DNA from: Rubritalea marina DSM 17716
GTDB lineage: Bacteria; Verrucomicrobiota; Verrucomicrobiia; Verrucomicrobiales; Akkermansiaceae
Assembly: GCF_000378105.1 (NCBI RefSeq)
Contig: NZ_KB899247.1
Coordinates: forward strand, 186,001-250,000
Length of the DNA stretch: 64,000 nt
Direction of reading: 5' to 3'
Shown one piece after another: positions 1 to 64,000 of the stretch; position 1 is the stretch's first letter; each line of letters starts with the position of its first letter. Under the pieces are notes generated by a model, which saw nothing but the letters and a program-made list of their open reading frames with translations, searched no databases and had not been told where the DNA came from. Made by a program: the position numbers and the translations under genes.

Positions 1-514
1 CGCCATGCATCAACGTGATTTCAGGTTCAATACCCTCAGCCTTTAGCATTGGTGAGTCGTTTCTTAAGATAATGGTCTTAGGCTTCAGTAAGTTGATCAT
101 CGTCTCCACAATGAGTTCACGGTGCTTATGCATCGCCAAGGTGAGCGTCTGAAGGACAAAATGATCTCCATAGCGGTCGACGATGACACCTGGCAAGGCA
201 TCAGACTCGCTCCAGATGAGACGACACAGGTTGATGTCAACTCCCTCAGATCTCTCGCGTAATGCAATTGCCTGCTCGAAGCGACGAGTGAAGAATTCTA
301 GATCTAGCTTTTGCTTGCGGCGCGAGATTCTCCGCGCAACGATCTGAGAGTTAGGGTTGTATATCGCGGTGCCTAGAGGGCGGTCCCGGAAGTCTTTCAT
401 GGAGATGACTTCACCAGGCTCAGGATTGCCAAAGGTCTTCTGAATTTCTGATGCGTATACCCAGTCGTGACCGTGAAAGACTCTGGAGCGAGGTTTGATG
501 ATGATGCCAGCCAT
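1..514 (-). CDS. RlmI-like 23S rRNA cytosine methyltransferase, 5' part only
   Basis: The first 171 codons are present, from ATG at 514 (the start reads MAGIIIKPRSRVFHGHDWVY). The gene runs off the left edge. The N-terminus resembles the PUA domain of class I SAM-dependent rRNA methyltransferases of the RlmI/YccW family, with a conserved basic segment (ARRISRRKQKLD) and the family signature ESDALPGVIVDRYGDHFVLQ at the start of the methyltransferase part. RlmI makes m5C at position 1962 of 23S rRNA in Escherichia coli. The SAM-binding and catalytic cysteine motifs would lie outside the window, so the exact specificity cannot be judged. It is divergent from the small basic protein that follows. 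Confidence 0.8.
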   Translation of the reverse strand, partial: MAGIIIKPRSRVFHGHDWVYASEIQKTFGNPEPGEVISMKDFRDRPLGTAIYNPNSQIVARRISRRKQKLDLEFFTRRFEQAIALRERSEGVDINLCRLIWSESDALPGVIVDRYGDHFVLQTLTLAMHKHRELIVETMINLLKPKTIILRNDSPMLKAEGIEPEITLMHG

Positions 515-678
515 GATAAATGATGAAAAAGATTGTGGGTGCCTCGCTCCTTGTGAGCGCGCTGATATCCATCGTACTAGCCGCCGCTGGGGCAATGGTC
601 AATCCCTGCTTCACACATCCAATCCATTTTCCGCTTGCACAAGCTAGTTTAGATTGGTTAGACATTACTAAATCTATT

Positions 679-951
679 ATGGGACAACAAAGCAACAAAA
701 CCATCAAGCGTCGCCGTCGTAAGCAATACCTCCGCCGCAAGAAAGCTGCCAGCAATGCGCAGTCCACACCAGCAGCGAAGTCAGTAGCCGCAGAAAAGTC
801 AGCTCCGGAGGATACACCTAAGGTGCCAGCCAAGAAGGCTGCCAAAAAGGCTACGAAAAAGGTAGCCAAGAAGGCCGCTAAAAAAACGGCAAAGAAAGCT
901 GCTAAAAAAACTGCTAAAAAAGCAGCCCCAAAGAAAAGTTCTGACGAGTAA
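679..951 (+). CDS. Lysine-rich small basic protein, histone H1/AlgP-like
   Basis: The protein has 90 residues if it starts at ATG 679 (MGQQSNKTIKRRRRKQY). The same frame is open upstream to 520, but that part reads like an accidental extension and overlaps the divergent promoter region, so I prefer the internal start. There are two parts: an arginine-rich head (KRRRRKQYLRRKKAA, about residues 10-24) and a tail of AKKAxKK repeats (about residues 51-85) built from lysine, alanine and threonine. Such tails occur in bacterial H1-like proteins (chlamydial Hc1/Hc2, AlgP, Bordetella BpH1) and bind nucleic acid without sequence specificity. A role in DNA compaction or RNA binding is inference. An excellent terminator follows at 971-1014. 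Confidence 0.7.
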   Translation: MGQQSNKTIKRRRRKQYLRRKKAASNAQSTPAAKSVAAEKSAPEDTPKVPAKKAAKKATKKVAKKAAKKTAKKAAKKTAKKAAPKKSSDE

Positions 952-970
952 CTAAGAATAATGTAATTTA

Positions 971-1014
971 GCAGCAGCTGGTGTGAGTCATTCCCACTGG
1001 CTGCTGCTTTTTTT
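971..1014 (+). terminator. Rho-independent terminator of the lysine-rich gene
   Basis: The arms GCAGCAGC and GCTGCTGC close a stem extended by TGG/CCA-type pairs. The stem is followed by a run of seven T. It lies 20 bases after the stop at 951. Confidence 0.85.
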
Positions 1015-1025
1015 ATTTCTGCGAT

Positions 1026-3725
1026 ATGAAAAATCATCCTGTTCACCATGCGCTTGGCTGCCTTCTCTCACTACTAGTGCTTTCTTCAGAACTTTCTGCA
1101 GAAACGAGCGAAGCGACGCAATGGTTGGATGACCTGAAGAGCCAAGACTATAAAACGCGTGAGGTGGCGACGGATAAACTTTGGAGTCTCGGTGAGGAAG
1201 CAATTCCGCTTCTTGAGGATGCCCGAAATTCAGACGACCCCGAGCAGTCACGCCGTGCGTGGACGATTACAAGGAACATCACCTTAGATCTCGATGCCAG
1301 TACGCCACGCGAGGTGCTCAAAGCGATCGAAGCATACCAATCAGCGTTAGACGTCGAAAATAAGGAGCTGATCATTCGCGACTTGATCGAAAATAAGGCA
1401 TACAAACAAATAGTTCTATTGCTTCACCAGGAGCCAAACCCTGAGCATAAGGCTAAACTGTCTGGCTCACAACGGATCAAGCGCGTTGCCTACCATGCGG
1501 CTGAGCAGGTTTTACAACAGGAGGGGATTGCTGAAGCGATTAAAATCCTATCCGTGGCACCCCGTTCTGAGCGAAACCTTGAGGCTCTGGCATTTTTAAT
1601 GCGCAGAGTTGGGCGTCTTGAGGGGGAAATCGCTTCCCTAAAAAAGATAGGAAATCTCAATGTAGGGCAAAAGACTTGGCTTAGAATCCTACTCCAGTCA
1701 CAAGGAGATGCCGCCGCCTTACGCGAATTTGCCAAGCAATACAAAGACGCTAGACTCACCATTGCATTGGATGTGCTTGATGGCGACGCGTCATCGTTAC
1801 TCAAGTTGGCTAAGCAATCAGCGCAGGGGGTGCACCTTTATGGTGTCGACCGGATGGAGAAGTTGTGGAAGGAGGATCGTGCTGGGCTGCGGAACGATAA
1901 GGATGAAATTAATTCCGACGATGGTAATTTGGGGCACATGCAGACCCGTCACCAAGTTGAAATCCATGCCTTACTGGGAGATGTGGGCTTTGTGACGAGC
2001 ATCATCGGCCAGATAGACCTCATCCAGTTGGCGTACTATCGCTCGGCATTTCCCTATCGCGACACGATATGGGAAGAGTTGAATATCCCGAACCCACACA
2101 GTGAGCGCGCAGCATTCCTGGAATGGGTGACCGTGACGATTGCTCAGACTATCGGTAATGATGAAGTGGATCAGGATGAGCAGCAATTGGTTTTGTTGGT
2201 CATGGATACCCTGGTACGCACTGGAGATAGCGACTTGGTGGTCGAACTCTACACGCGCTATTTGGATGCAGTGAATGAGTCTGGAGATGATCACATTTAC
2301 GATGTTCTCAAGCTGATGATAGGGGCGGGGTTTGCCGAGGAAGCGTATCACTACATTGCGACGCAAATTGATGATGTTGATGTCATGTTACCAAGCATCC
2401 GACGTCACCTTTATGGAGATGATAAGAATTTAGACTATGTGACTGAACGGATTGAACGCCATCATCCAGAACTCACTGAAATCGAACAGCTTCGATTATT
2501 GATGGAATTGATGGGAAATCTTCAATCTTCGGGTCAAGTCGTCGAAGCCTTCCTGAGTAAACTGGAGGCGCTCGGTGGCCAGCTAGGCGGCCAAGCCCAG
2601 CTAGACGCCATCGATGCTCTTATGTTTGTGGGAGCGAACCGAGGTGACTATCAAACTCGCTTGAGGTTGGTCAAAATGGCATGTGGCTTACAGGTTCCTA
2701 AAGAAAAAAAAGTGAAGCTCATCAACGACTACATGCAGCTTTCTCAGGTGATGCTGGATCCAGCATCAGTGGTGGATGCGTGTGAGTTGTATCAAAAAGA
2801 GCTTGGGGAACTTGGTCAATACAAGGTGCTTTATGCCATTGCGATGTGTCAGCTTGACCCTGAACGCGGGCGCCCCATGCTTGACGAAGTGATTACCAGC
2901 ACCTTGGGCTCGTTGCGCATTCGAGCAAGATTGGCCTATCGCTTGCATCAAGCAGGGATGGAAACCGAAGCCCATCAGATGCTAGAGCAATTGCTAGTAG
3001 AAACCTCACCCTTGGATAAAGAGTTCAGCTTCGTGGTGACAGCAATGATCCAGCTCTCTTCGGGGATCGAGCTAGAGGAACCTCGCGGTGGTTGGTCGCG
3101 GTTGGCAGCCTTGCGCGCATCGCAGATTGTGATGCTAATGGATCCTGAAGGGGAGACCAACACCGAGGCTCAACTGGTGCGCAAGCATACTGAGTTTTGC
3201 TTCAGCTACGGCATGGCTTTACTGAAACGAGGGAAGAAGGATTTCGCCACTGATTTATTGGCGCGTAGTCACAAGATCAACCTCGGTCATGGTAGTCTCG
3301 CTGACCACTTCTTTCCTCAAGTCCTCCAATCAAGCATTCGCTCCACTGCTGAGGGATGGTTTGCTGCTACTTGGGCTGACATGCAGCAGCAAATCTCTCA
3401 GCATAAAGGAAATCATGACGCTCTGAATTCAGCTGCTTGGTTGGGTGCGCGTACTGCGCGGCACCTCGATGTAGCAGAATCCTATTCTCGCAAGGCGCTT
3501 GAGTTACGCATGCGTGAGCCCTCATACCTCGACACTTTGGCTGAGGTGTTTTATGCAAAGGGAGACGCTCGTATGGCAGTGAAGTGTAGCGATGAATCGA
3601 TTGATTCTTTAATTCACCTAGGAATTACTGGCTACAGCGACCATGCAGCAAAGACCTCCCACATCGAACTAGCTAGACAAAATCAAAAGTTTCGGTCAGC
3701 ACTAAAGCGCGCTAGCAAAGAGTAA
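1026..3725 (+). CDS. Secreted helical-repeat (HEAT/TPR-like) protein, 899 aa
   Basis: I do not recognise a named family. Residues 1-25 look like a signal peptide (GCLLSLLVLSSELSAE), so the protein is probably periplasmic or surface-exposed. Residues 26-80 read like a HEAT-type repeat (WLDDLKSQDYKTREVATDKLWSLGEEAIPLLEDA), a pattern seen in many Planctomycetes and Verrucomicrobia proteins. The rest is almost entirely helical with TPR-like stretches, clearest near the C-terminus (HDALNSAAWLGARTARHLDV and SYLDTLAEVFYAKGDARMA, residues about 798-850). It starts 12 bases after the preceding terminator and ends 20 bases before the next gene, with which it is probably cotranscribed. A scaffold or protein-binding role is inference from the fold only. 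Confidence 0.75.
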   Translation: MKNHPVHHALGCLLSLLVLSSELSAETSEATQWLDDLKSQDYKTREVATDKLWSLGEEAIPLLEDARNSDDPEQSRRAWTITRNITLDLDASTPREVLKAIEAYQSALDVENKELIIRDLIENKAYKQIVLLLHQEPNPEHKAKLSGSQRIKRVAYHAAEQVLQQEGIAEAIKILSVAPRSERNLEALAFLMRRVGRLEGEIASLKKIGNLNVGQKTWLRILLQSQGDAAALREFAKQYKDARLTIALDVLDGDASSLLKLAKQSAQGVHLYGVDRMEKLWKEDRAGLRNDKDEINSDDGNLGHMQTRHQVEIHALLGDVGFVTSIIGQIDLIQLAYYRSAFPYRDTIWEELNIPNPHSERAAFLEWVTVTIAQTIGNDEVDQDEQQLVLLVMDTLVRTGDSDLVVELYTRYLDAVNESGDDHIYDVLKLMIGAGFAEEAYHYIATQIDDVDVMLPSIRRHLYGDDKNLDYVTERIERHHPELTEIEQLRLLMELMGNLQSSGQVVEAFLSKLEALGGQLGGQAQLDAIDALMFVGANRGDYQTRLRLVKMACGLQVPKEKKVKLINDYMQLSQVMLDPASVVDACELYQKELGELGQYKVLYAIAMCQLDPERGRPMLDEVITSTLGSLRIRARLAYRLHQAGMETEAHQMLEQLLVETSPLDKEFSFVVTAMIQLSSGIELEEPRGGWSRLAALRASQIVMLMDPEGETNTEAQLVRKHTEFCFSYGMALLKRGKKDFATDLLARSHKINLGHGSLADHFFPQVLQSSIRSTAEGWFAATWADMQQQISQHKGNHDALNSAAWLGARTARHLDVAESYSRKALELRMREPSYLDTLAEVFYAKGDARMAVKCSDESIDSLIHLGITGYSDHAAKTSHIELARQNQKFRSALKRASKE

Positions 3726-3745
3726 TCACGCAGTGCCGCTACGTT

Positions 3746-4390
3746 ATGTGGAAACTCATTATCATCTTTTCAGCTCTCCCATTTGTGGTTGCAGGATTCG
3801 CTGCCAACGCACTAGGCCTCAGAATCCTGTTGAAGCCGGCCACGATCAGCATGGAACTTGATGTCTTCATTCACAAGCTATTGCTTTGCATGCAGCGTGA
3901 AGATATTCAGGTCGTGTATGAAAAGCGACAGCTCTGGCCCAAGCTCAGTGTCGACAAGCTCTACCTGCCGGAGTCCTATCGCGCAAGCAAGCGAGTCAGT
4001 CATGCTGGGTTGGCGGCGCAGCGACTTGGGGTGGTCTTGCTCGGAGAGCAACAACCAGATCCAGTTCGTTGGAGGGAGAGAATGTTAAAGTTGGGGTACA
4101 CCTTGCCAGTGTTCGCCCTGTTGGTAGTAAGCTTTGGATTTCTGGTGGGGAAGCTGCCTACCACGATACTCCTTGCTGTGATTGCTGCGACTCTTGGCTT
4201 TGTGTCGGTGATGCTGGGCTTGAGCATGGGAGTGGATCGAGAAGCTGCGTACCTTATGGTGACGCGCTTAGAGAAACTCCGGGTGCTACCACGTTTGTCT
4301 GAGGAAGAAGCTGTCGTGGAGGCTATTAAAGCGGCTCCCTGGGCCTCACTAATGCCTGGAGCATTCCTTAAGTTGACTTTAAAGGATTAG
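3746..4390 (+). CDS. Membrane protein resembling YugP-type zinc peptidase but lacking HExxH
   Basis: The 214 residues hold a membrane segment at 3-25 and a pair at about 115-160. The layout parallels the YugP/Zn-peptidase-2 family. In that family a strand with a 'LSPEVY' type motif is followed by AAHExGHA, two membrane helices, and an 'ExDAsrrAlxxL...EExxgaxxvLxAA' tail. Here I read LYLPESYRASKRVSH, then LAAQRLGVV at residues 89-97, then the two helices, then DREAAYLMVTRLEKL and EEEAVVEAIKAAPW. The metal-binding histidines and catalytic glutamate expected at 89-97 are absent. It would therefore be a non-catalytic relative if the match holds. The similarity was judged by eye. It probably shares a transcript with the secreted repeat protein upstream. 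Confidence 0.5.
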   Translation: MWKLIIIFSALPFVVAGFAANALGLRILLKPATISMELDVFIHKLLLCMQREDIQVVYEKRQLWPKLSVDKLYLPESYRASKRVSHAGLAAQRLGVVLLGEQQPDPVRWRERMLKLGYTLPVFALLVVSFGFLVGKLPTTILLAVIAATLGFVSVMLGLSMGVDREAAYLMVTRLEKLRVLPRLSEEEAVVEAIKAAPWASLMPGAFLKLTLKD

Positions 4391-4458
4391 GGCGAGCGAG
4401 AGAGGCTCCCGGTTGCATTGGTTGTTGTGAAAGCTATACAACACTATACGGAAAGCCG

Positions 4459-4477
4459 AAGTGAGACGCCCTCACTT
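4459..4477. terminator. Hairpin between convergent genes, weak terminator candidate
   Basis: The arms AAGTGAG and CTCACTT with a five-base loop lie in the 132-base gap between the convergent membrane-protein and pheA genes. There is no T-run on either strand, so intrinsic termination is uncertain. Confidence 0.3.
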
Positions 4478-4522
4478 AAATACAATAAAAATAGTCATAA
4501 CGACCTACATTTCAATAGAATG

Positions 4523-5593
4523 CTATATTTCAGCGTTCGGATAGCTACCGAGAATCTTAACCATTGAGCAGTGATTCCTAAGTTGGTCGATAGCATCCTT
4601 GATTGCTGCGTCTTCATTGTGCCCAGCGAGGTCGACGTAGAAAAAGTACTCCCAGTCACGCTGCTTGGAAGGTCGCGATTCGATCTTGGACATGTTGATT
4701 GCACAGTCTTCAAATGCTTGAAGCGCCTTCACGAGTGAACCAGGTTGATCCTTAATCGAGAAGAGTAGTGAGGTGCGGTCGTCGCCAGTTGGAGGACAAG
4801 TCTTCTCACCGATCACAAGGAAACGTGTGGTGTTAGTGGCGCGATCTTGGATATTGGATTCAAGCATTTGCAGCCCGTACATCTCCGCAGCGAGCGGCCC
4901 ACCCATAGCTGCAGCACCTTCGTGCGCCTTTTCCTTTGCAATCTTTGCAGCCTTCGTGGTGCTGGAGACCTCAACGAGATCGGCTTCAGGGAAGTGCTGG
5001 AGGATCCATGACCTACATTGGCCAAAAACTTGAGGGTGCGAATAAAGTGTCTTAATCTCGTCCTTCGGAATGCAGGCCATCAGACCGTTTTCAATGCGCA
5101 TCAGGATTTGCGCGCAAATTTTGAGAGGGGAGTCCACGAAGAGATCAAGGGTGTGTGATACAGCACCTTCAGTAGAGTTTTCAATTGGAACCACACCGTA
5201 GCTAGCTTGACGTCTCTCAACCGTGTTGAACACGTCTGAGAAGTTTGGCTGCGCAGAGTACTCCACACTGTGCCCAAATTTTTTGATGGCTGCCTGGTGC
5301 GTCCAAGTGCCCTCAGGCCCAAGATAAGCGATCTTTAGATCGTCTTCGAGTGCGAGCGCAGCGGACATGATCTCACGGTAGATGGCACGGATGGATTTCT
5401 CTGGGAGGCGGCCTTCGCTCATTGCCACAAGCTTACGCAGGAGTGCTTCTTCACGCTCAGGCGCGTAAATCTGGAGACCTTCCTTTTTTTTAATTTCACC
5501 CACGATATGCACGCACTCAGCACGCTGGTTCATGAGGTCGATCAATTGTGTGTCGATGGCGTCAATGCGCTTGCGGATGTCGTCGAGTGGCAC
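4523..5593 (-). CDS. pheA: Bifunctional chorismate mutase / prephenate dehydratase
   Basis: This enzyme turns chorismate into prephenate and then phenylpyruvate in phenylalanine synthesis. Residues 1-85 are an AroQ-type chorismate mutase helix bundle (DIRKRIDAIDTQLIDLMNQR). Residues 87-260 are the prephenate dehydratase (LGPEGTWTHQAA; VVPIENSTEGAV; the conserved TNTTRFLVIG). Residues about 270-350 are an ACT regulatory domain with the ESRPSK phenylalanine-binding motif, so feedback control by phenylalanine is expected from the family. The length of 356 aa is normal. The start is GTG at 5593, with no ATG nearby in frame. An imperfect hairpin at 5635-5655 lies in the leader, but I see no leader peptide rich in phenylalanine. 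Confidence 0.95.
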   Translation of the reverse strand: MPLDDIRKRIDAIDTQLIDLMNQRAECVHIVGEIKKKEGLQIYAPEREEALLRKLVAMSEGRLPEKSIRAIYREIMSAALALEDDLKIAYLGPEGTWTHQAAIKKFGHSVEYSAQPNFSDVFNTVERRQASYGVVPIENSTEGAVSHTLDLFVDSPLKICAQILMRIENGLMACIPKDEIKTLYSHPQVFGQCRSWILQHFPEADLVEVSSTTKAAKIAKEKAHEGAAAMGGPLAAEMYGLQMLESNIQDRATNTTRFLVIGEKTCPPTGDDRTSLLFSIKDQPGSLVKALQAFEDCAINMSKIESRPSKQRDWEYFFYVDLAGHNEDAAIKDAIDQLRNHCSMVKILGSYPNAEI

Positions 5594-6077
5594 GGTGTCA
5601 GGTCTATGGTTAAGTGGCTGAAAACGTTTAAGAACGACATCTTCGTAAGAAGTCGCCGTTAGAATAAGCGTGTTGCTGTCATGTGCTTAAATCTGGATGC
5701 ACCCACAAGCAAGTCTACAGTCTGAAAATTTCAGGGAACGCTACAATATCCAGCGTTGATCCAGTAAGCGCGTGTGGGCATTTCTTTTGTGTTCTTCTGC
5801 TTGAATCAGCAGCACGAGATTGTAGCGAAGAGCTATTTGACCGCTTGAGACAGGTATCACTGGGATCTACTTAGAGTGAAAATCGATCTGTAGCGCATGA
5901 TACAGTAAATTCCTTATATTGCTTACAGCAAGCAACTCACACTGATAACTTCACACAATGTATGTAATACGTGGTGATGAAGTCGATGCGCACCCTGTGC
6001 GTTGTGTCTTATCATTTTCGGGATGCATTCCCTTTCGCTTGACCGTGCTTTGATGCTGGATGTTAATGGCGCTGTAT
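5594..6077. other. 484-base intergenic region, no gene recognised
   Basis: This divergent region lies between pheA and the lipoprotein gene. The only notable structure is the imperfect hairpin CGAC-A-TCTT/AAGA-A-GTCG at 5635-5655 in the pheA leader. A 63-codon open frame on the plus strand (5683-5874) has poor composition and no recognisable relative, and I do not call it. I recognised no known riboswitch or small RNA. Confidence 0.5.
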
Positions 6078-6647
6078 ATGACACACTGGAATCCATTGAA
6101 ACGCGTTGTAAGCAGGTCCACCTTAGCTCTGCTTGCCGTCACCACCCTGAACTCGTGTGTGAATGGTTTTGGTATTGGCGCTTCAAATATGGGAGGAGCC
6201 AATATCACTCCTGAAATCCGTGCGGCACAGATTGCAGCCGAATCACCAGGTGGATATTTCTACGGGCGTCGCTATTTCGTGAACAAAACACGTTTCTGGG
6301 GTTACTTGAGATCTCCTCGTCAGCCATGGGCTCAATCGAAGCTCGTTGTCATGAATGAATCCCTGAAGTACACACCAGACCGCCTACCTGAATCCGGCGA
6401 CGCACGTGGCAAGCATGGTATGGATCAAAACCACGAATATAAGGTGCACGGCCGTTACACTGGCCGCAAAGTATACGACCCTGCCACCAATCTTTTTTTA
6501 CCCGAGTTTCGAGCGAATCGATTTGAGCTCGTGAGCACATCACCAGGCTGGCTGTTCAAGCCTGAAGACTATTACAGCCCTGACCGTGTGACGCTGGTGA
6601 ATGCCTCAGTAGGCACACAAGCTGGCTCGACCAACACCATCCCTTAG
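6078..6647 (+). CDS. Putative lipoprotein, unknown function
   Basis: I chose ATG 6078 because it gives a lipoprotein signal: basic residues (NPLKRVVSR), a hydrophobic stretch (STLALLAVTT) and the lipobox LNSC. An upstream ATG at 6066 and a frame-open codon at 6060 only lengthen the n-region. The mature part of about 160 residues is rich in Tyr, Arg, Pro and Gly (GGYFYGRRYFVNKTRFWGYL) and has no domain I recognise. It stands alone, divergent from pheA and convergent with the cyclotransferase-like gene. Attachment to a membrane is inferred from the signal only. Confidence 0.7.
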   Translation: MTHWNPLKRVVSRSTLALLAVTTLNSCVNGFGIGASNMGGANITPEIRAAQIAAESPGGYFYGRRYFVNKTRFWGYLRSPRQPWAQSKLVVMNESLKYTPDRLPESGDARGKHGMDQNHEYKVHGRYTGRKVYDPATNLFLPEFRANRFELVSTSPGWLFKPEDYYSPDRVTLVNASVGTQAGSTNTIP

Positions 6648-6660
6648 CACCAGGATGATA

Positions 6661-7035
6661 CTACTGCTTGAGCCAGTCCCCACTTGGAATGTGAGACTCT
6701 GCGGCGACTGTGTCGATGTATTCCCAGATAAAGACTTCGATGTCTTCGCCTGTTGCATCAAGGGTTGCCGCGCACTTGATGCGTCTGTATTCGCTACCTT
6801 CGTACGCATCTAGTTTCTGCAAAAGCGCCCTATCGACTTCGTAAACTTCGCCAACAACACCAGTTGATAGTGAGCACTCATTGGGCGCTATCAATTTGAT
6901 CCCTGGGTACCAATCAACGCGATAGAGCTGCCCGGCAACTGTAGCCGAGCCAAGCAGTAAAGCTCCTTCCATCCGGAAGGAATTGGAAGCACCCGATCTC
7001 AGGGTGCCGTAGACGAATACTCTTAGCGTGCTCAT
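6661..7035 (-). CDS. Gamma-glutamylcyclotransferase-like (AIG2/YtfP) family protein
   Basis: The 124 residues match the small AIG2-like/GGCT-like fold: VFVYGTLRSGASN at residues 6-18 is the signature loop, and the conserved acidic residue lies in LDAYEGSEYRR (about residues 74-84). Family members act on gamma-glutamyl-amines or gamma-glutamyl peptides to release 5-oxoproline. The substrate here is not known. The gene lies 48 bases downstream of obg on the same strand and is probably cotranscribed with it. Confidence 0.85.
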   Translation of the reverse strand: MSTLRVFVYGTLRSGASNSFRMEGALLLGSATVAGQLYRVDWYPGIKLIAPNECSLSTGVVGEVYEVDRALLQKLDAYEGSEYRRIKCAATLDATGEDIEVFIWEYIDTVAAESHIPSGDWLKQ

Positions 7036-7083
7036 AGCCCCATCATGTCACCCAAACGCTGGTGTGATTCTGAGCAATTTGCT

Positions 7084-8148
7084 CTAAAGGTCCTTCTTTG
7101 AGTGCTGATGGTAGCTGACCGTCTCTTCAAGATAGTCACGCAAGGCTTCAAGGCCCTCTTCCGTATCCGCGGATATTGGGAAAGTAGGCACTTTAGGGAA
7201 TCGTTGACGGAAATTTTGGAGGTTTTCTTCAGCGCCATCAAGATCCATTTTATTGGCCACTACGACCCATGGAAACTTTGCAAGATCTTCATCGTACATC
7301 TTCACTTCAGTTCTTAGGACCTGAAGGTCTTCAATTGGGTCTCGCCCATCAAACCCAGCCATATCGACAACGAACAGCAAGGTGTGACAGCGCGTGATGT
7401 GACGTAAAAACTCGTGTCCTAGCCCACGGTTCTCATGAGCTCCCTCAATGAGACCAGGGATGTCTGCGACGGTGCAGCGGCGGAAGCCTGGGAACTCAAC
7501 AACCCCTACCGTCGGCTGCAGTGTCGTGAATGGGTAGTTACCTACTTTAGGAGCAGCGGCTGATAGTTTACCCACAAGCGTGGATTTTCCTGCATTAGGG
7601 AAACCGACCATGCCTGCGTCTGCGATGCGACGTAGCTCAAAATAATAGACTGATTCATCTCCTTCGGTACCGAGGGTGTGCTCCTCAGGTGCGCGGTTGG
7701 TGGATGTTTTATAATGCCAATTCCCCTTCCCGCCCTTTCCGCCTTGGCAGAGCACGAAACGATCACCAGGTTTCGTGAGGTCCACCACTGGGTTTAGATC
7801 AATCCCGTTGTCACTGCGTTCCATATCGACCGCATCTTTGATTGTGAGCGCTGGGCTTTTGTAGATCACTGTGCCAGGAGGAACCTTGGCAATGATAGTC
7901 TTGCCGTTTTTACCGTGTTTGCGAGCACCGGCACCATGTGCGCCACCTTTAGCAACAAGCTTTGGGTCGTAGAAGAATTCTCGTAAATTGTCCGTGTGCG
8001 GGCTGCACTCAATGATGATATCGCCGCCGTCACCGCCATCGCCACCATCGGGACCACCTTTCGGAAGGTATTTTTCACGACGGAAATGCACGACTCCATT
8101 ACCGCCGTCACCAGCCTTACAATACACTCGAACATTATCTACAAACAT
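7084..8148 (-). CDS. obg: Obg/CgtA ribosome-assembly GTPase
   Basis: Residues 1-160 form the glycine-rich Obg fold (GDGGNGVVHFRREKY, then GGPDGGDGGDGGD). The GTPase domain follows, with the P-loop GFPNAGKST at 182-190, DIPG at 229-232 and NKMD at 299-302. The protein binds the 50S subunit late in assembly and links growth to GTP/ppGpp levels in other bacteria. At 354 aa it has no C-terminal OCT domain, like Gram-negative CgtA proteins. It starts at ATG 8148 with no Shine-Dalgarno. It is divergent from rpsP and upstream of the cyclotransferase-like gene. Confidence 0.96.
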   Translation of the reverse strand: MFVDNVRVYCKAGDGGNGVVHFRREKYLPKGGPDGGDGGDGGDIIIECSPHTDNLREFFYDPKLVAKGGAHGAGARKHGKNGKTIIAKVPPGTVIYKSPALTIKDAVDMERSDNGIDLNPVVDLTKPGDRFVLCQGGKGGKGNWHYKTSTNRAPEEHTLGTEGDESVYYFELRRIADAGMVGFPNAGKSTLVGKLSAAAPKVGNYPFTTLQPTVGVVEFPGFRRCTVADIPGLIEGAHENRGLGHEFLRHITRCHTLLFVVDMAGFDGRDPIEDLQVLRTEVKMYDEDLAKFPWVVVANKMDLDGAEENLQNFRQRFPKVPTFPISADTEEGLEALRDYLEETVSYHQHSKKDL

Positions 8149-8381
8149 GACATTAACTTTCTAAAAAATTCTACAGCTTCGGGGGTGGGACGCAGATTCA
8201 TAGCAGCAATTCGCTATTCATCAACCAACAATCGATGCAAAACATGGCTTTTTATCCGATAATCAACGATAAATCATGGTTTTATGAAGTTTACCCTTGG
8301 CAAGTAGCCATCCTTTGTGCAGCTTCCCCGCACCCGCCGACCCATCCTGGGAAAGCGTTTATCAAATAACATTATATTATT

Positions 8382-8633
8382 ATGGTAGCACTCAGACTAA
8401 ATCGCCAAGGAACAAAAGACCGTCCTTACTACAAAATCGTTGCTGTTGACAGCCGTAAGCGCCGTGATGGCCGCTACATCGAACAACTTGGAGTTTATAA
8501 CCCAATGACTGAAGGTACTAACTTCAACATCGACCTCGAAAAAGCTGAACAGTGGATCAAGAATGGCGCTCAGCCATCTGATACAGTTCGCAGCATCATC
8601 AAGAAAGCCCGCGCGGCTGCTCTTGAAGCGTAA
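8382..8633 (+). CDS. rpsP: 30S ribosomal protein S16
   Basis: The 83 residues are a normal S16 length. The typical N-terminus [24 protein letters not shown] is followed by [15 protein letters not shown]16 is an early-binding 16S rRNA assembly protein. The usual rimM-trmD-rplS partners do not follow. Instead a strong terminator ends the transcript 25 bases downstream, so this is a single-gene unit. No Shine-Dalgarno precedes ATG 8382; the upstream bases are AT-rich. Confidence 0.97.
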
Positions 8634-8658
8634 TCTGGGTTAACTCAACAGATTTTTT

Positions 8659-8688
8659 AAAGCCACTCTCATTCAGAGTGGCTTTTTT
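8659..8688 (+). terminator. Rho-independent terminator of rpsP
   Basis: The arms AAGCCACTCT and AGAGTGGCTT close a short loop and are followed by a T-run. Confidence 0.9.
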
Positions 8689-8735
8689 GTGTCTGGGTAA
8701 CTCTCCATGCTGGTACGCACACCATTGTGATAAAA

Positions 8736-8768
8736 TAAAAAAGTGCAGCATGATTCTGCTGCACTTTT
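8736..8768 (-). terminator. Terminator of the RRM protein gene
   Basis: The arms AAGTGCAGCA and TGCTGCACTT are separated by a six-base loop. On the minus strand the stem is followed by a T-rich run. It lies about 50 bases beyond the stop of the RRM gene. Confidence 0.85.
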
Positions 8769-8820
8769 GAGTGACTATACTAAATGTATAACGCGGCGGA
8801 GAGTGCCGCTAGCTCGATGG

Positions 8821-9108
8821 CTACCAACGATCACGACCGCCGCCATTACCGCGGTTGTCTCTAGGTTCGCGTGGGCGCGCTTCGTTTACTTTCATGTTGC
8901 GTCCATCCAACTCAACACCGTCGAGTTGCTTGATCGCTTCTTGTCCTGAGGCGACGTCATCCATCTCCACGAAACCAAAGCCTTTAGAGCGACCTGTTTC
9001 ACGATCTTCGATGACCAATGCTTTAGAGACGGAACCAAATTGCTCAAACATCTCTCTTACTTCCTTATCAGTTACCTGATAGGACAAGTTTCCTACGTAT
9101 ATATTCAT
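8821..9108 (-). CDS. RNA-recognition-motif (RRM) RNA-binding protein
   Basis: The single RRM of 95 residues has RNP2 as IYVGNLSY (residues 3-10) and RNP1 as KGFGFVEM (about 43-50). A short tail follows, rich in Arg, Gly and Asn (RDNRGNGGGRDRW). This is the standard layout of bacterial Rbp proteins of Cyanobacteria, Bacteroidetes and Verrucomicrobia. In Cyanobacteria they are often cold-induced and thought to act on mRNA. The target here is unknown. It is transcribed alone, with its own terminator. Confidence 0.93.
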   Translation of the reverse strand: MNIYVGNLSYQVTDKEVREMFEQFGSVSKALVIEDRETGRSKGFGFVEMDDVASGQEAIKQLDGVELDGRNMKVNEARPREPRDNRGNGGGRDRW

Positions 9109-9249
9109 ATTCTTACTGTTCTAACGATGCAAAAATCACATCGCCAAGATCCCTTGGTAACACTAATTCGGAGGATAGCTAGATAAAATCAAAAATATCT
9201 GAAGATCAACAGCTTGGGAGGTAATCACACACGCAGCACAGTTCCCGAT

Positions 9250-10053
9250 TCAAGCACCCGCAATCAAAACGCGCTGAGGCGCACTGTAGCAATTAAAACT
9301 AGGCGGTCTAAGAAAACCAATCAGGGTCTGACCACTTTCATGCGCAAGCTCGACCGCTAAACTACTAGGTGCAGAGATGGCTGAAATGATTGGCACTCCA
9401 AGAGCAAACGACTTTTGAATCACCTCAAAAGATACTCGCCCCGATAGCTGGAGAATAGTGCGGCTGAAGTCGACCGTCTCGCTGGCCCCCCATCCAATCA
9501 CCTTATCAATGGCATTATGACGCCCCACATCTTCGCGTAGTGCTAGTAAGTTGCCATCTAGATCGAACAGGCCGGCTGCGTGAAGGCCGCCGGTGGATGC
9601 AAACACTCGCTGCGCATCACGCAGGCGAACAGGTAGTTGAAGCAACACCTGAGCGCAGACACTCGCATCACTCATGACTACGGGATGGTTTTGGCGAATG
9701 GAATCAATACTGGCCTTGCCGCAAATGCCGCAGGACGAGGCAGAGTAGAGGTTGCGCTTGAGTCGCTGATGGTCTACCTCGACATCATCACCAAGAAAGA
9801 CCAAAGCATGGTTTGGGGTGTGCTCTAAATCAATGCTATCAACGGACTCTAAGTGATGAATGATTCCTTCAGTAAGCAGGAAACCTCGCACTAGGTCAGC
9901 ATCATCTCCCGGAGTACGCATCACCACTGCGATTGGGCATCCATCGAGTGTGATTTGCAGCGGTTCTTCAGATGAAACGGCATCGTCTCGTTCTTGAAGT
10001 AGCCCCGAGTGATACTTATGAATGGCAACTTGCTTACTGCGTTCGTTAGGCAT
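9250..10053 (-). CDS. fdhD: FdhD-type sulfurtransferase for formate dehydrogenase
   Basis: FdhD carries sulfur from IscS to the molybdenum cofactor of formate dehydrogenase, which is required for its activity. The protein has 267 residues from ATG 10053, which I prefer over TTG 10059. The redox pair sits in SSCGICGKAS (about residue 107), matching the CxxC of E. coli FdhD. Further conserved parts are STGGLHAAGLF and REDVGRHNAIDKVIG, where the cofactor binds. The start lies inside the end of the MOSC-domain gene (8-base overlap), so the two are translationally coupled. No formate dehydrogenase is in the window. Confidence 0.93.
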   Translation of the reverse strand: MPNERSKQVAIHKYHSGLLQERDDAVSSEEPLQITLDGCPIAVVMRTPGDDADLVRGFLLTEGIIHHLESVDSIDLEHTPNHALVFLGDDVEVDHQRLKRNLYSASSCGICGKASIDSIRQNHPVVMSDASVCAQVLLQLPVRLRDAQRVFASTGGLHAAGLFDLDGNLLALREDVGRHNAIDKVIGWGASETVDFSRTILQLSGRVSFEVIQKSFALGVPIISAISAPSSLAVELAHESGQTLIGFLRPPSFNCYSAPQRVLIAGA

Positions 10054-10546
10054 CTGCAAGGTCTCCTATCATTGTGAGTTCCGCTGGTCCGAGATTGAGC
10101 ACGCCATCTATTAAAATACGCGCACGCAAGCCTCCCCTTCCTTTGAGGAATTCTTCTGCGCCCTCTCGCACGGCTTCATCCATCCAAAAACAAGGTGAAC
10201 ATTCGCCTGATCCAGTCATTTCGACTCCATTGATAGCAAAGCGTTTGCCGATAAGGCTGTTGAGATCAACCCCTTCGATGATCACATTGCGGCGATACGA
10301 CGAGCTAGGCACCTCGGGCATGTCAGCAAACTCACAGACCGCCTGATGCACAGACTGATCGAAAAATGTGATTTGCCCTTTGTAGTCGGGCTTAAAATCG
10401 AAAAATCGATCACCTTCAATCCCCTTGCCAGCCACCAGACTTAACGACTCTTGGGGAACTATCGCGTGGTCGAGCGATCCTTTCCCATATCGGCCAAAGT
10501 AATTGTGTCCTGGGGAGATGTAGAGTTCCTTGATGGTGACTTGCAT
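10046..10546 (-). CDS. MOSC-domain molybdenum-cofactor-binding protein
   Basis: The 166 residues form a stand-alone MOSC domain: GIEGDRFFDFKPDYKGQITF and the conserved cysteine region EMTGSGECSPCFWMDEA (about residues 110-126), then GGLRARILIDG. MOSC domains are found in Moco sulfurases and YiiM-type proteins and bind the cofactor through a conserved cysteine. The gene overlaps fdhD, which points to cofactor sulfuration or delivery to a formate dehydrogenase. That link is inference from context. It is divergent from moaC. Confidence 0.88.
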   Translation of the reverse strand: MQVTIKELYISPGHNYFGRYGKGSLDHAIVPQESLSLVAGKGIEGDRFFDFKPDYKGQITFFDQSVHQAVCEFADMPEVPSSSYRRNVIIEGVDLNSLIGKRFAINGVEMTGSGECSPCFWMDEAVREGAEEFLKGRGGLRARILIDGVLNLGPAELTMIGDLADA

Positions 10547-10589
10547 AGTGGTGAAGCTTCGTGGCTAGATACTTCATTCCACAATGGCT

Positions 10590-10613
10590 GGGCGCCATCC
10601 TGATCTGGTGCCC
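10590..10613 (+). promoter_or_regulatory. Hairpin in the moaC leader
   Basis: The arms GGGCGCCA and TGGTGCCC pair fully as RNA (one G-U) with an eight-base loop. The hairpin lies 67 bases before moaC in the 134-base divergent space. I cannot match it to the Moco riboswitch core by eye, so its regulatory role is unproven. Confidence 0.3.
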
Positions 10614-10680
10614 ATCGAGGAATCTAGAATCAAGCCGGATTGTTATTGTCAGCCCCACTTATCTATCGCCAGACTCAGCT

Positions 10681-11163
10681 ATGCAACCATTTACTCACCT
10701 CGATGCAAACGATCAACCTGGTATGGTCGATGTCTCGGATAAAAATACCAGCAAGCGCACCGCCATCGCCGAGTCCACCATCACCCTAGGTTTGGAAGTG
10801 ATGAAGCTGATGCAGGACGGTGAAATCCAATCCAAAAAGGGACCAATCTTCCAAACCGCGATCATCGCCGGCACCATGGCTGCCAAGAAAACTTCCGACT
10901 GGATCCCCCTCTGCCACCCGATCCCACTAGAAAGTTGTAAATTCAACATCGAGGCGATCAACGAAACCCAAGTCCGCGTGCTCTGCACCTGCATCACCAC
11001 GTCGCGCACCGGCGTCGAAATGGAAGCCCTCACCGGCGCCTCAGCCGCCTCACTCACCGTCTACGACATGTGCAAAGCCGTGAGTAAAGCGATCACCATC
11101 GAGCAAACCAAATTGCTCAAAAAGACCGGCGGTAAGTCGGATTTCAATCTAAGTAATGAGTAG
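10681..11163 (+). CDS. moaC: Cyclic pyranopterin monophosphate synthase
   Basis: MoaC makes cyclic pyranopterin monophosphate from the MoaA product, the first committed stage of molybdenum cofactor synthesis. ATG 10681 gives 160 aa, the usual length. The same frame is open for 120 bases upstream, but that extension is not MoaC-like. Active-site segments are visible: MVDVSDK, WIPLCHPIPLE (about residues 75-85) and MEALTGASAASLTVYDMCKA with the conserved Asp and Lys. It is divergent from the MOSC/fdhD pair. moaA is not in the window. Confidence 0.95.
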   Translation: MQPFTHLDANDQPGMVDVSDKNTSKRTAIAESTITLGLEVMKLMQDGEIQSKKGPIFQTAIIAGTMAAKKTSDWIPLCHPIPLESCKFNIEAINETQVRVLCTCITTSRTGVEMEALTGASAASLTVYDMCKAVSKAITIEQTKLLKKTGGKSDFNLSNE

Positions 11164-11197
11164 CAAGTAGAGAGTTAGACATCCTTAGTCTCCTAAG

Positions 11198-12607
11198 ATG
11201 AAATTTAAATTCATTCTCCCATCGCTGACTGAGGCTGAAAGCCCCATGTGGAGGCCCATCAAGTACTCTCTATTCCCTCCATTAGGCCTGGCAACCCTAG
11301 CGGCGTATCTCCCAGATGATTACGAAGCTGAAATTGTCGACCAACATGTTCAAAAAATAGACATTTCCGACACTCCCGATGTTGTTGCCATTGAGGTATA
11401 CATCACCAATGCATACCGAGCCTATCAAATTGCTGACCACTATCGAAGCAAAGGCGTCATGGTTATTCTAGGCGGATTACATGTGACCTCATTGCCAGAC
11501 GAAGCCGCGAACCATGCAGACAGTATATTCCTAGGTCCAGCTGAAGAATCATTCCCTAGATTCCTAAAGGACTTAAAAAACAACAATGTTGCTAAAAGTT
11601 ACACATCGCACAGCAGAACACTAGTTGGTGTCCCGCCGATTCGCCGAGATCTAATCCAGCGCAATTTGTATTTAGTGCCTAATTCAATAGTAGTGACGCG
11701 TGGCTGCCCACACCACTGCAACTTTTGCTACAAAGATGCGTTCTACACCGGTGGTAAATCGTTTTACACACAACGAGTTGACGAAGCATTAGCCGAAATT
11801 GATAGGCTACCAGGCAGGCATCTCTATTTTTTAGATGACCACATCCTAGGTCACCAACGCTTTGCTAGAGACCTCTTCTCGGGCATGCGTGGAATGAATC
11901 GCGTTTTCCAAGGTGCAGCCACAGTAAATTCTATCCTTGATGGTGACCTCATCGAACGCGCAGCAGACGCAGGGCTCCGCAGTATATTCGTTGGTTTTGA
12001 AAGTCTCTCACAAGAAAGTCTCCAATCTAGCAATAAACGTCAAAACCTAGGACGTGACTACGAAAAAGCTATCAATCGATTGCATGATCTGGGAATCATG
12101 ATCAATGGCAGCTTTGTGTTTGGTCTAGATGGCGACACTCCGAATGTATTCCAACGTACGGTCGATTGGGCAGTGAGAAACGGTATTACCACATCAACAT
12201 TTCACATAGCAACACCATATCCTGGGACGGGCTTCTATGAACAAATTAAGAGTGCGGGAAGACTAACTACGAGTGATTGGGATTTATTTGACACGCGTCA
12301 TGTCACATTCAAACCACTCGGCATGACACCAAAGCAACTGAAGGAAGGTTATGATCAAGCATATCGTGATTTTTATTCTTGGAGTTCTATCATTAACGCA
12401 AGCTTCACCCATGGATCTGCTAAGCACCAACTCAAGCATTTCTTCTACACAAGTGGATGGAAGAAGTTTGAACCTCTATGGAATGCCGCAATTCAGCTGA
12501 AGCGACTCAATCAAATGACTCCCGTGCTGGAAGCCGTGCTTTCAAAGGTTACAAAGAATCAGACAAGCTCTTTAATCACCACTCAACATGGTGTAGCTAG
12601 TGACTAA
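11198..12607 (+). CDS. B12-binding-fold radical SAM protein, unknown substrate
   Basis: The protein has 469 residues. Residues 1-140 resemble the cobalamin-binding Rossmann fold that precedes many radical SAM domains (YEAEIVDQHVQKID, then VMVILGGLHVTSLPDEA), but the DxHxxG cobalamin ligand motif is not present as such. The radical SAM cluster is C170-P-H-H-C174-N-F-C177, and the LYFLDDHILG segment and the FVGFESLS strand also fit the fold. Relatives include HpnP/HpnJ-type and BchE-like enzymes, so a methyl transfer or cyclisation is possible, but I cannot name the reaction. It lies 34 bases after moaC and may be read from that transcript. Codons are more AT-rich than in moaC. Confidence 0.8.
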   Translation: MKFKFILPSLTEAESPMWRPIKYSLFPPLGLATLAAYLPDDYEAEIVDQHVQKIDISDTPDVVAIEVYITNAYRAYQIADHYRSKGVMVILGGLHVTSLPDEAANHADSIFLGPAEESFPRFLKDLKNNNVAKSYTSHSRTLVGVPPIRRDLIQRNLYLVPNSIVVTRGCPHHCNFCYKDAFYTGGKSFYTQRVDEALAEIDRLPGRHLYFLDDHILGHQRFARDLFSGMRGMNRVFQGAATVNSILDGDLIERAADAGLRSIFVGFESLSQESLQSSNKRQNLGRDYEKAINRLHDLGIMINGSFVFGLDGDTPNVFQRTVDWAVRNGITTSTFHIATPYPGTGFYEQIKSAGRLTTSDWDLFDTRHVTFKPLGMTPKQLKEGYDQAYRDFYSWSSIINASFTHGSAKHQLKHFFYTSGWKKFEPLWNAAIQLKRLNQMTPVLEAVLSKVTKNQTSSLITTQHGVASD

Positions 12608-12696
12608 CAGGCCTTCTAACTACGGGTCGAGATCTAATCCAATTTTATCCTTCCATGTGTTGGGAGAGTGGTTAAATTGCGAGCACCTTTTCACCT

Positions 12697-14154
12697 ATGC
12701 AGACGGAGCAATACAAGACCAATAAGACCCCATATCAAAAGAACTCCAACGAGCCCCCTGAGTTACTCAAGGCCCCGAGGATGGATGATGTGGAGGCTAT
12801 GGCGGCTCGTTCCCTGCCGAATGCGATTGGACCAGAGAAGTCCTTGCTATCCTCGATGCTTCAGGACCCTGCTGAATACGTGATGAAGGCTGAGGAGATG
12901 GGGCTCACTCCAGAGCACCTCTATCATCCATCGCACCAAACATTGTACCGGGTGATCAAAGAAATCTCTGACGGCAGTGGTGCGATCGAATTGGTGTCTC
13001 TCACCCAGAAACTCATGGATCAGGGTGTGTTGGAGAATATTGGTGGTGCAGCAGCCTTAACCGAGATTTACACCTACGCCCCCACCGCCGCGCACTTTGA
13101 ACACCACTTGGGAATCGTCAAAGACAAGTACATCCTGCGCAATGTGATTTCATCATGTACCGAGGCGATCACTCGCTCTTTCGAAGATCAAGAGGAAGTG
13201 GCTTCGCTCTTGGATGAAGTCGAGCAGAAGATTTTCGCCATCCGCGAGGGTGCTGACATCGAGCAAGCCCCCACAGTCAAAGAAGACATCAAAAAGGTCC
13301 TCGATAACTTTGAGCAATTTCTTGCCGACGGTGGCGCGCCGATGGGGATCAAGTCGGGCTACAACCAACTCGACACGATGTGCAATGGTTTAAAGTCCGG
13401 TGAGATGTTCGTCATTGCCGCCCGTCCGTCGATGGGTAAGACATCCTTTGTGATGAATATCATCGAGCACATCTGTCTGGATGCGAAGATGCCGTCGATG
13501 TTCTTCTCATGTGAGATGACTTCTGAGCAGATTGTCCAACGTCTCTTATTTGCGCGTGCTCGCTACGCGATCACCAACTTACGTAATGGGTTCAAACCAA
13601 CCAAGTCTGACCTTTTGCGCATCAAGAATGCCGCGGAAGAAATTGCCACCTCCAAGCTCTTTATCGATGACACCGCAGGTATTTCCATCTCCGAACTACG
13701 TGCTAAGGCACGACGCAAAAAGAAGGAAGAAGACATCCAAGTGATCGCGATCGATTACCTTCAGTTGATGAAATCGACCTCGAAGCAGGCGCAGAACTCA
13801 CGTGAACGTGAAATTGCTGAAATTTCTGCCGGCCTCAAGGCATTGGCCAAAGAGCTCGGAATTCCGATTATTGTACTGGCGCAGCTCAACCGTGGACCTG
13901 AAAACCGTGGTGGCACGCCGAAGATGTCTGACCTTCGTGAATCTGGGTCGATCGAGCAGGATGCCGACATGATTGGACTGCTCTACCGTACTGCCTACTA
14001 CGCAGAAGATCAGGAACAACGTGATGCCGACGATGGCATTGCCGAGCTCAACCTAGCCAAGAACCGTAACGGCCCAACCGGCTCTATCCCCCTCACCTTC
14101 ATCAAGGAACTCATGCGCTTCGAGACAAGATCCTTTGAATCCGAGCCGGAGTAA
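12697..14154 (+). CDS. dnaB: Replicative DNA helicase DnaB
   Basis: DnaB is the hexameric 5'-3' helicase at the replication fork. It has 485 residues from ATG 12697. The N-terminal interaction domain spans about 40-145 (AIGPEKSLLSSMLQDP). The RecA-like core begins with a linker helix at about 190. Walker A is AARPSMGKTS at 241-250, Walker B is VIAIDYLQLM, and the arginine-finger/DNA-loop region is SREREIAEISAGLKALAKEL followed by LAQLNRG and DLRESGSIEQDADM. No intein interrupts the P-loop or the downstream motifs. A terminator follows directly. Confidence 0.97.
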   Translation: MQTEQYKTNKTPYQKNSNEPPELLKAPRMDDVEAMAARSLPNAIGPEKSLLSSMLQDPAEYVMKAEEMGLTPEHLYHPSHQTLYRVIKEISDGSGAIELVSLTQKLMDQGVLENIGGAAALTEIYTYAPTAAHFEHHLGIVKDKYILRNVISSCTEAITRSFEDQEEVASLLDEVEQKIFAIREGADIEQAPTVKEDIKKVLDNFEQFLADGGAPMGIKSGYNQLDTMCNGLKSGEMFVIAARPSMGKTSFVMNIIEHICLDAKMPSMFFSCEMTSEQIVQRLLFARARYAITNLRNGFKPTKSDLLRIKNAAEEIATSKLFIDDTAGISISELRAKARRKKKEEDIQVIAIDYLQLMKSTSKQAQNSREREIAEISAGLKALAKELGIPIIVLAQLNRGPENRGGTPKMSDLRESGSIEQDADMIGLLYRTAYYAEDQEQRDADDGIAELNLAKNRNGPTGSIPLTFIKELMRFETRSFESEPE

Positions 14155-14164
14155 ACACTGGAGC

Positions 14165-14194
14165 ACCCACACCCATTGAGCGTGTGGGTTTTTT
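14165..14194 (+). terminator. Rho-independent terminator of dnaB
   Basis: The arms ACCCACAC and GTGTGGGT close a nine-base loop and run into a T-tract. The structure ends next to the stop codon of the convergent helicase gene. Confidence 0.85.
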
Positions 14195-14195
14195 A

Positions 14196-16229
14196 TTACC
14201 ATTCGGTAGAGCCTTGGACTTGCCATTCCTCGAGTAATTCAGGAGGGACGTCCTCAAAGAATCTGGAAGGATTCACCACGTATTCGCCAGTGTAGCTGCG
14301 CGGGTTCGTCATCGGATAGCACAGATAGAGTTGGTCTTTGGCGCGGGTGAGAGCCACATAGAATAGGCGTCGTTCCTCTTCAAATTGTTGCCAATCATCG
14401 GTCTCCATCACTCGCTGGTTGGGGAACATTCCATCGGCTAGCCAGATGATGAATACCGCCTTCCACTCAAGCCCTTTGGCTTGGTGAATCGTGCTTAGGG
14501 TGATGGATTCTTCATCTTGCTTTGCTTGCTTATTTTTACCATTTGGCTGCCCGTCGACCGAACTCATCAATGCGAGCTGGCCCAGAAACTCATCCACCTC
14601 AGTGTAGCTTTGGGCGTATTGCATCAGCTGTTGGATGTCCTGCTTGCGTTGCTCGTAGTTGTCAAAGCTATCGCGCATGTAGTCATCGTAGACTCCTTCG
14701 CTGATGCTGTAGATCATGTCATAAGGTGATTGATAACCATCCCGCGTCACGAGCTCGTCGAGTGTGTAGCAAAGTTGTTCCCACTGACTGGCAGCTTTTT
14801 TAGGAACCTTGAGTTCGAGTAGGTACTCAGAAAATGAGAGTGGCGGGTCATCGTGTTGAGCCACTGGTAGATTGAGCCAAGCTTGCCACAACTTTTGAGC
14901 ACTCACAGCGCCAATCCCTGGCAGCATCCCAACCATTCTCTTGAATGAGATTTCATCTCGCCGGTTCACTACAAAGCGAATGAACGCGGCGACGTCTTTG
15001 ACGTGCGCCTGCTCAAAGAATCTTAGCCCTGAGGTGATTTGAAATGGGAGATCGCGAGCGGTGAACTCCATTTGCACTTCCATTGATTGGTAGTGCGCAC
15101 GATAGAGGACAGCAATCTCGCTCATTTCGAGACCCTCACCAATCAATTCTTCGATGCGTTGAGCAACGAAGTTTGACTGCGCGCGCGGATCGGATACGGG
15201 AATGACGGCTGGTGCCATGGAGCCAATTTCGCGAAAAGCGCTGAGTTCCTTGGGGATTTGCTCTGTGTTAGCACGAATCGCTGCATTCGAGAGCTCTAAG
15301 ATCTCTGGGCTGGATCGGTAATTTGTTTCAATCTTGAAAACCAAGGCGTCCGGGTACCGTGCATGAAAATTCAAGATATTCTGCATGTCTGCACCACGCC
15401 ACGAATAAATAGACTGCGCGTCGTCACCAACTACCATGAGGCTGTTGGATTCCCCTACCAACTGATCAATCAAAGCACACTGGATGGCATTCGTGTCTTG
15501 GTATTCATCCACCAGAACATAGCGGAACTTCCTCTGATAAAGGCTTCGCAGGTCGGCATCCTCCCGTAAAAGCTTCAAAGTTAAGATCAACAGGTCATCG
15601 AAATCCATGCTGTTGGTCTCAAGCTTCTTCTTTTCATAAGCTCGCTGCAGTCCAACAATTTGGTCTAACCATTCATTAAAATAATCGTAAGACTCCTGAA
15701 TGATCTTCTCGATGCTTGAGCTGGTATTCTGAGCGAGGCTGAAGATGGTGAGAAGGACATCAGCCTTCGGGAAACGGCGGTTTTTCGTGTCAACATCGGC
15801 ATTTTTGACCAGCTCGCGCATCATCGATTTCTGATCATCACTATCGAGGATGGAGAAGCTGCGGGTGAAGCCAATCTCATCAGCATGGCGGCGGAGTATC
15901 CGATTGCAGATAGAGTGGAAGGTCCCACCCCAGAGCTCACTGGTGTCTTGAGGAATGAGCTCCTTCACACGTTCTAGCATCTCACGTGATGCCTTGTTAG
16001 TGAAGGTGAGCAATAAGATATTCTTGGCTTCAACTTGTTGATCGAGCAGGAAAGCCACACGGTATGTCAAGGTGCGCGTCTTGCCACTCCCAGCACCCGC
16101 GATAACCAGGGCGTGCCCTGGCGGTGAAGTGACAGCTTCGTGCTGCTGCTCGTTCAATTCAGCCTGATAGTCTATACCAGAACTGCCTGATTGCGGGGGT
16201 TTAGAGGTGAGCTTGTATTCGCGTGCCAT
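14196..16229 (-). CDS. UvrD/Rep/PcrA-family superfamily 1 DNA helicase
   Basis: This is a 3'-5' SF1A helicase of 677 residues, the size of Rep/PcrA. The motifs appear in order: the Q motif ELNEQQHEAV, Walker A AGAGSGKTRTL (about residues 44-54), VLVDEYQDTN (motif II), DDAQSIYSWRGAD (III), ETNYRSSPEIL (IV), STIHQAKGLEWKAVFI (V) and VALTRAKDQLYL (VI). Family members act in mismatch or excision repair, plasmid replication, or removal of proteins from DNA. I cannot tell UvrD from Rep by eye. It begins 5 bases after the TPR gene and is the last gene of the fmt-CDF-TPR-helicase run. Confidence 0.93.
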   Translation of the reverse strand: MAREYKLTSKPPQSGSSGIDYQAELNEQQHEAVTSPPGHALVIAGAGSGKTRTLTYRVAFLLDQQVEAKNILLLTFTNKASREMLERVKELIPQDTSELWGGTFHSICNRILRRHADEIGFTRSFSILDSDDQKSMMRELVKNADVDTKNRRFPKADVLLTIFSLAQNTSSSIEKIIQESYDYFNEWLDQIVGLQRAYEKKKLETNSMDFDDLLILTLKLLREDADLRSLYQRKFRYVLVDEYQDTNAIQCALIDQLVGESNSLMVVGDDAQSIYSWRGADMQNILNFHARYPDALVFKIETNYRSSPEILELSNAAIRANTEQIPKELSAFREIGSMAPAVIPVSDPRAQSNFVAQRIEELIGEGLEMSEIAVLYRAHYQSMEVQMEFTARDLPFQITSGLRFFEQAHVKDVAAFIRFVVNRRDEISFKRMVGMLPGIGAVSAQKLWQAWLNLPVAQHDDPPLSFSEYLLELKVPKKAASQWEQLCYTLDELVTRDGYQSPYDMIYSISEGVYDDYMRDSFDNYEQRKQDIQQLMQYAQSYTEVDEFLGQLALMSSVDGQPNGKNKQAKQDEESITLSTIHQAKGLEWKAVFIIWLADGMFPNQRVMETDDWQQFEEERRLFYVALTRAKDQLYLCYPMTNPRSYTGEYVVNPSRFFEDVPPELLEEWQVQGSTEW

Positions 16230-16234
16230 CGCGA

Positions 16235-16660
16235 CTACTCTGATGCTTGTTTTGCAAATTTCAAGTACTTGGAGTGCTCGCCTTCGAAGAATTCCTTACC
16301 TTCGATCTCAAAGGCTTTACAGAGCAAGTCTGCGGCCAGACCCTCGTTCTCTAACTCAAGTGCGCATTGTCCACGGCGTAAGCACAGGTAAGCATTGTCG
16401 GATGCAGTGGGATCAAGCTCAAACACTTCATCAAATTTCTCCATCGCCTCAGCGAACTCATCTTGCTCAAAGTGGTTGTCTCCCATATTGGAGAGCAGCC
16501 AGACGTAGGCTTTCCACTCAGGCTTTGGTTCAGGAAGTTTTTCAAAGACGGTATAAAGATCTCGGTTGGAGGCATGGTAGCGTTCCTCATCCTGAGCCTC
16601 AACCGCTCTATGGCAGAGACTTACAAGTTCAGATTTGAGTGGTTCGTCTAAATCTTTCAT
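16235..16660 (-). CDS. Small TPR-like protein, unknown function
   Basis: The 141 residues are all helical, with at least two TPR-type repeats (WKAYVWLLSNMGDNHFEQDE; FAEAMEKFDEVFELDPTASD, followed by NAYLCLRRGQCALELENEG). There is no signal peptide, so it is likely cytoplasmic. It is tightly packed between the CDF transporter gene (3-base gap) and the helicase gene (5-base gap), which suggests cotranscription. I see no evidence of a specific partner. Confidence 0.75.
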   Translation of the reverse strand: MKDLDEPLKSELVSLCHRAVEAQDEERYHASNRDLYTVFEKLPEPKPEWKAYVWLLSNMGDNHFEQDEFAEAMEKFDEVFELDPTASDNAYLCLRRGQCALELENEGLAADLLCKAFEIEGKEFFEGEHSKYLKFAKQASE

Positions 16661-16663
16661 AGC

Positions 16664-17620
16664 TTAAATATCTTCTTGTTTCACTTCTGCAAAGGCGGTC
16701 TTTGATGTGAAAATCACTTCGGCCATCGAAGACCCCGTGACCTCCATGCAAACCTTTACAACTGTTGCACGAGCTTCGTCAAGGGCATCTACCCCCACCT
16801 TCCCGTGAGGCAATACGTGGGCAATGCAATAATGCCCCCTCCCCATTTTCGTCATTTGAAAATCAATCAAGTCAAAAGCTTCATATGCCTCGGTAGAAAG
16901 GGCCGTGTCTATCGCTAGGCGCACTTCCTCGACATTGTCTGCTGGGCACGACTTCCCTGATATCTCATCGAGGCTCTTACGCAGCAAGGAGGCCGGAGTT
17001 CCGACTGCCACGATGCAGAGGGTGATGACGAGAATGGAGTCGGCTATTGGAATTAATCCCGCCACAGCTGTGTTGCCAAGATACTGCACCCCAACGAGCA
17101 CCACCCCAGCCACCGCTGACATTGCGCCATCAATGATGGCCGCATAGCGTTCTGCTGCGAGGATTTCTGAGTTCTTCTCGGTGCGAACCCAAGCTTTATG
17201 GTAAATGGCGGCCATGCTGAAGCAAATCACAACCATCATCACAGAATACACCATGATGGGCCCATGCAGTATTGCCTCCACTTCACCGCCCTGGGCATAT
17301 TGGATGATCTTGTCAGCCGCTCCGAGAACAGCGAAACTCAGCACGCCGAGGAGTACGAGCGACCTAAATAAAACGTAGAGTGTCTCATTGGCGTAATACC
17401 CGTATGGAAACTCAGGATTTGGATTGCGTGTGATTTGTTTGGATACATAGCCAGCTACTAGGATAGAGGCTAGGTTTACCATTGAGAAGAGCCCGTCGAC
17501 GAGCAAGGCGTCGGAACGCGATATTTCGGCCGTCACCACACCAGCTAGACCCATGATTGAGTTGCCTATGATGGCATAGCGTAGCGCCTTGCGTTCGATG
17601 TCTTGGTGATCCGTATTCAC
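16664..17620 (-). CDS. Cation diffusion facilitator (CDF) family transporter, atypical metal site
   Basis: The 318 residues comprise six membrane segments (about 15-35, 42-62, 82-102, 122-140, 157-178, 180-200) and a cytoplasmic C-terminal domain. CDF proteins exchange Zn, Mn, Fe or Co for protons. Canonical members bind metal with DxxHSxxD-type motifs in helices 2 and 5. Here the equivalents read VDGLFSMVN and IDGAMSAVA, so one Asp per helix remains and the His and second Asp are replaced. This resembles a known divergent CDF branch, and the transported ion cannot be inferred. The start is GTG 17620, 44 bases after fmt. Confidence 0.82.
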   Translation of the reverse strand: MNTDHQDIERKALRYAIIGNSIMGLAGVVTAEISRSDALLVDGLFSMVNLASILVAGYVSKQITRNPNPEFPYGYYANETLYVLFRSLVLLGVLSFAVLGAADKIIQYAQGGEVEAILHGPIMVYSVMMVVICFSMAAIYHKAWVRTEKNSEILAAERYAAIIDGAMSAVAGVVLVGVQYLGNTAVAGLIPIADSILVITLCIVAVGTPASLLRKSLDEISGKSCPADNVEEVRLAIDTALSTEAYEAFDLIDFQMTKMGRGHYCIAHVLPHGKVGVDALDEARATVVKVCMEVTGSSMAEVIFTSKTAFAEVKQEDI

Positions 17621-17664
17621 TCAATCAATGTAACAGGCTTGCAGTATTGTGCTAGTGTTATGTC

Positions 17665-18630
17665 TCAGCCTAAGCTCGCACCGTTGCATACTAATCCACC
17701 TCGGATGAAATCGCTAGCTGACATGGCTTTTTTACCCTCTACCTGTACCGTTTGCAGCTGAATGCACTGACCATCACCACAGTGAACATAGAGTTGGTCA
17801 TGCTCGATAGTGACTAAGCCTGGTGATACCGCGCCTTTAGTATCCTGACACAGCGAGACTGGCGGAAAAATCTTCAATCGTTTCACCTTCCCCTTGGTGT
17901 CGGTGAATGAGGTGGAGGTGCCAGGCCATGGATGGTATGCGCGTACACGTCGCTCAATCGCTGCCGCATCTCGGCTCCAATCAATCTCACCATGCTTGCG
18001 TAGCAATTTTGGCGCATAGTTCGAGAGTGCTTCATCTTGGGGTTCTCGGCCAGCGGAACCGTCAAAGAGATGCTGCAATGCTGACAGCAAGCATTCAGGC
18101 CCATCTTCAGCGAGCCTGTCATGTAGCTCGCCGCCAGTGATGGAAGCAGGAAGCGCGAATGGCTTACGCAGAATCACATCTCCTTCATCGAGTCCCTCGG
18201 TCACGTGCATGACGGTCATGCCAGATTCTGCATCGCCTTGGTCGATGGCAGCTTGGATGCAGGACGCGCCACGGTGCTTAGGCAGCAAACTTGCGTGTAG
18301 GTTGATGATCGCCACATTCGGGATCTCTAGCAATGCTTTGGGTAGAATTTGGCCGTAGGCCATCACCACGATCACATCGGGCTTCAAGCTGCGAATGAGT
18401 TCAAGCTCCGCCTCTTCTTTGACTTTGCTTGGTTGGAATACCGGAATGCCCAGCTCCTCGGCTATCACCTTCACCTGTGGCGGAGTGAGCACTTGTTTGC
18501 GTCCGACGGGTTTATCAGGCTGAGTGATCAGAGCCACGGTCTCGTAGTTAGTATCTGCTAAAAGTGCTTTGAAGCTTGGGATGGCGATATCGCCAGTAGC
18601 CATGAAGAGGATGCGCTTGGTGTCTGCCAT
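17665..18630 (-). CDS. fmt: Methionyl-tRNA formyltransferase
   Basis: Fmt formylates initiator Met-tRNA using 10-formyl-tetrahydrofolate. It has 321 residues, the usual length. The N-terminal hydrolase-like fold has RILFMATGDIAIPSFKALL, the catalytic Asn-His-Asp set is visible as IINLHASLLPKHRGASCIQAA, and GMTVMHVTEGLDEGDVI follows. The C-terminal tRNA-binding barrel spans about 210-315 (IERRVRAYHPWPGTSTSF). The partner gene def is not adjacent. It begins 33 bases after the adk terminator. Confidence 0.95.
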   Translation of the reverse strand: MADTKRILFMATGDIAIPSFKALLADTNYETVALITQPDKPVGRKQVLTPPQVKVIAEELGIPVFQPSKVKEEAELELIRSLKPDVIVVMAYGQILPKALLEIPNVAIINLHASLLPKHRGASCIQAAIDQGDAESGMTVMHVTEGLDEGDVILRKPFALPASITGGELHDRLAEDGPECLLSALQHLFDGSAGREPQDEALSNYAPKLLRKHGEIDWSRDAAAIERRVRAYHPWPGTSTSFTDTKGKVKRLKIFPPVSLCQDTKGAVSPGLVTIEHDQLYVHCGDGQCIQLQTVQVEGKKAMSASDFIRGGLVCNGASLG

Positions 18631-18662
18631 TTTGTTAGCTTAGTTGTAGTCTGCGGGATGGG

Positions 18663-18692
18663 ACAAAAAAAGAGCTGCCGTGGCAGCCCTTA
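18663..18692 (-). terminator. Rho-independent terminator of adk
   Basis: On the minus strand the GGGCTGCC and GGCAGCTC arms are followed by seven T. It lies between adk and fmt. Confidence 0.8.
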
Positions 18693-18712
18693 AGAACTCT
18701 ATGAAGTGCGAC

Positions 18713-19345
18713 CTAGATCGAGACCTTATCCATCTCCTTGTAGATTGGCAAGGTGATGATCTTGTTGATGATGTCGCTCATGACCTTGATCGGTTGTTGA
18801 GTGGCATCAATGTCGGTGCGAATGGCCTCTGGGTAGAAATCTAGAATCGGCTTGGTCTCTGCCTCGTAAGTGCGAATACGGTCTTCAATAACTGCATCTG
18901 AAGCATCATCCATGCGGTTCTCGCGGAGTGCACGCTTGCGCATACGACGGGCTAGCTCAGAACGATCCGGGCATGAAAGATGGAAGATGTGCTCTACCTG
19001 AATGTATTCTTGAAGAATCTCAGCCTGTTCCACATTACGCGGGATTCCATCGAGGATTAAGATGTCTGTCTCAGGGAAATACTGATTCCCCTCTTTCCAG
19101 GTGTTGATTTGAGCCTGCCAGAGTTCAATCGTGAGTTCATCGGGAACCAATTGACCTTTGCTGGAGTACTCTACAAATTTTTGACCAAGCTCGGAACGAG
19201 TGTCTAGTGCTCTGAAGACATCGCCACACGCACAATGGAAGAAGCGGGGAACCATGCCTAGTGCTTTACCCTGGGTTCCTTTGCCAGAACCAGGAGCACC
19301 AAGTATCAGTATTGCTGGGCGTTTTTTGTTGCTCTCGTTTGCCAT
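18713..19345 (-). CDS. adk: Adenylate kinase (nucleoside monophosphate kinase family)
   Basis: The enzyme interconverts AMP + ATP and 2 ADP. The P-loop is LGAPGSGKGTQ (residues 15-25), the NMP-binding part is HCACGDVFRALDTRSELG, and the catalytic segment is LDGIPRNVEQAE, where the usual DGFPR reads DGIPR. The LID is the short type without zinc (RRMRKRALRENRMDDASDAV). The 210 residues fit. The FHCACGD segment replaces the common HISTGD, so some change in AMP handling is possible, and UMP/CMP kinase activity cannot be excluded. It is transcribed alone, with a terminator. Confidence 0.88.
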   Translation of the reverse strand: MANESNKKRPAILILGAPGSGKGTQGKALGMVPRFFHCACGDVFRALDTRSELGQKFVEYSSKGQLVPDELTIELWQAQINTWKEGNQYFPETDILILDGIPRNVEQAEILQEYIQVEHIFHLSCPDRSELARRMRKRALRENRMDDASDAVIEDRIRTYEAETKPILDFYPEAIRTDIDATQQPIKVMSDIINKIITLPIYKEMDKVSI

Positions 19346-19509
19346 AGGGCGCGCATCGTAATGAGAATCGCCTAGAGGGCAAGCTGAAATCTAGGCTCAA
19401 TTATAAAAATAATGCTCTCCAATCGATCATATTGCGGATGACACACGATGACACTCGTAGGTGATAGACATCACGATTAGATTGGTAAATATAGTATCAA
19501 CTCCTGTAA

Positions 19510-20580
19510 AATTCAGCAATTACGACTAGAAAATCATCACTTAAAGGAACCCGAATCACCGAAATCGAAGGGCTCCGTGCAGTGCTCGCGCTGTGGGTAT
19601 TCTTCTGTCACGTCATTCTCTACTGCGGCTACCCACGCGTCTTGCCAGGGCCGATCGAGTTCTTCCGCGCCGCCTGGCACGCGCTTGATGTTTTCATCAT
19701 CATCGCAGGTTTTGCGATGTGGTATGCGCTTGATCACAGCAACGACAAATACTTCCGCTACCCAGGCAAACGCTTCTTCCGCCTATTCCCCTTGATGTTC
19801 TTACTATTCCTCGTCGCCATCCCCATTGCCAAGCTTGAGATGGAAGGTGCTGCAATTCTTGGTCAGACCGCATCAGTCGCCCACATCCAGTCGTGGTTCG
19901 ACTGGATGTGGGCGCACATTGGCCTTCACGCAGTCATGCTCCACGGCGTCGTCCCCAAAGCCAGCTCCCCATCGGGAGCACCCTGGGCATTCTTGCCGCC
20001 AGCATGGTTTGTTTCCAACGTCTGGCAGTTTTACCTGGTGGCGCCCTTCATGTTCATGTTGAACAAGTCACAAGCCAAGTTTATCACCCTAGGTTTCGGC
20101 TGTGCCGCCATCGTCTGGTTCCGCCACTACCTGCCACCCGTCGGCACTGGCGCCTTCCTACCATTCCACATCGAATACCTCTTCATCGGTGCGTGCTCCT
20201 ACAAGCTATTCAAACTCTTCGCCGGCCACTAATGGCGTATCCCCTTCCCGCTCACTGGCTTCGCACTCATGACCACCTTGTTGCTCTTCCCACAGGTCAA
20301 AGACATCTTCCTTTGGGATGATCTCGACCTCAACAAAGACCACTGGTGGTTGCCGCTGAGCTTCTGGGCGATCTTCTTCTGTGTGGTGCTCGATAGCCAC
20401 TTTGGCAAACTCGATTGGGTGTCGAAGACGCTCCGCTCATTCCTCAACTCAAAAGCCATGCAATGGGTGGGAACCGTTTCCTACAGCTTTTACCTCGTCC
20501 ACGCACTCGCCCTAGCCGCGCCGCTCTTCAAGTATGTTGAACTCGGCGGCGCCAAGCTCGGTAAAAAAATCATGGGGTGA
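19510..20580 (+). pseudogene. Decayed membrane acyltransferase (acyltransferase family 3, OatA-like)
   Basis: The reading frame translates as a typical acyltransferase-3 membrane protein: RITEIEGLRAVLALWVFFCH at the N-terminus, about eight hydrophobic segments, and MQWVGTVSYSFYLVHALALA near the C-terminus. These enzymes O-acetylate cell-wall or surface sugars. Two lesions are visible. No ATG, GTG or TTG precedes the conserved ITEIEGLRA segment before the in-frame stop at 19507, and the first usable start (GTG 19582) would cut into it. A TAA at 20230-20232 then interrupts the frame; it stays open on both sides without a shift. The downstream part (20233-20580) continues the same protein. A sequencing error at one site would not repair both lesions. 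Confidence 0.8.
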
Positions 20581-20586
20581 ATCGGT

Positions 20587-20790
20587 GCGGGAAGCATAGC
20601 TTCACCGCGACCGGGTAGAAAGTAGTCAGTAGAAAGCCTCATTCAAATCCAGAGTTAATATTCTAGATTTACCCCCCCTAGCTTTTATCTATCCGACCAC
20701 AGCGTGGTCGCAGAAGGTAGCCCCGAGTCGAGCGCAGTGAACACTCGGGGTCATGTGATTAGGAGAAAAGCCGACTCTGGAGGAGTCGCA
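20587..20790. repeat. Cluster of four intergenic hairpins
   Basis: The 320 bases between the acyltransferase remnant and the M56 gene hold no coding frame of interest but four inverted repeats. They are GCGG-GAAGC/GCTTC-A-CCGC (20588-20609), CGACCAC/GTGGTCG with loop AGC (20694-20710), CCCCGAGT/ACTCGGGG (20721-20750) and CGACTC/GAGTCG (20772-20788). The second and fourth are each followed by CAGAA, so the unit C-CGAC-loop-GTCG-CAGAA occurs twice. The direct repeat GTAGAAAG occurs twice at 20615-20636. This looks like a small palindromic intergenic repeat element. Confidence 0.6.
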
Positions 20791-20900
20791 GAAAGAACGC
20801 GCTCCCCATCCCCGCGCCCCACAGTCACCACCAAACAATAGAAGCTTTGGTGAAACCCAGGATTCCTCCGGATGAGCACCCTAGGTTTTCCGCTTCCAGA

Positions 20901-23900
20901 CTACTTCTTCACCTTCTCCATCACGATGTCTGGCACTTCGGTGGTTTTGCCTTCACGGATTGTGAAGAACTCAGTCCCATTTTGTCGCATAGCATTTGAT
21001 TTCGAATAGGACACTTGAAGTTCAAACTCTCCAGTCGGCACCCCATACATTATGAACTCGCCCTTTTCATTAGGCTCAGCCCACACCAACCCCGAAGTCT
21101 CGTCCAAACCATCCAAATTCTTATATCGTATTCTTGCTGATTGAACTGGCGAGCCCTGCTGATCCACAACCCTTCCTTTTACGGTTCCTCCGGAAGTCAT
21201 CTTCAGCTTAAACTCATACACTTCACCTGGCTTTGGAGTGAACGGTTTCGAAAATGTCGCCGCTAAGGTTTTCTTCCATGAGTTGGTAGATTCATACGCA
21301 CAAACCTGCACACTCTGGCCGACCAATTTGGGCAAGAATCCAGAAAATTTTCCATCTTCCTTAACTAGGATACTGCGGTAATTCCACTGCTTCGTGTCAG
21401 CGATGTAACCAATAGCTAGGCTGCTATGTTTTACACCATCTGGAACCGTTACTACCCCACTGACCTGGGCTCCTTTTTCGAGAAGGATCACTTTCTCAAA
21501 GGTTGTCTTCTTTAGGCAAAAATTAAGGTTCGCCAGATCACCTGTATTGGTATGTTTACTTATGGGTATCTCAGCGAAATAGGCTGATTGGTAACATTGA
21601 AAATGGGTATCAGAATCCAGCCAAGCTGGTGAATTGCCTACAATCGGACGAATATTGTACCTGTTTGGCAACAAACCAGTAATTGAAATCTGTCCATTCT
21701 CATCGGTGTGTAAGATATTGTTTTTATTATCTCCATCCCACCCAGCAATAGCCGAGTGTTCAAACGTACCAATCCAAAATCTCAATTTCATAGGTAGACC
21801 CACGATTGGCTCCATAGTCTGAATATCTTTAAACGTGACCTTCAGTTGTGAAGCTTGCTTAAGTGAAGGTCTAAGACTGACCGTCTCGCCATGCTCCACT
21901 ATAAATGAATGCCTAATGATGTGCTCATCACTCATTGAAGCCTCTAATGTCCACGCACCAGGTTCGACTAAATGCTCAAAATTACCATATTCATCAGTAA
22001 TCCCAGTGACACCCATTTTATCTCTAAAGTAAGGACCTCGCCGAAGCCCTCCTTCGGTAGCCATTTTATACTCCAATACGTAAGGATGAAATTTTGCAGG
22101 GCTTCCGTCGGCCTTGAGTAAGGTTCCTTTGCAGCGTGACGAGTTGTCTAACTGGACGATAAGCGCCCCGTTCTCCAAATACCTTTTCGGTAGTAGTCGT
22201 GTGGCATATCCAGGGGCGTCAACTCGAAATTCACCCAACCCATGTATATTGTCGAAGCTCACGAGACCATCTGTATCGCTGACCTTACGGTGGTCGACGA
22301 TATTTCGCGTAACAACTTCCTGATATTGCTCAGTAGATTCAAACCGTTGATGGAGGTGATATTCATGAAGGAAAGAAGGGATCTCGTCTTTTCTGCCAGC
22401 TATTCTAGCCCCCTCGATCGGCTGCCCTTGGCCATCCACAATTTTGAGATGGATCCAGTGCTTTTCTACTTTCTCAGGCCACTCAGAAATTCCATGTAGT
22501 GAGTTAGTGATAAATTCCTCGTAGGTCGCTCTAAAAACTTGGGGTTCCTCCAGTGAGTTCACAAAATGAAAGATTCCACCTTCTGATGTTTTTCCGAATA
22601 TTTCTAACCCAGAGTTTTCTGGATTTGCTACGCGGCCACCATACCTGAATGTCTGTAATCTCTCTCGATCAAACCTAAGGCCAGTTTCGGGGTTGACGCT
22701 AAAGTATGCAACATCGCGGGCTCCATTTTCATTGGAATGATCAATCATTCCTTGGCCTGTAGCTAGGTCCACAATTGTAGAGTAGTACCAATCAACAATT
22801 TTGACTTCGTTACCATTGAGGCCGTAACATTCGGTCAGCGGTTGGCCCAGATCTAGCTCAATCAATTCAGAAGTGTCTGCGCTAAAGTCCTTAACCCAAT
22901 CCTTGCCTGTTGCATCCTTGATCCGCACTTGATAATCACATCCATCGACCACGGGGATTTCGAACAGTCCATCAATTGACGCCTTAAACTCAGTGCGGTC
23001 TATAAGGTGGCCATGGAGAATCATGGAGCAATTTAATTCTTTGACTTCACACGCTTTTCCATTGAGTAGCACCTTGATCTTCTGAAGTGAGACTTCCTTC
23101 AATTCTAGCTGCATGTGCTTGCTATCCACGATCGTAGGAGCACTACTCCATTTGCCATCTTTTGATTTAGCGAAGACACTGCATTGAACTGCTGATGGAA
23201 GTTTCGCTGTGAACTGTGCATCCTCCACTACAGCATGCAAATAATCTGTAGAAATTACGACTCTATCGTTCGTGAGAGCCTTCACATGGACAGTGCCATC
23301 GAATTTGCTAATCTGATCAGGCAGCACGAGCTCACCTGTCATTCCCTCCATAGCTTGAGGCTCAACCCAGAGCTCTATCGAACGCCCTTTAGCCGTACGA
23401 GGAGTACTTATAGTCAGAGCACTGTATTTACCTTTCGAATGGGAAACTCTCTCAGAAATCCAGCACTCACTAGGCTTCGGTCTAGCCGCACATCGTGCCA
23501 TCGTCCTTGGGTGCATCCTAAATTCCACACGTCCGTGAGCATCTGTGTACTTGTATTGATCATTAGGATGGTAACCAGCTTGAACCTCGCCGAAGGCGTA
23601 GGGTTGACCATTATCTTTACGGAGTACTTGCACCCGGAGCGGCACGCCTTGAATCGCAACCAGATCACAACCTTGTTTTTGCTCGGTGGGCTTCAGCTTG
23701 AAGGTGTACTCACCGTCTAGCAAAAGCTTCGAACTGTGATGCAGAGTGATCTTCCACTCGCCTTTGCTTTTGCTCTTACCTGAGGTGCCATTTTGATTTT
23801 TCCCATAGAGAGCTGGAAATTCATAACGGCCATTCTCATCAGTGGTCGCGAACCAATTCACCGATGCGTAGTCAGTAGCTTGAGCCTTGAGTGTGACGTT

Positions 23901-25853
23901 GGCTAATGGCTGACCTGCTTCATCATGCAGACTTCCTGATAGACTGGCTCGTGGATAACAATAGGTGGTATCGTTCGCTTTAACACCGATCCATTTCCAG
24001 TCTCTTGCCAAACTGGTCTCCGAGTGCTCAATCATAAATCCACACTTGGCTGGCGGTAAGTTGTCGATGCTACACTCGCCATTTTCATCGGTGATTCCTA
24101 CACAAATCCCCATGTCAACACTGCCTCGAAAGTCCGACTTAGAATAGTCACTAGACATATTTTCTAACTTCGCTGGGTAATCCTGCAAATAGCGGAGATA
24201 AATCTTAGCGCCGGCAAGCGCCCTAGGTTCCAACGTATTGCCATCAGGATCTGTGAAACCCTTGGTTTTGACGATGAATTGGTGGCTCATTGGCTGATCT
24301 AGATAGACATCTAGCTCTTGTGAGGAACCCTGGGTTCTCATGCCGACATCAAAGCTAGGGTTCTTAACTTTAGCACAGCCAACGGCCCAGTCGGAATGCG
24401 TGGCCAGCACATTGTAATTATCTAACCACTTGTAGCGCTCTCGGTACTTAAATTTCATTAATCCCTCAAAGCGATAGCTTCCATCTGCGGCAGAGGTCAC
24501 CTCCTCGACCACACCAGCATCTATCGGAATAGCATCTTTGAAATTGTCATAATAAAGCACGACCTTCGCTCCCGCAATGGGGTTGCCGTCGGCGTCTAGG
24601 ATCTTTCCGTGCGGTGCTGGGATTTCTACGAACTCTGGGAGGGACTCAGGGTTGAGGTCTTCATTGAGATCGGCAGCTACTGGCATGAAACACAGGGCGC
24701 CTACGAGCACTAACAAGGCGAGCTCGCCTAGGGTGGCGCGGAGCCTGAAACCACGCAGTTGCGCCTTGGGATTGAGCATCGCTTGGAAGCGACGCAACAT
24801 CGGAGCACCTTTGGTTTTCGCTGCCATCGCGAATGCTTTTTGCTGGGATTCGCCGAGCTTGAGCAAAGCCTCGGCATACACCTGGGGTGCCTCGCTGCGC
24901 TCCACCGCCATGGCATCGCAGAGTTCCTCGCGAACTTGGCGCAGCTCGCGACCTACCACCCAGACGAGTGGGTTGAAAAAGAAGATGGTTTCGACCGCAC
25001 GTTGCAGGATGTTGAAGAAAAAGTCGTGGCGGCGGATGTGTGCGAGCTCGTGCACCAAGATCGCTTCCACTTGCTGCGGGCTCAGGTTATTGAGCATGCC
25101 AACTGGCACGAGGATGACTGGCTTGAGCCACGACACCACCATCGGTGAGTGCACCCTAGCAGATTCTAGCAACTGCACTTTTTTTAGGTAAAACCCAGCC
25201 TGCGCCTTAGCCAGCAGAGCTTGCATTTCAGCCGACACTGGTGCCGCGGCACGCTTCAAGGCGCGCAATTCCCAAGCACCAAAACACCAACGCAAAGCCA
25301 GAACGATGACCCCCAGCCCCCAGAGCACAGCAATCCACAAAGAATGCGCCTGCACCCATCCACGGACATTGCCCAACAAATCAAAACCTAGGGTACCTTC
25401 TGCAGTCGAAAGCTCATTATCACCATGATCTCCATGAACACCCTGGGTTTCAGCATCAGCCTGCTGGATCAGCACCCTAGATTCTGAGGCGGGAACCTCA
25501 GCATTCACAACACTCTCCGAATCCGTCACCGCAGAAAACCCAGGGCTCTCGGTAGACTGCAGCACTTCTAAGTCTTCACCAACTGCAGCGCTTTGCCCGA
25601 CAGAGTCGGCAACGGTTTTTTCCACTAGCACCTCGAAGGGCTTCATGAAGGGTTCGCTTAAAAGCAAAGCACCCAACAAACAAGGCACAAAACTCAGCTG
25701 CGCCAGCAACAAGACCCCATACTTCAACGACTTCGATCGCAGCAGCGCCGCCACCAATAAGCCCACCAAAACCACCGCCGAACCCAGCAAAGCAGCCAAC
25801 AACAAAGCCCAACACCACGTCGCGACATGGTCGTAAATCAAATGCTCAAACAT
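20901..25853 (-). CDS. Giant BlaR1-like M56 membrane peptidase with beta-sandwich sensor region
   Basis: The 1650 residues fall in two parts. Residues 1-400 are an M56 (BlaR1/MecR1) metallopeptidase: membrane segments at about 12-37, 45-66, 172-192 and 377-395, the zinc motif HELAH at 268-272, and the downstream REELCDAMAV glutamate region. In BlaR1 this domain cleaves or triggers loss of the BlaI repressor when an outer sensor binds a ligand. The remaining 1250 residues should lie outside the inner membrane. They consist of carboxypeptidase-regulatory/SpaA-type beta repeats (GKILDADGNPIAGAKVVLYY; GSLHDEAGQPLANVTLKA; GRVVDQQGSPVQSARIRY) instead of a penicillin-binding domain. The ligand is unknown. 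It lies 34 bases after blaI in one operon. Confidence 0.88.
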   Translation of the reverse strand: MFEHLIYDHVATWCWALLLAALLGSAVVLVGLLVAALLRSKSLKYGVLLLAQLSFVPCLLGALLLSEPFMKPFEVLVEKTVADSVGQSAAVGEDLEVLQSTESPGFSAVTDSESVVNAEVPASESRVLIQQADAETQGVHGDHGDNELSTAEGTLGFDLLGNVRGWVQAHSLWIAVLWGLGVIVLALRWCFGAWELRALKRAAAPVSAEMQALLAKAQAGFYLKKVQLLESARVHSPMVVSWLKPVILVPVGMLNNLSPQQVEAILVHELAHIRRHDFFFNILQRAVETIFFFNPLVWVVGRELRQVREELCDAMAVERSEAPQVYAEALLKLGESQQKAFAMAAKTKGAPMLRRFQAMLNPKAQLRGFRLRATLGELALLVLVGALCFMPVAADLNEDLNPESLPEFVEIPAPHGKILDADGNPIAGAKVVLYYDNFKDAIPIDAGVVEEVTSAADGSYRFEGLMKFKYRERYKWLDNYNVLATHSDWAVGCAKVKNPSFDVGMRTQGSSQELDVYLDQPMSHQFIVKTKGFTDPDGNTLEPRALAGAKIYLRYLQDYPAKLENMSSDYSKSDFRGSVDMGICVGITDENGECSIDNLPPAKCGFMIEHSETSLARDWKWIGVKANDTTYCYPRASLSGSLHDEAGQPLANVTLKAQATDYASVNWFATTDENGRYEFPALYGKNQNGTSGKSKSKGEWKITLHHSSKLLLDGEYTFKLKPTEQKQGCDLVAIQGVPLRVQVLRKDNGQPYAFGEVQAGYHPNDQYKYTDAHGRVEFRMHPRTMARCAARPKPSECWISERVSHSKGKYSALTISTPRTAKGRSIELWVEPQAMEGMTGELVLPDQISKFDGTVHVKALTNDRVVISTDYLHAVVEDAQFTAKLPSAVQCSVFAKSKDGKWSSAPTIVDSKHMQLELKEVSLQKIKVLLNGKACEVKELNCSMILHGHLIDRTEFKASIDGLFEIPVVDGCDYQVRIKDATGKDWVKDFSADTSELIELDLGQPLTECYGLNGNEVKIVDWYYSTIVDLATGQGMIDHSNENGARDVAYFSVNPETGLRFDRERLQTFRYGGRVANPENSGLEIFGKTSEGGIFHFVNSLEEPQVFRATYEEFITNSLHGISEWPEKVEKHWIHLKIVDGQGQPIEGARIAGRKDEIPSFLHEYHLHQRFESTEQYQEVVTRNIVDHRKVSDTDGLVSFDNIHGLGEFRVDAPGYATRLLPKRYLENGALIVQLDNSSRCKGTLLKADGSPAKFHPYVLEYKMATEGGLRRGPYFRDKMGVTGITDEYGNFEHLVEPGAWTLEASMSDEHIIRHSFIVEHGETVSLRPSLKQASQLKVTFKDIQTMEPIVGLPMKLRFWIGTFEHSAIAGWDGDNKNNILHTDENGQISITGLLPNRYNIRPIVGNSPAWLDSDTHFQCYQSAYFAEIPISKHTNTGDLANLNFCLKKTTFEKVILLEKGAQVSGVVTVPDGVKHSSLAIGYIADTKQWNYRSILVKEDGKFSGFLPKLVGQSVQVCAYESTNSWKKTLAATFSKPFTPKPGEVYEFKLKMTSGGTVKGRVVDQQGSPVQSARIRYKNLDGLDETSGLVWAEPNEKGEFIMYGVPTGEFELQVSYSKSNAMRQNGTEFFTIREGKTTEVPDIVMEKVKK

Positions 25854-25887
25854 CTTTCTAAAATCTAACTACCAACTTGAGACTCCC

Positions 25888-26271
25888 CTACTTCTTCCCA
25901 TTCTTCTCCTCAATCTGATCCAAGAGGTCGCGGAGCTGCGCGACTTCGTCGTTGCTGATTGGTTTGGAATCAATCGCCTTCATGGCGAACTCCGCAGCTG
26001 AGCCTGACGTGAGTTTGTCCATCCACTGCGAGAGCAAGGAAGTCTGGGTTTTCTTCTGCGAAACCAAGGCACGGTATCGATGTGGTCGCTTTTCGCAAAC
26101 GCGCTCGATGAGTTGCTTTTCCTGCATGATCTGCATGATTTTCAAGGTTGTGGTGTAGCCCTTAGCCGCCGCCAAATTCTCGTGTACCTCCTTCACCGTC
26201 TGCTCTGCTTGCTGCCATAGCAGGTTCAAAACATCTAACTCACTATCCGTTGGTGTAGGCTTCTTTCTCAT
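25888..26271 (-). CDS. BlaI/MecI-family transcriptional repressor
   Basis: The 127 residues from ATG 26271 (MRKKPTPTDSELDVLNLLW) match BlaI length. The frame is open upstream, but that part covers the operator and is not conserved-looking. The winged helix spans about residues 8-75 (TVKEVHENLAAAKGYTTTLKIMQIM; RPHRYRALVSQ), followed by a helical dimerisation tail. In the family, the M56 partner relieves repression by proteolysis of BlaI. The downstream M56 gene in the same unit makes this a two-gene sensor/repressor module. The palindromic half-sites over its own promoter and start codon indicate autorepression. Confidence 0.93.
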   Translation of the reverse strand: MRKKPTPTDSELDVLNLLWQQAEQTVKEVHENLAAAKGYTTTLKIMQIMQEKQLIERVCEKRPHRYRALVSQKKTQTSLLSQWMDKLTSGSAAEFAMKAIDSKPISNDEVAQLRDLLDQIEEKNGKK

Positions 26272-26309
26272 TACGAACCAATTCGTACTACGAAATAAAT
26301 CGTAGTCAA
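26272..26309 (-). promoter_or_regulatory. blaI promoter with tandem TACGA palindromic operator
   Basis: Three overlapping inverted repeats share the half-site TACGA: TACGAA-4-TTCGTA (26272-26287), TTCGTA-C-TACGAA (26282-26294) and ACTACGA-6-TCGTAGT (26287-26306). On the minus strand TTGACT (26309 to 26304) is a good -35, with TACGAA (26287 to 26282) as a -10 at 16-base spacing. Transcription would then begin within a few bases of ATG 26271, giving a leaderless or nearly leaderless mRNA. The palindromes cover the promoter, as expected for autorepression by a BlaI-type dimer, though the half-site differs from the TACA/TGTA of staphylococcal BlaI. Confidence 0.7.
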
Positions 26310-26424
26310 TGGTTTTTGTTAGTGATATGTTAGAATATTGCTTTGATGTTGTGTCTGGAAAAGTGAAAACGATGGCAGAAAAATTCTTCTTTATCGATGG
26401 CATTCCTTAATCTAGAGTTTAATT

Positions 26425-26598
26425 ATGAGTTCAGCAGGAACAATTCGAAAGTCCGTTGGCCGCCCTCTCGAATCGCTCAGTCCATTTCAGAGGCTCGAAC
26501 GTCTGCGCCAAAATGCGGCCCCATTCATCAAGAACAAACGAAATGACAGCACCCATCGAGTCCTCATTCGAAAAACTGTTGGTACTGCTCGTTAAAAA
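26425..26598 (+). CDS. Possible small protein upstream of the nucleotidyltransferase
   Basis: A 57-codon frame from ATG 26425 has protein-like composition (SVGRPLESLSPFQRLERLRQ, then NAAPFIKNKR). It runs 56 bases into the next gene in another frame. I do not recognise it. It could be a partner of the nucleotidyltransferase, for example an antitoxin-like peptide, or the 5' remnant of a longer gene whose end was changed. The only support is composition and position. Confidence 0.4.
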
Positions 26599-27016
26599 CA
26601 GCATTAAATTTACCACGGTTGATGGGATTGCGGTTTGCTTGAATGGCTACGTCCGACTGACAGAAGATGTCGATATTCTAATAGCAAAAGACAAATCTAA
26701 CATTGAAAAGCTTATTGAAGCTCTTAGTGGTTTTGGAGAAGGTTTTGCTTCTGAACTTGAGGTGGGTGACTTCACTGATGAAGAAGGAGCTATTCGCATT
26801 ATAGAAAGTGTGGAGAATTGCCAGATCAACATTTTCGTGAGAATGCGAGGATTACACCTTGAGGATTTCAGAGAAGACATTCAATATTTCGAAGCTGGCG
26901 ACACCACAGAAATCCCCTATTTAGGCTCAAAGAGTCTTATTCAGTTAAAATCAGGCACAGTTAGAGAGAAAGATAGAGTTGATGTCTCAGTGCTTGAAAG
27001 TATGGGTGAACAATAA
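26543..27016 (+). CDS. Nucleotidyltransferase-like protein (AbiEii/DUF6036 type)
   Basis: The 157 residues from ATG 26543 (MTAPIESSFEKLLVLLVKNS) carry TVDGIAVCLNGYVRLTEDVDILIA (about residues 23-46), which matches the 'GGxA...hGxxRxTxDxDxLv' nucleotidyltransferase signature of AbiEii-like and DUF6036 proteins. The first Gly of the GG pair is Asp here. Two acidic metal ligands (EDVD) are kept, and a third may be the acidic residue in ENCQINIFVRMRG. Relatives include the toxin halves of abortive-infection pairs, which modify tRNA or other RNA, but many are uncharacterised. An upstream start at 26456 in the same frame is open but unlikely. The overlapping small ORF upstream may be its partner. 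Confidence 0.7.
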   Translation: MTAPIESSFEKLLVLLVKNSIKFTTVDGIAVCLNGYVRLTEDVDILIAKDKSNIEKLIEALSGFGEGFASELEVGDFTDEEGAIRIIESVENCQINIFVRMRGLHLEDFREDIQYFEAGDTTEIPYLGSKSLIQLKSGTVREKDRVDVSVLESMGEQ

Positions 27017-27092
27017 GTAGTGGAGCACTAGCAGTGCGACCAAGGATCTTAGCTATTGCTAGTTTCCTAGAATTGATTTCAAGTAATCCCAT

Positions 27093-27497
27093 ATGGCAAA
27101 AGGATTCGACACCCACCAAGCGCGGCTCAATGAACTGAACTTATTTGGCAAGGACTTGGCGCGACGCGCGAAATCAAAATGTGAACTCAGTGGCGAGTCA
27201 GGAGTTCCATTGAAGATCTATGAAGTGGAACCGGTGCCGAAGGAGCCTGAATTTAAGCATTGCGTGATGTTGTCCGAGCTTGTGATCGAGCAATTGCAAA
27301 AGCCAAAGAATATAAATGCTAAGACTTGGCGCGGCATCCTACCAGAGCTTGTGTGGTCGGAGCTAGAGGTGATACAGGTGCTAGCCATCCGCTTGCTGCG
27401 GCACATTGCTAGAAGTGAAGCTTGGGCGCAGGAGGTGCTGGATGAGGCATTCATCGATGAGACCACTCTCGAGTGGGCTGATAAGTGCCCGCTCTAG
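27093..27497 (+). CDS. PhnA-like protein
   Basis: The 134 residues begin HQARLNELNLFGKDLARRAKSKCELSGESGVPLKIYEVEP, which recalls the N-terminal segment of PhnA-family proteins ('RxxxkCELCG...L.VYEVPP'). The second half of the zinc-knuckle pattern is not a CxxC pair here: CELS replaces CELC. E. coli phnA was named for phosphonate genes but its role is not settled, so no reaction should be assigned. The C-terminal half is helical. It is followed after 25 bases by the MEKHLA-domain gene, with which it probably forms an operon. Confidence 0.55.
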   Translation: MAKGFDTHQARLNELNLFGKDLARRAKSKCELSGESGVPLKIYEVEPVPKEPEFKHCVMLSELVIEQLQKPKNINAKTWRGILPELVWSELEVIQVLAIRLLRHIARSEAWAQEVLDEAFIDETTLEWADKCPL

Positions 27498-27522
27498 CAA
27501 TTAGATATCCGAGGACGATTTC

Positions 27523-27981
27523 ATGTCAGAAAATTACAACTCACCAGAGCTTGAATCACACGCCGAGTTGCTGCAATCGAGCTTTAGGCGTCTACTCGGT
27601 CGTGATTTGGTACGCAGTTCTCCCCTTTCCACAGCCACAGCGATAGCAAGCTCGCAGGTGGCTATTTTGTCCCATGGCACGGAAAGCGACCCGCAATTCA
27701 ATTATGCGAACCTGGCTGCGCTTCAGTTATTTGAAACCACTTGGTCTGATTTAATCGGCACTCCTTCCCGGCATTCTGCCGAGCCAGTGACCGAAGCGGA
27801 ACGTGATGCCTTGCTCAAGCGGGTGACTCTGCATGGCTTCATCGACGACTATCAAGGGGTGCGCATTTCCGCTAAAGGACAACGCTTCATGTTGCTAAAC
27901 GCGATCGTTTGGAACCTATTTGATGAGCTTGGATCCTACCACGGCCAAGCCGCCGCGCTTTACGAGTGGCGGATGCTTTAG
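27523..27981 (+). CDS. MEKHLA-domain protein
   Basis: The 152 residues match the MEKHLA domain, a PAS-like fold also found at the C-terminus of plant HD-ZIP III factors. Characteristic parts are VAILSHGTESDPQFNYANLAALQLFE (residues 44-69), a PSRHSAEP segment (about 80-88) and HGFIDDYQGVRISAKGQRFM (about 106-125), ending in the typical VWNLFDELGSYHGQAAALYEW. In bacteria this is a stand-alone protein of unknown ligand and function. Its stop codon overlaps the end of the convergent recO gene by 4 bases. Confidence 0.85.
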   Translation: MSENYNSPELESHAELLQSSFRRLLGRDLVRSSPLSTATAIASSQVAILSHGTESDPQFNYANLAALQLFETTWSDLIGTPSRHSAEPVTEAERDALLKRVTLHGFIDDYQGVRISAKGQRFMLLNAIVWNLFDELGSYHGQAAALYEWRML

Positions 27982-28511
27982 TCACAGACGCTATCCCTGC
28001 ATTGTTTCCGCAGTATGGGTAATTTACCAAAGGCGTCCTCAAGGGCAAGATTCGCACGGCGCCGCCCATCCCACACGCCGGTGCATTTAGCGAGTTGCTT
28101 TTCAAAGTGGTCGAATGCCTTGAGATTGGCCTCCTCCACACTGACATAGGCAAGCGCGCGTTTTAAGAGGTCAAAGATTGCGTCGTCGCAGACCCCCTCC
28201 TCTAGCACATGACTAACAAGGGCGCTAAAATAACTGGCCATGAGAGTTTTTTTGTAATCCCCCCGCAAGCCTTCAAAACGATTCTCAACGCGCAGTTCTC
28301 TCAGCCCGTGTAAGTCCGAGCGGGTGCTCTCACTCCATTGAAGTTCTGCTAGGTAAAATAAATCAATATTTCCAGCGAAGCTGCTTTTAGGTCTTCGAGC
28401 CCCTTTGGCCACCGTTCGCACCAAACCAACACCATCGACACACCAGTTCACAATCAGGCTTGTGTCGCTGAGTTTTGTGAGGCGGATAATGATCCCCGTG
28501 GCATTGTGCAT
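27978..28511 (-). CDS. recO: RecO-like DNA repair protein, short form
   Basis: RecO helps RecR load RecA on SSB-coated DNA. The 177 residues from ATG 28511 show the N-terminal OB-fold pattern (ATGIIIRLTKLSDTSLIVNW, then GLVRTVAKGARRPKSSFAGNIDLFYLAEL) and a helical domain (LMASYFSALVSHVLEEGVCDDAIFDLLKRAL). At 177 aa it is well short of the usual 230-250 and lacks the four-cysteine zinc module of many RecO proteins. A start at 28568 is open but would read into the dapL promoter region. It is divergent from dapL. Confidence 0.75.
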   Translation of the reverse strand: MHNATGIIIRLTKLSDTSLIVNWCVDGVGLVRTVAKGARRPKSSFAGNIDLFYLAELQWSESTRSDLHGLRELRVENRFEGLRGDYKKTLMASYFSALVSHVLEEGVCDDAIFDLLKRALAYVSVEEANLKAFDHFEKQLAKCTGVWDGRRRANLALEDAFGKLPILRKQCRDSVCD

Positions 28512-28601
28512 GTGGCTTAGGTTAGGGCTGGAATTGTAAATCTCAAATCCCAAATTCAGGCCTTGCACTTTTCAAGCATACTAGCCAGCATCCTGGCCGT
28601 T

Positions 28602-29825
28602 ATGGCACGTATCAATGATAACTTTCTCAAACTTAAGGCTGGGTATCTTTTCCCAGAAATTGGCCGCCGTGTGGCTGCGTACACCGAGGCAAATCCAGAC
28701 GCCGCACTCATTCGTTGTGGCATCGGTGATGTGACCGAAGCACTCCCGAAGGCTGTTCAAGACGCAATGCACAAGGCGGTGGACGAGCTTGGTGATCGCG
28801 ACACTTTCCGTGGTTACGGCCCTGAGCAGGGCTATGCCTTCCTCCGCGAAGCTGTGGCGGAAAATGCTTTTGCTGACCTCGGCATTTCCGCCGACGACAT
28901 TTTCGTGTCAGATGGTTCAAAGTGCGACACTGGCAACATCCTAGACATCTTTGGCCCAGGCAACACGATTGCGATCACCGACCCAGTGTACCCAGTATAC
29001 GTGGACACCAATGTCATGATTGGCAACACTGGCGAAGCTGATGAAGCTGGCCGCTACGAAGGCCTTGTTTACCTTCCATGCACTGCGGAAAACGATTTCG
29101 TTCCTGCCATCCCAGAAGAGAAAGTAGATATCGTCTACCTTTGCTACCCGAACAACCCAACTGGCGCCTCCGCCACGCGTGAGCAACTCCAGGCATGGGT
29201 GGACTACGCGCTTAAAAACGACGCCATCATCCTCTACGATGCCGCCTATGAAGCATTCATTCAAGATGCAGACGTTCCTAGATCTATCTACGAAATCGAA
29301 GGAGCTAAGGAATGCGCCCTCGAGTTCCGTTCCTTCTCTAAGAATGGTGGCTTCACTGGCGTACGCTGTGGTTACATCGTGATCCCAGATTCCGTATTCG
29401 GAACGACTGAGTCCGGCGAGAAAATCAGCATCAAGCAACTTTGGAGTCGTCGCACGTCTACTAAGTTCAATGGTGCATCGTACCCAGTGCAACGTGGCGC
29501 AGAAGCAATCTTCTCGCCAGAGGGTAAAGCTGAAGTTGCTGCTCTTGTGGAACATTACATGGCCAACGCGAAGCTCCTTCGCGATGCGTGCACAGAACTC
29601 GGCCTCGAGGTCTTTGGTGGTGAAAATGCACCGTATGTATGGGTTGCTTGTCCAGAAGGCCTGACCTCCTGGGATATGTTCGACAAGATGCTCCAAGAAG
29701 CGAACGTGGTGATCACTCCAGGCTCTGGCTTCGGTGCTGCTGGTGAAGGGTACTTCCGCATCTCGGCATTCAACTCACGTGCCAACGTTGAGGAAGTCTG
29801 TAAGCGACTTAAAGCGCTTCTCTAA
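28602..29825 (+). CDS. dapL: LL-diaminopimelate aminotransferase
   Basis: DapL converts tetrahydrodipicolinate directly to LL-diaminopimelate with glutamate as amino donor, bypassing the succinylase and acetylase steps of lysine and peptidoglycan synthesis. The 407 residues from ATG 28602 begin [20 protein letters not shown], the DapL-type N-terminus. Class I aminotransferase motifs are [33 protein letters not shown] and the PLP lysine in [16 protein letters not shown]. The route occurs in plants, Chlamydiae, Verrucomicrobia and some others, which supports the assignment of the host. A strong terminator follows. Confidence 0.95.
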
Positions 29826-29856
29826 AGAGAAAAAGCACTATTCAAGCAACTCAGTC

Positions 29857-29888
29857 AGGCGAAGCTTCCATAGCTTCGCCTTTTTTTG
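29857..29888 (+). terminator. Rho-independent terminator of dapL
   Basis: The arms AGGCGAAGC and GCTTCGCCT close a seven-base loop, followed by seven T. Confidence 0.92.
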
Positions 29889-30000
29889 TCCCTCCACACG
29901 TTTGTCCACTTAAAGGAGCGCTAAGATCTTTAATCTATCTGCATGAGCGCTACGCAGCTTGCAATTTTAAATCCATCCCCTACAGTGCGGACTCAACACT

Positions 30001-31221
30001 ATGAGTGACCCGAAACCGAAACAAAAGCGCAAGCGTATCAATGTTCGTCGCCCCGATGTGATGGAGAAAGTTCAGGCTGAAGTCCAGAGGCATTACGAAT
30101 CATCCATCGTTGAGAAAATCCGCTCGAATGATGGATCAATCACAGTGGGAAACACGACCATCAAATTGGCTCAACAATTCGGTTTTTGTTATGGAGTGGA
30201 ACGCGCAATCGACCTCGCTTATGCCTCTCGCAAGGTGTTTGAAGAGAATAACATCTATCTCATTGGTGAGATCATCCACAACCAAGAGGTCAACCGCCAA
30301 CTACAAGACATGAACATCGTCTCACTTCCTTGGAAAGAAATGGATGAGACATACGACCGCCTGGGTGAGGATGATGTGGTGATTGTGCCAGCTTTCGGCG
30401 CACCCACTTCCTATATCGATAAAATTGAAAGCCAAGGAGCTGCGATTATCGACACCACCTGTGGTGATGTGATGAAAGTGTGGCGTCGAGTCCGCGGCTA
30501 TGCCAAGCAAGGCTACACCTCAATCATTCACGGCAAAGCGGGTCACGAAGAAACGCGTGCTACCGCATCCAGAGCTCTTGGTGACGCCAAGGATGGACAC
30601 TACATCGTGATCCTCACCTTGGATGACACCGACTTCCTTTGCAGTTACCTCACCGGCCAGACCACTGCTGAGGCACTGATGGAGCGGTTCGGGCATGCCA
30701 CCTCAGATGGCTTTGACCCGAAGAAACACCTACAGAAAGTTGGCGTGGCAAACCAAACTACCATGCTGAAAAGTGAAACAGAGGAAATTCAACGCCGCGT
30801 CCACACCGCCATCAAGGAACGCGACGGTTCATCAGACAACTTCCAGTTCTTTGACACGATCTGTGGAGCCACGCAAGAGCGCCAAGATGCACTCTTTGAT
30901 ATGCTTAAAGGCCACATGGATGTGCTCCTCGTAGTGGGAGGCTACAATTCATCCAATACTTCTCACCTAGTAGAAATTGGACAAGAGGAACTCCCTACCT
31001 TTTTCATCCAGAACTCCGACCGACTCACCTCCTTAGAAGAAATTCTTCATTTTGATCTCGAGGAAAAGTGTGAAGTAACCACAGAACACACCAACCTTCT
31101 GGATCTTAGCAAGCCGGTGACCGTGGGCATCACCGCTGGCGCTTCATGTCCGAACAATCTTATTGAATCAACAATCAAGCGAGTGTTCGAACTTCGCGGT
31201 GTCGATTCCGCAGATATTTAA
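30001..31221 (+). CDS. ispH: 4-hydroxy-3-methylbut-2-enyl diphosphate reductase, long form
   Basis: IspH makes IPP and DMAPP in the last step of the MEP isoprenoid pathway, using an iron-sulfur cluster. The cluster cysteines are visible in QFGFCYGVERAID (about residue 62), IDTTCGDVMKVW and FDTICGATQERQDAL, with TAGASCPNNLIE near the end. At 406 aa it is longer than the 310-aa E. coli enzyme and resembles the cyanobacterial/plant branch, with a basic head (KPKQKRKRINVRRPD) and an insertion near residues 180-255. It is transcribed alone; a hairpin lies 60 bases downstream. Confidence 0.95.
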   Translation: MSDPKPKQKRKRINVRRPDVMEKVQAEVQRHYESSIVEKIRSNDGSITVGNTTIKLAQQFGFCYGVERAIDLAYASRKVFEENNIYLIGEIIHNQEVNRQLQDMNIVSLPWKEMDETYDRLGEDDVVIVPAFGAPTSYIDKIESQGAAIIDTTCGDVMKVWRRVRGYAKQGYTSIIHGKAGHEETRATASRALGDAKDGHYIVILTLDDTDFLCSYLTGQTTAEALMERFGHATSDGFDPKKHLQKVGVANQTTMLKSETEEIQRRVHTAIKERDGSSDNFQFFDTICGATQERQDALFDMLKGHMDVLLVVGGYNSSNTSHLVEIGQEELPTFFIQNSDRLTSLEEILHFDLEEKCEVTTEHTNLLDLSKPVTVGITAGASCPNNLIESTIKRVFELRGVDSADI

Positions 31222-31279
31222 GCTGCCATTCTAAACCAGATCTAGCGACCTGGTAGAAAATGTTAGCACATGTATTTTT

Positions 31280-31307
31280 ACGCAGGTATAGCTCGCTATG
31301 CCTGCGT
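31280..31307 (+). terminator. Hairpin after ispH, possible terminator
   Basis: The arms ACGCAGG and CCTGCGT are extended by ATA/TAT around a six-base loop. The following bases are only moderately T-rich (AATTCTTTAT). It lies just before the MoxR gene. Confidence 0.45.
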
Positions 31308-31339
31308 AATTCTTTATAGTGGGCGTAAATCGAATTTCT

Positions 31340-32374
31340 ATGATTTCAGACCCACTCAAGAACGAACTTTCGGGATCCAGCATACCAAGTAATGATGCTG
31401 AAGCTATCGATCAGCTTGGCACACATTACAAGAGCCTGCGCGATGAAATATCCAAATCTATTGTCGGCCAGGAACTTGTGGTTGAGCAGTTACTTATCGC
31501 TCTATTTGCTCGGGGACACGCCTTACTCATGGGTGTCCCCGGACTTGCTAAGACCTTGTTAGTCTCGACGGTTGCCGAGTGTCTCGATTTAAGTTTCAAC
31601 CGCATTCAGTTCACCCCTGATCTGATGCCCTCCGATATTACCGGGACAGACATCATTCAAGAGGATCAGTCTGGGAAACGTAACTTTGAGTTTGTACGAG
31701 GCCCCGTCTTCGCCAACCTCCTGCTAGCTGATGAAATCAACCGTGCTCCGGCGAAGACGCAATCAGCCATGCTTGAGGCGATGCAGGAAGAGCGCGTCAC
31801 CGCTCTTGGGAATAGCTATGAGCTCGACAAACCATTCTTTGTGTTGGCGACTCAAAACCCCATCGAGCAAGAAGGTACTTACCCACTCCCAGAAGCGCAG
31901 TTAGATCGCTTTATGTTTTTAATTGAGGTCGGTTACCCCAGTGAAGATGAAGAACGCCGCATCGCGCGAGAAACTACTGGAGCCACTCACACGGCAATCA
32001 ACAAGGTGCTGGGAAGAGACGACATCATTGCATACCAAGAACTCGTAAGACGCCTTCCAGTACCAGACCACATCTATGATTACGCGGTCGAGCTAGTCAG
32101 AGCAACTCGTCCCTCGCTGGAGTCTTCCCCGGATTGGATCAAAGAATATGTGGCTTGGGGAGCGGGTCCGCGTGCCGTCCAATATTTGGTGCTTGGAGCC
32201 AAGGCGCGAGCTGCCCTCAAAGGCTCCTACATGGTGAGCTTTGAGGATCTAGAAGCAGTTGCAGAGGCGGTGCTCTCACATCGTGTCATCACGAAGTTCA
32301 CTGCCGAGTCCATCGGCATGACACCAAAAAAAGTGGTGGCTCGATTGATTGAAGAACTTCAAGCGGCACACTAA
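31340..32374 (+). CDS. MoxR-family AAA+ ATPase
   Basis: The 344 residues from ATG 31340 are an AAA+ ATPase of the MoxR group. Walker A is GVPGLAKT (about residues 64-71), Walker B is LLLADEINRAPAKTQSAMLEAMQE, the sensor region is VLATQNPIEQEGTYPLPEAQLDRFMF, and a lid domain follows. MoxR ATPases work with von Willebrand A proteins to insert metals or remodel envelope complexes. It is the first gene of a four-gene unit with a DUF58 protein and two large VWA membrane proteins, which are presumably its partners. Confidence 0.93.
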   Translation: MISDPLKNELSGSSIPSNDAEAIDQLGTHYKSLRDEISKSIVGQELVVEQLLIALFARGHALLMGVPGLAKTLLVSTVAECLDLSFNRIQFTPDLMPSDITGTDIIQEDQSGKRNFEFVRGPVFANLLLADEINRAPAKTQSAMLEAMQEERVTALGNSYELDKPFFVLATQNPIEQEGTYPLPEAQLDRFMFLIEVGYPSEDEERRIARETTGATHTAINKVLGRDDIIAYQELVRRLPVPDHIYDYAVELVRATRPSLESSPDWIKEYVAWGAGPRAVQYLVLGAKARAALKGSYMVSFEDLEAVAEAVLSHRVITKFTAESIGMTPKKVVARLIEELQAAH

Positions 32375-32388
32375 GCCCCCCACTCTTG

Positions 32389-33285
32389 ATGAGCTACCCT
32401 TTTGTCGACCCAGAACTGCAAGCAAAACTTAGCGTCTTACCACTTGAGTCCAAGCAGGCGATGTTAGGGAGCGTGACGGGACGTCATCGCTCCTTAAATC
32501 ACGGATCTTCTGTAGAGTTCTCAGAGTATCGGAAGTACGTACAAGGAGACGACATTCGAATGCTCGACTGGAAAGCCTTCGCACGCTCAGACAGATACTA
32601 CATCAAGCAAAGTGAGGCTGACACCAATATGTTAGTACACTCACTCATCGACTGTAGTGGCTCGATGAACTTCGATGGATCGCATGGCAGCAAAATTGAT
32701 CTCGTCAAAAAGCTGGTGGCCACATTGAGTGCTCTTGCAATTCGGCAGGGAGACGCTGCTGGCATCCACTGCGTATCTAGCTCATTAGATCTTCAGATCC
32801 GCCCGAAACGGAAACCTTCGCACTTGCATCAAATCTACCAAAGTTTGAATGAGGTGAAAGTTTCCGGTGAGACGGGCCTGTGCCACGGCATCCATCAATT
32901 AGCTCAGAGCATCCAGCGCCGCGGTTTAGTCCTGATTTTCTCAGACTTTTTTTGTGATCTCGAATCACTGAAAGAGGCCCTTCTTCATGTCAAACACCGG
33001 AAACACGAAGTTTGCCTCTTTCAGATACTCGACCCGATGGAGCTGGAATTCAATTTTAGCCAAGCACATCGCTTCATCGACCTTGAGGATGGGTCCCATG
33101 TGCATATCGAAGGTGAGGAGATCCGCGACGAATACCTTGCACTCATGCAAGACTTTCTCCAAGGCGTGGAAGGCTTGGCATCTGAAGCACTTGTGGAACA
33201 CCACTTGATCCGCAGCTCTGATTCTGCAGAGGAGGTCCTCACAAAGTTCCTTCACTCACGTTCACAGAACTTTCTCGATTCATAG
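32389..33285 (+). CDS. DUF58 protein with degenerate VWA domain
   Basis: The 298 residues begin at ATG 32389, 14 bases after the MoxR stop; a TTG just before it is also in frame. The DUF58 core is SVEFSEYRKYVQGDDIRMLDWKAFARSDRYYIKQ. It is followed by a von Willebrand A domain with the MIDAS motif DCSGSMNFDG and VLIFSDFFCDLESL. DUF58 proteins pair with MoxR ATPases in nearly all phyla, and their precise job is unknown. No membrane segment is seen, so it likely acts at the cytoplasmic face together with the two membrane proteins that follow. Confidence 0.92.
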   Translation: MSYPFVDPELQAKLSVLPLESKQAMLGSVTGRHRSLNHGSSVEFSEYRKYVQGDDIRMLDWKAFARSDRYYIKQSEADTNMLVHSLIDCSGSMNFDGSHGSKIDLVKKLVATLSALAIRQGDAAGIHCVSSSLDLQIRPKRKPSHLHQIYQSLNEVKVSGETGLCHGIHQLAQSIQRRGLVLIFSDFFCDLESLKEALLHVKHRKHEVCLFQILDPMELEFNFSQAHRFIDLEDGSHVHIEGEEIRDEYLALMQDFLQGVEGLASEALVEHHLIRSSDSAEEVLTKFLHSRSQNFLDS

Positions 33286-33306
33286 CCATTCACGCCCACT
33301 GACATC

Positions 33307-35262
33307 TTGAATTTCCCACACCTCAACTCATACACTTACTTTTGGACCTTGCTGGCCGTGATCTTGCCGGTCACAATCCATTTACTCAACAAGCGACGGT
33401 TCAAGACAATCAAGTGGGCTGCCACATCCTTTCTGTTTGAAGCAAGTAGAAGCAGCAATAAGAAGCGCAAAATCAAACATTGGATCATTCTTGCATTGCG
33501 GACCCTAGCGGTGGCCTGCCTCATCCTCCTTGTTGCCCGCCCCCATACAAGCTCCGATTTATTGAGTAGTGACTCTGGCAAGCTAGACACTGTGATCGTC
33601 TTGCTAGACCGATCGCCTAGTATGGAGCTCACGGACCCACACACGGGACTCAAAAAGCGTGAAGCCGCCATTCGAATTGCCCAAGAGAATTTAAACGCAC
33701 TAGATTCCGTGCGTCTGGTGTTAATCGATAGCACAAGTTATTCACCGCAAATCATTCCGAAGAAGCAGTCTTTGATGGATACTCAACGAACTGGCCCAAG
33801 TGATCCTGAAGCCAATATCCCGCAATTACTAGAATCTGCTCTGGATTACCTCGAAGCGAATGCTACAGGGAATACCGAGATCTGGCTCTTGAGTGATTTG
33901 CAAGACAGCGCCTGGGAGACCACGAATCCACTCTGGTCTGAAATTCAACAAGAACTCACGCGTAATAACTCACAATGCACACTCAAAGTCATCCCATTTT
34001 CAGAATCATCGGCACAAGCTCTGCGCAGTGAAGTGTTGCATGTCACGAGACAAGCCAAGACCATCCAAATCGATGCTGCTGTCTATCAGGACGCATCCTC
34101 AACACTTGAAGAGTGTGTGTTAGAATTCAACATTGATGGACGTGAATACAATCTAACCGTGCCACTTAATGGCACCAGAACTCAGTTCCAAAAAGTTTTC
34201 CAAGTCGGCGACGAGGCTGGGTATGGATCGATGCTCAGCAAGTCAACGGTCGGCGATTCCAGGCCTCAATATTTCACCTACGACCGTTCTTCACCAATAC
34301 AGATAGCCTTGGTGGCTGAAGATGACGAATCTGCTAGTTACCTGCAACGCGCCACCTCGATCTCAACAAGTTTCCAAGTAGAATCTAAGCGCTATGACCC
34401 CAATGCCTTGTTACCATTTGGAACTGCATCTTTCATTGTGTGGCAGGCCCCACTCCCTCTCGAGCCAGAAGCTCAGGCATTCCGTGATTACCTATCGAGT
34501 GGCGGCGTGATGCTCTGTCTCCCCCCAAGCTCAGAGCCTCAGAGTTCTCTAGCTGGGCACACATGGGGCAAGGTCTTGAGTGCCCCTGACAACGTGGAAT
34601 TTGTGATCTCTCAATGGGACCGAAAGTCTGGCCCACTCAGAGACGGCAATGACGGCGTAGCAGTGCCAGTGGATAAACTTCGGATGATCCAACGCCGCAA
34701 CCTGAGTCACGACTCCACGGTGGTCGCCGCTTGGGATGATGGGTCCCCCGCCCTCACTCGCCACCTTTTCGGAGCGGGTGAACTTTATTTCCTCAACACC
34801 TTACCCAATTACTATTGGTCATCACTTGGCGACGGAGACGTTTTGCTCCCTCTTGTCCAGCGTCTCATTTCTACTAGCAAAATGGTATACGGCACCCCTA
34901 CATTCATGGTTGTTGGTGATTCTGAGACGCTGGAGAAAATGCAACTTCATCCATTCAAGAGGATCCTCCCGGTGAATGAAGACACGGGAAATAACGACCC
35001 AATCGAGTATCGGACTGGCGTATTTGAACACAATGGAGACTACCTCGCAATTAACGGAGATCCACGTGAAATCGATTCCATCTACCTCAGCATGCAGGAA
35101 GTCAACCAGTTGCTTCCTCGCGCGGAATACTCAGATGCTGAGTTGAGTGAATCGCCCAGCCCGATCTGGAAGACCTTTGCTTACCTTACGATTTTAATTC
35201 TACTCGGCGAAGCAGCGCTGAGCACGCCATTCTCAAAATCACGTCAACCTCAAGCTACCTAA
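33307..35262 (+). CDS. BatA-like VWA membrane protein, 651 aa
   Basis: The N-terminus carries the BatA (aerotolerance) membrane domain: a helix at about 10-25 (FWTLLAVILPVTIHLLNKRR) and one at about 58-75. A VWA domain follows with MIDAS LLDRSPSMELTDP at about residues 97-109. The central part is a long beta-rich extracytoplasmic region, and a last membrane helix (TFAYLTILILLGEAAL) lies near the C-terminus. The only start that keeps the BatA domain is TTG 33307. The upstream frame closes at 33285 and there is no ATG. Its stop is followed after one codon by the next gene in the same frame. Confidence 0.85.
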   Translation: MNFPHLNSYTYFWTLLAVILPVTIHLLNKRRFKTIKWAATSFLFEASRSSNKKRKIKHWIILALRTLAVACLILLVARPHTSSDLLSSDSGKLDTVIVLLDRSPSMELTDPHTGLKKREAAIRIAQENLNALDSVRLVLIDSTSYSPQIIPKKQSLMDTQRTGPSDPEANIPQLLESALDYLEANATGNTEIWLLSDLQDSAWETTNPLWSEIQQELTRNNSQCTLKVIPFSESSAQALRSEVLHVTRQAKTIQIDAAVYQDASSTLEECVLEFNIDGREYNLTVPLNGTRTQFQKVFQVGDEAGYGSMLSKSTVGDSRPQYFTYDRSSPIQIALVAEDDESASYLQRATSISTSFQVESKRYDPNALLPFGTASFIVWQAPLPLEPEAQAFRDYLSSGGVMLCLPPSSEPQSSLAGHTWGKVLSAPDNVEFVISQWDRKSGPLRDGNDGVAVPVDKLRMIQRRNLSHDSTVVAAWDDGSPALTRHLFGAGELYFLNTLPNYYWSSLGDGDVLLPLVQRLISTSKMVYGTPTFMVVGDSETLEKMQLHPFKRILPVNEDTGNNDPIEYRTGVFEHNGDYLAINGDPREIDSIYLSMQEVNQLLPRAEYSDAELSESPSPIWKTFAYLTILILLGEAALSTPFSKSRQPQAT

Positions 35263-35265
35263 GCC

Positions 35266-37473
35266 TTGTCTAGAGAATTCCAAGAGATCTATTTCAACCC
35301 ATCGAATGCAGACATCGTGATCGGCATTGTCTGCTGGGTTTTGCTCATTGTGTTCTCTTACCTCACAATAAAAAAATCCAAGAACCGATTGAAAGTAAGT
35401 CTTTTGGAGGCGATTCGATTCCTTTGTGTGACATGCGTGATTTTACTGCTTTGGGAGCCCTACCTCAAGTCGATCGAAATCCCTGAAACGTCTCCCAAAA
35501 TTGCTGTGCTCTGGGACGCTTCACAATCCATGAAAACAGTAGATGTACCTTCCTCTGCTGATGGTTCCGTCATTGCTCGGGAGCAATTAGTCTCTCAACT
35601 GTTGGCCTCAGAACTTTGGTCAGAAATTGCCACGAATGAGGACGCTGACTTGCTAGTGAGTGCTTTCTCAGAACCAGTTGATGGAATTGAAAACACAAGT
35701 GACTTATTCACGCCATTAGTGGATTTAGTGAATGATAACGATAACCTTCTCGCGGTGGTCATGCTCAGTGACGGTGATTGGAATGCAGGGTCACCACCGA
35801 TTTATGCGGCTCAGAAATTGCGAACCCAACAAGTACCGCTTTTCACCATTCCGATAGGATCAGCAACACCATTGCCCGATCTCATCTTAAGCGATATTGC
35901 CGCCCCAAGCTTCGGCATCCTAGGAGAACCTATTCAAATTTCATTCAAAGTAACATCCACCATAGATCGCGAAATCGTGCGCATGGTGAATTTCACCTGT
36001 AGTGAATCTGGACAACGAGTCACCAAGCAACTCACGATTCCGCCACGAGGCGAAGTTCAAGAAAGTGTCATTTGGAAGGTTGAGCGTGAGTCAGAATCCA
36101 AAGTGAACGTCCTGATCCCTCCAGTGAGTGATGAGGTCAATCTAGAAAACAACACCGGCAGCTTTATTGTGCGAGGTAAGGAAGAAGAGCTACGCGTGTT
36201 GGTGATCGATTCCACGCCACGCTGGGAATACCGATTCATCCGCAATGCCTTGTCTCGTGATCAACGAGTTTCGATTGATTGCCTGCTGTACCACCCGAGT
36301 GCAATTCCTGGTGGTGGTACGGATTACCTAGCGACATTCCCATCGGATCCGACGCAGCTCCAGCAGTACGATGTCGTCTTTGTCGGAGATGTGGGTATCA
36401 GCGAAGATCAACTCAGTGCCACAGAAGCGGAACTACTCGCTGGACTCGTTAAGAATCAGGCCACAGGTATTGTGTTCATCCCAGGTCAACGAGGACACCA
36501 ACAAAGCTTATTGGGCAGCCCCTTGGGGGAATTGATCCCTGTCGTCTTGGACGAATCAGCACCTGAGGGAGTCACTAGCGTCGCCCCTGTCAGCCTCTCA
36601 CTCACCAAACTAGGGCAAAGTTCGCTCCTCACCACCCTAGGTGATTCAGCCGCCGAGAATATCAAAATCTGGCAGTCATTGCCTGGGTTCTACTGGCACT
36701 CTGCGGTACTCAAAGCTAAAGCTGGAAGCCAAATACTGGCCACACACGGGCACAGTCGCAATCGCTTCGGTCGCCTTCCTCTGCTCGTTACCTCACAAGC
36801 TGGCAATGGCAAAGTACTCTACCTAGCTCACGATTCAGCCTGGCGTTGGAGGCGTGGAGTCGAAGACCTCTATCATTATCGATTCTGGGGGCAAGTGGCC
36901 CGATGGATGTCATACCAGAGGAAGATGGCCGTTGGGGATCGTATCAGGCTTTATTACACCCCAGAGCAACCTGAGCCAGGTCAAACTATCTACTTTTCTG
37001 CGAACGCCACAGCAGATGATGGTTCCCCACTCGCTGACGATCAAATTTCTCTCATGTTGATCTCTCCTACCAACAAGAGCCAATTGATCGACCTGAGCAA
37101 ATCCGATGACATCTGGGGTGGCTTCACTGGTTCAGCGTTGATTGACACATCTGGAGTTTGGAGGATCGAGGCACAAATTGGAACCGATGTAGAATCTAGA
37201 TTGAGCACCACGTTGATCTCCCCAGCGATCAACAAAGAAAAAATATCGCAAGAGGCACGCCCAGAGGTGCTTGCTGAAATGGCTAAGTTGACGGACGGGG
37301 CAATGTTAAGGCCAGAACAGTTAGGGTCATTCCCCAGCCTCATCGACGCTTTGGATGCGCCTGAGCCGCGCATCACTCTGCGACCTCTGTGGGGAGACGG
37401 TATCTATCTCTTCGCGATCCTTTCATTGCTCACCAGCTTTTGGGTGATTCGAAAACTCTATGGTTACTTTTAG
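35266..37473 (+). CDS. Large VWA / glutamine-amidotransferase-like membrane protein, 735 aa
   Basis: Two membrane helices lie at about 16-35 and 44-62. A VWA domain follows with DxSxS as LWDASQSMKTVD at about 80-91. The middle has an immunoglobulin-like region, and residues about 305-430 form a class I glutamine-amidotransferase-like fold (LRVLVIDSTPRWEYRFIRNAL; QQYDVVFVGDVG; GIVFIPGQRG) without an obvious catalytic cysteine. A final helix (YLFAILSLLTSFWVIRKLY) anchors the C-terminus. Such proteins occur beside MoxR/DUF58 genes in Planctomycetes and Verrucomicrobia. The start is TTG 35266, separated from the preceding stop (TAA 35260-35262) by one codon in the same frame. Confidence 0.85.
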   Translation: MSREFQEIYFNPSNADIVIGIVCWVLLIVFSYLTIKKSKNRLKVSLLEAIRFLCVTCVILLLWEPYLKSIEIPETSPKIAVLWDASQSMKTVDVPSSADGSVIAREQLVSQLLASELWSEIATNEDADLLVSAFSEPVDGIENTSDLFTPLVDLVNDNDNLLAVVMLSDGDWNAGSPPIYAAQKLRTQQVPLFTIPIGSATPLPDLILSDIAAPSFGILGEPIQISFKVTSTIDREIVRMVNFTCSESGQRVTKQLTIPPRGEVQESVIWKVERESESKVNVLIPPVSDEVNLENNTGSFIVRGKEEELRVLVIDSTPRWEYRFIRNALSRDQRVSIDCLLYHPSAIPGGGTDYLATFPSDPTQLQQYDVVFVGDVGISEDQLSATEAELLAGLVKNQATGIVFIPGQRGHQQSLLGSPLGELIPVVLDESAPEGVTSVAPVSLSLTKLGQSSLLTTLGDSAAENIKIWQSLPGFYWHSAVLKAKAGSQILATHGHSRNRFGRLPLLVTSQAGNGKVLYLAHDSAWRWRRGVEDLYHYRFWGQVARWMSYQRKMAVGDRIRLYYTPEQPEPGQTIYFSANATADDGSPLADDQISLMLISPTNKSQLIDLSKSDDIWGGFTGSALIDTSGVWRIEAQIGTDVESRLSTTLISPAINKEKISQEARPEVLAEMAKLTDGAMLRPEQLGSFPSLIDALDAPEPRITLRPLWGDGIYLFAILSLLTSFWVIRKLYGYF

Positions 37474-37481
37474 GGCTCGTT

Positions 37482-38024
37482 TTATAGAACGAAAAAGTAA
37501 TGTGCCAGAGTGATCGAGAAGTAGAGGAAGCTCAGACCAATGCTGCTTACCACACTCGCAATCATAAAGATCCAGAAGATCGGATTCATGAGATCTAGTA
37601 GACCAATAACATTGAGTGAGGTGTCGATCACGTCGCGTGAGTCCCAGGTGAGCCCAGCGAGTAGGATGATCCTACGTGTGTTCGCCACAATACCCTTCCC
37701 TTTGATCTCAGACTTGGACCGTCGGTTCGCATATCGCTCTTGAAGCACTTCATACGTTTCGCGAGAATTTGCCAGAGTTCTGGGAAGCCCCGCGACACCA
37801 TCGAGACTGAACCAATAAAAAGCGAGCCCTAGGATCGGCAAGAATGAACAATAGATTGGCACCAAAGACCAAGCTAAACTAGCCCCCCATGCGCCGAGTA
37901 GATACACAAAAAAGCAGAGAGCCATAACAGCATGCCCGAAAAGCAGTATCAATAGTGGTTTGATGCTAGCTTTGGCACCGCGCGAGATCAGCTGGATAAA
38001 CTGGATGAAGCGATCGTCTGGCAT
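37482..38024 (-). CDS. Small membrane protein, unknown function
   Basis: The 180 residues have four probable membrane helices (about 20-45, 47-70, 130-155 and 158-178) and a basic cytoplasmic loop (ERYANRRSKSEIKGKG) between pairs. I do not recognise a family. It is convergent with the VWA operon (8-base gap) and lies 41 bases downstream of recF on the same strand, so it may be the distal gene of a recF transcript. Confidence 0.65.
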   Translation of the reverse strand: MPDDRFIQFIQLISRGAKASIKPLLILLFGHAVMALCFFVYLLGAWGASLAWSLVPIYCSFLPILGLAFYWFSLDGVAGLPRTLANSRETYEVLQERYANRRSKSEIKGKGIVANTRRIILLAGLTWDSRDVIDTSLNVIGLLDLMNPIFWIFMIASVVSSIGLSFLYFSITLAHYFFVL

Positions 38025-38065
38025 AGATCAAAAGTGGACTCAATCGCCCCAAGTGGCAATCATGA

Positions 38066-39139
38066 TTACGAGGATTCGCCAGTCACCGCCGGGCAAACCA
38101 CGCCGTCCCGCACCATATATTTGGCCCAATTCTGACTGTCCCCATCGAACCAATCGATCGATGTCGTGGTGATGAATTTCTGTGCAGAACTGGGTAGGTA
38201 GTCCATCAGCGCTTGTCTACGCCCGGGATCTAACTCCCCAAAGATGTCATCTAACAAATAGATGGGACTCCGAAGCAACTTCTCATAGAGCATATCTCCT
38301 TGGGCTAACTTGAGTGCGATAGCCAATGTGCGTTGTTGCCCCTCGCTGGCAAACTCATCTGCTGGCATTCCATTGAGTGTGATCTTGAGGTCGTCGCGGT
38401 GAGGCCCCACCACGCACTGCTTCTGTCTGCGTTCACTTTCTTGGGACTCCTGCAAAGCCGCTTCCACTCCTCCAGTGCATGCGCAAAGATACTCTAGCTC
38501 GATTGGTTCATCTTTCCCGCTGATGGCTTGTTGTGCGCGATGCACGACTGGCCCTAAGGCTTCCACGACCTTCTTGCGTGACTCAATCAAATAATCGCCG
38601 TAGCTCGCCATGACCACTGCGTATGCCTGAAGCTCCTGCGCGCTTGGCTGCTGGCTCTTGAGCACGATGTTACGAGCTTTCAAGGCACGGCGGTAGCGAG
38701 ACAGCGCCTGACGGTAGCGTGGATCGAGCTGAGAGCATAAAAAGTCGAGGTAACGTCTGCGAACACTGCCACTACCGCGAATGAGGTCAATGTCATCATT
38801 GCCCATCCAGACGATTAAGCCGCTTTCCTGTAAATACTCAGACTGCCTCTCGAGAGGCTCTCCATCCACCGTGTGTTTGGTGCCACCACGGTTGTAGCCG
38901 ACTTGCAGTTCGACATCACCAAGTAATCCAGCCACCCCCATACCTGAGGAGTCAAACTTCACGGTTGAGCGAAGCGACTTAGCGCGCGGTGAATGCAACC
39001 TCTGAAGGATACATATAGACTCTAAAATAGAGGTCTTCCCTTGAGCGTTCTCACCGATAAAGACATTGCACGCATGATCAAACTCTAGGCTCAAGCCGTC
39101 GAAGCAACGAAAATTTAAGAGCCTAAGTTCTGTGAGCAT
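38066..39139 (-). CDS. recF: DNA replication and repair protein RecF
   Basis: RecF is an SMC-like ATPase that acts with RecO and RecR at gaps. The 357 residues begin MLTELRLLNFRCFDGLSLEF. Walker A is GENAQGKTSILE (about residues 29-40), the signature region is EFASEGQQRTLAIALKLAQG and Walker B is IYLLDDIFGELD. The usual neighbours dnaA, dnaN and gyrB are absent, so recF has left the classic origin cluster in this genome. It starts 16 bases after the stop of pyrF, and the pair is probably cotranscribed. Confidence 0.95.
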   Translation of the reverse strand: MLTELRLLNFRCFDGLSLEFDHACNVFIGENAQGKTSILESICILQRLHSPRAKSLRSTVKFDSSGMGVAGLLGDVELQVGYNRGGTKHTVDGEPLERQSEYLQESGLIVWMGNDDIDLIRGSGSVRRRYLDFLCSQLDPRYRQALSRYRRALKARNIVLKSQQPSAQELQAYAVVMASYGDYLIESRKKVVEALGPVVHRAQQAISGKDEPIELEYLCACTGGVEAALQESQESERRQKQCVVGPHRDDLKITLNGMPADEFASEGQQRTLAIALKLAQGDMLYEKLLRSPIYLLDDIFGELDPGRRQALMDYLPSSAQKFITTTSIDWFDGDSQNWAKYMVRDGVVCPAVTGESS

Positions 39140-39155
39140 GCGATTGATTGGTGAA

Positions 39156-39950
39156 CTACGCCACTGGGTAAGCGCGCGCGATCATCTGCGCCCATTCATC
39201 AGCCTTCTGTGCGTATCCTTTTTCAGGTTCTTTGTACATGATGCCGCGAGACACGTTGATCGTATCTGGCGCGGTGCGTGTGCTATTGGCAAAATTGTCC
39301 AGGTCACCACCTTGAGCACCCAAGCCTGGGATAAGCAATGGATAGTCTTGGATGCGCCCTAATACGTCGGCAGAGGCATTCGTGAGCCCGACCACCATGC
39401 CCACATCAGTGGCTCTACCCTCATTCTTGGCTCGCGTGCAGATCTCTTGAACCAGTTCGAACATGTAGCGATCGCCGACCATTTGACGCATGAAGTCCGC
39501 TGAACCCGGATTGGATGTTACCGCAAGAATGTAGATCGCCTTCCCCTCCCAATCGAGGAATGGCTCAATCGTGTCATAACCTAAAAATGGGTTGAGCGTC
39601 ACGGCGTCCACATTCCAGTTTTTGAAATAGGACTGAGCATAGTACTTTTGAGTCTCTCCGATATCAGACCGTTTTGCGTCTAGAATCACAGGAACCTCTG
39701 CTGGCATCTCTCCTAACATTTCTTCTAAAATCTCCAAGCCACGCAAGCCCATTGCTTCAAAATATGCCATATTCGGCTTGAATGCGGCTGCCTGCTCCCA
39801 AGTTTCGCCAATCACGCGTTTGAGCAATTCAGGAATAGCATCGACACCTCCAGAATCTTGTGGGCGAGGGTCTAAGCCCACGCAAAGGCGGGATCCGGTC
39901 TGGGTGATTCGGTTGCTTAATTTCTCAGCGTAGCGCATGGTCTCAGTCAT
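39156..39950 (-). CDS. pyrF: Orotidine 5'-phosphate decarboxylase, type 2
   Basis: PyrF makes UMP from OMP. The 264 residues fit the type 2 subfamily: the catalytic Lys/Asp set is in VILDAKRSDIGETQKYYAQS (about residues 89-108), followed by VTLNPFLGYDTIEPFL, VTSNPGSADF and LIPGLGAQGGD. The sequence GGTGA lies six bases before ATG 39950, one of the few possible Shine-Dalgarno sites seen here. It lies upstream of recF on the same strand. Confidence 0.94.
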   Translation of the reverse strand: MTETMRYAEKLSNRITQTGSRLCVGLDPRPQDSGGVDAIPELLKRVIGETWEQAAAFKPNMAYFEAMGLRGLEILEEMLGEMPAEVPVILDAKRSDIGETQKYYAQSYFKNWNVDAVTLNPFLGYDTIEPFLDWEGKAIYILAVTSNPGSADFMRQMVGDRYMFELVQEICTRAKNEGRATDVGMVVGLTNASADVLGRIQDYPLLIPGLGAQGGDLDNFANSTRTAPDTINVSRGIMYKEPEKGYAQKADEWAQMIARAYPVA

Positions 39951-40066
39951 GCTGTATCACCAAGTCCTGATCAAGCATAATCACTGGAATATGGGCCTAT
40001 CAAAAAACCTCGCACTTGATAGAATTCGATCTTGAGCGTGATCAGAAATCAGTAATGATACTGAGT

Positions 40067-40423
40067 ATGCAAGAGGCTACGGATCAAATTCACAAGTTCC
40101 TTCAGTTTATCACACTCCAGTTTATCCAGCGTCCTCAGGATGCTCAGTTGAAGGTGGCAGAAGTTGCTGAGGATCACGTCCGTTTTCGTATCGTTCTGCA
40201 CCATACTGACGTAGCCATCCTCATTGGTCGCAATGGTTTCACCGCTAGCGCCATTCGCAATGTCCTCAAAGCAGCAGCTATCAAGCATGGCATCACAGCC
40301 ACGCTGCAAATTCTCTCGCATGAGGAAGAGAAACAAAGAGCCGAAAACGCAGCACCATTCCAGGATGAACACCATGAGGGTGACTCAGCTGATGAGACTG
40401 ATGATGAAGCGCTCGAGGACTAG
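40067..40423 (+). CDS. KH-domain RNA-binding protein (KhpA-like)
   Basis: The 118 residues from ATG 40067 carry a single type II KH domain: RFRIVLHHTDVAILIGRNGFTASAIRNVLKAAAIKHG, with the GRNG loop at about 60-63 in place of GxxG. KhpA proteins bind RNA broadly and, with KhpB, affect cell division in Gram-positives. The C-terminal 25 residues are strikingly acidic (HHEGDSADETDDEALED). An upstream ATG at 40055 is also in frame. The usual rpsP-rimM context of khpA is absent. The gene stands alone between pyrF and the protease. Confidence 0.75.
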   Translation: MQEATDQIHKFLQFITLQFIQRPQDAQLKVAEVAEDHVRFRIVLHHTDVAILIGRNGFTASAIRNVLKAAAIKHGITATLQILSHEEEKQRAENAAPFQDEHHEGDSADETDDEALED

Positions 40424-40474
40424 CTTTCTAGCTCGGAAATATCCAAGCTAGAAATTAGAAACTCGCTCTCCCCA

Positions 40475-43400
40475 TTAGCGAGAAATCACGACTCGGTAGA
40501 AGCGTTTGGGGTTGGTTGCGGCGTCGCTTGGCAAGTTAATGGACACCCCTTCGCCCGTATTGAACGGGACATTTTCTTGGTAGACCAGCCAAGTTGCGTC
40601 GGGCCCGAGGGTCTCAGCATATTCAATCGTGTACGATCTACCAGCTACTGTTTCCCACTGCATCGTGATCTCATTAGAGTTGTTTCCGGGAAGCACAACT
40701 GGCTTGAATATAGAATCTGGGCTAGAATTGCTGGTGCCTACAATATCTTCTTGCCAGTCAAAGACCCCATCACCATCCGAATCAACCGTGTTGTCGGTGA
40801 GCACCAGAGCAATCTCATTGGCTACGCTGCTTTGATCCAAAGTGACCACAAGTCCTAAATCTGGTGAAAAGTTTTGAAGAGTGATGTTCGTGAAGGTGTT
40901 GAGGAGCGAACCGGCTTGCACCAGAGGGATCCGAGCTGCTCCGCCGCTGTAATTTGTACCATCGACCACGAGGGCTGCGTTTGCCACGCTGGCCCAGCTG
41001 GTAGTTACCATTGGGCTAACGCCATCAGCGTCCAGCTGGAATTCTAGAGTCGACCCAGAAATAGCATTTAGGAAGCCCAAGTTGATATCGGCCTCATCAC
41101 CGTCTACGGTGAACGTGTTGAAAAACAATGTTTGAACGCTGATATCTATATCCCCTCCTTTGACAGTGATACCCGCATGGAGCGAACAGGCCAATGTGGC
41201 GACATTGGCTCCTGTCAACTGGATTGCCCCGGACTCAATAACAAAAGCACCTCTATACGATCCTGACCCTATACTCACGCTGGTTGGGTCACTGGCGTAG
41301 TCTTTGACTAAATTGCCTCCACGAATCGTCATCGCACTTGTAGAAGGTAGATTGATCCCTGCTGATGGCTGAAAGTCTAGCGTCGCATCATCTACTAGAA
41401 TGGTGGAGTTTTCTGGCAAGATCAAAGAGGAAATCATCTCTACGTTGTCACCATTATCAATTGCTGCCACGTCACCGCTCACTGGTGCGACGCCCGTTGA
41501 CCAGTTGTTGGCAGTTTCCCATTGGCTATCACCAGCGGTTCCCGTCCAGTACATGCTTGGCACCGTGGTAGCACTAAAGATCTGCTGCACCTTACTTTGG
41601 GAAATTGCCACATCAAATAACTGAACATCATCGATTAAGCCATCCCAGCTGTTGACCCCCACACCATTTGCGGAGCCGATATAGAAGTCTCCTACTTCCG
41701 CGAGTGCCAATGTGTTCCCTGAGCTCGTAGCAAATTCTTCACCATTGATATAAATCTTCATTTCACCGGTGCTAGAATTCTTGGTGAATGCGTAATGATT
41801 CCAGCGTTCTTTATACTGAGTTGTGGCTGCGGCACCAGAAAGTCGATCAGTGCCAGAACCAGATCCAGCATCCCAATAGATCCAGCCGTTATCCCACGGT
41901 AAGTGAAGGTTCAATCCTGGGCCGCTCACGATCGAGTTGGCACGTGGAAGAGAATCGTCCCCAAATGCCCAGAACATGACGGTGATTGCGTCGGAAATCT
42001 GGCTCCGAGCTGCGCTCGGGATGCTGAATCCACGATTGGCATTGCTATCGTCAGCATCAATCTCTAACGCTTCATCGATGGCGCCAATAGCCCCTAAGTT
42101 ACCACTCAAGAGTGTGGCGTCAAAGCCATTACCTGAGCTATCGTGAAGTGTGGTTCCTAAAGTTTCATCCAGCTTGTAATGTGCAAACGGGACCATTTCG
42201 AGGATGTTTAGACTGAAGGTATTACTCTGCAGCACGGTTCCGCCGTCTATCGTTGCGTAGATTTGATAATCATTACCGCTAATGAGCCCAGTCTCGGGCA
42301 CCAAGAAAGAATAGTTTCTGAGGGAAGCTGACACGTCGGTCTCAAGCTGCATCACAAACTGCCCAGCTTTGTGAAGAGCGAATGATACAGTTGTCGTGTG
42401 GTCACCAGCGAATACGGCGTAATCGATTTCTTCAGTCGAGCTGTATGACGCTAGTGGCTGGATGACAAATTGCTCAGTCGCGCGTGTTTGGTGGTTCGCA
42501 TGAATCGCTCTCCTCCCCCCCACTCGTTCGTTGTTGTTTGCGCCAAGTGTGGTATAAGTTCCATCGTAGCCATTGGTGATGTTGCCGCCGCTCACATATG
42601 TGAAAGTGCCTTCGGAGAAGTCACCTGGGAAGCTTGGGTTATCAGCATAGGAAAAGGCTGCGCTCCCCCCTCCATAGAGCAGACTGGGATCCATGTAAGG
42701 ATCTAAGCTTCCATCGTATCCCACAGCCGCACCAAGGGGAACAGATATAGTGCCGCCAACATTATCAGCCACAGCATCATAGTTCTGATCTGGATCAGAG
42801 AGGTAACCAATGCGTGGGCCAGCACTATTCAGTGAATTGTTGTAAACATCTTCAGCGGTGGTGTAGGACATCACGGTGCGGTAGTTATACCCCTGCACCC
42901 GCATCCTCCAGCCATAGTGGATTTCATTCACTAGGTCGTTGTTGTATCCACCATCACCATAACTGTGGTTGGCTCCAAAGTTGTGACAAATTTCATGCGG
43001 GAAAGAAGAACCAGTCGATGCCGCAAAATTTGATCCAAATATAAAACCTTCATACACGTAATTCCCTCCTGGGGTCCAAGCAGATCCGCCGCCGCCTACG
43101 TACATCCTACCGCTAATATCGGCACCCAGTTGTGCCTGGAGGGTGTTATGGTCTGCAGCTTCATTTGGGCGAACGATTCCACCTGAAGCAACGGTTTCGA
43201 GGCCGGTACCCAATAGGTAAAAAGCGGTGTCATTAAGCTGACTGTTGTTGAAGAGCTCAGTGGTAGAATCGATATGTGCAATAATTTTGGCTTCGGTTGC
43301 ACTTACGCCGCCGAGCGTATCAGCGGCAGATTGTGAGTAGGTGACAACTACATCAACTTTGTAGGTAATGCCATCATTGTTCACACCAGCCTGATCCGAC

Positions 43401-44302
43401 GACGTGCCTGCGGATTCTTGGATGTCTGCAGAGACCCCCGCAGGAAGCCCGTCGATTTCAGGCGATATGGCACCATGCTCAATGGCCGACTCGAGCGCAT
43501 CACTGCCCCCTTCAACCCCATGCGTAGGGCAATCTGCGCCGAGGCCACATGTGCCATACACATTCCCCTCAGTGTCGAGTTCGCGAATGGCGGTCAATCC
43601 ATTCCCAGCAGAAGCATACTCAATAATACGATGAGGATTCACCTCGTGAATCGTGCCGTACATCACGCCATCGTGAAACACCAAGAGAGTCTCGTTGGTC
43701 TGCTGGTCTGAGCTACTACCAAAAAGAGTCACAGTGTGTTCACCACGGTCATAAGTGCGCTGAACGCTGACATTTAGCGAATCCTCCTCATTGATCGGTA
43801 AAGATAGAAACTCTGCATCCGACTGCATGAATTCCTCAATCACACCCAAATCGAGTTCAGCCTCCACAACCGATGCCGTGATCTCTGACTGACTCAAACT
43901 CCCGGTAATCGTTGTGCTGACATTTTGCAGAGGTGATGCAGAAAAGACTTTGCCTGGTTGGTACACGCGCTCACGAACTTGCATTTCTGGATACAACATT
44001 GTTTCCTTCATCGCACGATTCAAGTCACGTTCAGGCTGCGCTTTGAATCGCACCTGATTGGAGGATTTACTGTAGCGAGGAACCGATGAAGTTATTGCCA
44101 ATGGATCGAAAGGGTCAACAGATGCCTCATGTTCGTGATGGTGATCATCATCCGCCATGTCAGACTTGGCTTCATCAACTTGATGTTGCAACTGCGTCGA
44201 TTCCGAGAGGTCACGATCATGCGTGATCCAGATAATGCCGGCCGAGAGCACAGAAAGTCCAGCCACCAACTTGAATAGGGTGTTTTTGTTAGGGTTTTTC
44301 AT
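40475..44302 (-). CDS. Secreted metzincin protease with LamG-like domain, 1275 aa
   Basis: The N-terminus has one membrane segment or uncleaved signal (KLVAGLSVLSAGIIWIT). The catalytic domain contains HEICHNFGANH at residues 436-446, the HExxHxxGxxH zinc signature of metzincins, and a probable Met-turn in YRTVMSYTTAED. This places it near the reprolysin (M12B-like) group. A LamG/concanavalin-like domain starts at about 705 (AHYKLDETLGTTLHDSSGNG). A beta-helix-like region follows (about 910-1150), and the end is a domain typical of Verrucomicrobia exoproteins (RSYTIEYAETLGPDATWLVY). A histidine/acidic stretch (DMADDDHHHEHEAS) lies near residues 48-61. Substrate is unknown. Confidence 0.85.
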   Translation of the reverse strand: MKNPNKNTLFKLVAGLSVLSAGIIWITHDRDLSESTQLQHQVDEAKSDMADDDHHHEHEASVDPFDPLAITSSVPRYSKSSNQVRFKAQPERDLNRAMKETMLYPEMQVRERVYQPGKVFSASPLQNVSTTITGSLSQSEITASVVEAELDLGVIEEFMQSDAEFLSLPINEEDSLNVSVQRTYDRGEHTVTLFGSSSDQQTNETLLVFHDGVMYGTIHEVNPHRIIEYASAGNGLTAIRELDTEGNVYGTCGLGADCPTHGVEGGSDALESAIEHGAISPEIDGLPAGVSADIQESAGTSSDQAGVNNDGITYKVDVVVTYSQSAADTLGGVSATEAKIIAHIDSTTELFNNSQLNDTAFYLLGTGLETVASGGIVRPNEAADHNTLQAQLGADISGRMYVGGGGSAWTPGGNYVYEGFIFGSNFAASTGSSFPHEICHNFGANHSYGDGGYNNDLVNEIHYGWRMRVQGYNYRTVMSYTTAEDVYNNSLNSAGPRIGYLSDPDQNYDAVADNVGGTISVPLGAAVGYDGSLDPYMDPSLLYGGGSAAFSYADNPSFPGDFSEGTFTYVSGGNITNGYDGTYTTLGANNNERVGGRRAIHANHQTRATEQFVIQPLASYSSTEEIDYAVFAGDHTTTVSFALHKAGQFVMQLETDVSASLRNYSFLVPETGLISGNDYQIYATIDGGTVLQSNTFSLNILEMVPFAHYKLDETLGTTLHDSSGNGFDATLLSGNLGAIGAIDEALEIDADDSNANRGFSIPSAARSQISDAITVMFWAFGDDSLPRANSIVSGPGLNLHLPWDNGWIYWDAGSGSGTDRLSGAAATTQYKERWNHYAFTKNSSTGEMKIYINGEEFATSSGNTLALAEVGDFYIGSANGVGVNSWDGLIDDVQLFDVAISQSKVQQIFSATTVPSMYWTGTAGDSQWETANNWSTGVAPVSGDVAAIDNGDNVEMISSLILPENSTILVDDATLDFQPSAGINLPSTSAMTIRGGNLVKDYASDPTSVSIGSGSYRGAFVIESGAIQLTGANVATLACSLHAGITVKGGDIDISVQTLFFNTFTVDGDEADINLGFLNAISGSTLEFQLDADGVSPMVTTSWASVANAALVVDGTNYSGGAARIPLVQAGSLLNTFTNITLQNFSPDLGLVVTLDQSSVANEIALVLTDNTVDSDGDGVFDWQEDIVGTSNSSPDSIFKPVVLPGNNSNEITMQWETVAGRSYTIEYAETLGPDATWLVYQENVPFNTGEGVSINLPSDAATNPKRFYRVVISR

Positions 44303-44475
44303 CAGGGTATAAGGGATTAATTTACCAGACCATCAGATAGTCCGTAATCCTCAATTATTAGGATACATTCACAGCCGAACGTGACGAAATGTCAACATGT
44401 TAGCTTCAGGCACCAAAATGTGAGACATCAGTGCATATGAAGAGAGGCTCCTCAACTGATGAACCCAGCACACCC

Positions 44476-44498
44476 CCTCTTCAAGTAAACTGAAGAGG
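44476..44498. other. Hairpin in the gap between the protease and PopT genes
   Basis: The arms CCTCTTCA and TGAAGAGG are perfect with a seven-base loop. There is no T-run on the minus strand, where it would follow the DUF368 gene by about 20 bases. It may be a weak terminator or an mRNA 3' stabiliser. Confidence 0.4.
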
Positions 44499-44519
44499 AA
44501 ACAGGCATAAAGGCCCTGG

Positions 44520-45437
44520 CTATGGCTTGGAAGAACCGAGCTTCTCAGTCATCAACATCAGGCCCGCACCGAGCAGCATGATGGCAACGGCGATGGCGAA
44601 TTTACCATCCATTTCAGGAAAATAGCTCGCATAGCTAAGCACCTTTTCTTCATCTCCCTTGATCACGACTTCCTCTGGACGTTTCCATGGCCAGACGATC
44701 ACCAATGAACCTGTCACGAAGCCAGCAATCACGGAAACAGCGCAATCATGGTGACGCTTAAACAACCAACTTAAAAGATGTGAGAGCGTGATGAGCCCAA
44801 GAACAGCACCAACGCCAACTGGTAAAATCACTGGTAGAGATTCTTCCAAATTACCTTCTCTTAGCTGATTTACCGAATGAATCATAATCAGCTGGTAGTT
44901 CCCCATCAACAAGAGCACGAAAGAGCCAGAGACACCAGGGATGATCATGCTACACATCGCCACCACCCCACACAACATCAGATAAATCACATGAGAGTTT
45001 TCGCTGGCAGTAGGCGCATACGCTAAAAGCACTGCCGCAATAAGCCCCAAGACGAGGAAAACAGCTCTGGAGGCTGACCAAGATCTGACCATCTTCGCAA
45101 GCGATGGAATCGAGGCGATAATTAGACCAAAAAACAGAGATGCCACATATTCTGGATAGTGCGTGAAGCCCCAGTCTAGTGCCTTTGCCAGAGTGAAAAC
45201 ACTCGTGACAACCCCAAGCCCTAGGGTGGCAAGAAACCAGAAGTCAACGTAGTCGATGAAATCTCTAATTTTGAAGCGTAATAACAACTTCACAGCACTA
45301 AGATCAAATGACTTAAGCGCATTAATCAGTCGCTCATAGATGCCCGTAATAAATGCTACGGTCCCACCGGAGACACCTGGCACCACATTGGCAGCCCCCA
45401 TCGCAAAACCTTTAAAGAAAACTCCTAACAAATTCAT
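44520..45437 (-). CDS. DUF368 / PopT-family undecaprenyl-phosphate transporter
   Basis: The 305 residues match DUF368: FFKGFAMGAANVVPGVSGGTVAFITGIYERLI at the N-terminus and a second copy of the motif in CGVVAMCSMIIPGVSGSFVLLLMGNY. Eight or so membrane helices follow the DedA-like inverted-repeat plan. Characterised members (PopT of Vibrio and Staphylococcus) recycle undecaprenyl phosphate across the inner membrane for cell-wall synthesis. It lies 75 bases after sucB on the same strand, with no functional link to the TCA cycle. Confidence 0.9.
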   Translation of the reverse strand: MNLLGVFFKGFAMGAANVVPGVSGGTVAFITGIYERLINALKSFDLSAVKLLLRFKIRDFIDYVDFWFLATLGLGVVTSVFTLAKALDWGFTHYPEYVASLFFGLIIASIPSLAKMVRSWSASRAVFLVLGLIAAVLLAYAPTASENSHVIYLMLCGVVAMCSMIIPGVSGSFVLLLMGNYQLIMIHSVNQLREGNLEESLPVILPVGVGAVLGLITLSHLLSWLFKRHHDCAVSVIAGFVTGSLVIVWPWKRPEEVVIKGDEEKVLSYASYFPEMDGKFAIAVAIMLLGAGLMLMTEKLGSSKP

Positions 45438-45512
45438 CTACAGTAAAGAAAAACAGCGCACCCAACAAAAGTCGAGTACGCTGTTGATTTAATTAGAAAT
45501 TTCTTTTCCCCT

Positions 45513-46970
45513 CTAGACCTCCAACATCATGCGTGTTGGGTTTTCAAGGCATTCCTTAATGCGAATCAAGAAGGTTACGGCCTCTTTACCATCAACGAGA
45601 CGATGGTCATAACTGAGCGCAAGGTACATCATTGGTCGAATTTCAACCTTACCATTCACCGCCACAGGACGCTGCTGGATGGTGTGCATCCCAAGGATAC
45701 CAGACTGCGGCGGATTGAGGATTGGTGTTGAGAGCAATGAGCCGTAAACGCCGCCATTCGAGATCGTGAAACAACCACCTTGTAGGTCGCCCATTTCAAT
45801 TTTACCATCACGCGCCTTCTCAGCGTATCCGAGAATGTCTTTCTCGATATCTGCGAAACCTTTCTGGTCGCAGTCGCGAAGGACCGGAACTACGAGGCCC
45901 TTCTCAGTGCCGATCGCACAACCAATGTCGTAGAAATTGTTTTGGATGATATCCGTGCCGTCGATGCGTGCATTGATTTGTGGCACATCTTTAAGCGCTT
46001 GAGTCACAGCCTTCACGAAGATGGACATAAAACCTAGCTTGCAGCCATGTTTCTTTACAAATTGATCCTGAACACCCTTACGAAGCTTCATCACTTCAGA
46101 CATATCCACCTCGTTGAAGGTGGTGAGAATGGCCGCAGATTGCTGAGCATTCACAAGGTGAGAAGCGATCTTGCGGCGAAGCATGGACATCTTCTTACGA
46201 GTGGTGCGACCCTCTTCGACTGGGGCGCCAGCTTTCTCGCCGGAACCAGAAGCAACGTTGAGGTTAGGCTTAGCCGGTGCCGCTGGCTTCGATGCCACAG
46301 CAGGAGCAGGTGTTGGAGCAGGAGTAGCGGGAGCCGGCGCAGGTGTGGCTGCAGGCTGAACTGGAGCAGCCGGGCTTGCTGGGGCTGGTGCGCTAGCTGG
46401 AGCCGCTCCACCGACAGAGATCTTAGCGATCACAGCGCCGATATCAACTTCTTCACCTTCAGCGGTGATGATCTGCAATGTGCCTGCATGCTCAGCTTCT
46501 AGCTCACTTGATACCTTATCAGTTTCGAGTGTGACGAGCACATCACCTTTGGCTACAGAGGCGCCGTCAGAGACGTGCCAGTTTGCCACATTTGCGGATG
46601 TGACAGACTCACCAGCGTTTGGCACAATGACGTCCACCACTTCAGCGGATGCATTGGTCGCAGCAGCTGGCGCTGCGGCAGCTTCGATTGGTGCTGCGGG
46701 TGCTGGGATTGCCGCTGCTTGAGTAGGTGCGGAAGCTCCTGCCTCGATGTTGGCCACTACGGTACCAATGGCAACCTCTTCGCCCTCTTGAATGAGGATG
46801 GATAGGGTGCCGGATTCCTCGGCTTCGATTTCAGAGGAAACCTTGTCAGTTTCGATTGTGAGTAGAACGTCGCCTTTCGCAACGGAAGCGCCATCGGCTA
46901 CGTGCCACTGGGCAACGTTTGCTGATGTAACTGACTCACCTGCATTTGGGATAATAACTTGGAATGACAT
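45513..46970 (-). CDS. sucB: 2-oxoglutarate dehydrogenase E2 with two lipoyl domains and no E3-binding domain
   Basis: The enzyme transfers succinyl groups to CoA. The 485 residues contain two lipoyl domains (1-77 with the lipoyl lysine K43 in ETDKVSSE, and 111-186 with K152 in the same motif). A linker rich in Ala and Pro follows (about 187-240), then the catalytic domain from about 255 to the end with DHRLVDGKE as the active-site motif. Bacterial E2 proteins normally have a peripheral subunit-binding domain between lipoyl and catalytic parts; I see none in 187-255. It starts 39 bases after sucA. No dihydrolipoamide dehydrogenase gene is adjacent. Confidence 0.93.
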
Positions 46971-47009
46971 GTATCTGTATTCTAGGTAGAGATTGTGTGA
47001 TTAAAGGGA

Positions 47010-49802
47010 TTAAAGTGTGAAAGCCTTCTCAAGAAGCGTCTTCTGTTCGCGCTTATGGCTCGCTTTCGAACCCGTCGCTGGGCTGGAGGCTTCCTTGCGA
47101 CCTGCATATTTGATGCGAGCATCGAAGGTGTCCATAAGAAGTGGGCTAATGAAGCTCCAAGCCCCCATGTTTTTGGGCTCTTCCTGACACCATACGTAGT
47201 CCTTCACGTTCGGGAACTGGCTAGCGAGTGCCTTAACCATCTCTTCGTGATACGGATAAAGCTGCTCCACACGAAGGATTGCAGTGTTGGTGATACCTGC
47301 CTCGTCGCGATGCTGTGCGAGATCGTAGAACACCTTGCCAGAACATAGTACAATACGCTCAACCTGCTCTGGATTTTCGAATACCATGTCGTCTGGAAGA
47401 ATTTCTTGGAAACAAGTACCTTCGACGAAATCTTCGATTGGTGAAACTGCTTCAGCGCGTGAGAGTAGGCTCTTTGGCGTCATCAAGATGAGCGGCTTGC
47501 GGAAGCCACGCTTCTTCTGGCGGCGGAGCGCGTGGAAGTACTGCGCAGGTGTGGTGAAGTTACCCACTTGCATGTTATCTTCTGCACAAAGCTGAAGGAA
47601 GCGTTCTAGGCGAGCACTTGAGTGCTCAGGCCCCATACCTTCGTAGCCGTGCGGCAGAAGCATCACGAGAGATGATGGAGTCTGCCACTTGGACTCGGCG
47701 GAGGAGATGAATTGGTCAATGATCACCTGCGCACCGTTGGAGAAGTCACCAAACTGGGCTTCCCACATAGTAAGCATGTTCGGGCAACCAAGGGAGTAAC
47801 CGTAATCAAAACCAAGTACCGCAAACTCAGAGAGGAAGCTATTGTAGACGCAGAATTTCGCTTGATCCTCTGCGAGGTTTTGTAGCGGGAAGTAGCGCTC
47901 ACGTGTCTGATTATCATAGAACACTGCGTGACGCTGTGAGAATGTGCCACGGCGGCAATCTTGCCCAGACAGACGGACTGGGTTGCCTTCCATGAGAAGT
48001 CCACCCCACGCAAGCGACTCTGCAAACGCCCAATCAATCCCCTTACCTGTGGCTAGGGCTTCTGCGCGACGTGGCACGAAGCGCTTTGCCAATGTTGGGT
48101 GGAGGTTGAAATGTGAAGGCACGTTGGTGAGTGTGCCGCCAATGTGCTTGAGGCGATCCATGCTCAACCCAGTATCCACAGGGGCGTGGCTGTAATCTGG
48201 CTGAGCCTCAGCAGTAGAGCCTGAAAACTTGGAGCGATCCCCTTCTTTTTCAATGCTACGCATTCTTTCATAGCCTTCTTCTAGACCATTCCAAATCGCA
48301 TCTTGAACACCATCGGCATCAGCTTGGCTGAGACTTCCAGTAGCAATAAGGTTCGCTTTGTAGGATTTCCCGAGAGTCGGACGCGAAGCAATCTTGCCGT
48401 AGATGTGTGGGGCGGTGAATGCAGCTTGATCAGTCTCGTTGTGACCTTGACGACGGTAACAATACATATCGATCACCACGTCACGTCCAAATTGCTGACG
48501 GAATTCTAGAGCAAAGGCTGCGGCCCAGACAAGTTCCTGTGGATCCTCACCATTGACGTGAAGAATTGGCGCTTCAATCATCTTAGCAACATCCGTCGCG
48601 TAAGCGGATGAACGCGCATCTTCAGGCATTGTGGTGAAACCAATCTGGTTATTCACGATGAGGTGGATCGTACCACCAGTACGGTAGCCAGGAAGCTGGG
48701 AAAGGTTGAGCACCTCAGCCACTGAACCTTGGCCAGCAAATGCGGCATCACCGTGAATGAGGATAGGAAGCACTTGCTTGCGGTCGGTCTGGACACCGTC
48801 ATCACCAATGATGCGCTGACGAGCGCGAGCCTTACCTTCTGTAACGGCATTCACCGCTTCAAGGTGCGATGGGTTCGCTGCGAGGCTAAGACGCACATCA
48901 CCATCACTTAGTTGGCGTACATTTTCGTAGCCAAGGTGGTATTTCACATCGCCATCACCAGCTACGATCGCTGGCACATAGTCTGGGGTGAATTCATATA
49001 GAATGGTCGTCAGCGACTTCTTCAAGAAGTTGCGTAGAACATTGAGTCGCCCACGGTGAGCCATGCCAAGCTCAATCTCCTTCACCGTGCTGGACGGGCA
49101 TGATTCGAGGATGGTATTTAAAAGCACCATGAGGCCCTCGCCGCCCTCTAGTGAGAAACGCTTCTCACCAAGGAATTTTTTACCTAAGAATGACTCAAAC
49201 AATTCGGCCTCTAGAATCCACTGAAGTGACTTCTTGGCGTCAAATTTTGGTGAGGCTGGATTAGTGAAGCGGTTTTCAATGCGCGTGCGAATCCAATTGC
49301 GCACTTCCGTATTATGGATGTGCATGAATTCGAAACCGATCTTACTAGAATAACAAGTCTCAAGCGCCGCGACCATATCGCGTAACTTCATGGACTTGCC
49401 TTGAAGGAAATACTGAGTGGAGACCTCTTGATCTAAGTCTGCTTCAGAGATTCCAAATTGATCCAACTGTAGGCGTGGATTGCGCGGCGCTGAATCGTGT
49501 AACGGATTGATTTGTGCCTGGGTGTGACCGAGGGTGCGGTAATTGTATACCAAGCTCACACATTTGCCGTGAAAATTAAGATTATAATCGCGATCTGAGC
49601 CTGTTGGGCTGACTGGATTTGACTGAGCTGGAGTCGCTGTTTGAGTTGATGCTCCCTTCCCTTTCACCTGTGCTGATCCGAGTTCAAAACCCTCGAAGAA
49701 TGACGACCAGATTTCCTCGACACTACGCGGGTCGTCGCACCATTGTTCGTACTTTTCGTCAAGTAAGTCTGCATTAAGTCGGGCAGAAACAGATGATTTC
49801 AT
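47010..49802 (-). CDS. sucA: 2-oxoglutarate dehydrogenase E1
   Basis: E1 decarboxylates 2-oxoglutarate with thiamine diphosphate and passes the succinyl group to the E2 lipoyl arm. The 930 residues from ATG 49802 (a TTG at 49811 is also in frame) begin with the E2-binding N-terminal region (NADLLDEKYEQWCDDPRSVEE). The core has EIGMAHRGRLNVL and the ThDP-binding stretch GDAAFAGQGSVAEVLNLSQL, then DMYCYRRQGHNETDQAAFT. The transketolase-like C-terminal domain includes MWEAQFGDFSNGAQVIIDQF and LLPHGYEGMGPEHSSARLER. It is the first gene of the sucA-sucB unit. Confidence 0.96.
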   Translation of the reverse strand: MKSSVSARLNADLLDEKYEQWCDDPRSVEEIWSSFFEGFELGSAQVKGKGASTQTATPAQSNPVSPTGSDRDYNLNFHGKCVSLVYNYRTLGHTQAQINPLHDSAPRNPRLQLDQFGISEADLDQEVSTQYFLQGKSMKLRDMVAALETCYSSKIGFEFMHIHNTEVRNWIRTRIENRFTNPASPKFDAKKSLQWILEAELFESFLGKKFLGEKRFSLEGGEGLMVLLNTILESCPSSTVKEIELGMAHRGRLNVLRNFLKKSLTTILYEFTPDYVPAIVAGDGDVKYHLGYENVRQLSDGDVRLSLAANPSHLEAVNAVTEGKARARQRIIGDDGVQTDRKQVLPILIHGDAAFAGQGSVAEVLNLSQLPGYRTGGTIHLIVNNQIGFTTMPEDARSSAYATDVAKMIEAPILHVNGEDPQELVWAAAFALEFRQQFGRDVVIDMYCYRRQGHNETDQAAFTAPHIYGKIASRPTLGKSYKANLIATGSLSQADADGVQDAIWNGLEEGYERMRSIEKEGDRSKFSGSTAEAQPDYSHAPVDTGLSMDRLKHIGGTLTNVPSHFNLHPTLAKRFVPRRAEALATGKGIDWAFAESLAWGGLLMEGNPVRLSGQDCRRGTFSQRHAVFYDNQTRERYFPLQNLAEDQAKFCVYNSFLSEFAVLGFDYGYSLGCPNMLTMWEAQFGDFSNGAQVIIDQFISSAESKWQTPSSLVMLLPHGYEGMGPEHSSARLERFLQLCAEDNMQVGNFTTPAQYFHALRRQKKRGFRKPLILMTPKSLLSRAEAVSPIEDFVEGTCFQEILPDDMVFENPEQVERIVLCSGKVFYDLAQHRDEAGITNTAILRVEQLYPYHEEMVKALASQFPNVKDYVWCQEEPKNMGAWSFISPLLMDTFDARIKYAGRKEASSPATGSKASHKREQKTLLEKAFTL

Positions 49803-49969
49803 TTTCGTCAAATTTTAGTATGTGTGATTATCCACGCTATGCTATAGCTGCATCGTCAACGCAGAAGATGCACTTGTTTTAGAGTCTAACTCTGAAGAGT
49901 CAATCTCCCATCTTACATTTTCGACACTTATATTAAGGATGATTCATTATTCACATTAATCCAACTCAC

Positions 49970-50902
49970 ATGATAGAAGTTAAGAACCTAACCAAGAAAT
50001 ACGGCCGCTTCACAGCCGTCGACGACATTAGTTTTGAAGTTGGTAGTGGACAAGTCGTGGGCTTCCTTGGACCCAACGGCGCGGGGAAAACTTCAACCCT
50101 CAGAGTACTAACTGGTTACCACCCTCCGACATCCGGAACAGCCACCATCAACGGCCAAGATGTCTTTAGAGATTCACTCAAAGCGCGCCAGTCGATTGGT
50201 TACATGCCTGAGAACGTCCCACTCTATAATGACGTCCGAGTGAAGGAATACTTAAGCTTCCGCGCCCACCTCAAAGGCCTGCGCGGCAGAGATGCACGCA
50301 ACCATGTTGGTGAAGCACTTGAAATGTGCGGCCTTCAACACATGCGCCGCAAGATGATTAAGACACTCTCCAAGGGGTACCGCCAGCGTGTCGGTCTAGC
50401 AGACGCGCTCATCAACCAACCACCATTACTCGTCCTAGACGAACCAACCAATGGTCTTGACCCGAACCAAATTCGCTCAATCCGTAAATTAATCAAGCGC
50501 CTCGGTGAAAAACACACCATTTTAGTCTCCACTCACATCCTCAGTGAGGTTGAAATGGTGGCCGATCATGTTGTCATCATTGACTCAGGTAAAATCAAAG
50601 CGTCTGACACACCGACCAACCTCATCAAGAACATGCGTGCAGCTGGACGTGTGGAGTTAGAGATTCGCGGCAACCAAGAGGAAATTGAAGCACACATCAT
50701 CAGTCTGCCCAGCGTTAAAAAGGTCATCGCCAATCCCACCACTGCCGATTGGATGAGTTATTCCATCCTCTGTGACTCCGGTACTGATTCGCGGGAACGG
50801 GTCGCTCAACTTGTGCAGCAACGCGCCTGGACAATCCGCTCTTTGCACCGCCACCAACCAACGCTCGAAGAGGTCTTCGTTGAGTTAACACGTCAAGACT
50901 AG
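49970..50902 (+). CDS. ABC transporter ATP-binding protein, GldA-like
   Basis: The 310 residues are a single nucleotide-binding domain of the ABC-2 type. Walker A is GPNGAGKTS at 34-42, the signature LSKGYRQRVGLADALI lies at about 134-149, Walker B is LLVLDEPTNGLDP and the switch His is in LVSTHIL. A C-terminal extension of about 80 residues ends TLEEVFVELTRQD, as in GldA and other ABC-2 exporters. Its ABC-2 permease would normally follow at once, but the next genes on this strand are 2.2 kb away and the RNase P RNA lies between, so the permease must be elsewhere. Confidence 0.9.
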   Translation: MIEVKNLTKKYGRFTAVDDISFEVGSGQVVGFLGPNGAGKTSTLRVLTGYHPPTSGTATINGQDVFRDSLKARQSIGYMPENVPLYNDVRVKEYLSFRAHLKGLRGRDARNHVGEALEMCGLQHMRRKMIKTLSKGYRQRVGLADALINQPPLLVLDEPTNGLDPNQIRSIRKLIKRLGEKHTILVSTHILSEVEMVADHVVIIDSGKIKASDTPTNLIKNMRAAGRVELEIRGNQEEIEAHIISLPSVKKVIANPTTADWMSYSILCDSGTDSRERVAQLVQQRAWTIRSLHRHQPTLEEVFVELTRQD

Positions 50903-50970
50903 CCATTGCGGTTACTCCAGCGCTGAGAGCCGTCGCACAAGGTCCGCATCGTCGTTCTATTGAGAGTATT

Positions 50971-51366
50971 GCATCGCTCTCCTGTAAGCCGGATTCTGTC
51001 CATCCCGCCTGACGGGACTGTGTGATCATTTATCTCCTGTTGCCAGACGCAGCCGAAACTGTCGTGCGACTAATACCCGAGGATCCTAGTCGGCCGGGAA
51101 AGCCTTCCTCTGTTATGTCTTGCACCACGCGGGGTTTACCGTGCCACAGCAGTCACCTGCTGCGCGGTGGTCTCTTACTCCACCCTTTCACCCTTACCTG
51201 TGATCCTAAGATCCATCGGCGGTATACTCTCTGCTGCACTGTCCGTCTACTAGCCTTGAAGCTAGCATCCCTCGTTCTTCACGAGGCGCGTTACCCTATG
51301 ATGTCCGGACTTTCCTCTAACCCTCATGCCAAAGCGTGGGGCTAGCGATCACCCGGAGAGCGATGC
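50971..51366 (-). ncRNA. rnpB: RNase P RNA, bacterial class A
   Basis: This is the catalytic RNA that matures the 5' ends of tRNAs. On the minus strand the 5' region contains GAGGAAAGTCCGGAC (51317 to 51303), the middle has the conserved GGTAAACCCC with flanking GCAC (about 51140 to 51131), and the 3' region has AGAATCCGGCTTAC (50997 to 50984). The ends GCATCGCTCTCC (51366 to 51355) and GGAGAGCGATGC (50982 to 50971) are perfectly complementary and form helix P1, which sets the boundaries within a few bases. The length of about 396 nt is normal. It lies downstream of the AsmA-like gene on the same strand. Confidence 0.96.
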
Positions 51367-51445
51367 GGTCGCAATCTAAGGGTGAAGACCTGAGAAGCAA
51401 GAAAATTCAACCATCTCGCCCACAGTCCCACCCTGACAGCGGGGC

Positions 51446-52984
51446 TCACTCCCCCAATGATCTCTCTGCCGCCTGCTCAGATTCACCACCCAGCAAGTCA
51501 TGCAGCAGGCGTGACCCAACTCCCAAGGAATCCTTTTCAAGCAAACCAGGAAGGACGCGTGTGTCTCGGATGACTTTGCGAGTTTCTTCTAGGGCAGGCT
51601 TCGTCACCTTGGTCGCCTCCCCCAGCGTATCGCGCACCGGTCGAGCATTCACTACTGTGTCAATCACCTCACCAATCGCGGCTGCCTTGAGCCTCTCAGT
51701 GAGGTCTTCGCGTATCTTTTGGGGTGAGCCAGATAAATTCACTGTAGTCCAAGCAAAGCCACCCTTGCCAAGCTGAAACACCCCACCTTCCGCACCGGGA
51801 ATGCGCTTCAGCACACGCGGATGCACGCCAAGTTCAAGCACCCCATTAAGCTCAGAATCACTCCACGTCAGTGAACCAGCAACCTCCAACACACCAAGGC
51901 TCGTACCACTGAGTTCAGTGAGTGACCAAATCCCATTTTGGTAGCTGTAATTGCCAGTAAGTGAATCCACCTTGAGTCGTCGGAACTCAGGCATCCCAGT
52001 GTATTTAGCCACCGTATCGAGAATGGGTAATGCTGTAACCATCGCCTCCCTGACATCGAACACCCCATGCGCGGAGGCAGCATCTGAATCAGATTGAAAG
52101 TTAACAGTCCCCCTCACAGCCCCCTGCAAACGCTGTGCCCAATCCTCCTCAAGTAACTCCCCTAACATCACCCCATCAATTTGTGAACGCAAGTCGAGCT
52201 CCCACCCACCATGTGGCGATTTCACAATATCTCCATGAGCGGCCACGCTAGCGTGATCAAACACCTCAAGATTCAATCCATGAATCACTAACTCCTCATT
52301 ACCTAAGCTTTGAAGTTCAGCGTCCTTGATTCTCACTAGTGGCAACCTAAAGAGCGGCAAATGGCACGCCCCACCCTCCAAATTCACCAAATAACCACTC
52401 CCTGCAGCAGCTAGATCGACCCTCACCTGGGCAAGCCGCACCTCACCCACTGAGCTAATGCCGGTAAGGTCTAGATTATCTATCTTCAAGTCGTGGAGCT
52501 TTGCTTCCTTTGGTAGAAAATGCATCCACCAAGGTCCAGTAGGTTCAAGATTTGAGCGAGGGACCACAAAGGGACGAGTGAGATCAATAGTAGCGTCCAC
52601 ATCACCGATCCTCATCCCGCGCACATCCCAAGTCTCGCGCAATGCTAGATCCGTGCTGATCCACGCAGAAACATCCGTGAGAGCCACGCCGACATCAGAG
52701 TCTAGCTCCTTCACCTCCACAGCCTCAGTCTGCACCGTAAGTCCCTTTAGCTGCCATGGAGCAATGCGCACCTCCATGCCGGACATCTCCGATGCAGCAT
52801 CTTGCACTTTATCCCTCAACGAGGCACTGTGAATGTATTCACTAATCTTCCAATATCCTATACCCACAGCTAGAATGCTGATGGCTAATACAATGAACAA
52901 AAGTTTAGAAAAACCTGCAACGAATGAAGTCCCCGCGGGTTTATTGCTTATATTTCGGCGTTTCCTCCGGGATGGCATAGTCAT
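51446..52984 (-). CDS. AsmA/DUF3971-like membrane-anchored protein
   Basis: The start is ATG 52984 (or 52978). The frame runs upstream to 53074, but that part overlaps the divergent promoter region. The 512 residues have a basic head (PSRRKRRNISNKPAG), one membrane helix (FSKLLFIVLAISILAVGIGYW, about 20-40) and a long beta-rich periplasmic part. The repeated pattern of short strands (LKGLTVQTEAVEVKEL; LHDLKIDNLDLTG; LNGVLELGVHPRVLKRIPG) fits the AsmA/TamB group, whose members bridge or feed lipids to the outer membrane. That assignment is by pattern only. The last 80 residues are helical and charged. It is divergent from the ABCG-like gene. Confidence 0.65.
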   Translation of the reverse strand: MTMPSRRKRRNISNKPAGTSFVAGFSKLLFIVLAISILAVGIGYWKISEYIHSASLRDKVQDAASEMSGMEVRIAPWQLKGLTVQTEAVEVKELDSDVGVALTDVSAWISTDLALRETWDVRGMRIGDVDATIDLTRPFVVPRSNLEPTGPWWMHFLPKEAKLHDLKIDNLDLTGISSVGEVRLAQVRVDLAAAGSGYLVNLEGGACHLPLFRLPLVRIKDAELQSLGNEELVIHGLNLEVFDHASVAAHGDIVKSPHGGWELDLRSQIDGVMLGELLEEDWAQRLQGAVRGTVNFQSDSDAASAHGVFDVREAMVTALPILDTVAKYTGMPEFRRLKVDSLTGNYSYQNGIWSLTELSGTSLGVLEVAGSLTWSDSELNGVLELGVHPRVLKRIPGAEGGVFQLGKGGFAWTTVNLSGSPQKIREDLTERLKAAAIGEVIDTVVNARPVRDTLGEATKVTKPALEETRKVIRDTRVLPGLLEKDSLGVGSRLLHDLLGGESEQAAERSLGE

Positions 52985-53082
52985 GATACTTAATCGTTGA
53001 ACCACCGTCGGCAAGAAATCTCTCGCCAAAATGCCACCGATCAGATTGTCTAATATACCAAACACAACCCACACAGCACACA

Positions 53083-55035
53083 GTGTTAGAACTCGAAAAC
53101 TTTTGCTTCACTCTAGAAAAGGATGAAGAACTCATCAACTTAGTCGATCGTGTATCATTGCGGATTCCGTCAGGCCACTTCACTGCCATTGTCGGCCCAT
53201 CTGGCTGTGGTAAAACCACGTTACTCAACACGATCGCAGGCTTAAACCCCATGTCCGAAGGCTCCATTGCCTGGCGCGGACAAGACCTAGAAGAACATGG
53301 AGACATCGAGCCCGCGGATATTGGCTATGTCCCTCAGTTCTCTATCGCCTACGACGCCCTAACCGTAGACGAATCAATTGAAATCGCCACCAAGCTTAAG
53401 GTGAAGACCTATGGTCATGAGGACCTGGATAAGCGCATTGACAAAGTGCTCGAAGACACTGGGCTTACTCAGATTGCCGACCGACCAGTGAAGGTCCTCT
53501 CAGGTGGCCAAAAACGCCGCCTTTCCTTGGCCATGGAATTGGTAACATCCCCACAGCTATTACTCTGTGATGAGGTGACATCAGGCTTAGACCCGCGCTC
53601 AGAGCACGACATCGTTCGTAGGTTGCATGAGCTCTCCCGCCAAGATGGGCGTGTGGTTCTGTCAGTCACTCACTCGCTCGCCCACCTTGATTTGTACGAC
53701 TCGATCATCGTCCTACACGAAGGAAAGTTGGTCTACCACGGTCCGCCCGACCGCTTGAATCATTACTTCTCAGTAGAAGACACTGATTCAATCTACCCAA
53801 AGCTCGCCAAACAGAATGCTGAGAAGTGGCGACTTTCCTGGCTCAAACACCGTGAAGCCTTTTACCAAAAAATGGCAAAGAAGCGTCGTGAGTTACTTGA
53901 TACTGGCGAACTCAAGGTGCCGCCCCACTTACTCAAACTGGAAGACCCAGAAGCACATCATGAATTGACAAGCGAGATCAATCACGGCCAAGCATCCGAG
54001 CCACTCGAGGTCGATCACACAAGCGAGACTCGCGAAGAACCGAAACCACCTCGTGGCAAGCGACGCCGCAAACGCAGCAAGGTTCCTGCTGCACACGTCA
54101 TCGAGGAAGACCAACACGACACCTCACCAGACGACCAGCAAGAGGAGTTAGATCTAGTCGAAACACCAAACCTCGTGAGTCAGTTCTTCACCTTGCTTGA
54201 GCGTCGGATCAAGATATTCAGCCGCGACCGTGGACAACTCATCCTCCAAGCGGCCATATTGCTGTGCTTCCCCTGCTTAGTGGCATTATTTAGCGCTCAG
54301 GGCAATGAACCTCTATTGCAATATCCCGACGTTATCGACCAAAGTTCTACAGAAACTATTAGAAAACTGACTATCATCAGTGAAAATCGGCTTAGTATCG
54401 GTAGCACCGTTTCCGGTATTATTATGTTCCAAGTCGTCCTTCTCGCATTGATGGGCTCGAACAATGCAGCCCGAGAAATTGCTGGAGAACGCCAAATTCT
54501 TGAAAAAGAAAAATTCGGTGGCGTGAGCCCGATTGCCTACCTCGCCTCAAAGCTAGTCTTCTTAACCTGCATGGTCTTGATTCAGTCGCTATGGATGGCG
54601 TTTTTTGTGCAATTTTTCTGGCCATTCCCTGGCGCTGAAGTTGGTGGAGGCTTTAGTCAACACCTGATCATGCTCACCATGGCCAATGCCGCCATCACCT
54701 CGATTTGTCTTGGCATCTCCTCCTTGATGAAGACCTCCGAGCAAGCATCCCTACTCTCGATTTATTTAGTGGGCTTTCAGCTTCCTCTGTCAGGCGCCGT
54801 GCTCGCTTTGCCAGACCTAGTTGCCGCCATCACGCGACCATTCATTTCGGCCTACTGGGCATGGGCGGGCAGCATCGACTCGTTGGCCAACCGCTACCAA
54901 GCCGCAGCCAAAGCAGTCACCGAGACTAGCCTCAACTTTGACAATGCCTTTTGTATGCAGGTACTAGGCATCCAAATCATCGTTGGTATCATCGCCGCCT
55001 TCATTGGCATCAAACGTGATCAATGGACCCACTAA
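53083..55035 (+). CDS. ABCG-like half transporter (ATPase fused to ABC-2 permease)
   Basis: The 650 residues begin at GTG 53083. Walker A is GPSGCGKTT at 38-46, the signature LSGGQKRRLSLAMEL lies at 139-153, and Walker B is LLLCDEVTSGLDP. A linker of about 110 residues (255-365) is highly charged and low-complexity (PPRGKRRRKRSKVP, then EEDQHDTSPDDQQEELD). The permease half (about 375-650) has six membrane helices and the ABC-2 pattern NNAAREIAGERQILEKEKFGG. This ATPase-then-permease order is that of eukaryotic White/ABCG proteins. Substrate is unknown. A basic linker could bind acidic lipids or nucleic acid, which is inference. Confidence 0.88.
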   Translation: MLELENFCFTLEKDEELINLVDRVSLRIPSGHFTAIVGPSGCGKTTLLNTIAGLNPMSEGSIAWRGQDLEEHGDIEPADIGYVPQFSIAYDALTVDESIEIATKLKVKTYGHEDLDKRIDKVLEDTGLTQIADRPVKVLSGGQKRRLSLAMELVTSPQLLLCDEVTSGLDPRSEHDIVRRLHELSRQDGRVVLSVTHSLAHLDLYDSIIVLHEGKLVYHGPPDRLNHYFSVEDTDSIYPKLAKQNAEKWRLSWLKHREAFYQKMAKKRRELLDTGELKVPPHLLKLEDPEAHHELTSEINHGQASEPLEVDHTSETREEPKPPRGKRRRKRSKVPAAHVIEEDQHDTSPDDQQEELDLVETPNLVSQFFTLLERRIKIFSRDRGQLILQAAILLCFPCLVALFSAQGNEPLLQYPDVIDQSSTETIRKLTIISENRLSIGSTVSGIIMFQVVLLALMGSNNAAREIAGERQILEKEKFGGVSPIAYLASKLVFLTCMVLIQSLWMAFFVQFFWPFPGAEVGGGFSQHLIMLTMANAAITSICLGISSLMKTSEQASLLSIYLVGFQLPLSGAVLALPDLVAAITRPFISAYWAWAGSIDSLANRYQAAAKAVTETSLNFDNAFCMQVLGIQIIVGIIAAFIGIKRDQWTH

Positions 55036-55116
55036 CCCTGCGAGCATCCCAGTATACCATTGATCCGCACCATCAGACTCATCTACCCTTAACCATCCAC
55101 CTAGTTCTATAATCCT

Positions 55117-55563
55117 ATGTCACGCAGAGCCCGTCGTAAAACCCCCCAGAGCCGCAAAAAAAGCAGTTCCGTCAACATCCCTATGATCATGGGTGGCGCA
55201 GCACTTGCACTCGCAATCATCAGCTTCTTTTTCAAGTCTGACCAATCACCTGAAGAAGCTGCGGCTAGAGACTTCCCACTCGCAATCTACGTGGAGGATT
55301 GTAATTCACTTCGAGGAAATCAGTACCAAATCTCTGGCGAAATCACCGAGAACGCACAACAAGATCCTTCAGTCGGTAAATTTATTTTCCTAAGAGTCGA
55401 TAACGTCCCGAGAGACACTCCGAGTGACACGCCTCAGCAAGTTGGGATCCTCGTACCAAGCGACCTCACTGGCCCAAACATCGAAACCCGCCAAAACTAT
55501 AGCTTCATCGTAGAAGTGCGCAAAGAAGGCTACCTTGTGGCCAGTAAATACTCCGCGCGCTAA
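55117..55563 (+). CDS. Membrane-anchored small protein, unknown function
   Basis: The 148 residues start with a very basic cytoplasmic head (SRRARRKTPQSRKKSSS), then one membrane helix (IPMIMGGAALALAIISFFF, residues 21-39). A small outer domain of about 105 residues follows (FPLAIYVEDCNSLRGNQYQI; VGKFIFLRVDNVP; IETRQNYSFIVEVRKEGY). The outer part looks like a single beta-barrel or OB-like fold, but I assign no function. It lies 81 bases after the ABCG-like gene and 31 bases before the next gene, so it probably pairs with the latter. Confidence 0.7.
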   Translation: MSRRARRKTPQSRKKSSSVNIPMIMGGAALALAIISFFFKSDQSPEEAAARDFPLAIYVEDCNSLRGNQYQISGEITENAQQDPSVGKFIFLRVDNVPRDTPSDTPQQVGILVPSDLTGPNIETRQNYSFIVEVRKEGYLVASKYSAR

Positions 55564-55594
55564 CGCCAGCTAAGCACCCACTCAATTTCTGTCC

Positions 55595-57502
55595 ATGCAA
55601 CGCCTCAGCCCCATCATACTATCCATCCTAAGTGCAGCAGCTCACGCTCAAGTGCTCAGTCCGTCGTCGCTTCAAAGCCCATCAAGTAACTCATTCAAAG
55701 GAAACTCCAACAGCGCAGACGCCAGCAACACCACGATCCATCGTAACAAGGAATCGGGAAACTCCATTCACGGTGAAGAAGTCCCACTACTCGACCCAAC
55801 CTCCAAGACCTTCACATTCCAAGGGCGCACCTATTCACTCATGGATAACAACTTAGGCGGACAATTCGAAGCCTACCTAGCTTCCTCAGAATATGAGACC
55901 AAAGATGCCGTCGAATACCGTGAGAACATCCAAAAGATCCTCGGCCTCCTATCGCCACTTAACCCAGGCGGACCTGATCTGAAGCAAGCATACACGATCT
56001 TAGAAACGATCGATTACCAAGGAGACGGTGGGATCTGCGATTCGCTTGCGAATTCAATTTATTCCAGTCGGCTCGCCATGAAGGGCATCGGCTCGAAGAA
56101 GGAAGCAATCGCAAAGCTCGAGCGTGAAGAGAAGCGCCTAGCTCACAACATGAAGGTACTGGAAACCAAAGGTGAACTCGGAGGAAGCACCAAAATTAAA
56201 GTCGGAAGTGGGAATAGCGCAACAACCACAACGACCAAAACACCTAACTCAACTGAGTATAAAATCATGCAGAAACGCTTGATTGAAATCGTTGCAATCA
56301 AGAAAAAATATGAGGCGTCTGGTGTGATCAGCCTCACCCAATCGAAGGTCCAGTACCAAGCAATGATGTTGCAGCTTTTCATGCAACGCCGCTACGAACA
56401 CGTGGTTATGGCAGCTCGTGCTTATAATATTATCTTCAAGGATGGCGACCAAGCGCTACGGATTAAAAAAGGTTCTGACACTGAGAAGTTTTTTAGCGAA
56501 GGCATGGGAGTGAACCCTACCGTCTCAGGTCTCGATGCTGCAGCCAATGAAGCTATTCACAAAACGGAAAACCTGGTGGACGCCTTCCAGAACAATCTCA
56601 ACACCAATCGCATCCATGCTGCCTCTGAGCGACTTGTTGAGGCATACGCTCTGGGTGAGTTTATGCCGAGCGTCCAGACTGTGTCATACGGCAGCAAAGA
56701 ACGCATCCAACAATACGTACAAGATGCCAACGATCTGATCGAGGCGCTCTCTGCCAAAGAGCTCGTTCTCGCCACTGAGCTCAATGATCTACTCAAGAAG
56801 CAAGCGCGTGACTACAATGGATCCAAAGCCAACGCCTACATCGCTGGACACAAGCGTGCCTCCACTGGCTACGTGCGCGACGCCAAGTTCGCACTGTTTG
56901 AGAATGATTCACGTCGCGCTAAAGTTGCCCTCGAGAGCGCCCTCAAGCATTGGCCCACCAACCCAGCGATTCAAGAATTTAACGAGCAACTCGATAAGCG
57001 ACTCTACGCCGGCCAGCAACAATCAGATATGGGTTCAAGCACCATCAAGGAGTTTGATCGCCTTCTCTCAGATAAGAATTACCGAGCCATCGTAGAGGAA
57101 CCACGTAAATCGAAGTTTGTCACCGTGCTGGGCCAACTCAACGACCAGGAAAGACTCAAAATTCTAGAGGAAATTGCCAATAGTGTGCGTGAAATTGAAA
57201 CGGCTCTCGCCAAATCTAAAAGTCTAGAGGCTGCAGGCCAAGCCTATGCAGCCTGGGAGGCGATCTATGAAACTCAAAACAAGTACTACGACGACCCCAA
57301 AATCGCCAATGCAAAGGCCCAATTGATCAGTAAGGTGGGTAATTTCACCACCGCGCTCAACAAAGCGCATTCCTTCGAGACGAACGAAGTCTCAACCCAA
57401 TCAGGCTCGGCACTTTCATGGTACCTCAAAGCGCGCGAGATCTACCCACAATCGCGCTTTGCTAAAGAAGGGATCGACCGGGTCGTAGGAAAAAAGTTTT
57501 AA
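55595..57502 (+). CDS. Secreted helical protein, unknown function, 635 aa
   Basis: A signal peptide is likely at residues 1-19 (MQRLSPIILSILSAAAHAQ). A low-complexity Ser/Asn stretch follows (about 23-50), then TKTFTFQGRTYSLMDNNLGG-like beta strands. A long, mostly helical region with coiled-coil character includes AIAKLEREEKRLAHNMKVLE at about 170-190 and RRAKVALESALKHWPTNPAI, which reads like a TPR helix pair, near 440. A tract of Thr residues (about 210-216) lies within it. I recognise no family. It follows the membrane-anchored small protein after 31 bases. A bidirectional terminator ends the transcript. Confidence 0.7.
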   Translation: MQRLSPIILSILSAAAHAQVLSPSSLQSPSSNSFKGNSNSADASNTTIHRNKESGNSIHGEEVPLLDPTSKTFTFQGRTYSLMDNNLGGQFEAYLASSEYETKDAVEYRENIQKILGLLSPLNPGGPDLKQAYTILETIDYQGDGGICDSLANSIYSSRLAMKGIGSKKEAIAKLEREEKRLAHNMKVLETKGELGGSTKIKVGSGNSATTTTTKTPNSTEYKIMQKRLIEIVAIKKKYEASGVISLTQSKVQYQAMMLQLFMQRRYEHVVMAARAYNIIFKDGDQALRIKKGSDTEKFFSEGMGVNPTVSGLDAAANEAIHKTENLVDAFQNNLNTNRIHAASERLVEAYALGEFMPSVQTVSYGSKERIQQYVQDANDLIEALSAKELVLATELNDLLKKQARDYNGSKANAYIAGHKRASTGYVRDAKFALFENDSRRAKVALESALKHWPTNPAIQEFNEQLDKRLYAGQQQSDMGSSTIKEFDRLLSDKNYRAIVEEPRKSKFVTVLGQLNDQERLKILEEIANSVREIETALAKSKSLEAAGQAYAAWEAIYETQNKYYDDPKIANAKAQLISKVGNFTTALNKAHSFETNEVSTQSGSALSWYLKAREIYPQSRFAKEGIDRVVGKKF

Positions 57503-57537
57503 ATAGAGAGGCAGAACGCCACCCTGCCGATCATACA

Positions 57538-57578
57538 AAAACTCCGCATCACCCATGGTCATGCGGAGTTTAAATTTT
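57538..57578. terminator. Bidirectional terminator between the secreted protein and argS
   Basis: The arms AAACTCCGCAT and ATGCGGAGTTT are perfect with an eleven-base loop and have A- and T-rich flanks on both sides. The structure serves the two convergent genes. Confidence 0.8.
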
Positions 57579-57601
57579 CAAGGCTAAGCCCCGTGATCTA
57601 A

Positions 57602-59359
57602 TCACATTCTCTCAGGCACCTGAATACCGAGCAGGCTGAGTCCGTGCTTAAGCACCTTACCCGTAGTGGCGCAGAGAATGAGGCGGCTATTACGCTGCTC
57701 CCCTTCGCTTTTCAACACCGGGCATGCTTCAAAGAAGCTGTGAAACGCCTTAGCCAGATCGAGAAGATAACTGGATAAGATATTAGGCTTTAACCCATCG
57801 AGCACCGTAGGGAGCACCTCGCCATACTTGGCCAGAGTGCGCGCAAGGTTCACTTCACCAGCTTCTGACACCTTCACCGCTGCTGGATCGAGAGCAAGCT
57901 CTTCCTCCAGCTTTCGGAAAATCGACTGCACGCGTACATAACTATACTGCAGGTACGGCGCTGTATCGCCCTGTAAAGCCACCATTTTATCCAAATCAAA
58001 AATATAGTCTGAACTGCGATGGTGGCTGAGCTCGGTGAATTTGACTGAGCCGATGCCGATCAGCTTGGCTAGCTCATCTTTCTCATCTTGGGGCAGATGC
58101 CCACTCTTCTCTTCGAGCACTGCGGCTGAGGCCTTGATGGCGTCGTCGAGTACGTCAGCAAGCTGCGGCAAGTCACCATCACGGGTCTTCAATGGCTTGC
58201 CATCTTTTCCGAGAATAGTACCAAACGAGACATGCTCGAGCTCAGCACCGCAGCCGCGGCGCTTTGACACGTCGAAAAGCTGTTGGAAGTGAAGACTCTG
58301 TCGTGCATCCACCACATACCAAACCTTATGCGCGTTCCATTCGTTGAGTCGGTAATCCACTGTGGCTATGTCCGTGGTGGCATAATTGAATCCACCATCT
58401 TTTTTGCGCACAATCATTGGGAAATCTACCCACTCACCTTCGCGTTTCTCTTTGAACGGATCTTGTTTTGGCGGCATCGCCTCTCCGGAGAAAACGCAAA
58501 GCGCTCCGTCACTCTCTCTCGCCAACCCTTCATGCACCAAAGCCTTAACCAACGGTGCTAGGGCTTGGTTGTAATAACTCTCGCCCAACCAATGATCAAA
58601 GCTCACATCGAGACGATCATAGATTTTGTTCAATCCGATCTTGGAAACCTCGACACATTGCTCCCAAATCTTAAAATTCTCTGCATCACCTTGTTGCAGC
58701 TTCACTAGTTCTTCCCGGCAAGTGTCCTTGATGCTTGGGTCCTCTTTACAGAGGCTATTGACAGCACGATAGATGCGTAGCAATTCCTGAAGTGGGTCAG
58801 CATCAATAGCTGACTGATCCAGCATATTCTTCCAACCGTATATCACCATGCCGAACTGAGTACCCCAATCACCAATGTGGTTGTCCGTAATTACCTTATG
58901 ACCTAAGAATCCCGCAATCCGTGAGAGTGAGTCCCCAATGATAGTCGAACGAATGTGCCCCACGTGCATCGGCTTAGCCACATTGGGCGCGGAGAAATCC
59001 ACCACAATATTTTGCGGTTCTTCCACCAGCGAGACCCCCATGCGCTCGTCATGAAAGAGTGCCGCCACTTTATCTGACCAAGCTGACTCAGTGATGGTGA
59101 AATTAATAAAACCAGGCCCCGCTACCTCGAGCGTCGCAAGCCCCTCCACATCGAGCGCCTCAAGCACCTGTTGAGCCAGTTCGCGTGGATTCATTTTCAA
59201 TCGCTTCGCCAATGCCATAGCAGCATTCGCCTGATAATCGCCATGGCGCACATCTTGTGCTGGCACTACCTTAATTGGGAATCCTTCAGGCACCTCAATC
59301 TGCGCCCGCTCCAATGCCGCCACAAGGCGAGCTTCCAAAAGTTCCAAGATTGTCTTCAT
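57602..59359 (-). CDS. argS: Arginyl-tRNA synthetase
   Basis: ArgS charges tRNA-Arg with arginine. The 585 residues from ATG 59359 (a TTG at 59365 is also in frame) include the N-terminal Add1 domain (1-95) and the class I core, with VDFSAPNVAKPMHVGHIRST holding the HIGH motif as HVGH. Near the KMSK position the sequence reads GTILGKDGKPLKTRDGD, which is usual for ArgS. The C-terminal anticodon-binding domain follows (TAPYLQYSYVRVQSIFRKL). It lies 65 bases downstream of the PtsN-like gene's end. Confidence 0.96.
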   Translation of the reverse strand: MKTILELLEARLVAALERAQIEVPEGFPIKVVPAQDVRHGDYQANAAMALAKRLKMNPRELAQQVLEALDVEGLATLEVAGPGFINFTITESAWSDKVAALFHDERMGVSLVEEPQNIVVDFSAPNVAKPMHVGHIRSTIIGDSLSRIAGFLGHKVITDNHIGDWGTQFGMVIYGWKNMLDQSAIDADPLQELLRIYRAVNSLCKEDPSIKDTCREELVKLQQGDAENFKIWEQCVEVSKIGLNKIYDRLDVSFDHWLGESYYNQALAPLVKALVHEGLARESDGALCVFSGEAMPPKQDPFKEKREGEWVDFPMIVRKKDGGFNYATTDIATVDYRLNEWNAHKVWYVVDARQSLHFQQLFDVSKRRGCGAELEHVSFGTILGKDGKPLKTRDGDLPQLADVLDDAIKASAAVLEEKSGHLPQDEKDELAKLIGIGSVKFTELSHHRSSDYIFDLDKMVALQGDTAPYLQYSYVRVQSIFRKLEEELALDPAAVKVSEAGEVNLARTLAKYGEVLPTVLDGLKPNILSSYLLDLAKAFHSFFEACPVLKSEGEQRNSRLILCATTGKVLKHGLSLLGIQVPERM

Positions 59360-59424
59360 GGTCAAAATTGTTCGTGTGATTCTGGGAACACCAGAGAATT
59401 AACTCGTTCGCCACACACTGAGTC

Positions 59425-59904
59425 TTACTTCTCGCTACAAACTCGGGAGGGACGGGATGCTAGTATCGCTAGTACTTCATCGCGGGTCACCGCATCAGCC
59501 AGTTGCTGGCGCACTTCACGATTGTTAAAAAGTTTCGCGATCGCTGCGAGTGTCTGCAAATGTAGGTGGTAGTCCTTCTTCGGCACGATGAACAGAAGGA
59601 CAAAGTTCACCGGTGCGTTATCGAGAGCTTCAAAGTCAATTCCCTCTTTGGAACGTCCAAAGACGGCAATCACATTCTCGATCGTCTCAGAAAATGCATG
59701 AGGAATCGCCACACCGCTTCCGATCCCTGTGCTGATTTGGTCCTCACGCGTGTGCAACGCTTCTAGCACACCTTCCTTGTCACAGGTTTTGAGAAACTCG
59801 TGTGACTCCAAATGATCTACCAACTCAACAATGGCTGGCCAATGTTCGTCAGCCTTCATATCGAGGACGACCTGATCATTTGTAAGTAAGCTAGCTAATT
59901 TCAT
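59425..59904 (-). CDS. PTS EIIA-Ntr-like (PtsN/fructose) phosphocarrier protein
   Basis: The 159 residues are a complete PTS EIIA type 2 domain. The phosphorylated His69 is in GSGVAIPHA, preceded by LHTREDQISTGI and followed by the FLLLFIVPKKDYHLHLQ type segment (read here as FVLLFIVPKKDYHLHLQ). EIIA-Ntr proteins relay phosphate from PEP to regulate transport, potassium or nitrogen functions rather than to move sugar. No EIIB/IIC or rpoN gene is nearby, which supports a regulatory role. It lies upstream of argS on the same strand, possibly in one transcript. Confidence 0.9.
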   Translation of the reverse strand: MKLASLLTNDQVVLDMKADEHWPAIVELVDHLESHEFLKTCDKEGVLEALHTREDQISTGIGSGVAIPHAFSETIENVIAVFGRSKEGIDFEALDNAPVNFVLLFIVPKKDYHLHLQTLAAIAKLFNNREVRQQLADAVTRDEVLAILASRPSRVCSEK

Positions 59905-60124
59905 AATGTGTCGGTGTGCGTCACTTCATTCTAACCAAGTTAGGCAGCGCAGTGCATGGCGGCATAAATGATTAACACCAGCAGATCAAGACCTTTCATT
60001 GCATCCTGTCACCCATGAGCTCTCCATGCAAACTCATTTATCATCGATCCCTTGTGATAGTTCGGCTTGTTAAATCTTCCATCGCTGAATTGACAAAATA
60101 TCCTCAAGATCACATACAGTAGTT

Positions 60125-60652
60125 ATGTCCACGGCACTTCCACCACGTCCACAGAACACCTCAAGCTCCAAGGCCAACATCACGATTGTGGCATCGATCT
60201 ATAACAATCAATTCACCGATGCATTGGTGGAAAATGCGAAGAATGAAATTGCCACTATAATCCCCGGCGCCAGCATCACCATCGCACGCGTTCCAGGAGC
60301 ATTTGAGATCCCGGTCACGGCCGCCGCCGTTTTAGCAAGTGACAATAAACCTGATGCGCTAATCACCTTAGGGCTCATTATTCGTGGCAAGACACAGCAT
60401 GGCGACCTAGTAGCCGAGTCTGTCACCAACAGCCTCCAACAACTAGCCTGTGAGTCAAAAATTCCAGTAATTCATGAAGTTCTTCTTGTAGATGACGACG
60501 AGCAAGCGTACGCACGCTGTATCGGCGATCAACTCAACCGTGGCCGCGAAGCAGCACGCTCCGCTTATGCGATGATTGAGTTGTTCACCCAACTTGGCTT
60601 TCACCAAGAGAAAAACAAGAAACCAATTCGATCTTATCCCAGCAATGCATAG
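60125..60652 (+). CDS. ribH: 6,7-dimethyl-8-ribityllumazine synthase
   Basis: RibH makes the riboflavin precursor lumazine from a pyrimidine and a four-carbon sugar phosphate. The 175 residues include IVASIYNNQFTDALVENAKN, the RVPGAFEIPVTAAAVL strand-loop and IRGKTQHGDLVAESVTN, in which the conserved catalytic His follows a Gln; the common form is IRGETPHFEYV. The end overlaps the nusB start by eight bases. A possible promoter is TTGACA (60090-60095) with CATACA 17 bases later; if used, the mRNA would have almost no leader. Confidence 0.92.
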   Translation: MSTALPPRPQNTSSSKANITIVASIYNNQFTDALVENAKNEIATIIPGASITIARVPGAFEIPVTAAAVLASDNKPDALITLGLIIRGKTQHGDLVAESVTNSLQQLACESKIPVIHEVLLVDDDEQAYARCIGDQLNRGREAARSAYAMIELFTQLGFHQEKNKKPIRSYPSNA

Positions 60653-61526
60653 TAGACGCGCCATCCGAGAGTCAGTCATCCAATTCCTTTATTGTTCAGA
60701 TCTAGAAGGCGGCGCTGATGCCCCCGCCCTGTCTGATTCATTCTGGGATTTAAGTCTTGAGACTGAATCCAACAAAATCATCAAAGCGAGTGCCAAAGCG
60801 GCACTCCACCTCAATCAAGGCCGCCAAGCGCGTCACAGCAAATTCGTGAACCGCCTAGACGAGGCTAGCGCCTTTATCACTGCCGAGTCTGGCGCAGAAA
60901 AGGTGCAAACCACTCTCAAGCAATTACAAAAGTTGGAGAGCAAGTGGCAGTCTTTGATCGATCAAATCCAACGCAACTACGACCCAGGTGTCGAGACTCC
61001 AGTCCCACAACTTCTCGAGGGACTTGAGGAGCTATTCTCACTGAACAGTCAACTCAGCGAGGCACGTAAACGATTGGAACTCCAACTCCAAGACTTCCCT
61101 GCGCTCAGCAAAAGGCTCACCCCGATCGTCGCCACCATCAATGGATTACAACGCGTCAGCGACCGCATCCACATGGTGAAGAACCCAGACAAGTTCGCCA
61201 CTCACCCAGACATCAAAAGCATTCAGGAAACCGCTGAAAGCATGCAGATGTTCCGCGATGAAGCAGATAGTATCGCTCGCGGGATCTTTAAGCAAAAGGC
61301 AAGTCTCGATGAAGCGTTAGAAACCGTGGTGGATAACTATAAGCCTGAACGAATTGATCCTGTGGATCGCGCCATCCTGCGCCTAGGTGCATACGAAATC
61401 ATGCATGTAGAAGCAATTCCAGCGCCAGTCACGATCAATGAGTGCATCGAGATTTCACGTCGCTTTGGCTCAACCGAGTCACCACGCTTCATCAATGGCG
61501 TGCTCGATAAAATTGCTAAAGCCTAG
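60645..61526 (+). CDS. nusB: Transcription antitermination factor NusB, long form with insertion
   Basis: NusB binds boxA RNA with S10 and helps rRNA transcription resist termination. The 293 residues start at ATG 60645, inside the end of ribH. The N-terminal RRAIRESVIQFLYCSDLEGG and the C-terminal ERIDPVDRAILRLGAYEIMH plus VTINECIEISRRFGSTESPRFINGVLDKIAK are typical NusB. Between them lies an insertion of about 130 residues, mostly helical with coiled-coil tendencies (VQTTLKQLQKLESKWQSLI; LSEARKRLELQLQDF). Normal NusB is about 140 aa. ribH-nusB adjacency is common in bacteria. Confidence 0.9.
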   Translation: MHSRRAIRESVIQFLYCSDLEGGADAPALSDSFWDLSLETESNKIIKASAKAALHLNQGRQARHSKFVNRLDEASAFITAESGAEKVQTTLKQLQKLESKWQSLIDQIQRNYDPGVETPVPQLLEGLEELFSLNSQLSEARKRLELQLQDFPALSKRLTPIVATINGLQRVSDRIHMVKNPDKFATHPDIKSIQETAESMQMFRDEADSIARGIFKQKASLDEALETVVDNYKPERIDPVDRAILRLGAYEIMHVEAIPAPVTINECIEISRRFGSTESPRFINGVLDKIAKA

Positions 61527-61567
61527 CGAGTTTCAGCTTAGGCTGCCAAACTCTCACAATCCGAATC

Positions 61568-61604
61568 AGCCCGCCACGCGATCACGCTAGGCGGGCTTTT
61601 TTTG
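61568..61604 (+). terminator. Rho-independent terminator of ribH-nusB
   Basis: The arms AGCCCGCC and GGCGGGCT enclose a fourteen-base loop that can extend the stem through GCG/CGC. Seven T follow. Confidence 0.9.
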
Positions 61605-61730
61605 TTTCTAGCAGTATTCTAGCAACGATTCATTTAGGTGTATCACATATTTACTGGATTCCTGATTAAAGGCTGGATTATGCTGTGCTCACACTGCTAG
61701 AAACACCGCAGTCCCAGACCCTCTCCACCC

Positions 61731-63878
61731 ATGAGTAAAGCGCCACAATTTCTCTACCAAGACAGACTATCCGCATCCTTCACCCTCCTCATCCCGAGTA
61801 GGATCAATGAAGCGGACCTTGCTCCCATTGAGAAACTAGCTGGTGCACGCAAAACACTCTGGCTCTGCGAGGAAAATGTGGTTCTCAGCCCTAGCGTGGA
61901 AGCCTTTCTCACAAAGCGTGAAGCCATTGCCTTCAGCAACCAGGACACGCAGCTTGAAGGTGTGGGGAAGAAACTCCGTGAAGATGCAGGCGAGCAAGGG
62001 CTCGTCATCTTCGTCACAGGAGAAACAATCGCCCACAGTGGCACCACAGTACACATCTCCGGTGAGACATTGGAAGCCCTTGCCAAGCTCAAACTACCCT
62101 TCCAGGGGCTTGGGGTACACCACCCTAAAGAGCTTAGCCTCAGCATTGAAAATGAGTCAAATCTCCCAAGTGCCATCATCGCCCTATCTGAGTCATTCAA
62201 TGCTGATCAATGCAGCTCTGCGAAGATTCGCCAAGAACTAATCAACAGCTATGAAGAAGCATTCTCATCGCGCACATTCCTGAATGGCTCGCTCACCTAT
62301 GCAGCATTAGCGGGACTGAAGAGGAACGCCAAGATAGAGATCATCGATGGCACCAACGACCAAATCAAAACATACGAAGTCATGCTTGGGGCGGCACTCG
62401 CTTTCTCAAAAGTCCTGAAGACCATGACTGAGAAAAAGCGAATCGGCATCATTTTACCACCTGGGCCAGGTGGGCTCATCGCCAATATCGCGGCACTCTT
62501 CGCTGGAAAGACTCCAGTGAATATTAACTTCACCGCCAGTAAGGGAGCGGTAGAGTCGGCTATCCGACAAGCTGACGTGGATAAGTTTATCACCGCAGAC
62601 CCATTCGTTCGCAAACTCCCCGACTTCTCATGGCCGCCCAACCGCGACCTCATCCTCATCGAGCGCATTCTTCCCACGCTACGGAAGAGCATCACCCGTT
62701 GGGTGCTACTTTCTCGAGTCACACCCACCCCACTGTTTGCAAAGCTCGCTGGGGTAAAGAACGTCGGAGGTGACCAAGAGGCTGTATTACTCTTCACCTC
62801 AGGTTCATCAGGTGACCCCAAAGGCGTGCCACTCACCCATCGCAACATCCTTGGCAATGTTTGCCAGTTTGGCACCCGACTCAACCTTCCGGACAAGGCA
62901 AAAATCCTGGGATCACTTCCCCTCTTCCACAGCTTTGGACTGACTGCCACCTTGCTCTACCCAATCATCGAAGGCTTGGGTCTTGTGACGTTCCCAAGCC
63001 CACTGGACACCAAACGTATTGCAGAGCTTGTGGAGCAACATAAGATTGCAATGCTGCTCTCAACACCAACCTTCCTGCGCGGCTACATGCGTCGCATCGC
63101 TCCTGAGCAATTGCAGCCTCTGCAGCTCGTCGTCACCGGAGCCGAGAAGCTCCCTCAATCGTTGGCTCTCGCCTTCGAAAAGAAATTCAACATCCCACCC
63201 CAGGAAGGCTACGGACTCACCGAGACTGCTCCAGCTACCAATGTCAACCTGCCAGACCTGAGCAGCCAAGGCAGCAAGGCTCCAGTGATCAACTCCACAC
63301 GCCTCGGCACCGTTGGTAATTTCCTTCCGGGGATCGCGGTGCGCATGACAGACCCGAGCACCAATGAGGAATTACCAATCAACAAGGCTGGTATTATCTG
63401 GATGCGCGGACCCAACGTCTTTTCTGGATATCTCAACAATCAAACTAAGAGCGATGAGGTATTCGATGGTAAATGGTTCAAGACCGGCGACGTTGGCTAC
63501 ATTTGTAACGATGGCTTCCTCACCATTGAGGGGCGGATCTCGCGATTCTCCAAGATCGGAGGAGAAATGGTTCCTCATGAAGCTGTCGAAGCAGCAGTCA
63601 ATCAAGCTCTGGGGCTCGATGAAGAAACCGAACGTAAGGTCGCGATCGTAGGGCTTCCAGACGAGAAGAAAGGTGAATCCATTGCCCTACTCTCGATCAT
63701 TGCTGGCGAAGCGCTTGAGCAGGAATGCCTCGACTTACGTTACCGCCTTCTTGATAAGGGAATCCCCTCCCTATGGTGCCCGAAACAAATCATCCCAGTG
63801 GATCAAATTCCGATTCTAGCATCGGGCAAACTGGACATCAAAGCCTGTGCCGATCTTGCCCTTGCGGCGGCGGACTAA
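61731..63878 (+). CDS. Aas-like acyl-ACP/acyl-CoA synthetase with degenerate acyltransferase domain
   Basis: The main part (about residues 215-715) is an AMP-forming acyl-activating enzyme: LLFTSGSSGDPKGVPLTHRN (about 352-371), GYGLTETAPATNVN, and WFKTGDVGYICNDGFLTIEGRISRFSKIGG with the catalytic Lys in SGKLDIKA. The order of a PlsC-like acyltransferase followed by a synthetase is that of Aas, which re-acylates lysophospholipids. In residues 1-200 I see the PlsC secondary pattern but not its residues: the HxxxxD site reads PSRINEAD (22-29), and the FPEGT motif reads FVTGET (94-99). The acyltransferase half would then be inactive. This is by eye only. Confidence 0.8.
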   Translation: MSKAPQFLYQDRLSASFTLLIPSRINEADLAPIEKLAGARKTLWLCEENVVLSPSVEAFLTKREAIAFSNQDTQLEGVGKKLREDAGEQGLVIFVTGETIAHSGTTVHISGETLEALAKLKLPFQGLGVHHPKELSLSIENESNLPSAIIALSESFNADQCSSAKIRQELINSYEEAFSSRTFLNGSLTYAALAGLKRNAKIEIIDGTNDQIKTYEVMLGAALAFSKVLKTMTEKKRIGIILPPGPGGLIANIAALFAGKTPVNINFTASKGAVESAIRQADVDKFITADPFVRKLPDFSWPPNRDLILIERILPTLRKSITRWVLLSRVTPTPLFAKLAGVKNVGGDQEAVLLFTSGSSGDPKGVPLTHRNILGNVCQFGTRLNLPDKAKILGSLPLFHSFGLTATLLYPIIEGLGLVTFPSPLDTKRIAELVEQHKIAMLLSTPTFLRGYMRRIAPEQLQPLQLVVTGAEKLPQSLALAFEKKFNIPPQEGYGLTETAPATNVNLPDLSSQGSKAPVINSTRLGTVGNFLPGIAVRMTDPSTNEELPINKAGIIWMRGPNVFSGYLNNQTKSDEVFDGKWFKTGDVGYICNDGFLTIEGRISRFSKIGGEMVPHEAVEAAVNQALGLDEETERKVAIVGLPDEKKGESIALLSIIAGEALEQECLDLRYRLLDKGIPSLWCPKQIIPVDQIPILASGKLDIKACADLALAAAD

Positions 63879-63890
63879 CCACACCATCGA

Positions 63891-64000
63891 TTGACCGCCT
63901 TGAAACAACGCTTCGACGAGTTCATGCAGTTTGCACTCCATGATCCGGATCATGGATACTACGCTCGCAAGATCCGCACAGTAGGCCATCAAGGGGATTT
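63891..64000 (+). CDS. MidA/DUF185-like SAM-dependent methyltransferase, 5' fragment
   Basis: The frame from TTG 63891 (or TTG 63900) reads FDEFMQFALHDPDHGYYARK and then IRTVGHQGDF. This matches the first 35 residues of the MidA/NDUFAF7 (DUF185) family, whose start is 'F..FM..aLy.p..GYY......G..GDF'. In mitochondria NDUFAF7 dimethylates an arginine of complex I. The bacterial role is less clear. No ATG precedes it; the first internal ATG is at 63924. The gene starts 12 bases after the Aas-like gene and runs off the right edge. Confidence 0.7.
   Translation, partial: MTALKQRFDEFMQFALHDPDHGYYARKIRTVGHQGD

Follow-up and report, generated by a model that had tools for sequence, protein, structure and literature searches.

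A BlaI-M56 repressor-protease pair with a long ectodomain lacking a penicillin-binding domain in Rubritalea marina

BlaR1 and BlaI have mostly been studied as a penicillin switch. In Rubritalea marina DSM 17716 we encountered a gene pair in which the inner machinery of this switch is intact and the sensor is unrelated, which raises the question of what such a receptor responds to and which genes it controls. The pair is located in a stretch of 64,000 nucleotides of contig NZ_KB899247.1, hereafter termed the window, to which all positions refer. In the ORF listing the two genes are adjacent on the minus strand, the blaI repressor gene (25888-26271, 127 aa) being followed after a gap of 34 bp by the gene for an M56/BlaR1-type receptor protease of 1650 aa (20901-25853). 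A profile search of the whole genome identified them as its sole M56 gene and its sole BlaI (PF03965) gene. An Rfam search of window positions 18000-30000 yielded no match, and the viral contigs searched contained no relative. The loci in the window and in the congener G011 have no neighbours in common apart from blaI and M56. Adjoining the M56 gene, an Acyl_transf_3-like acyltransferase gene (19582-20580, plus strand) apparently consists of two frames (19582-20232 and 20269-20580) and is possibly frameshifted or decayed; a MEKHLA-domain (PAS-like) protein is encoded nearby at 27523-27981 on the plus strand.

The Pfam family Penicillinase_R (PF03965) covers the repressor with an E-value of 6.6e-23 and 81.7 bits against a curated cut-off of 22.6, and the PDB entries matching the repressor are MecI, BlaI and 2g9w. 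The product, a BlaI/MecI-family winged-helix repressor, begins with MRKKPTPTDSEL, carries the recognition-helix motif YTTTLKIMQIM and has the C-terminal segment EFAMKA. The ORF is listed from 26403; its true start was placed at 26271 (MRKK...) because of the family match, the homologues and the operator position. The copper repressors CopY and TcrY belong to the same superfamily. In contrast to these, the repressor studied here scores 39 of 122 bits, which is below CopY grade, is linked to a protease, and has no copper genes seen adjoining.

The receptor matches Peptidase_M56 (PF05569, E 5.2e-33) over residues 172-339, the cytosolic gluzincin domain (24837-25340, minus strand), with 114.9 bits against a Pfam cut-off of 31. 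The HELAH zinc motif at residues 268-272 (25038-25052, minus strand) corresponds to H201-H205 of BlaR1, and E309xxxD313 (24915-24929, minus strand) to E242xxxD246; the H, E and H of the former and the E and D of the latter are invariant in 28 homologues. The active site of BlaR1 comprises H201ExxH, E242xxxD, D210, Y261 and R294 (PMC9834060). Its counterparts in the window protein are H268-H272, E309/D313, D277, Y326 and R355, the first five being mapped by a constant offset of 67, Y326 and R355 by alignment. Across alignments of 18 and 28 homologues no variation is seen at H, E, H, E, D, D and R; conservation of Y326 exceeds 90%, or is complete in subsets. As in the S. aureus systems BlaR1-BlaI and MecR1-MecI (8exs; PMC9834060), the repressor adjoins a four-helix M56 gluzincin with the same catalytic residues.

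Hydropathy indicated four membrane segments near residues 16, 47, 169 and 378, and these helices are present in the AF2 model; by homology, the receptor would be oriented with its sensor outside. In the core model the membrane helices and the gluzincin domain are confident, with a pLDDT of about 95 across the M56 domain, and the best PDB matches retrieved by Foldseek are all S. aureus BlaR1 (8ext/8exs, E 1e-7), followed by Ste24/ZMPSTE24. Likewise, the strong relatives in a PDB sequence search with the receptor were exclusively S. aureus BlaR1 entries, aligned over residues 175-330. The two family matches, the HELAH motif, the four membrane segments and the BlaR1 fold confirm that the BlaI-M56 module proposed in the preliminary description is real. 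In addition, when the receptor was placed side by side with repressor C-termini, residues at about 336-352 (24798-24848, minus strand) emerged as the putative equivalent of the BlaR1 autocleavage loop. The loop sequence KAFAMAA resembles EFAMKA of the repressor, and similar pairs of loop and C-terminus recur in relatives, consistent with an M56 loop that mimics the BlaI substrate.

The outer arm is of a different kind. The extracytoplasmic part, residues about 397-1650 (20904-24665, minus strand), contains no PBP or beta-lactamase domain: searches of Pfam, NCBIfam and the PDB revealed no PBP, class-D beta-lactamase or other catalytic domain in residues 400-1650, and the absence of any Transpeptidase or beta-lactamase match upholds the initial view that no penicillin-binding domain is present. 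Four stretches, all on the minus strand and all conserved in L055, the receptor of G011, were assigned: CarboxypepD_reg-like domains 1 (residues 414-505; 24339-24614) and 2 (residues 637-708; 23730-23945), a partial domain 3 (residues 1133-1175; 22329-22457; E 1e-4 with a local HMM), and a C-terminal CarboxypepD_reg domain (residues 1557-1640; 20934-21185). In Pfam, CarboxypepD_reg (PF13620) scores 106.9 bits against a cut-off of 32.3 over three stretches. The three to four recognisable transthyretin-like domains make up about a quarter of the roughly 1250-residue arm, and residues ~710-1130 and ~1180-1550 gave no convincing match. The arm had been described as a string of carboxypeptidase-regulatory-like repeats; this is correct for the three to four domains, but overstated for the remaining three quarters. 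The AF2 model of the ectodomain, built from an alignment of two sequences, reached a pLDDT of 36 and was too poor for a fold search.

Compared with the S. aureus systems, this one lacks a class-D beta-lactamase-like sensor and a bla or mec gene, and the outer part is several times longer and unrelated. Against the NCBIfam model blaR1_generic the receptor scores 88 of 400 bits, far under the equivalog cut-off. The pair belongs to the M56 and BlaI families and falls outside the beta-lactam receptor equivalogs, the exclusion from BlaR1/MecR1 being made because the sensor domain was sought and not found.

L055 aligns to the window receptor from end to end with 30% identity, and because it is alignable over its full length, an artefact of ORF fusion is unlikely. 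Among 260 family genomes, the window receptor and L055 alone match over the full length; the rest match in the M56 part. In 58 relatives, the majority of M56 genes adjoin blaI. In a tree of the M56 core the two receptors group together (100/96) within a moderately supported clade whose ectodomains differ, comprising CarboxypepD_reg (L067, L068, L070), class-B PBP (L065, L066, L069, L071) and HEAT (L059) types, while the profile scan recognised no domain in the ectodomains of L057 and L074. Outside the clade, PBP, Amidase_3, PSCyt2 and CarboxypepD_reg types occur. Most of the 80 homologues obtained from a scan of named genomes belong to Bacteroidota, Acidobacteriota, Planctomycetota and Verrucomicrobiota. 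Among 125 non-redundant ectodomains, a convenience sample rather than a census, 17 contain CarboxypepD_reg, seven Transpeptidase, four TonB_C and four Laminin_G_3; secretin, amidase, LRR and beta-propeller were found in one or two each. The 17 CarboxypepD_reg cases come from several phyla and bear out the earlier surmise that M56 fusions of this kind exist elsewhere.

Such fusions in relatives, Planctomycetota and Hydrogenedentota (L055, L056, L064, L067, L068, L070, L160, L175, L189, L192, L201) have the same plan as the window receptor and usually lie beside blaI. However, L055 alone is alignable across the whole ectodomain; the others vary in length and in the extra modules they carry (LRR, secretin). 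We found no description of an M56-CarboxypepD_reg fusion in the open-access literature searched. Fusions of M56 to a class-B PBP (L065, L066, L069, L071, L049, L051), the first four of which belong to the M56 clade of the window, usually have a blaI partner as well, but differ from the window in their PBP2/MrdA-like ectodomain (PBP_dimer and Transpeptidase). The SxxK motif is absent from four of seven PBP-type members examined, and these ectodomains are apparently dead transpeptidases serving as sensors.

Other variants were noted alongside. The M56 proteins of the congeners L037-L045, 318-365 aa long, have no outer sensor; the adjoining blaI genes encode a different class of BlaI (SRRERQIMD), and the TACGA operator is missing. 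The M56 copy at L073:5132-7945 (plus strand) contains a stop and looks broken; the next frame resembles a CarboxypepD_reg arm. In Planctomycetota and relatives of Rubritalea marina, some M56 receptors encoded next to blaI (L148, L165, L169, L170, L062) reach about 3000-3800 aa and have very long ectodomains.

Two perfect TACGA-N6-TCGTA palindromes, neither assigned to a strand, precede blaI. The putative operator O2 (TACGAACCAATTCGTA, 26272-26287) abuts the start codon and is found as the same site at the same position in G011; the centre of putative operator O1 (TACGAAATAAATCGTA, 26289-26304) is 17 bp from that of O2, and its equivalent in G011, TACGAAGGTCTTCGTG, has one mismatch. A putative -35 hexamer TTGACT (26304-26309, minus strand), read from the sequence, is common to the G011 promoter, and the G011 layout TTGAC-TACGAAGGTCTTCGTG-T-TACGAATTGTTTCGTA-ATG matches that of the window. 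A consensus promoter scan called no promoter at blaI. With this hexamer, the operators would overlie the spacer, the -10 region and the start. Operators at the promoter of the repressor itself are a further likeness to the S. aureus systems. The staphylococcal bla and mec operators are of the TACA type, whereas the window has TACGA.

The palindrome was then sought within 160 bp upstream of 159 non-redundant blaI genes. It is present before 60 of the 74 genes whose recognition helix reads LKx[MLFI]QxM and before none of the 85 without this motif; shuffles gave a chance expectation of 0.03, and a reversed control palindrome 0. The Fisher value of 1e-30 overstates independence, the motif having been picked post hoc and the sequences being related. 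The association spans at least four phyla. Judged from these promoter sequences, TACGA-N6-TCGTA marks a cross-phylum BlaI subfamily. Paired sites are spaced by 22-32 bp in most members, the 17 bp of the window being the lone such case. The M56 gene L070 (G052:C143) has no adjoining blaI, yet TACGA-N6-TCGTA lies 34 bp upstream of it; a paralogous blaI-M56 pair (L068, G052:C66) elsewhere in the same genome suggests control of L070 in trans.

The analysis establishes the gene pair, the catalytic residues, the match of operator and subfamily, the absence of a PBP domain, the conservation in L055 and the swapping of ectodomains. We regard an autoregulated proteolytic switch of the BlaI-BlaR1 type with a non-penicillin ectodomain as the likely reading. 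In its favour speak the catalytic set, the BlaR1 fold of the core, the pairing with blaI in nearly all homologues, the palindrome before blaI genes of the LKx[MLFI]QxM class, the tandem sites in G011, the segment common to loop and repressor, and the absence of the tandem operator elsewhere in the genome; the consensus scan, which does not recognise the promoter hexamers, counts against it. At rest, BlaI would occupy the two adjacent operators over its own promoter and keep transcription of blaI-M56 low. The input would come from the envelope: the arm would bind a ligand or partner or undergo a mechanical change, and the fourth membrane helix would relay this to the cytosolic gluzincin domain. 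By analogy with BlaR1, the latter would then cleave BlaI, resulting in derepression.

Since it is hard to see what purpose a purely self-regulating switch would serve, there must be an output that our searches missed or only hinted at. The preliminary description had suggested that the pair controls other genes via the TACGA palindromes. This was not borne out: the genome contains three exact sites, two at the blaI promoter and a third inside the gene for a branched-chain/urea-type ABC transporter ATPase, and the tandem operator occurs nowhere else in it even with up to three mismatches. Degenerate sites were fewer than for the reversed control pattern, and all those checked except one lie inside ORFs. 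Among the neighbours there was no gene for a beta-lactamase or PBP2a that shares the operator, and this genome has no further intergenic exact operator; the claim that a linked resistance gene is absent thus stands. We also ran the exact-operator search on six related genomes. An extra intergenic exact site in G011 (L144) has no gene start within 300 bp. A regulon of 27 exact hits in G019 was rejected; except for the two at the blaI promoter of G019, all lie inside ORFs, mostly as in-frame TAC-GAN codons.

The lone intergenic degenerate case examined, TACGAATCATTTCCTA, has one mismatch and is located 38 bp upstream of the single-copy DUF6172 gene of this genome (G000:C4). From TTGA onward this region aligns to the blaI promoter at 22 of 28 positions, and the gene that immediately follows M56 in G011 encodes a DUF6172 homologue. 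That BlaI additionally controls the DUF6172 gene as the real output of the proposed switch is an extension we consider possible, though somewhat doubtful. The resemblance was spotted after the fact, 22/28 matches arise by chance at unrelated loci too, and the DUF6172 gene of G011 seems to have its own promoter, common to congeners without a BlaI of the LKx[MLFI]QxM class. Of 58 relatives 21 have DUF6172; the other genus members examined lack a comparable site near its start. The probability of coincidence can be put roughly at 0.005-0.01; since the case was post hoc and the G011 copy apparently has a promoter of its own, we rate it a lead.

Alternatively, the receptor might still respond to beta-lactam or cell-wall damage, but at one remove, with a partner PBP or a muropeptide as intermediary and the ectodomain as a docking rod. 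Peptidoglycan indeed recurs among the relatives, in the class-B PBP ectodomains of near clade members and in Amidase_3 of one distant relative, and the PBP-type members that lost SxxK would sense without acylation. The BlaR1 homologue of M. tuberculosis also has no equivalent sensor domain, and detection of the drug by a partner has been suggested there (PMC9834060). However, the window receptor itself contains no PBP domain, and the genome has two weak Beta-lactamase2 matches (E about 4e-6) with no exact operator nearby, in a family that also matches in the E. coli and B. subtilis controls. We therefore consider such indirect sensing unlikely. It is still less probable that M56 is a constitutive or orphan quality-control protease with a structural outer arm and a BlaI regulated otherwise: no regulon was found in the genome and the congener M56 proteins of 318-365 aa lack the outer arm entirely, but M56 is paired with blaI in nearly all homologues, contains the substrate-like loop, and has kept a full-length arm in G011 at 30% identity.

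Returning to the switch with a non-penicillin ectodomain, the arm has been swapped many times among relatives, and the same inner machinery thus probably serves to report many differing cell-envelope signals. This repeated exchange of sensors in close relatives makes it a testable proposition that the penicillin switch was recruited from a wide range of related envelope sensors. Moreover, the operator code, TACGA-N6-TCGTA together with the LKx[MLFI]QxM helix, can be used to search for switches of this type and the genes they control. More tentatively still, and with rather more doubt than conviction, BlaI-M56 may be a plug-in receptor chassis of several phyla, with a conserved protease, a dedicated TACGA operator code and freely swapped ectodomains ranging from CarboxypepD_reg chains and degenerate class-B PBPs to amidase, secretin, HEAT, LRR and beta-propeller; the envelope signal sensed by the version in the window would then not be an antibiotic, and DUF6172 would be an output. 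If this were true, the staphylococcal penicillin sensor would be one special case.
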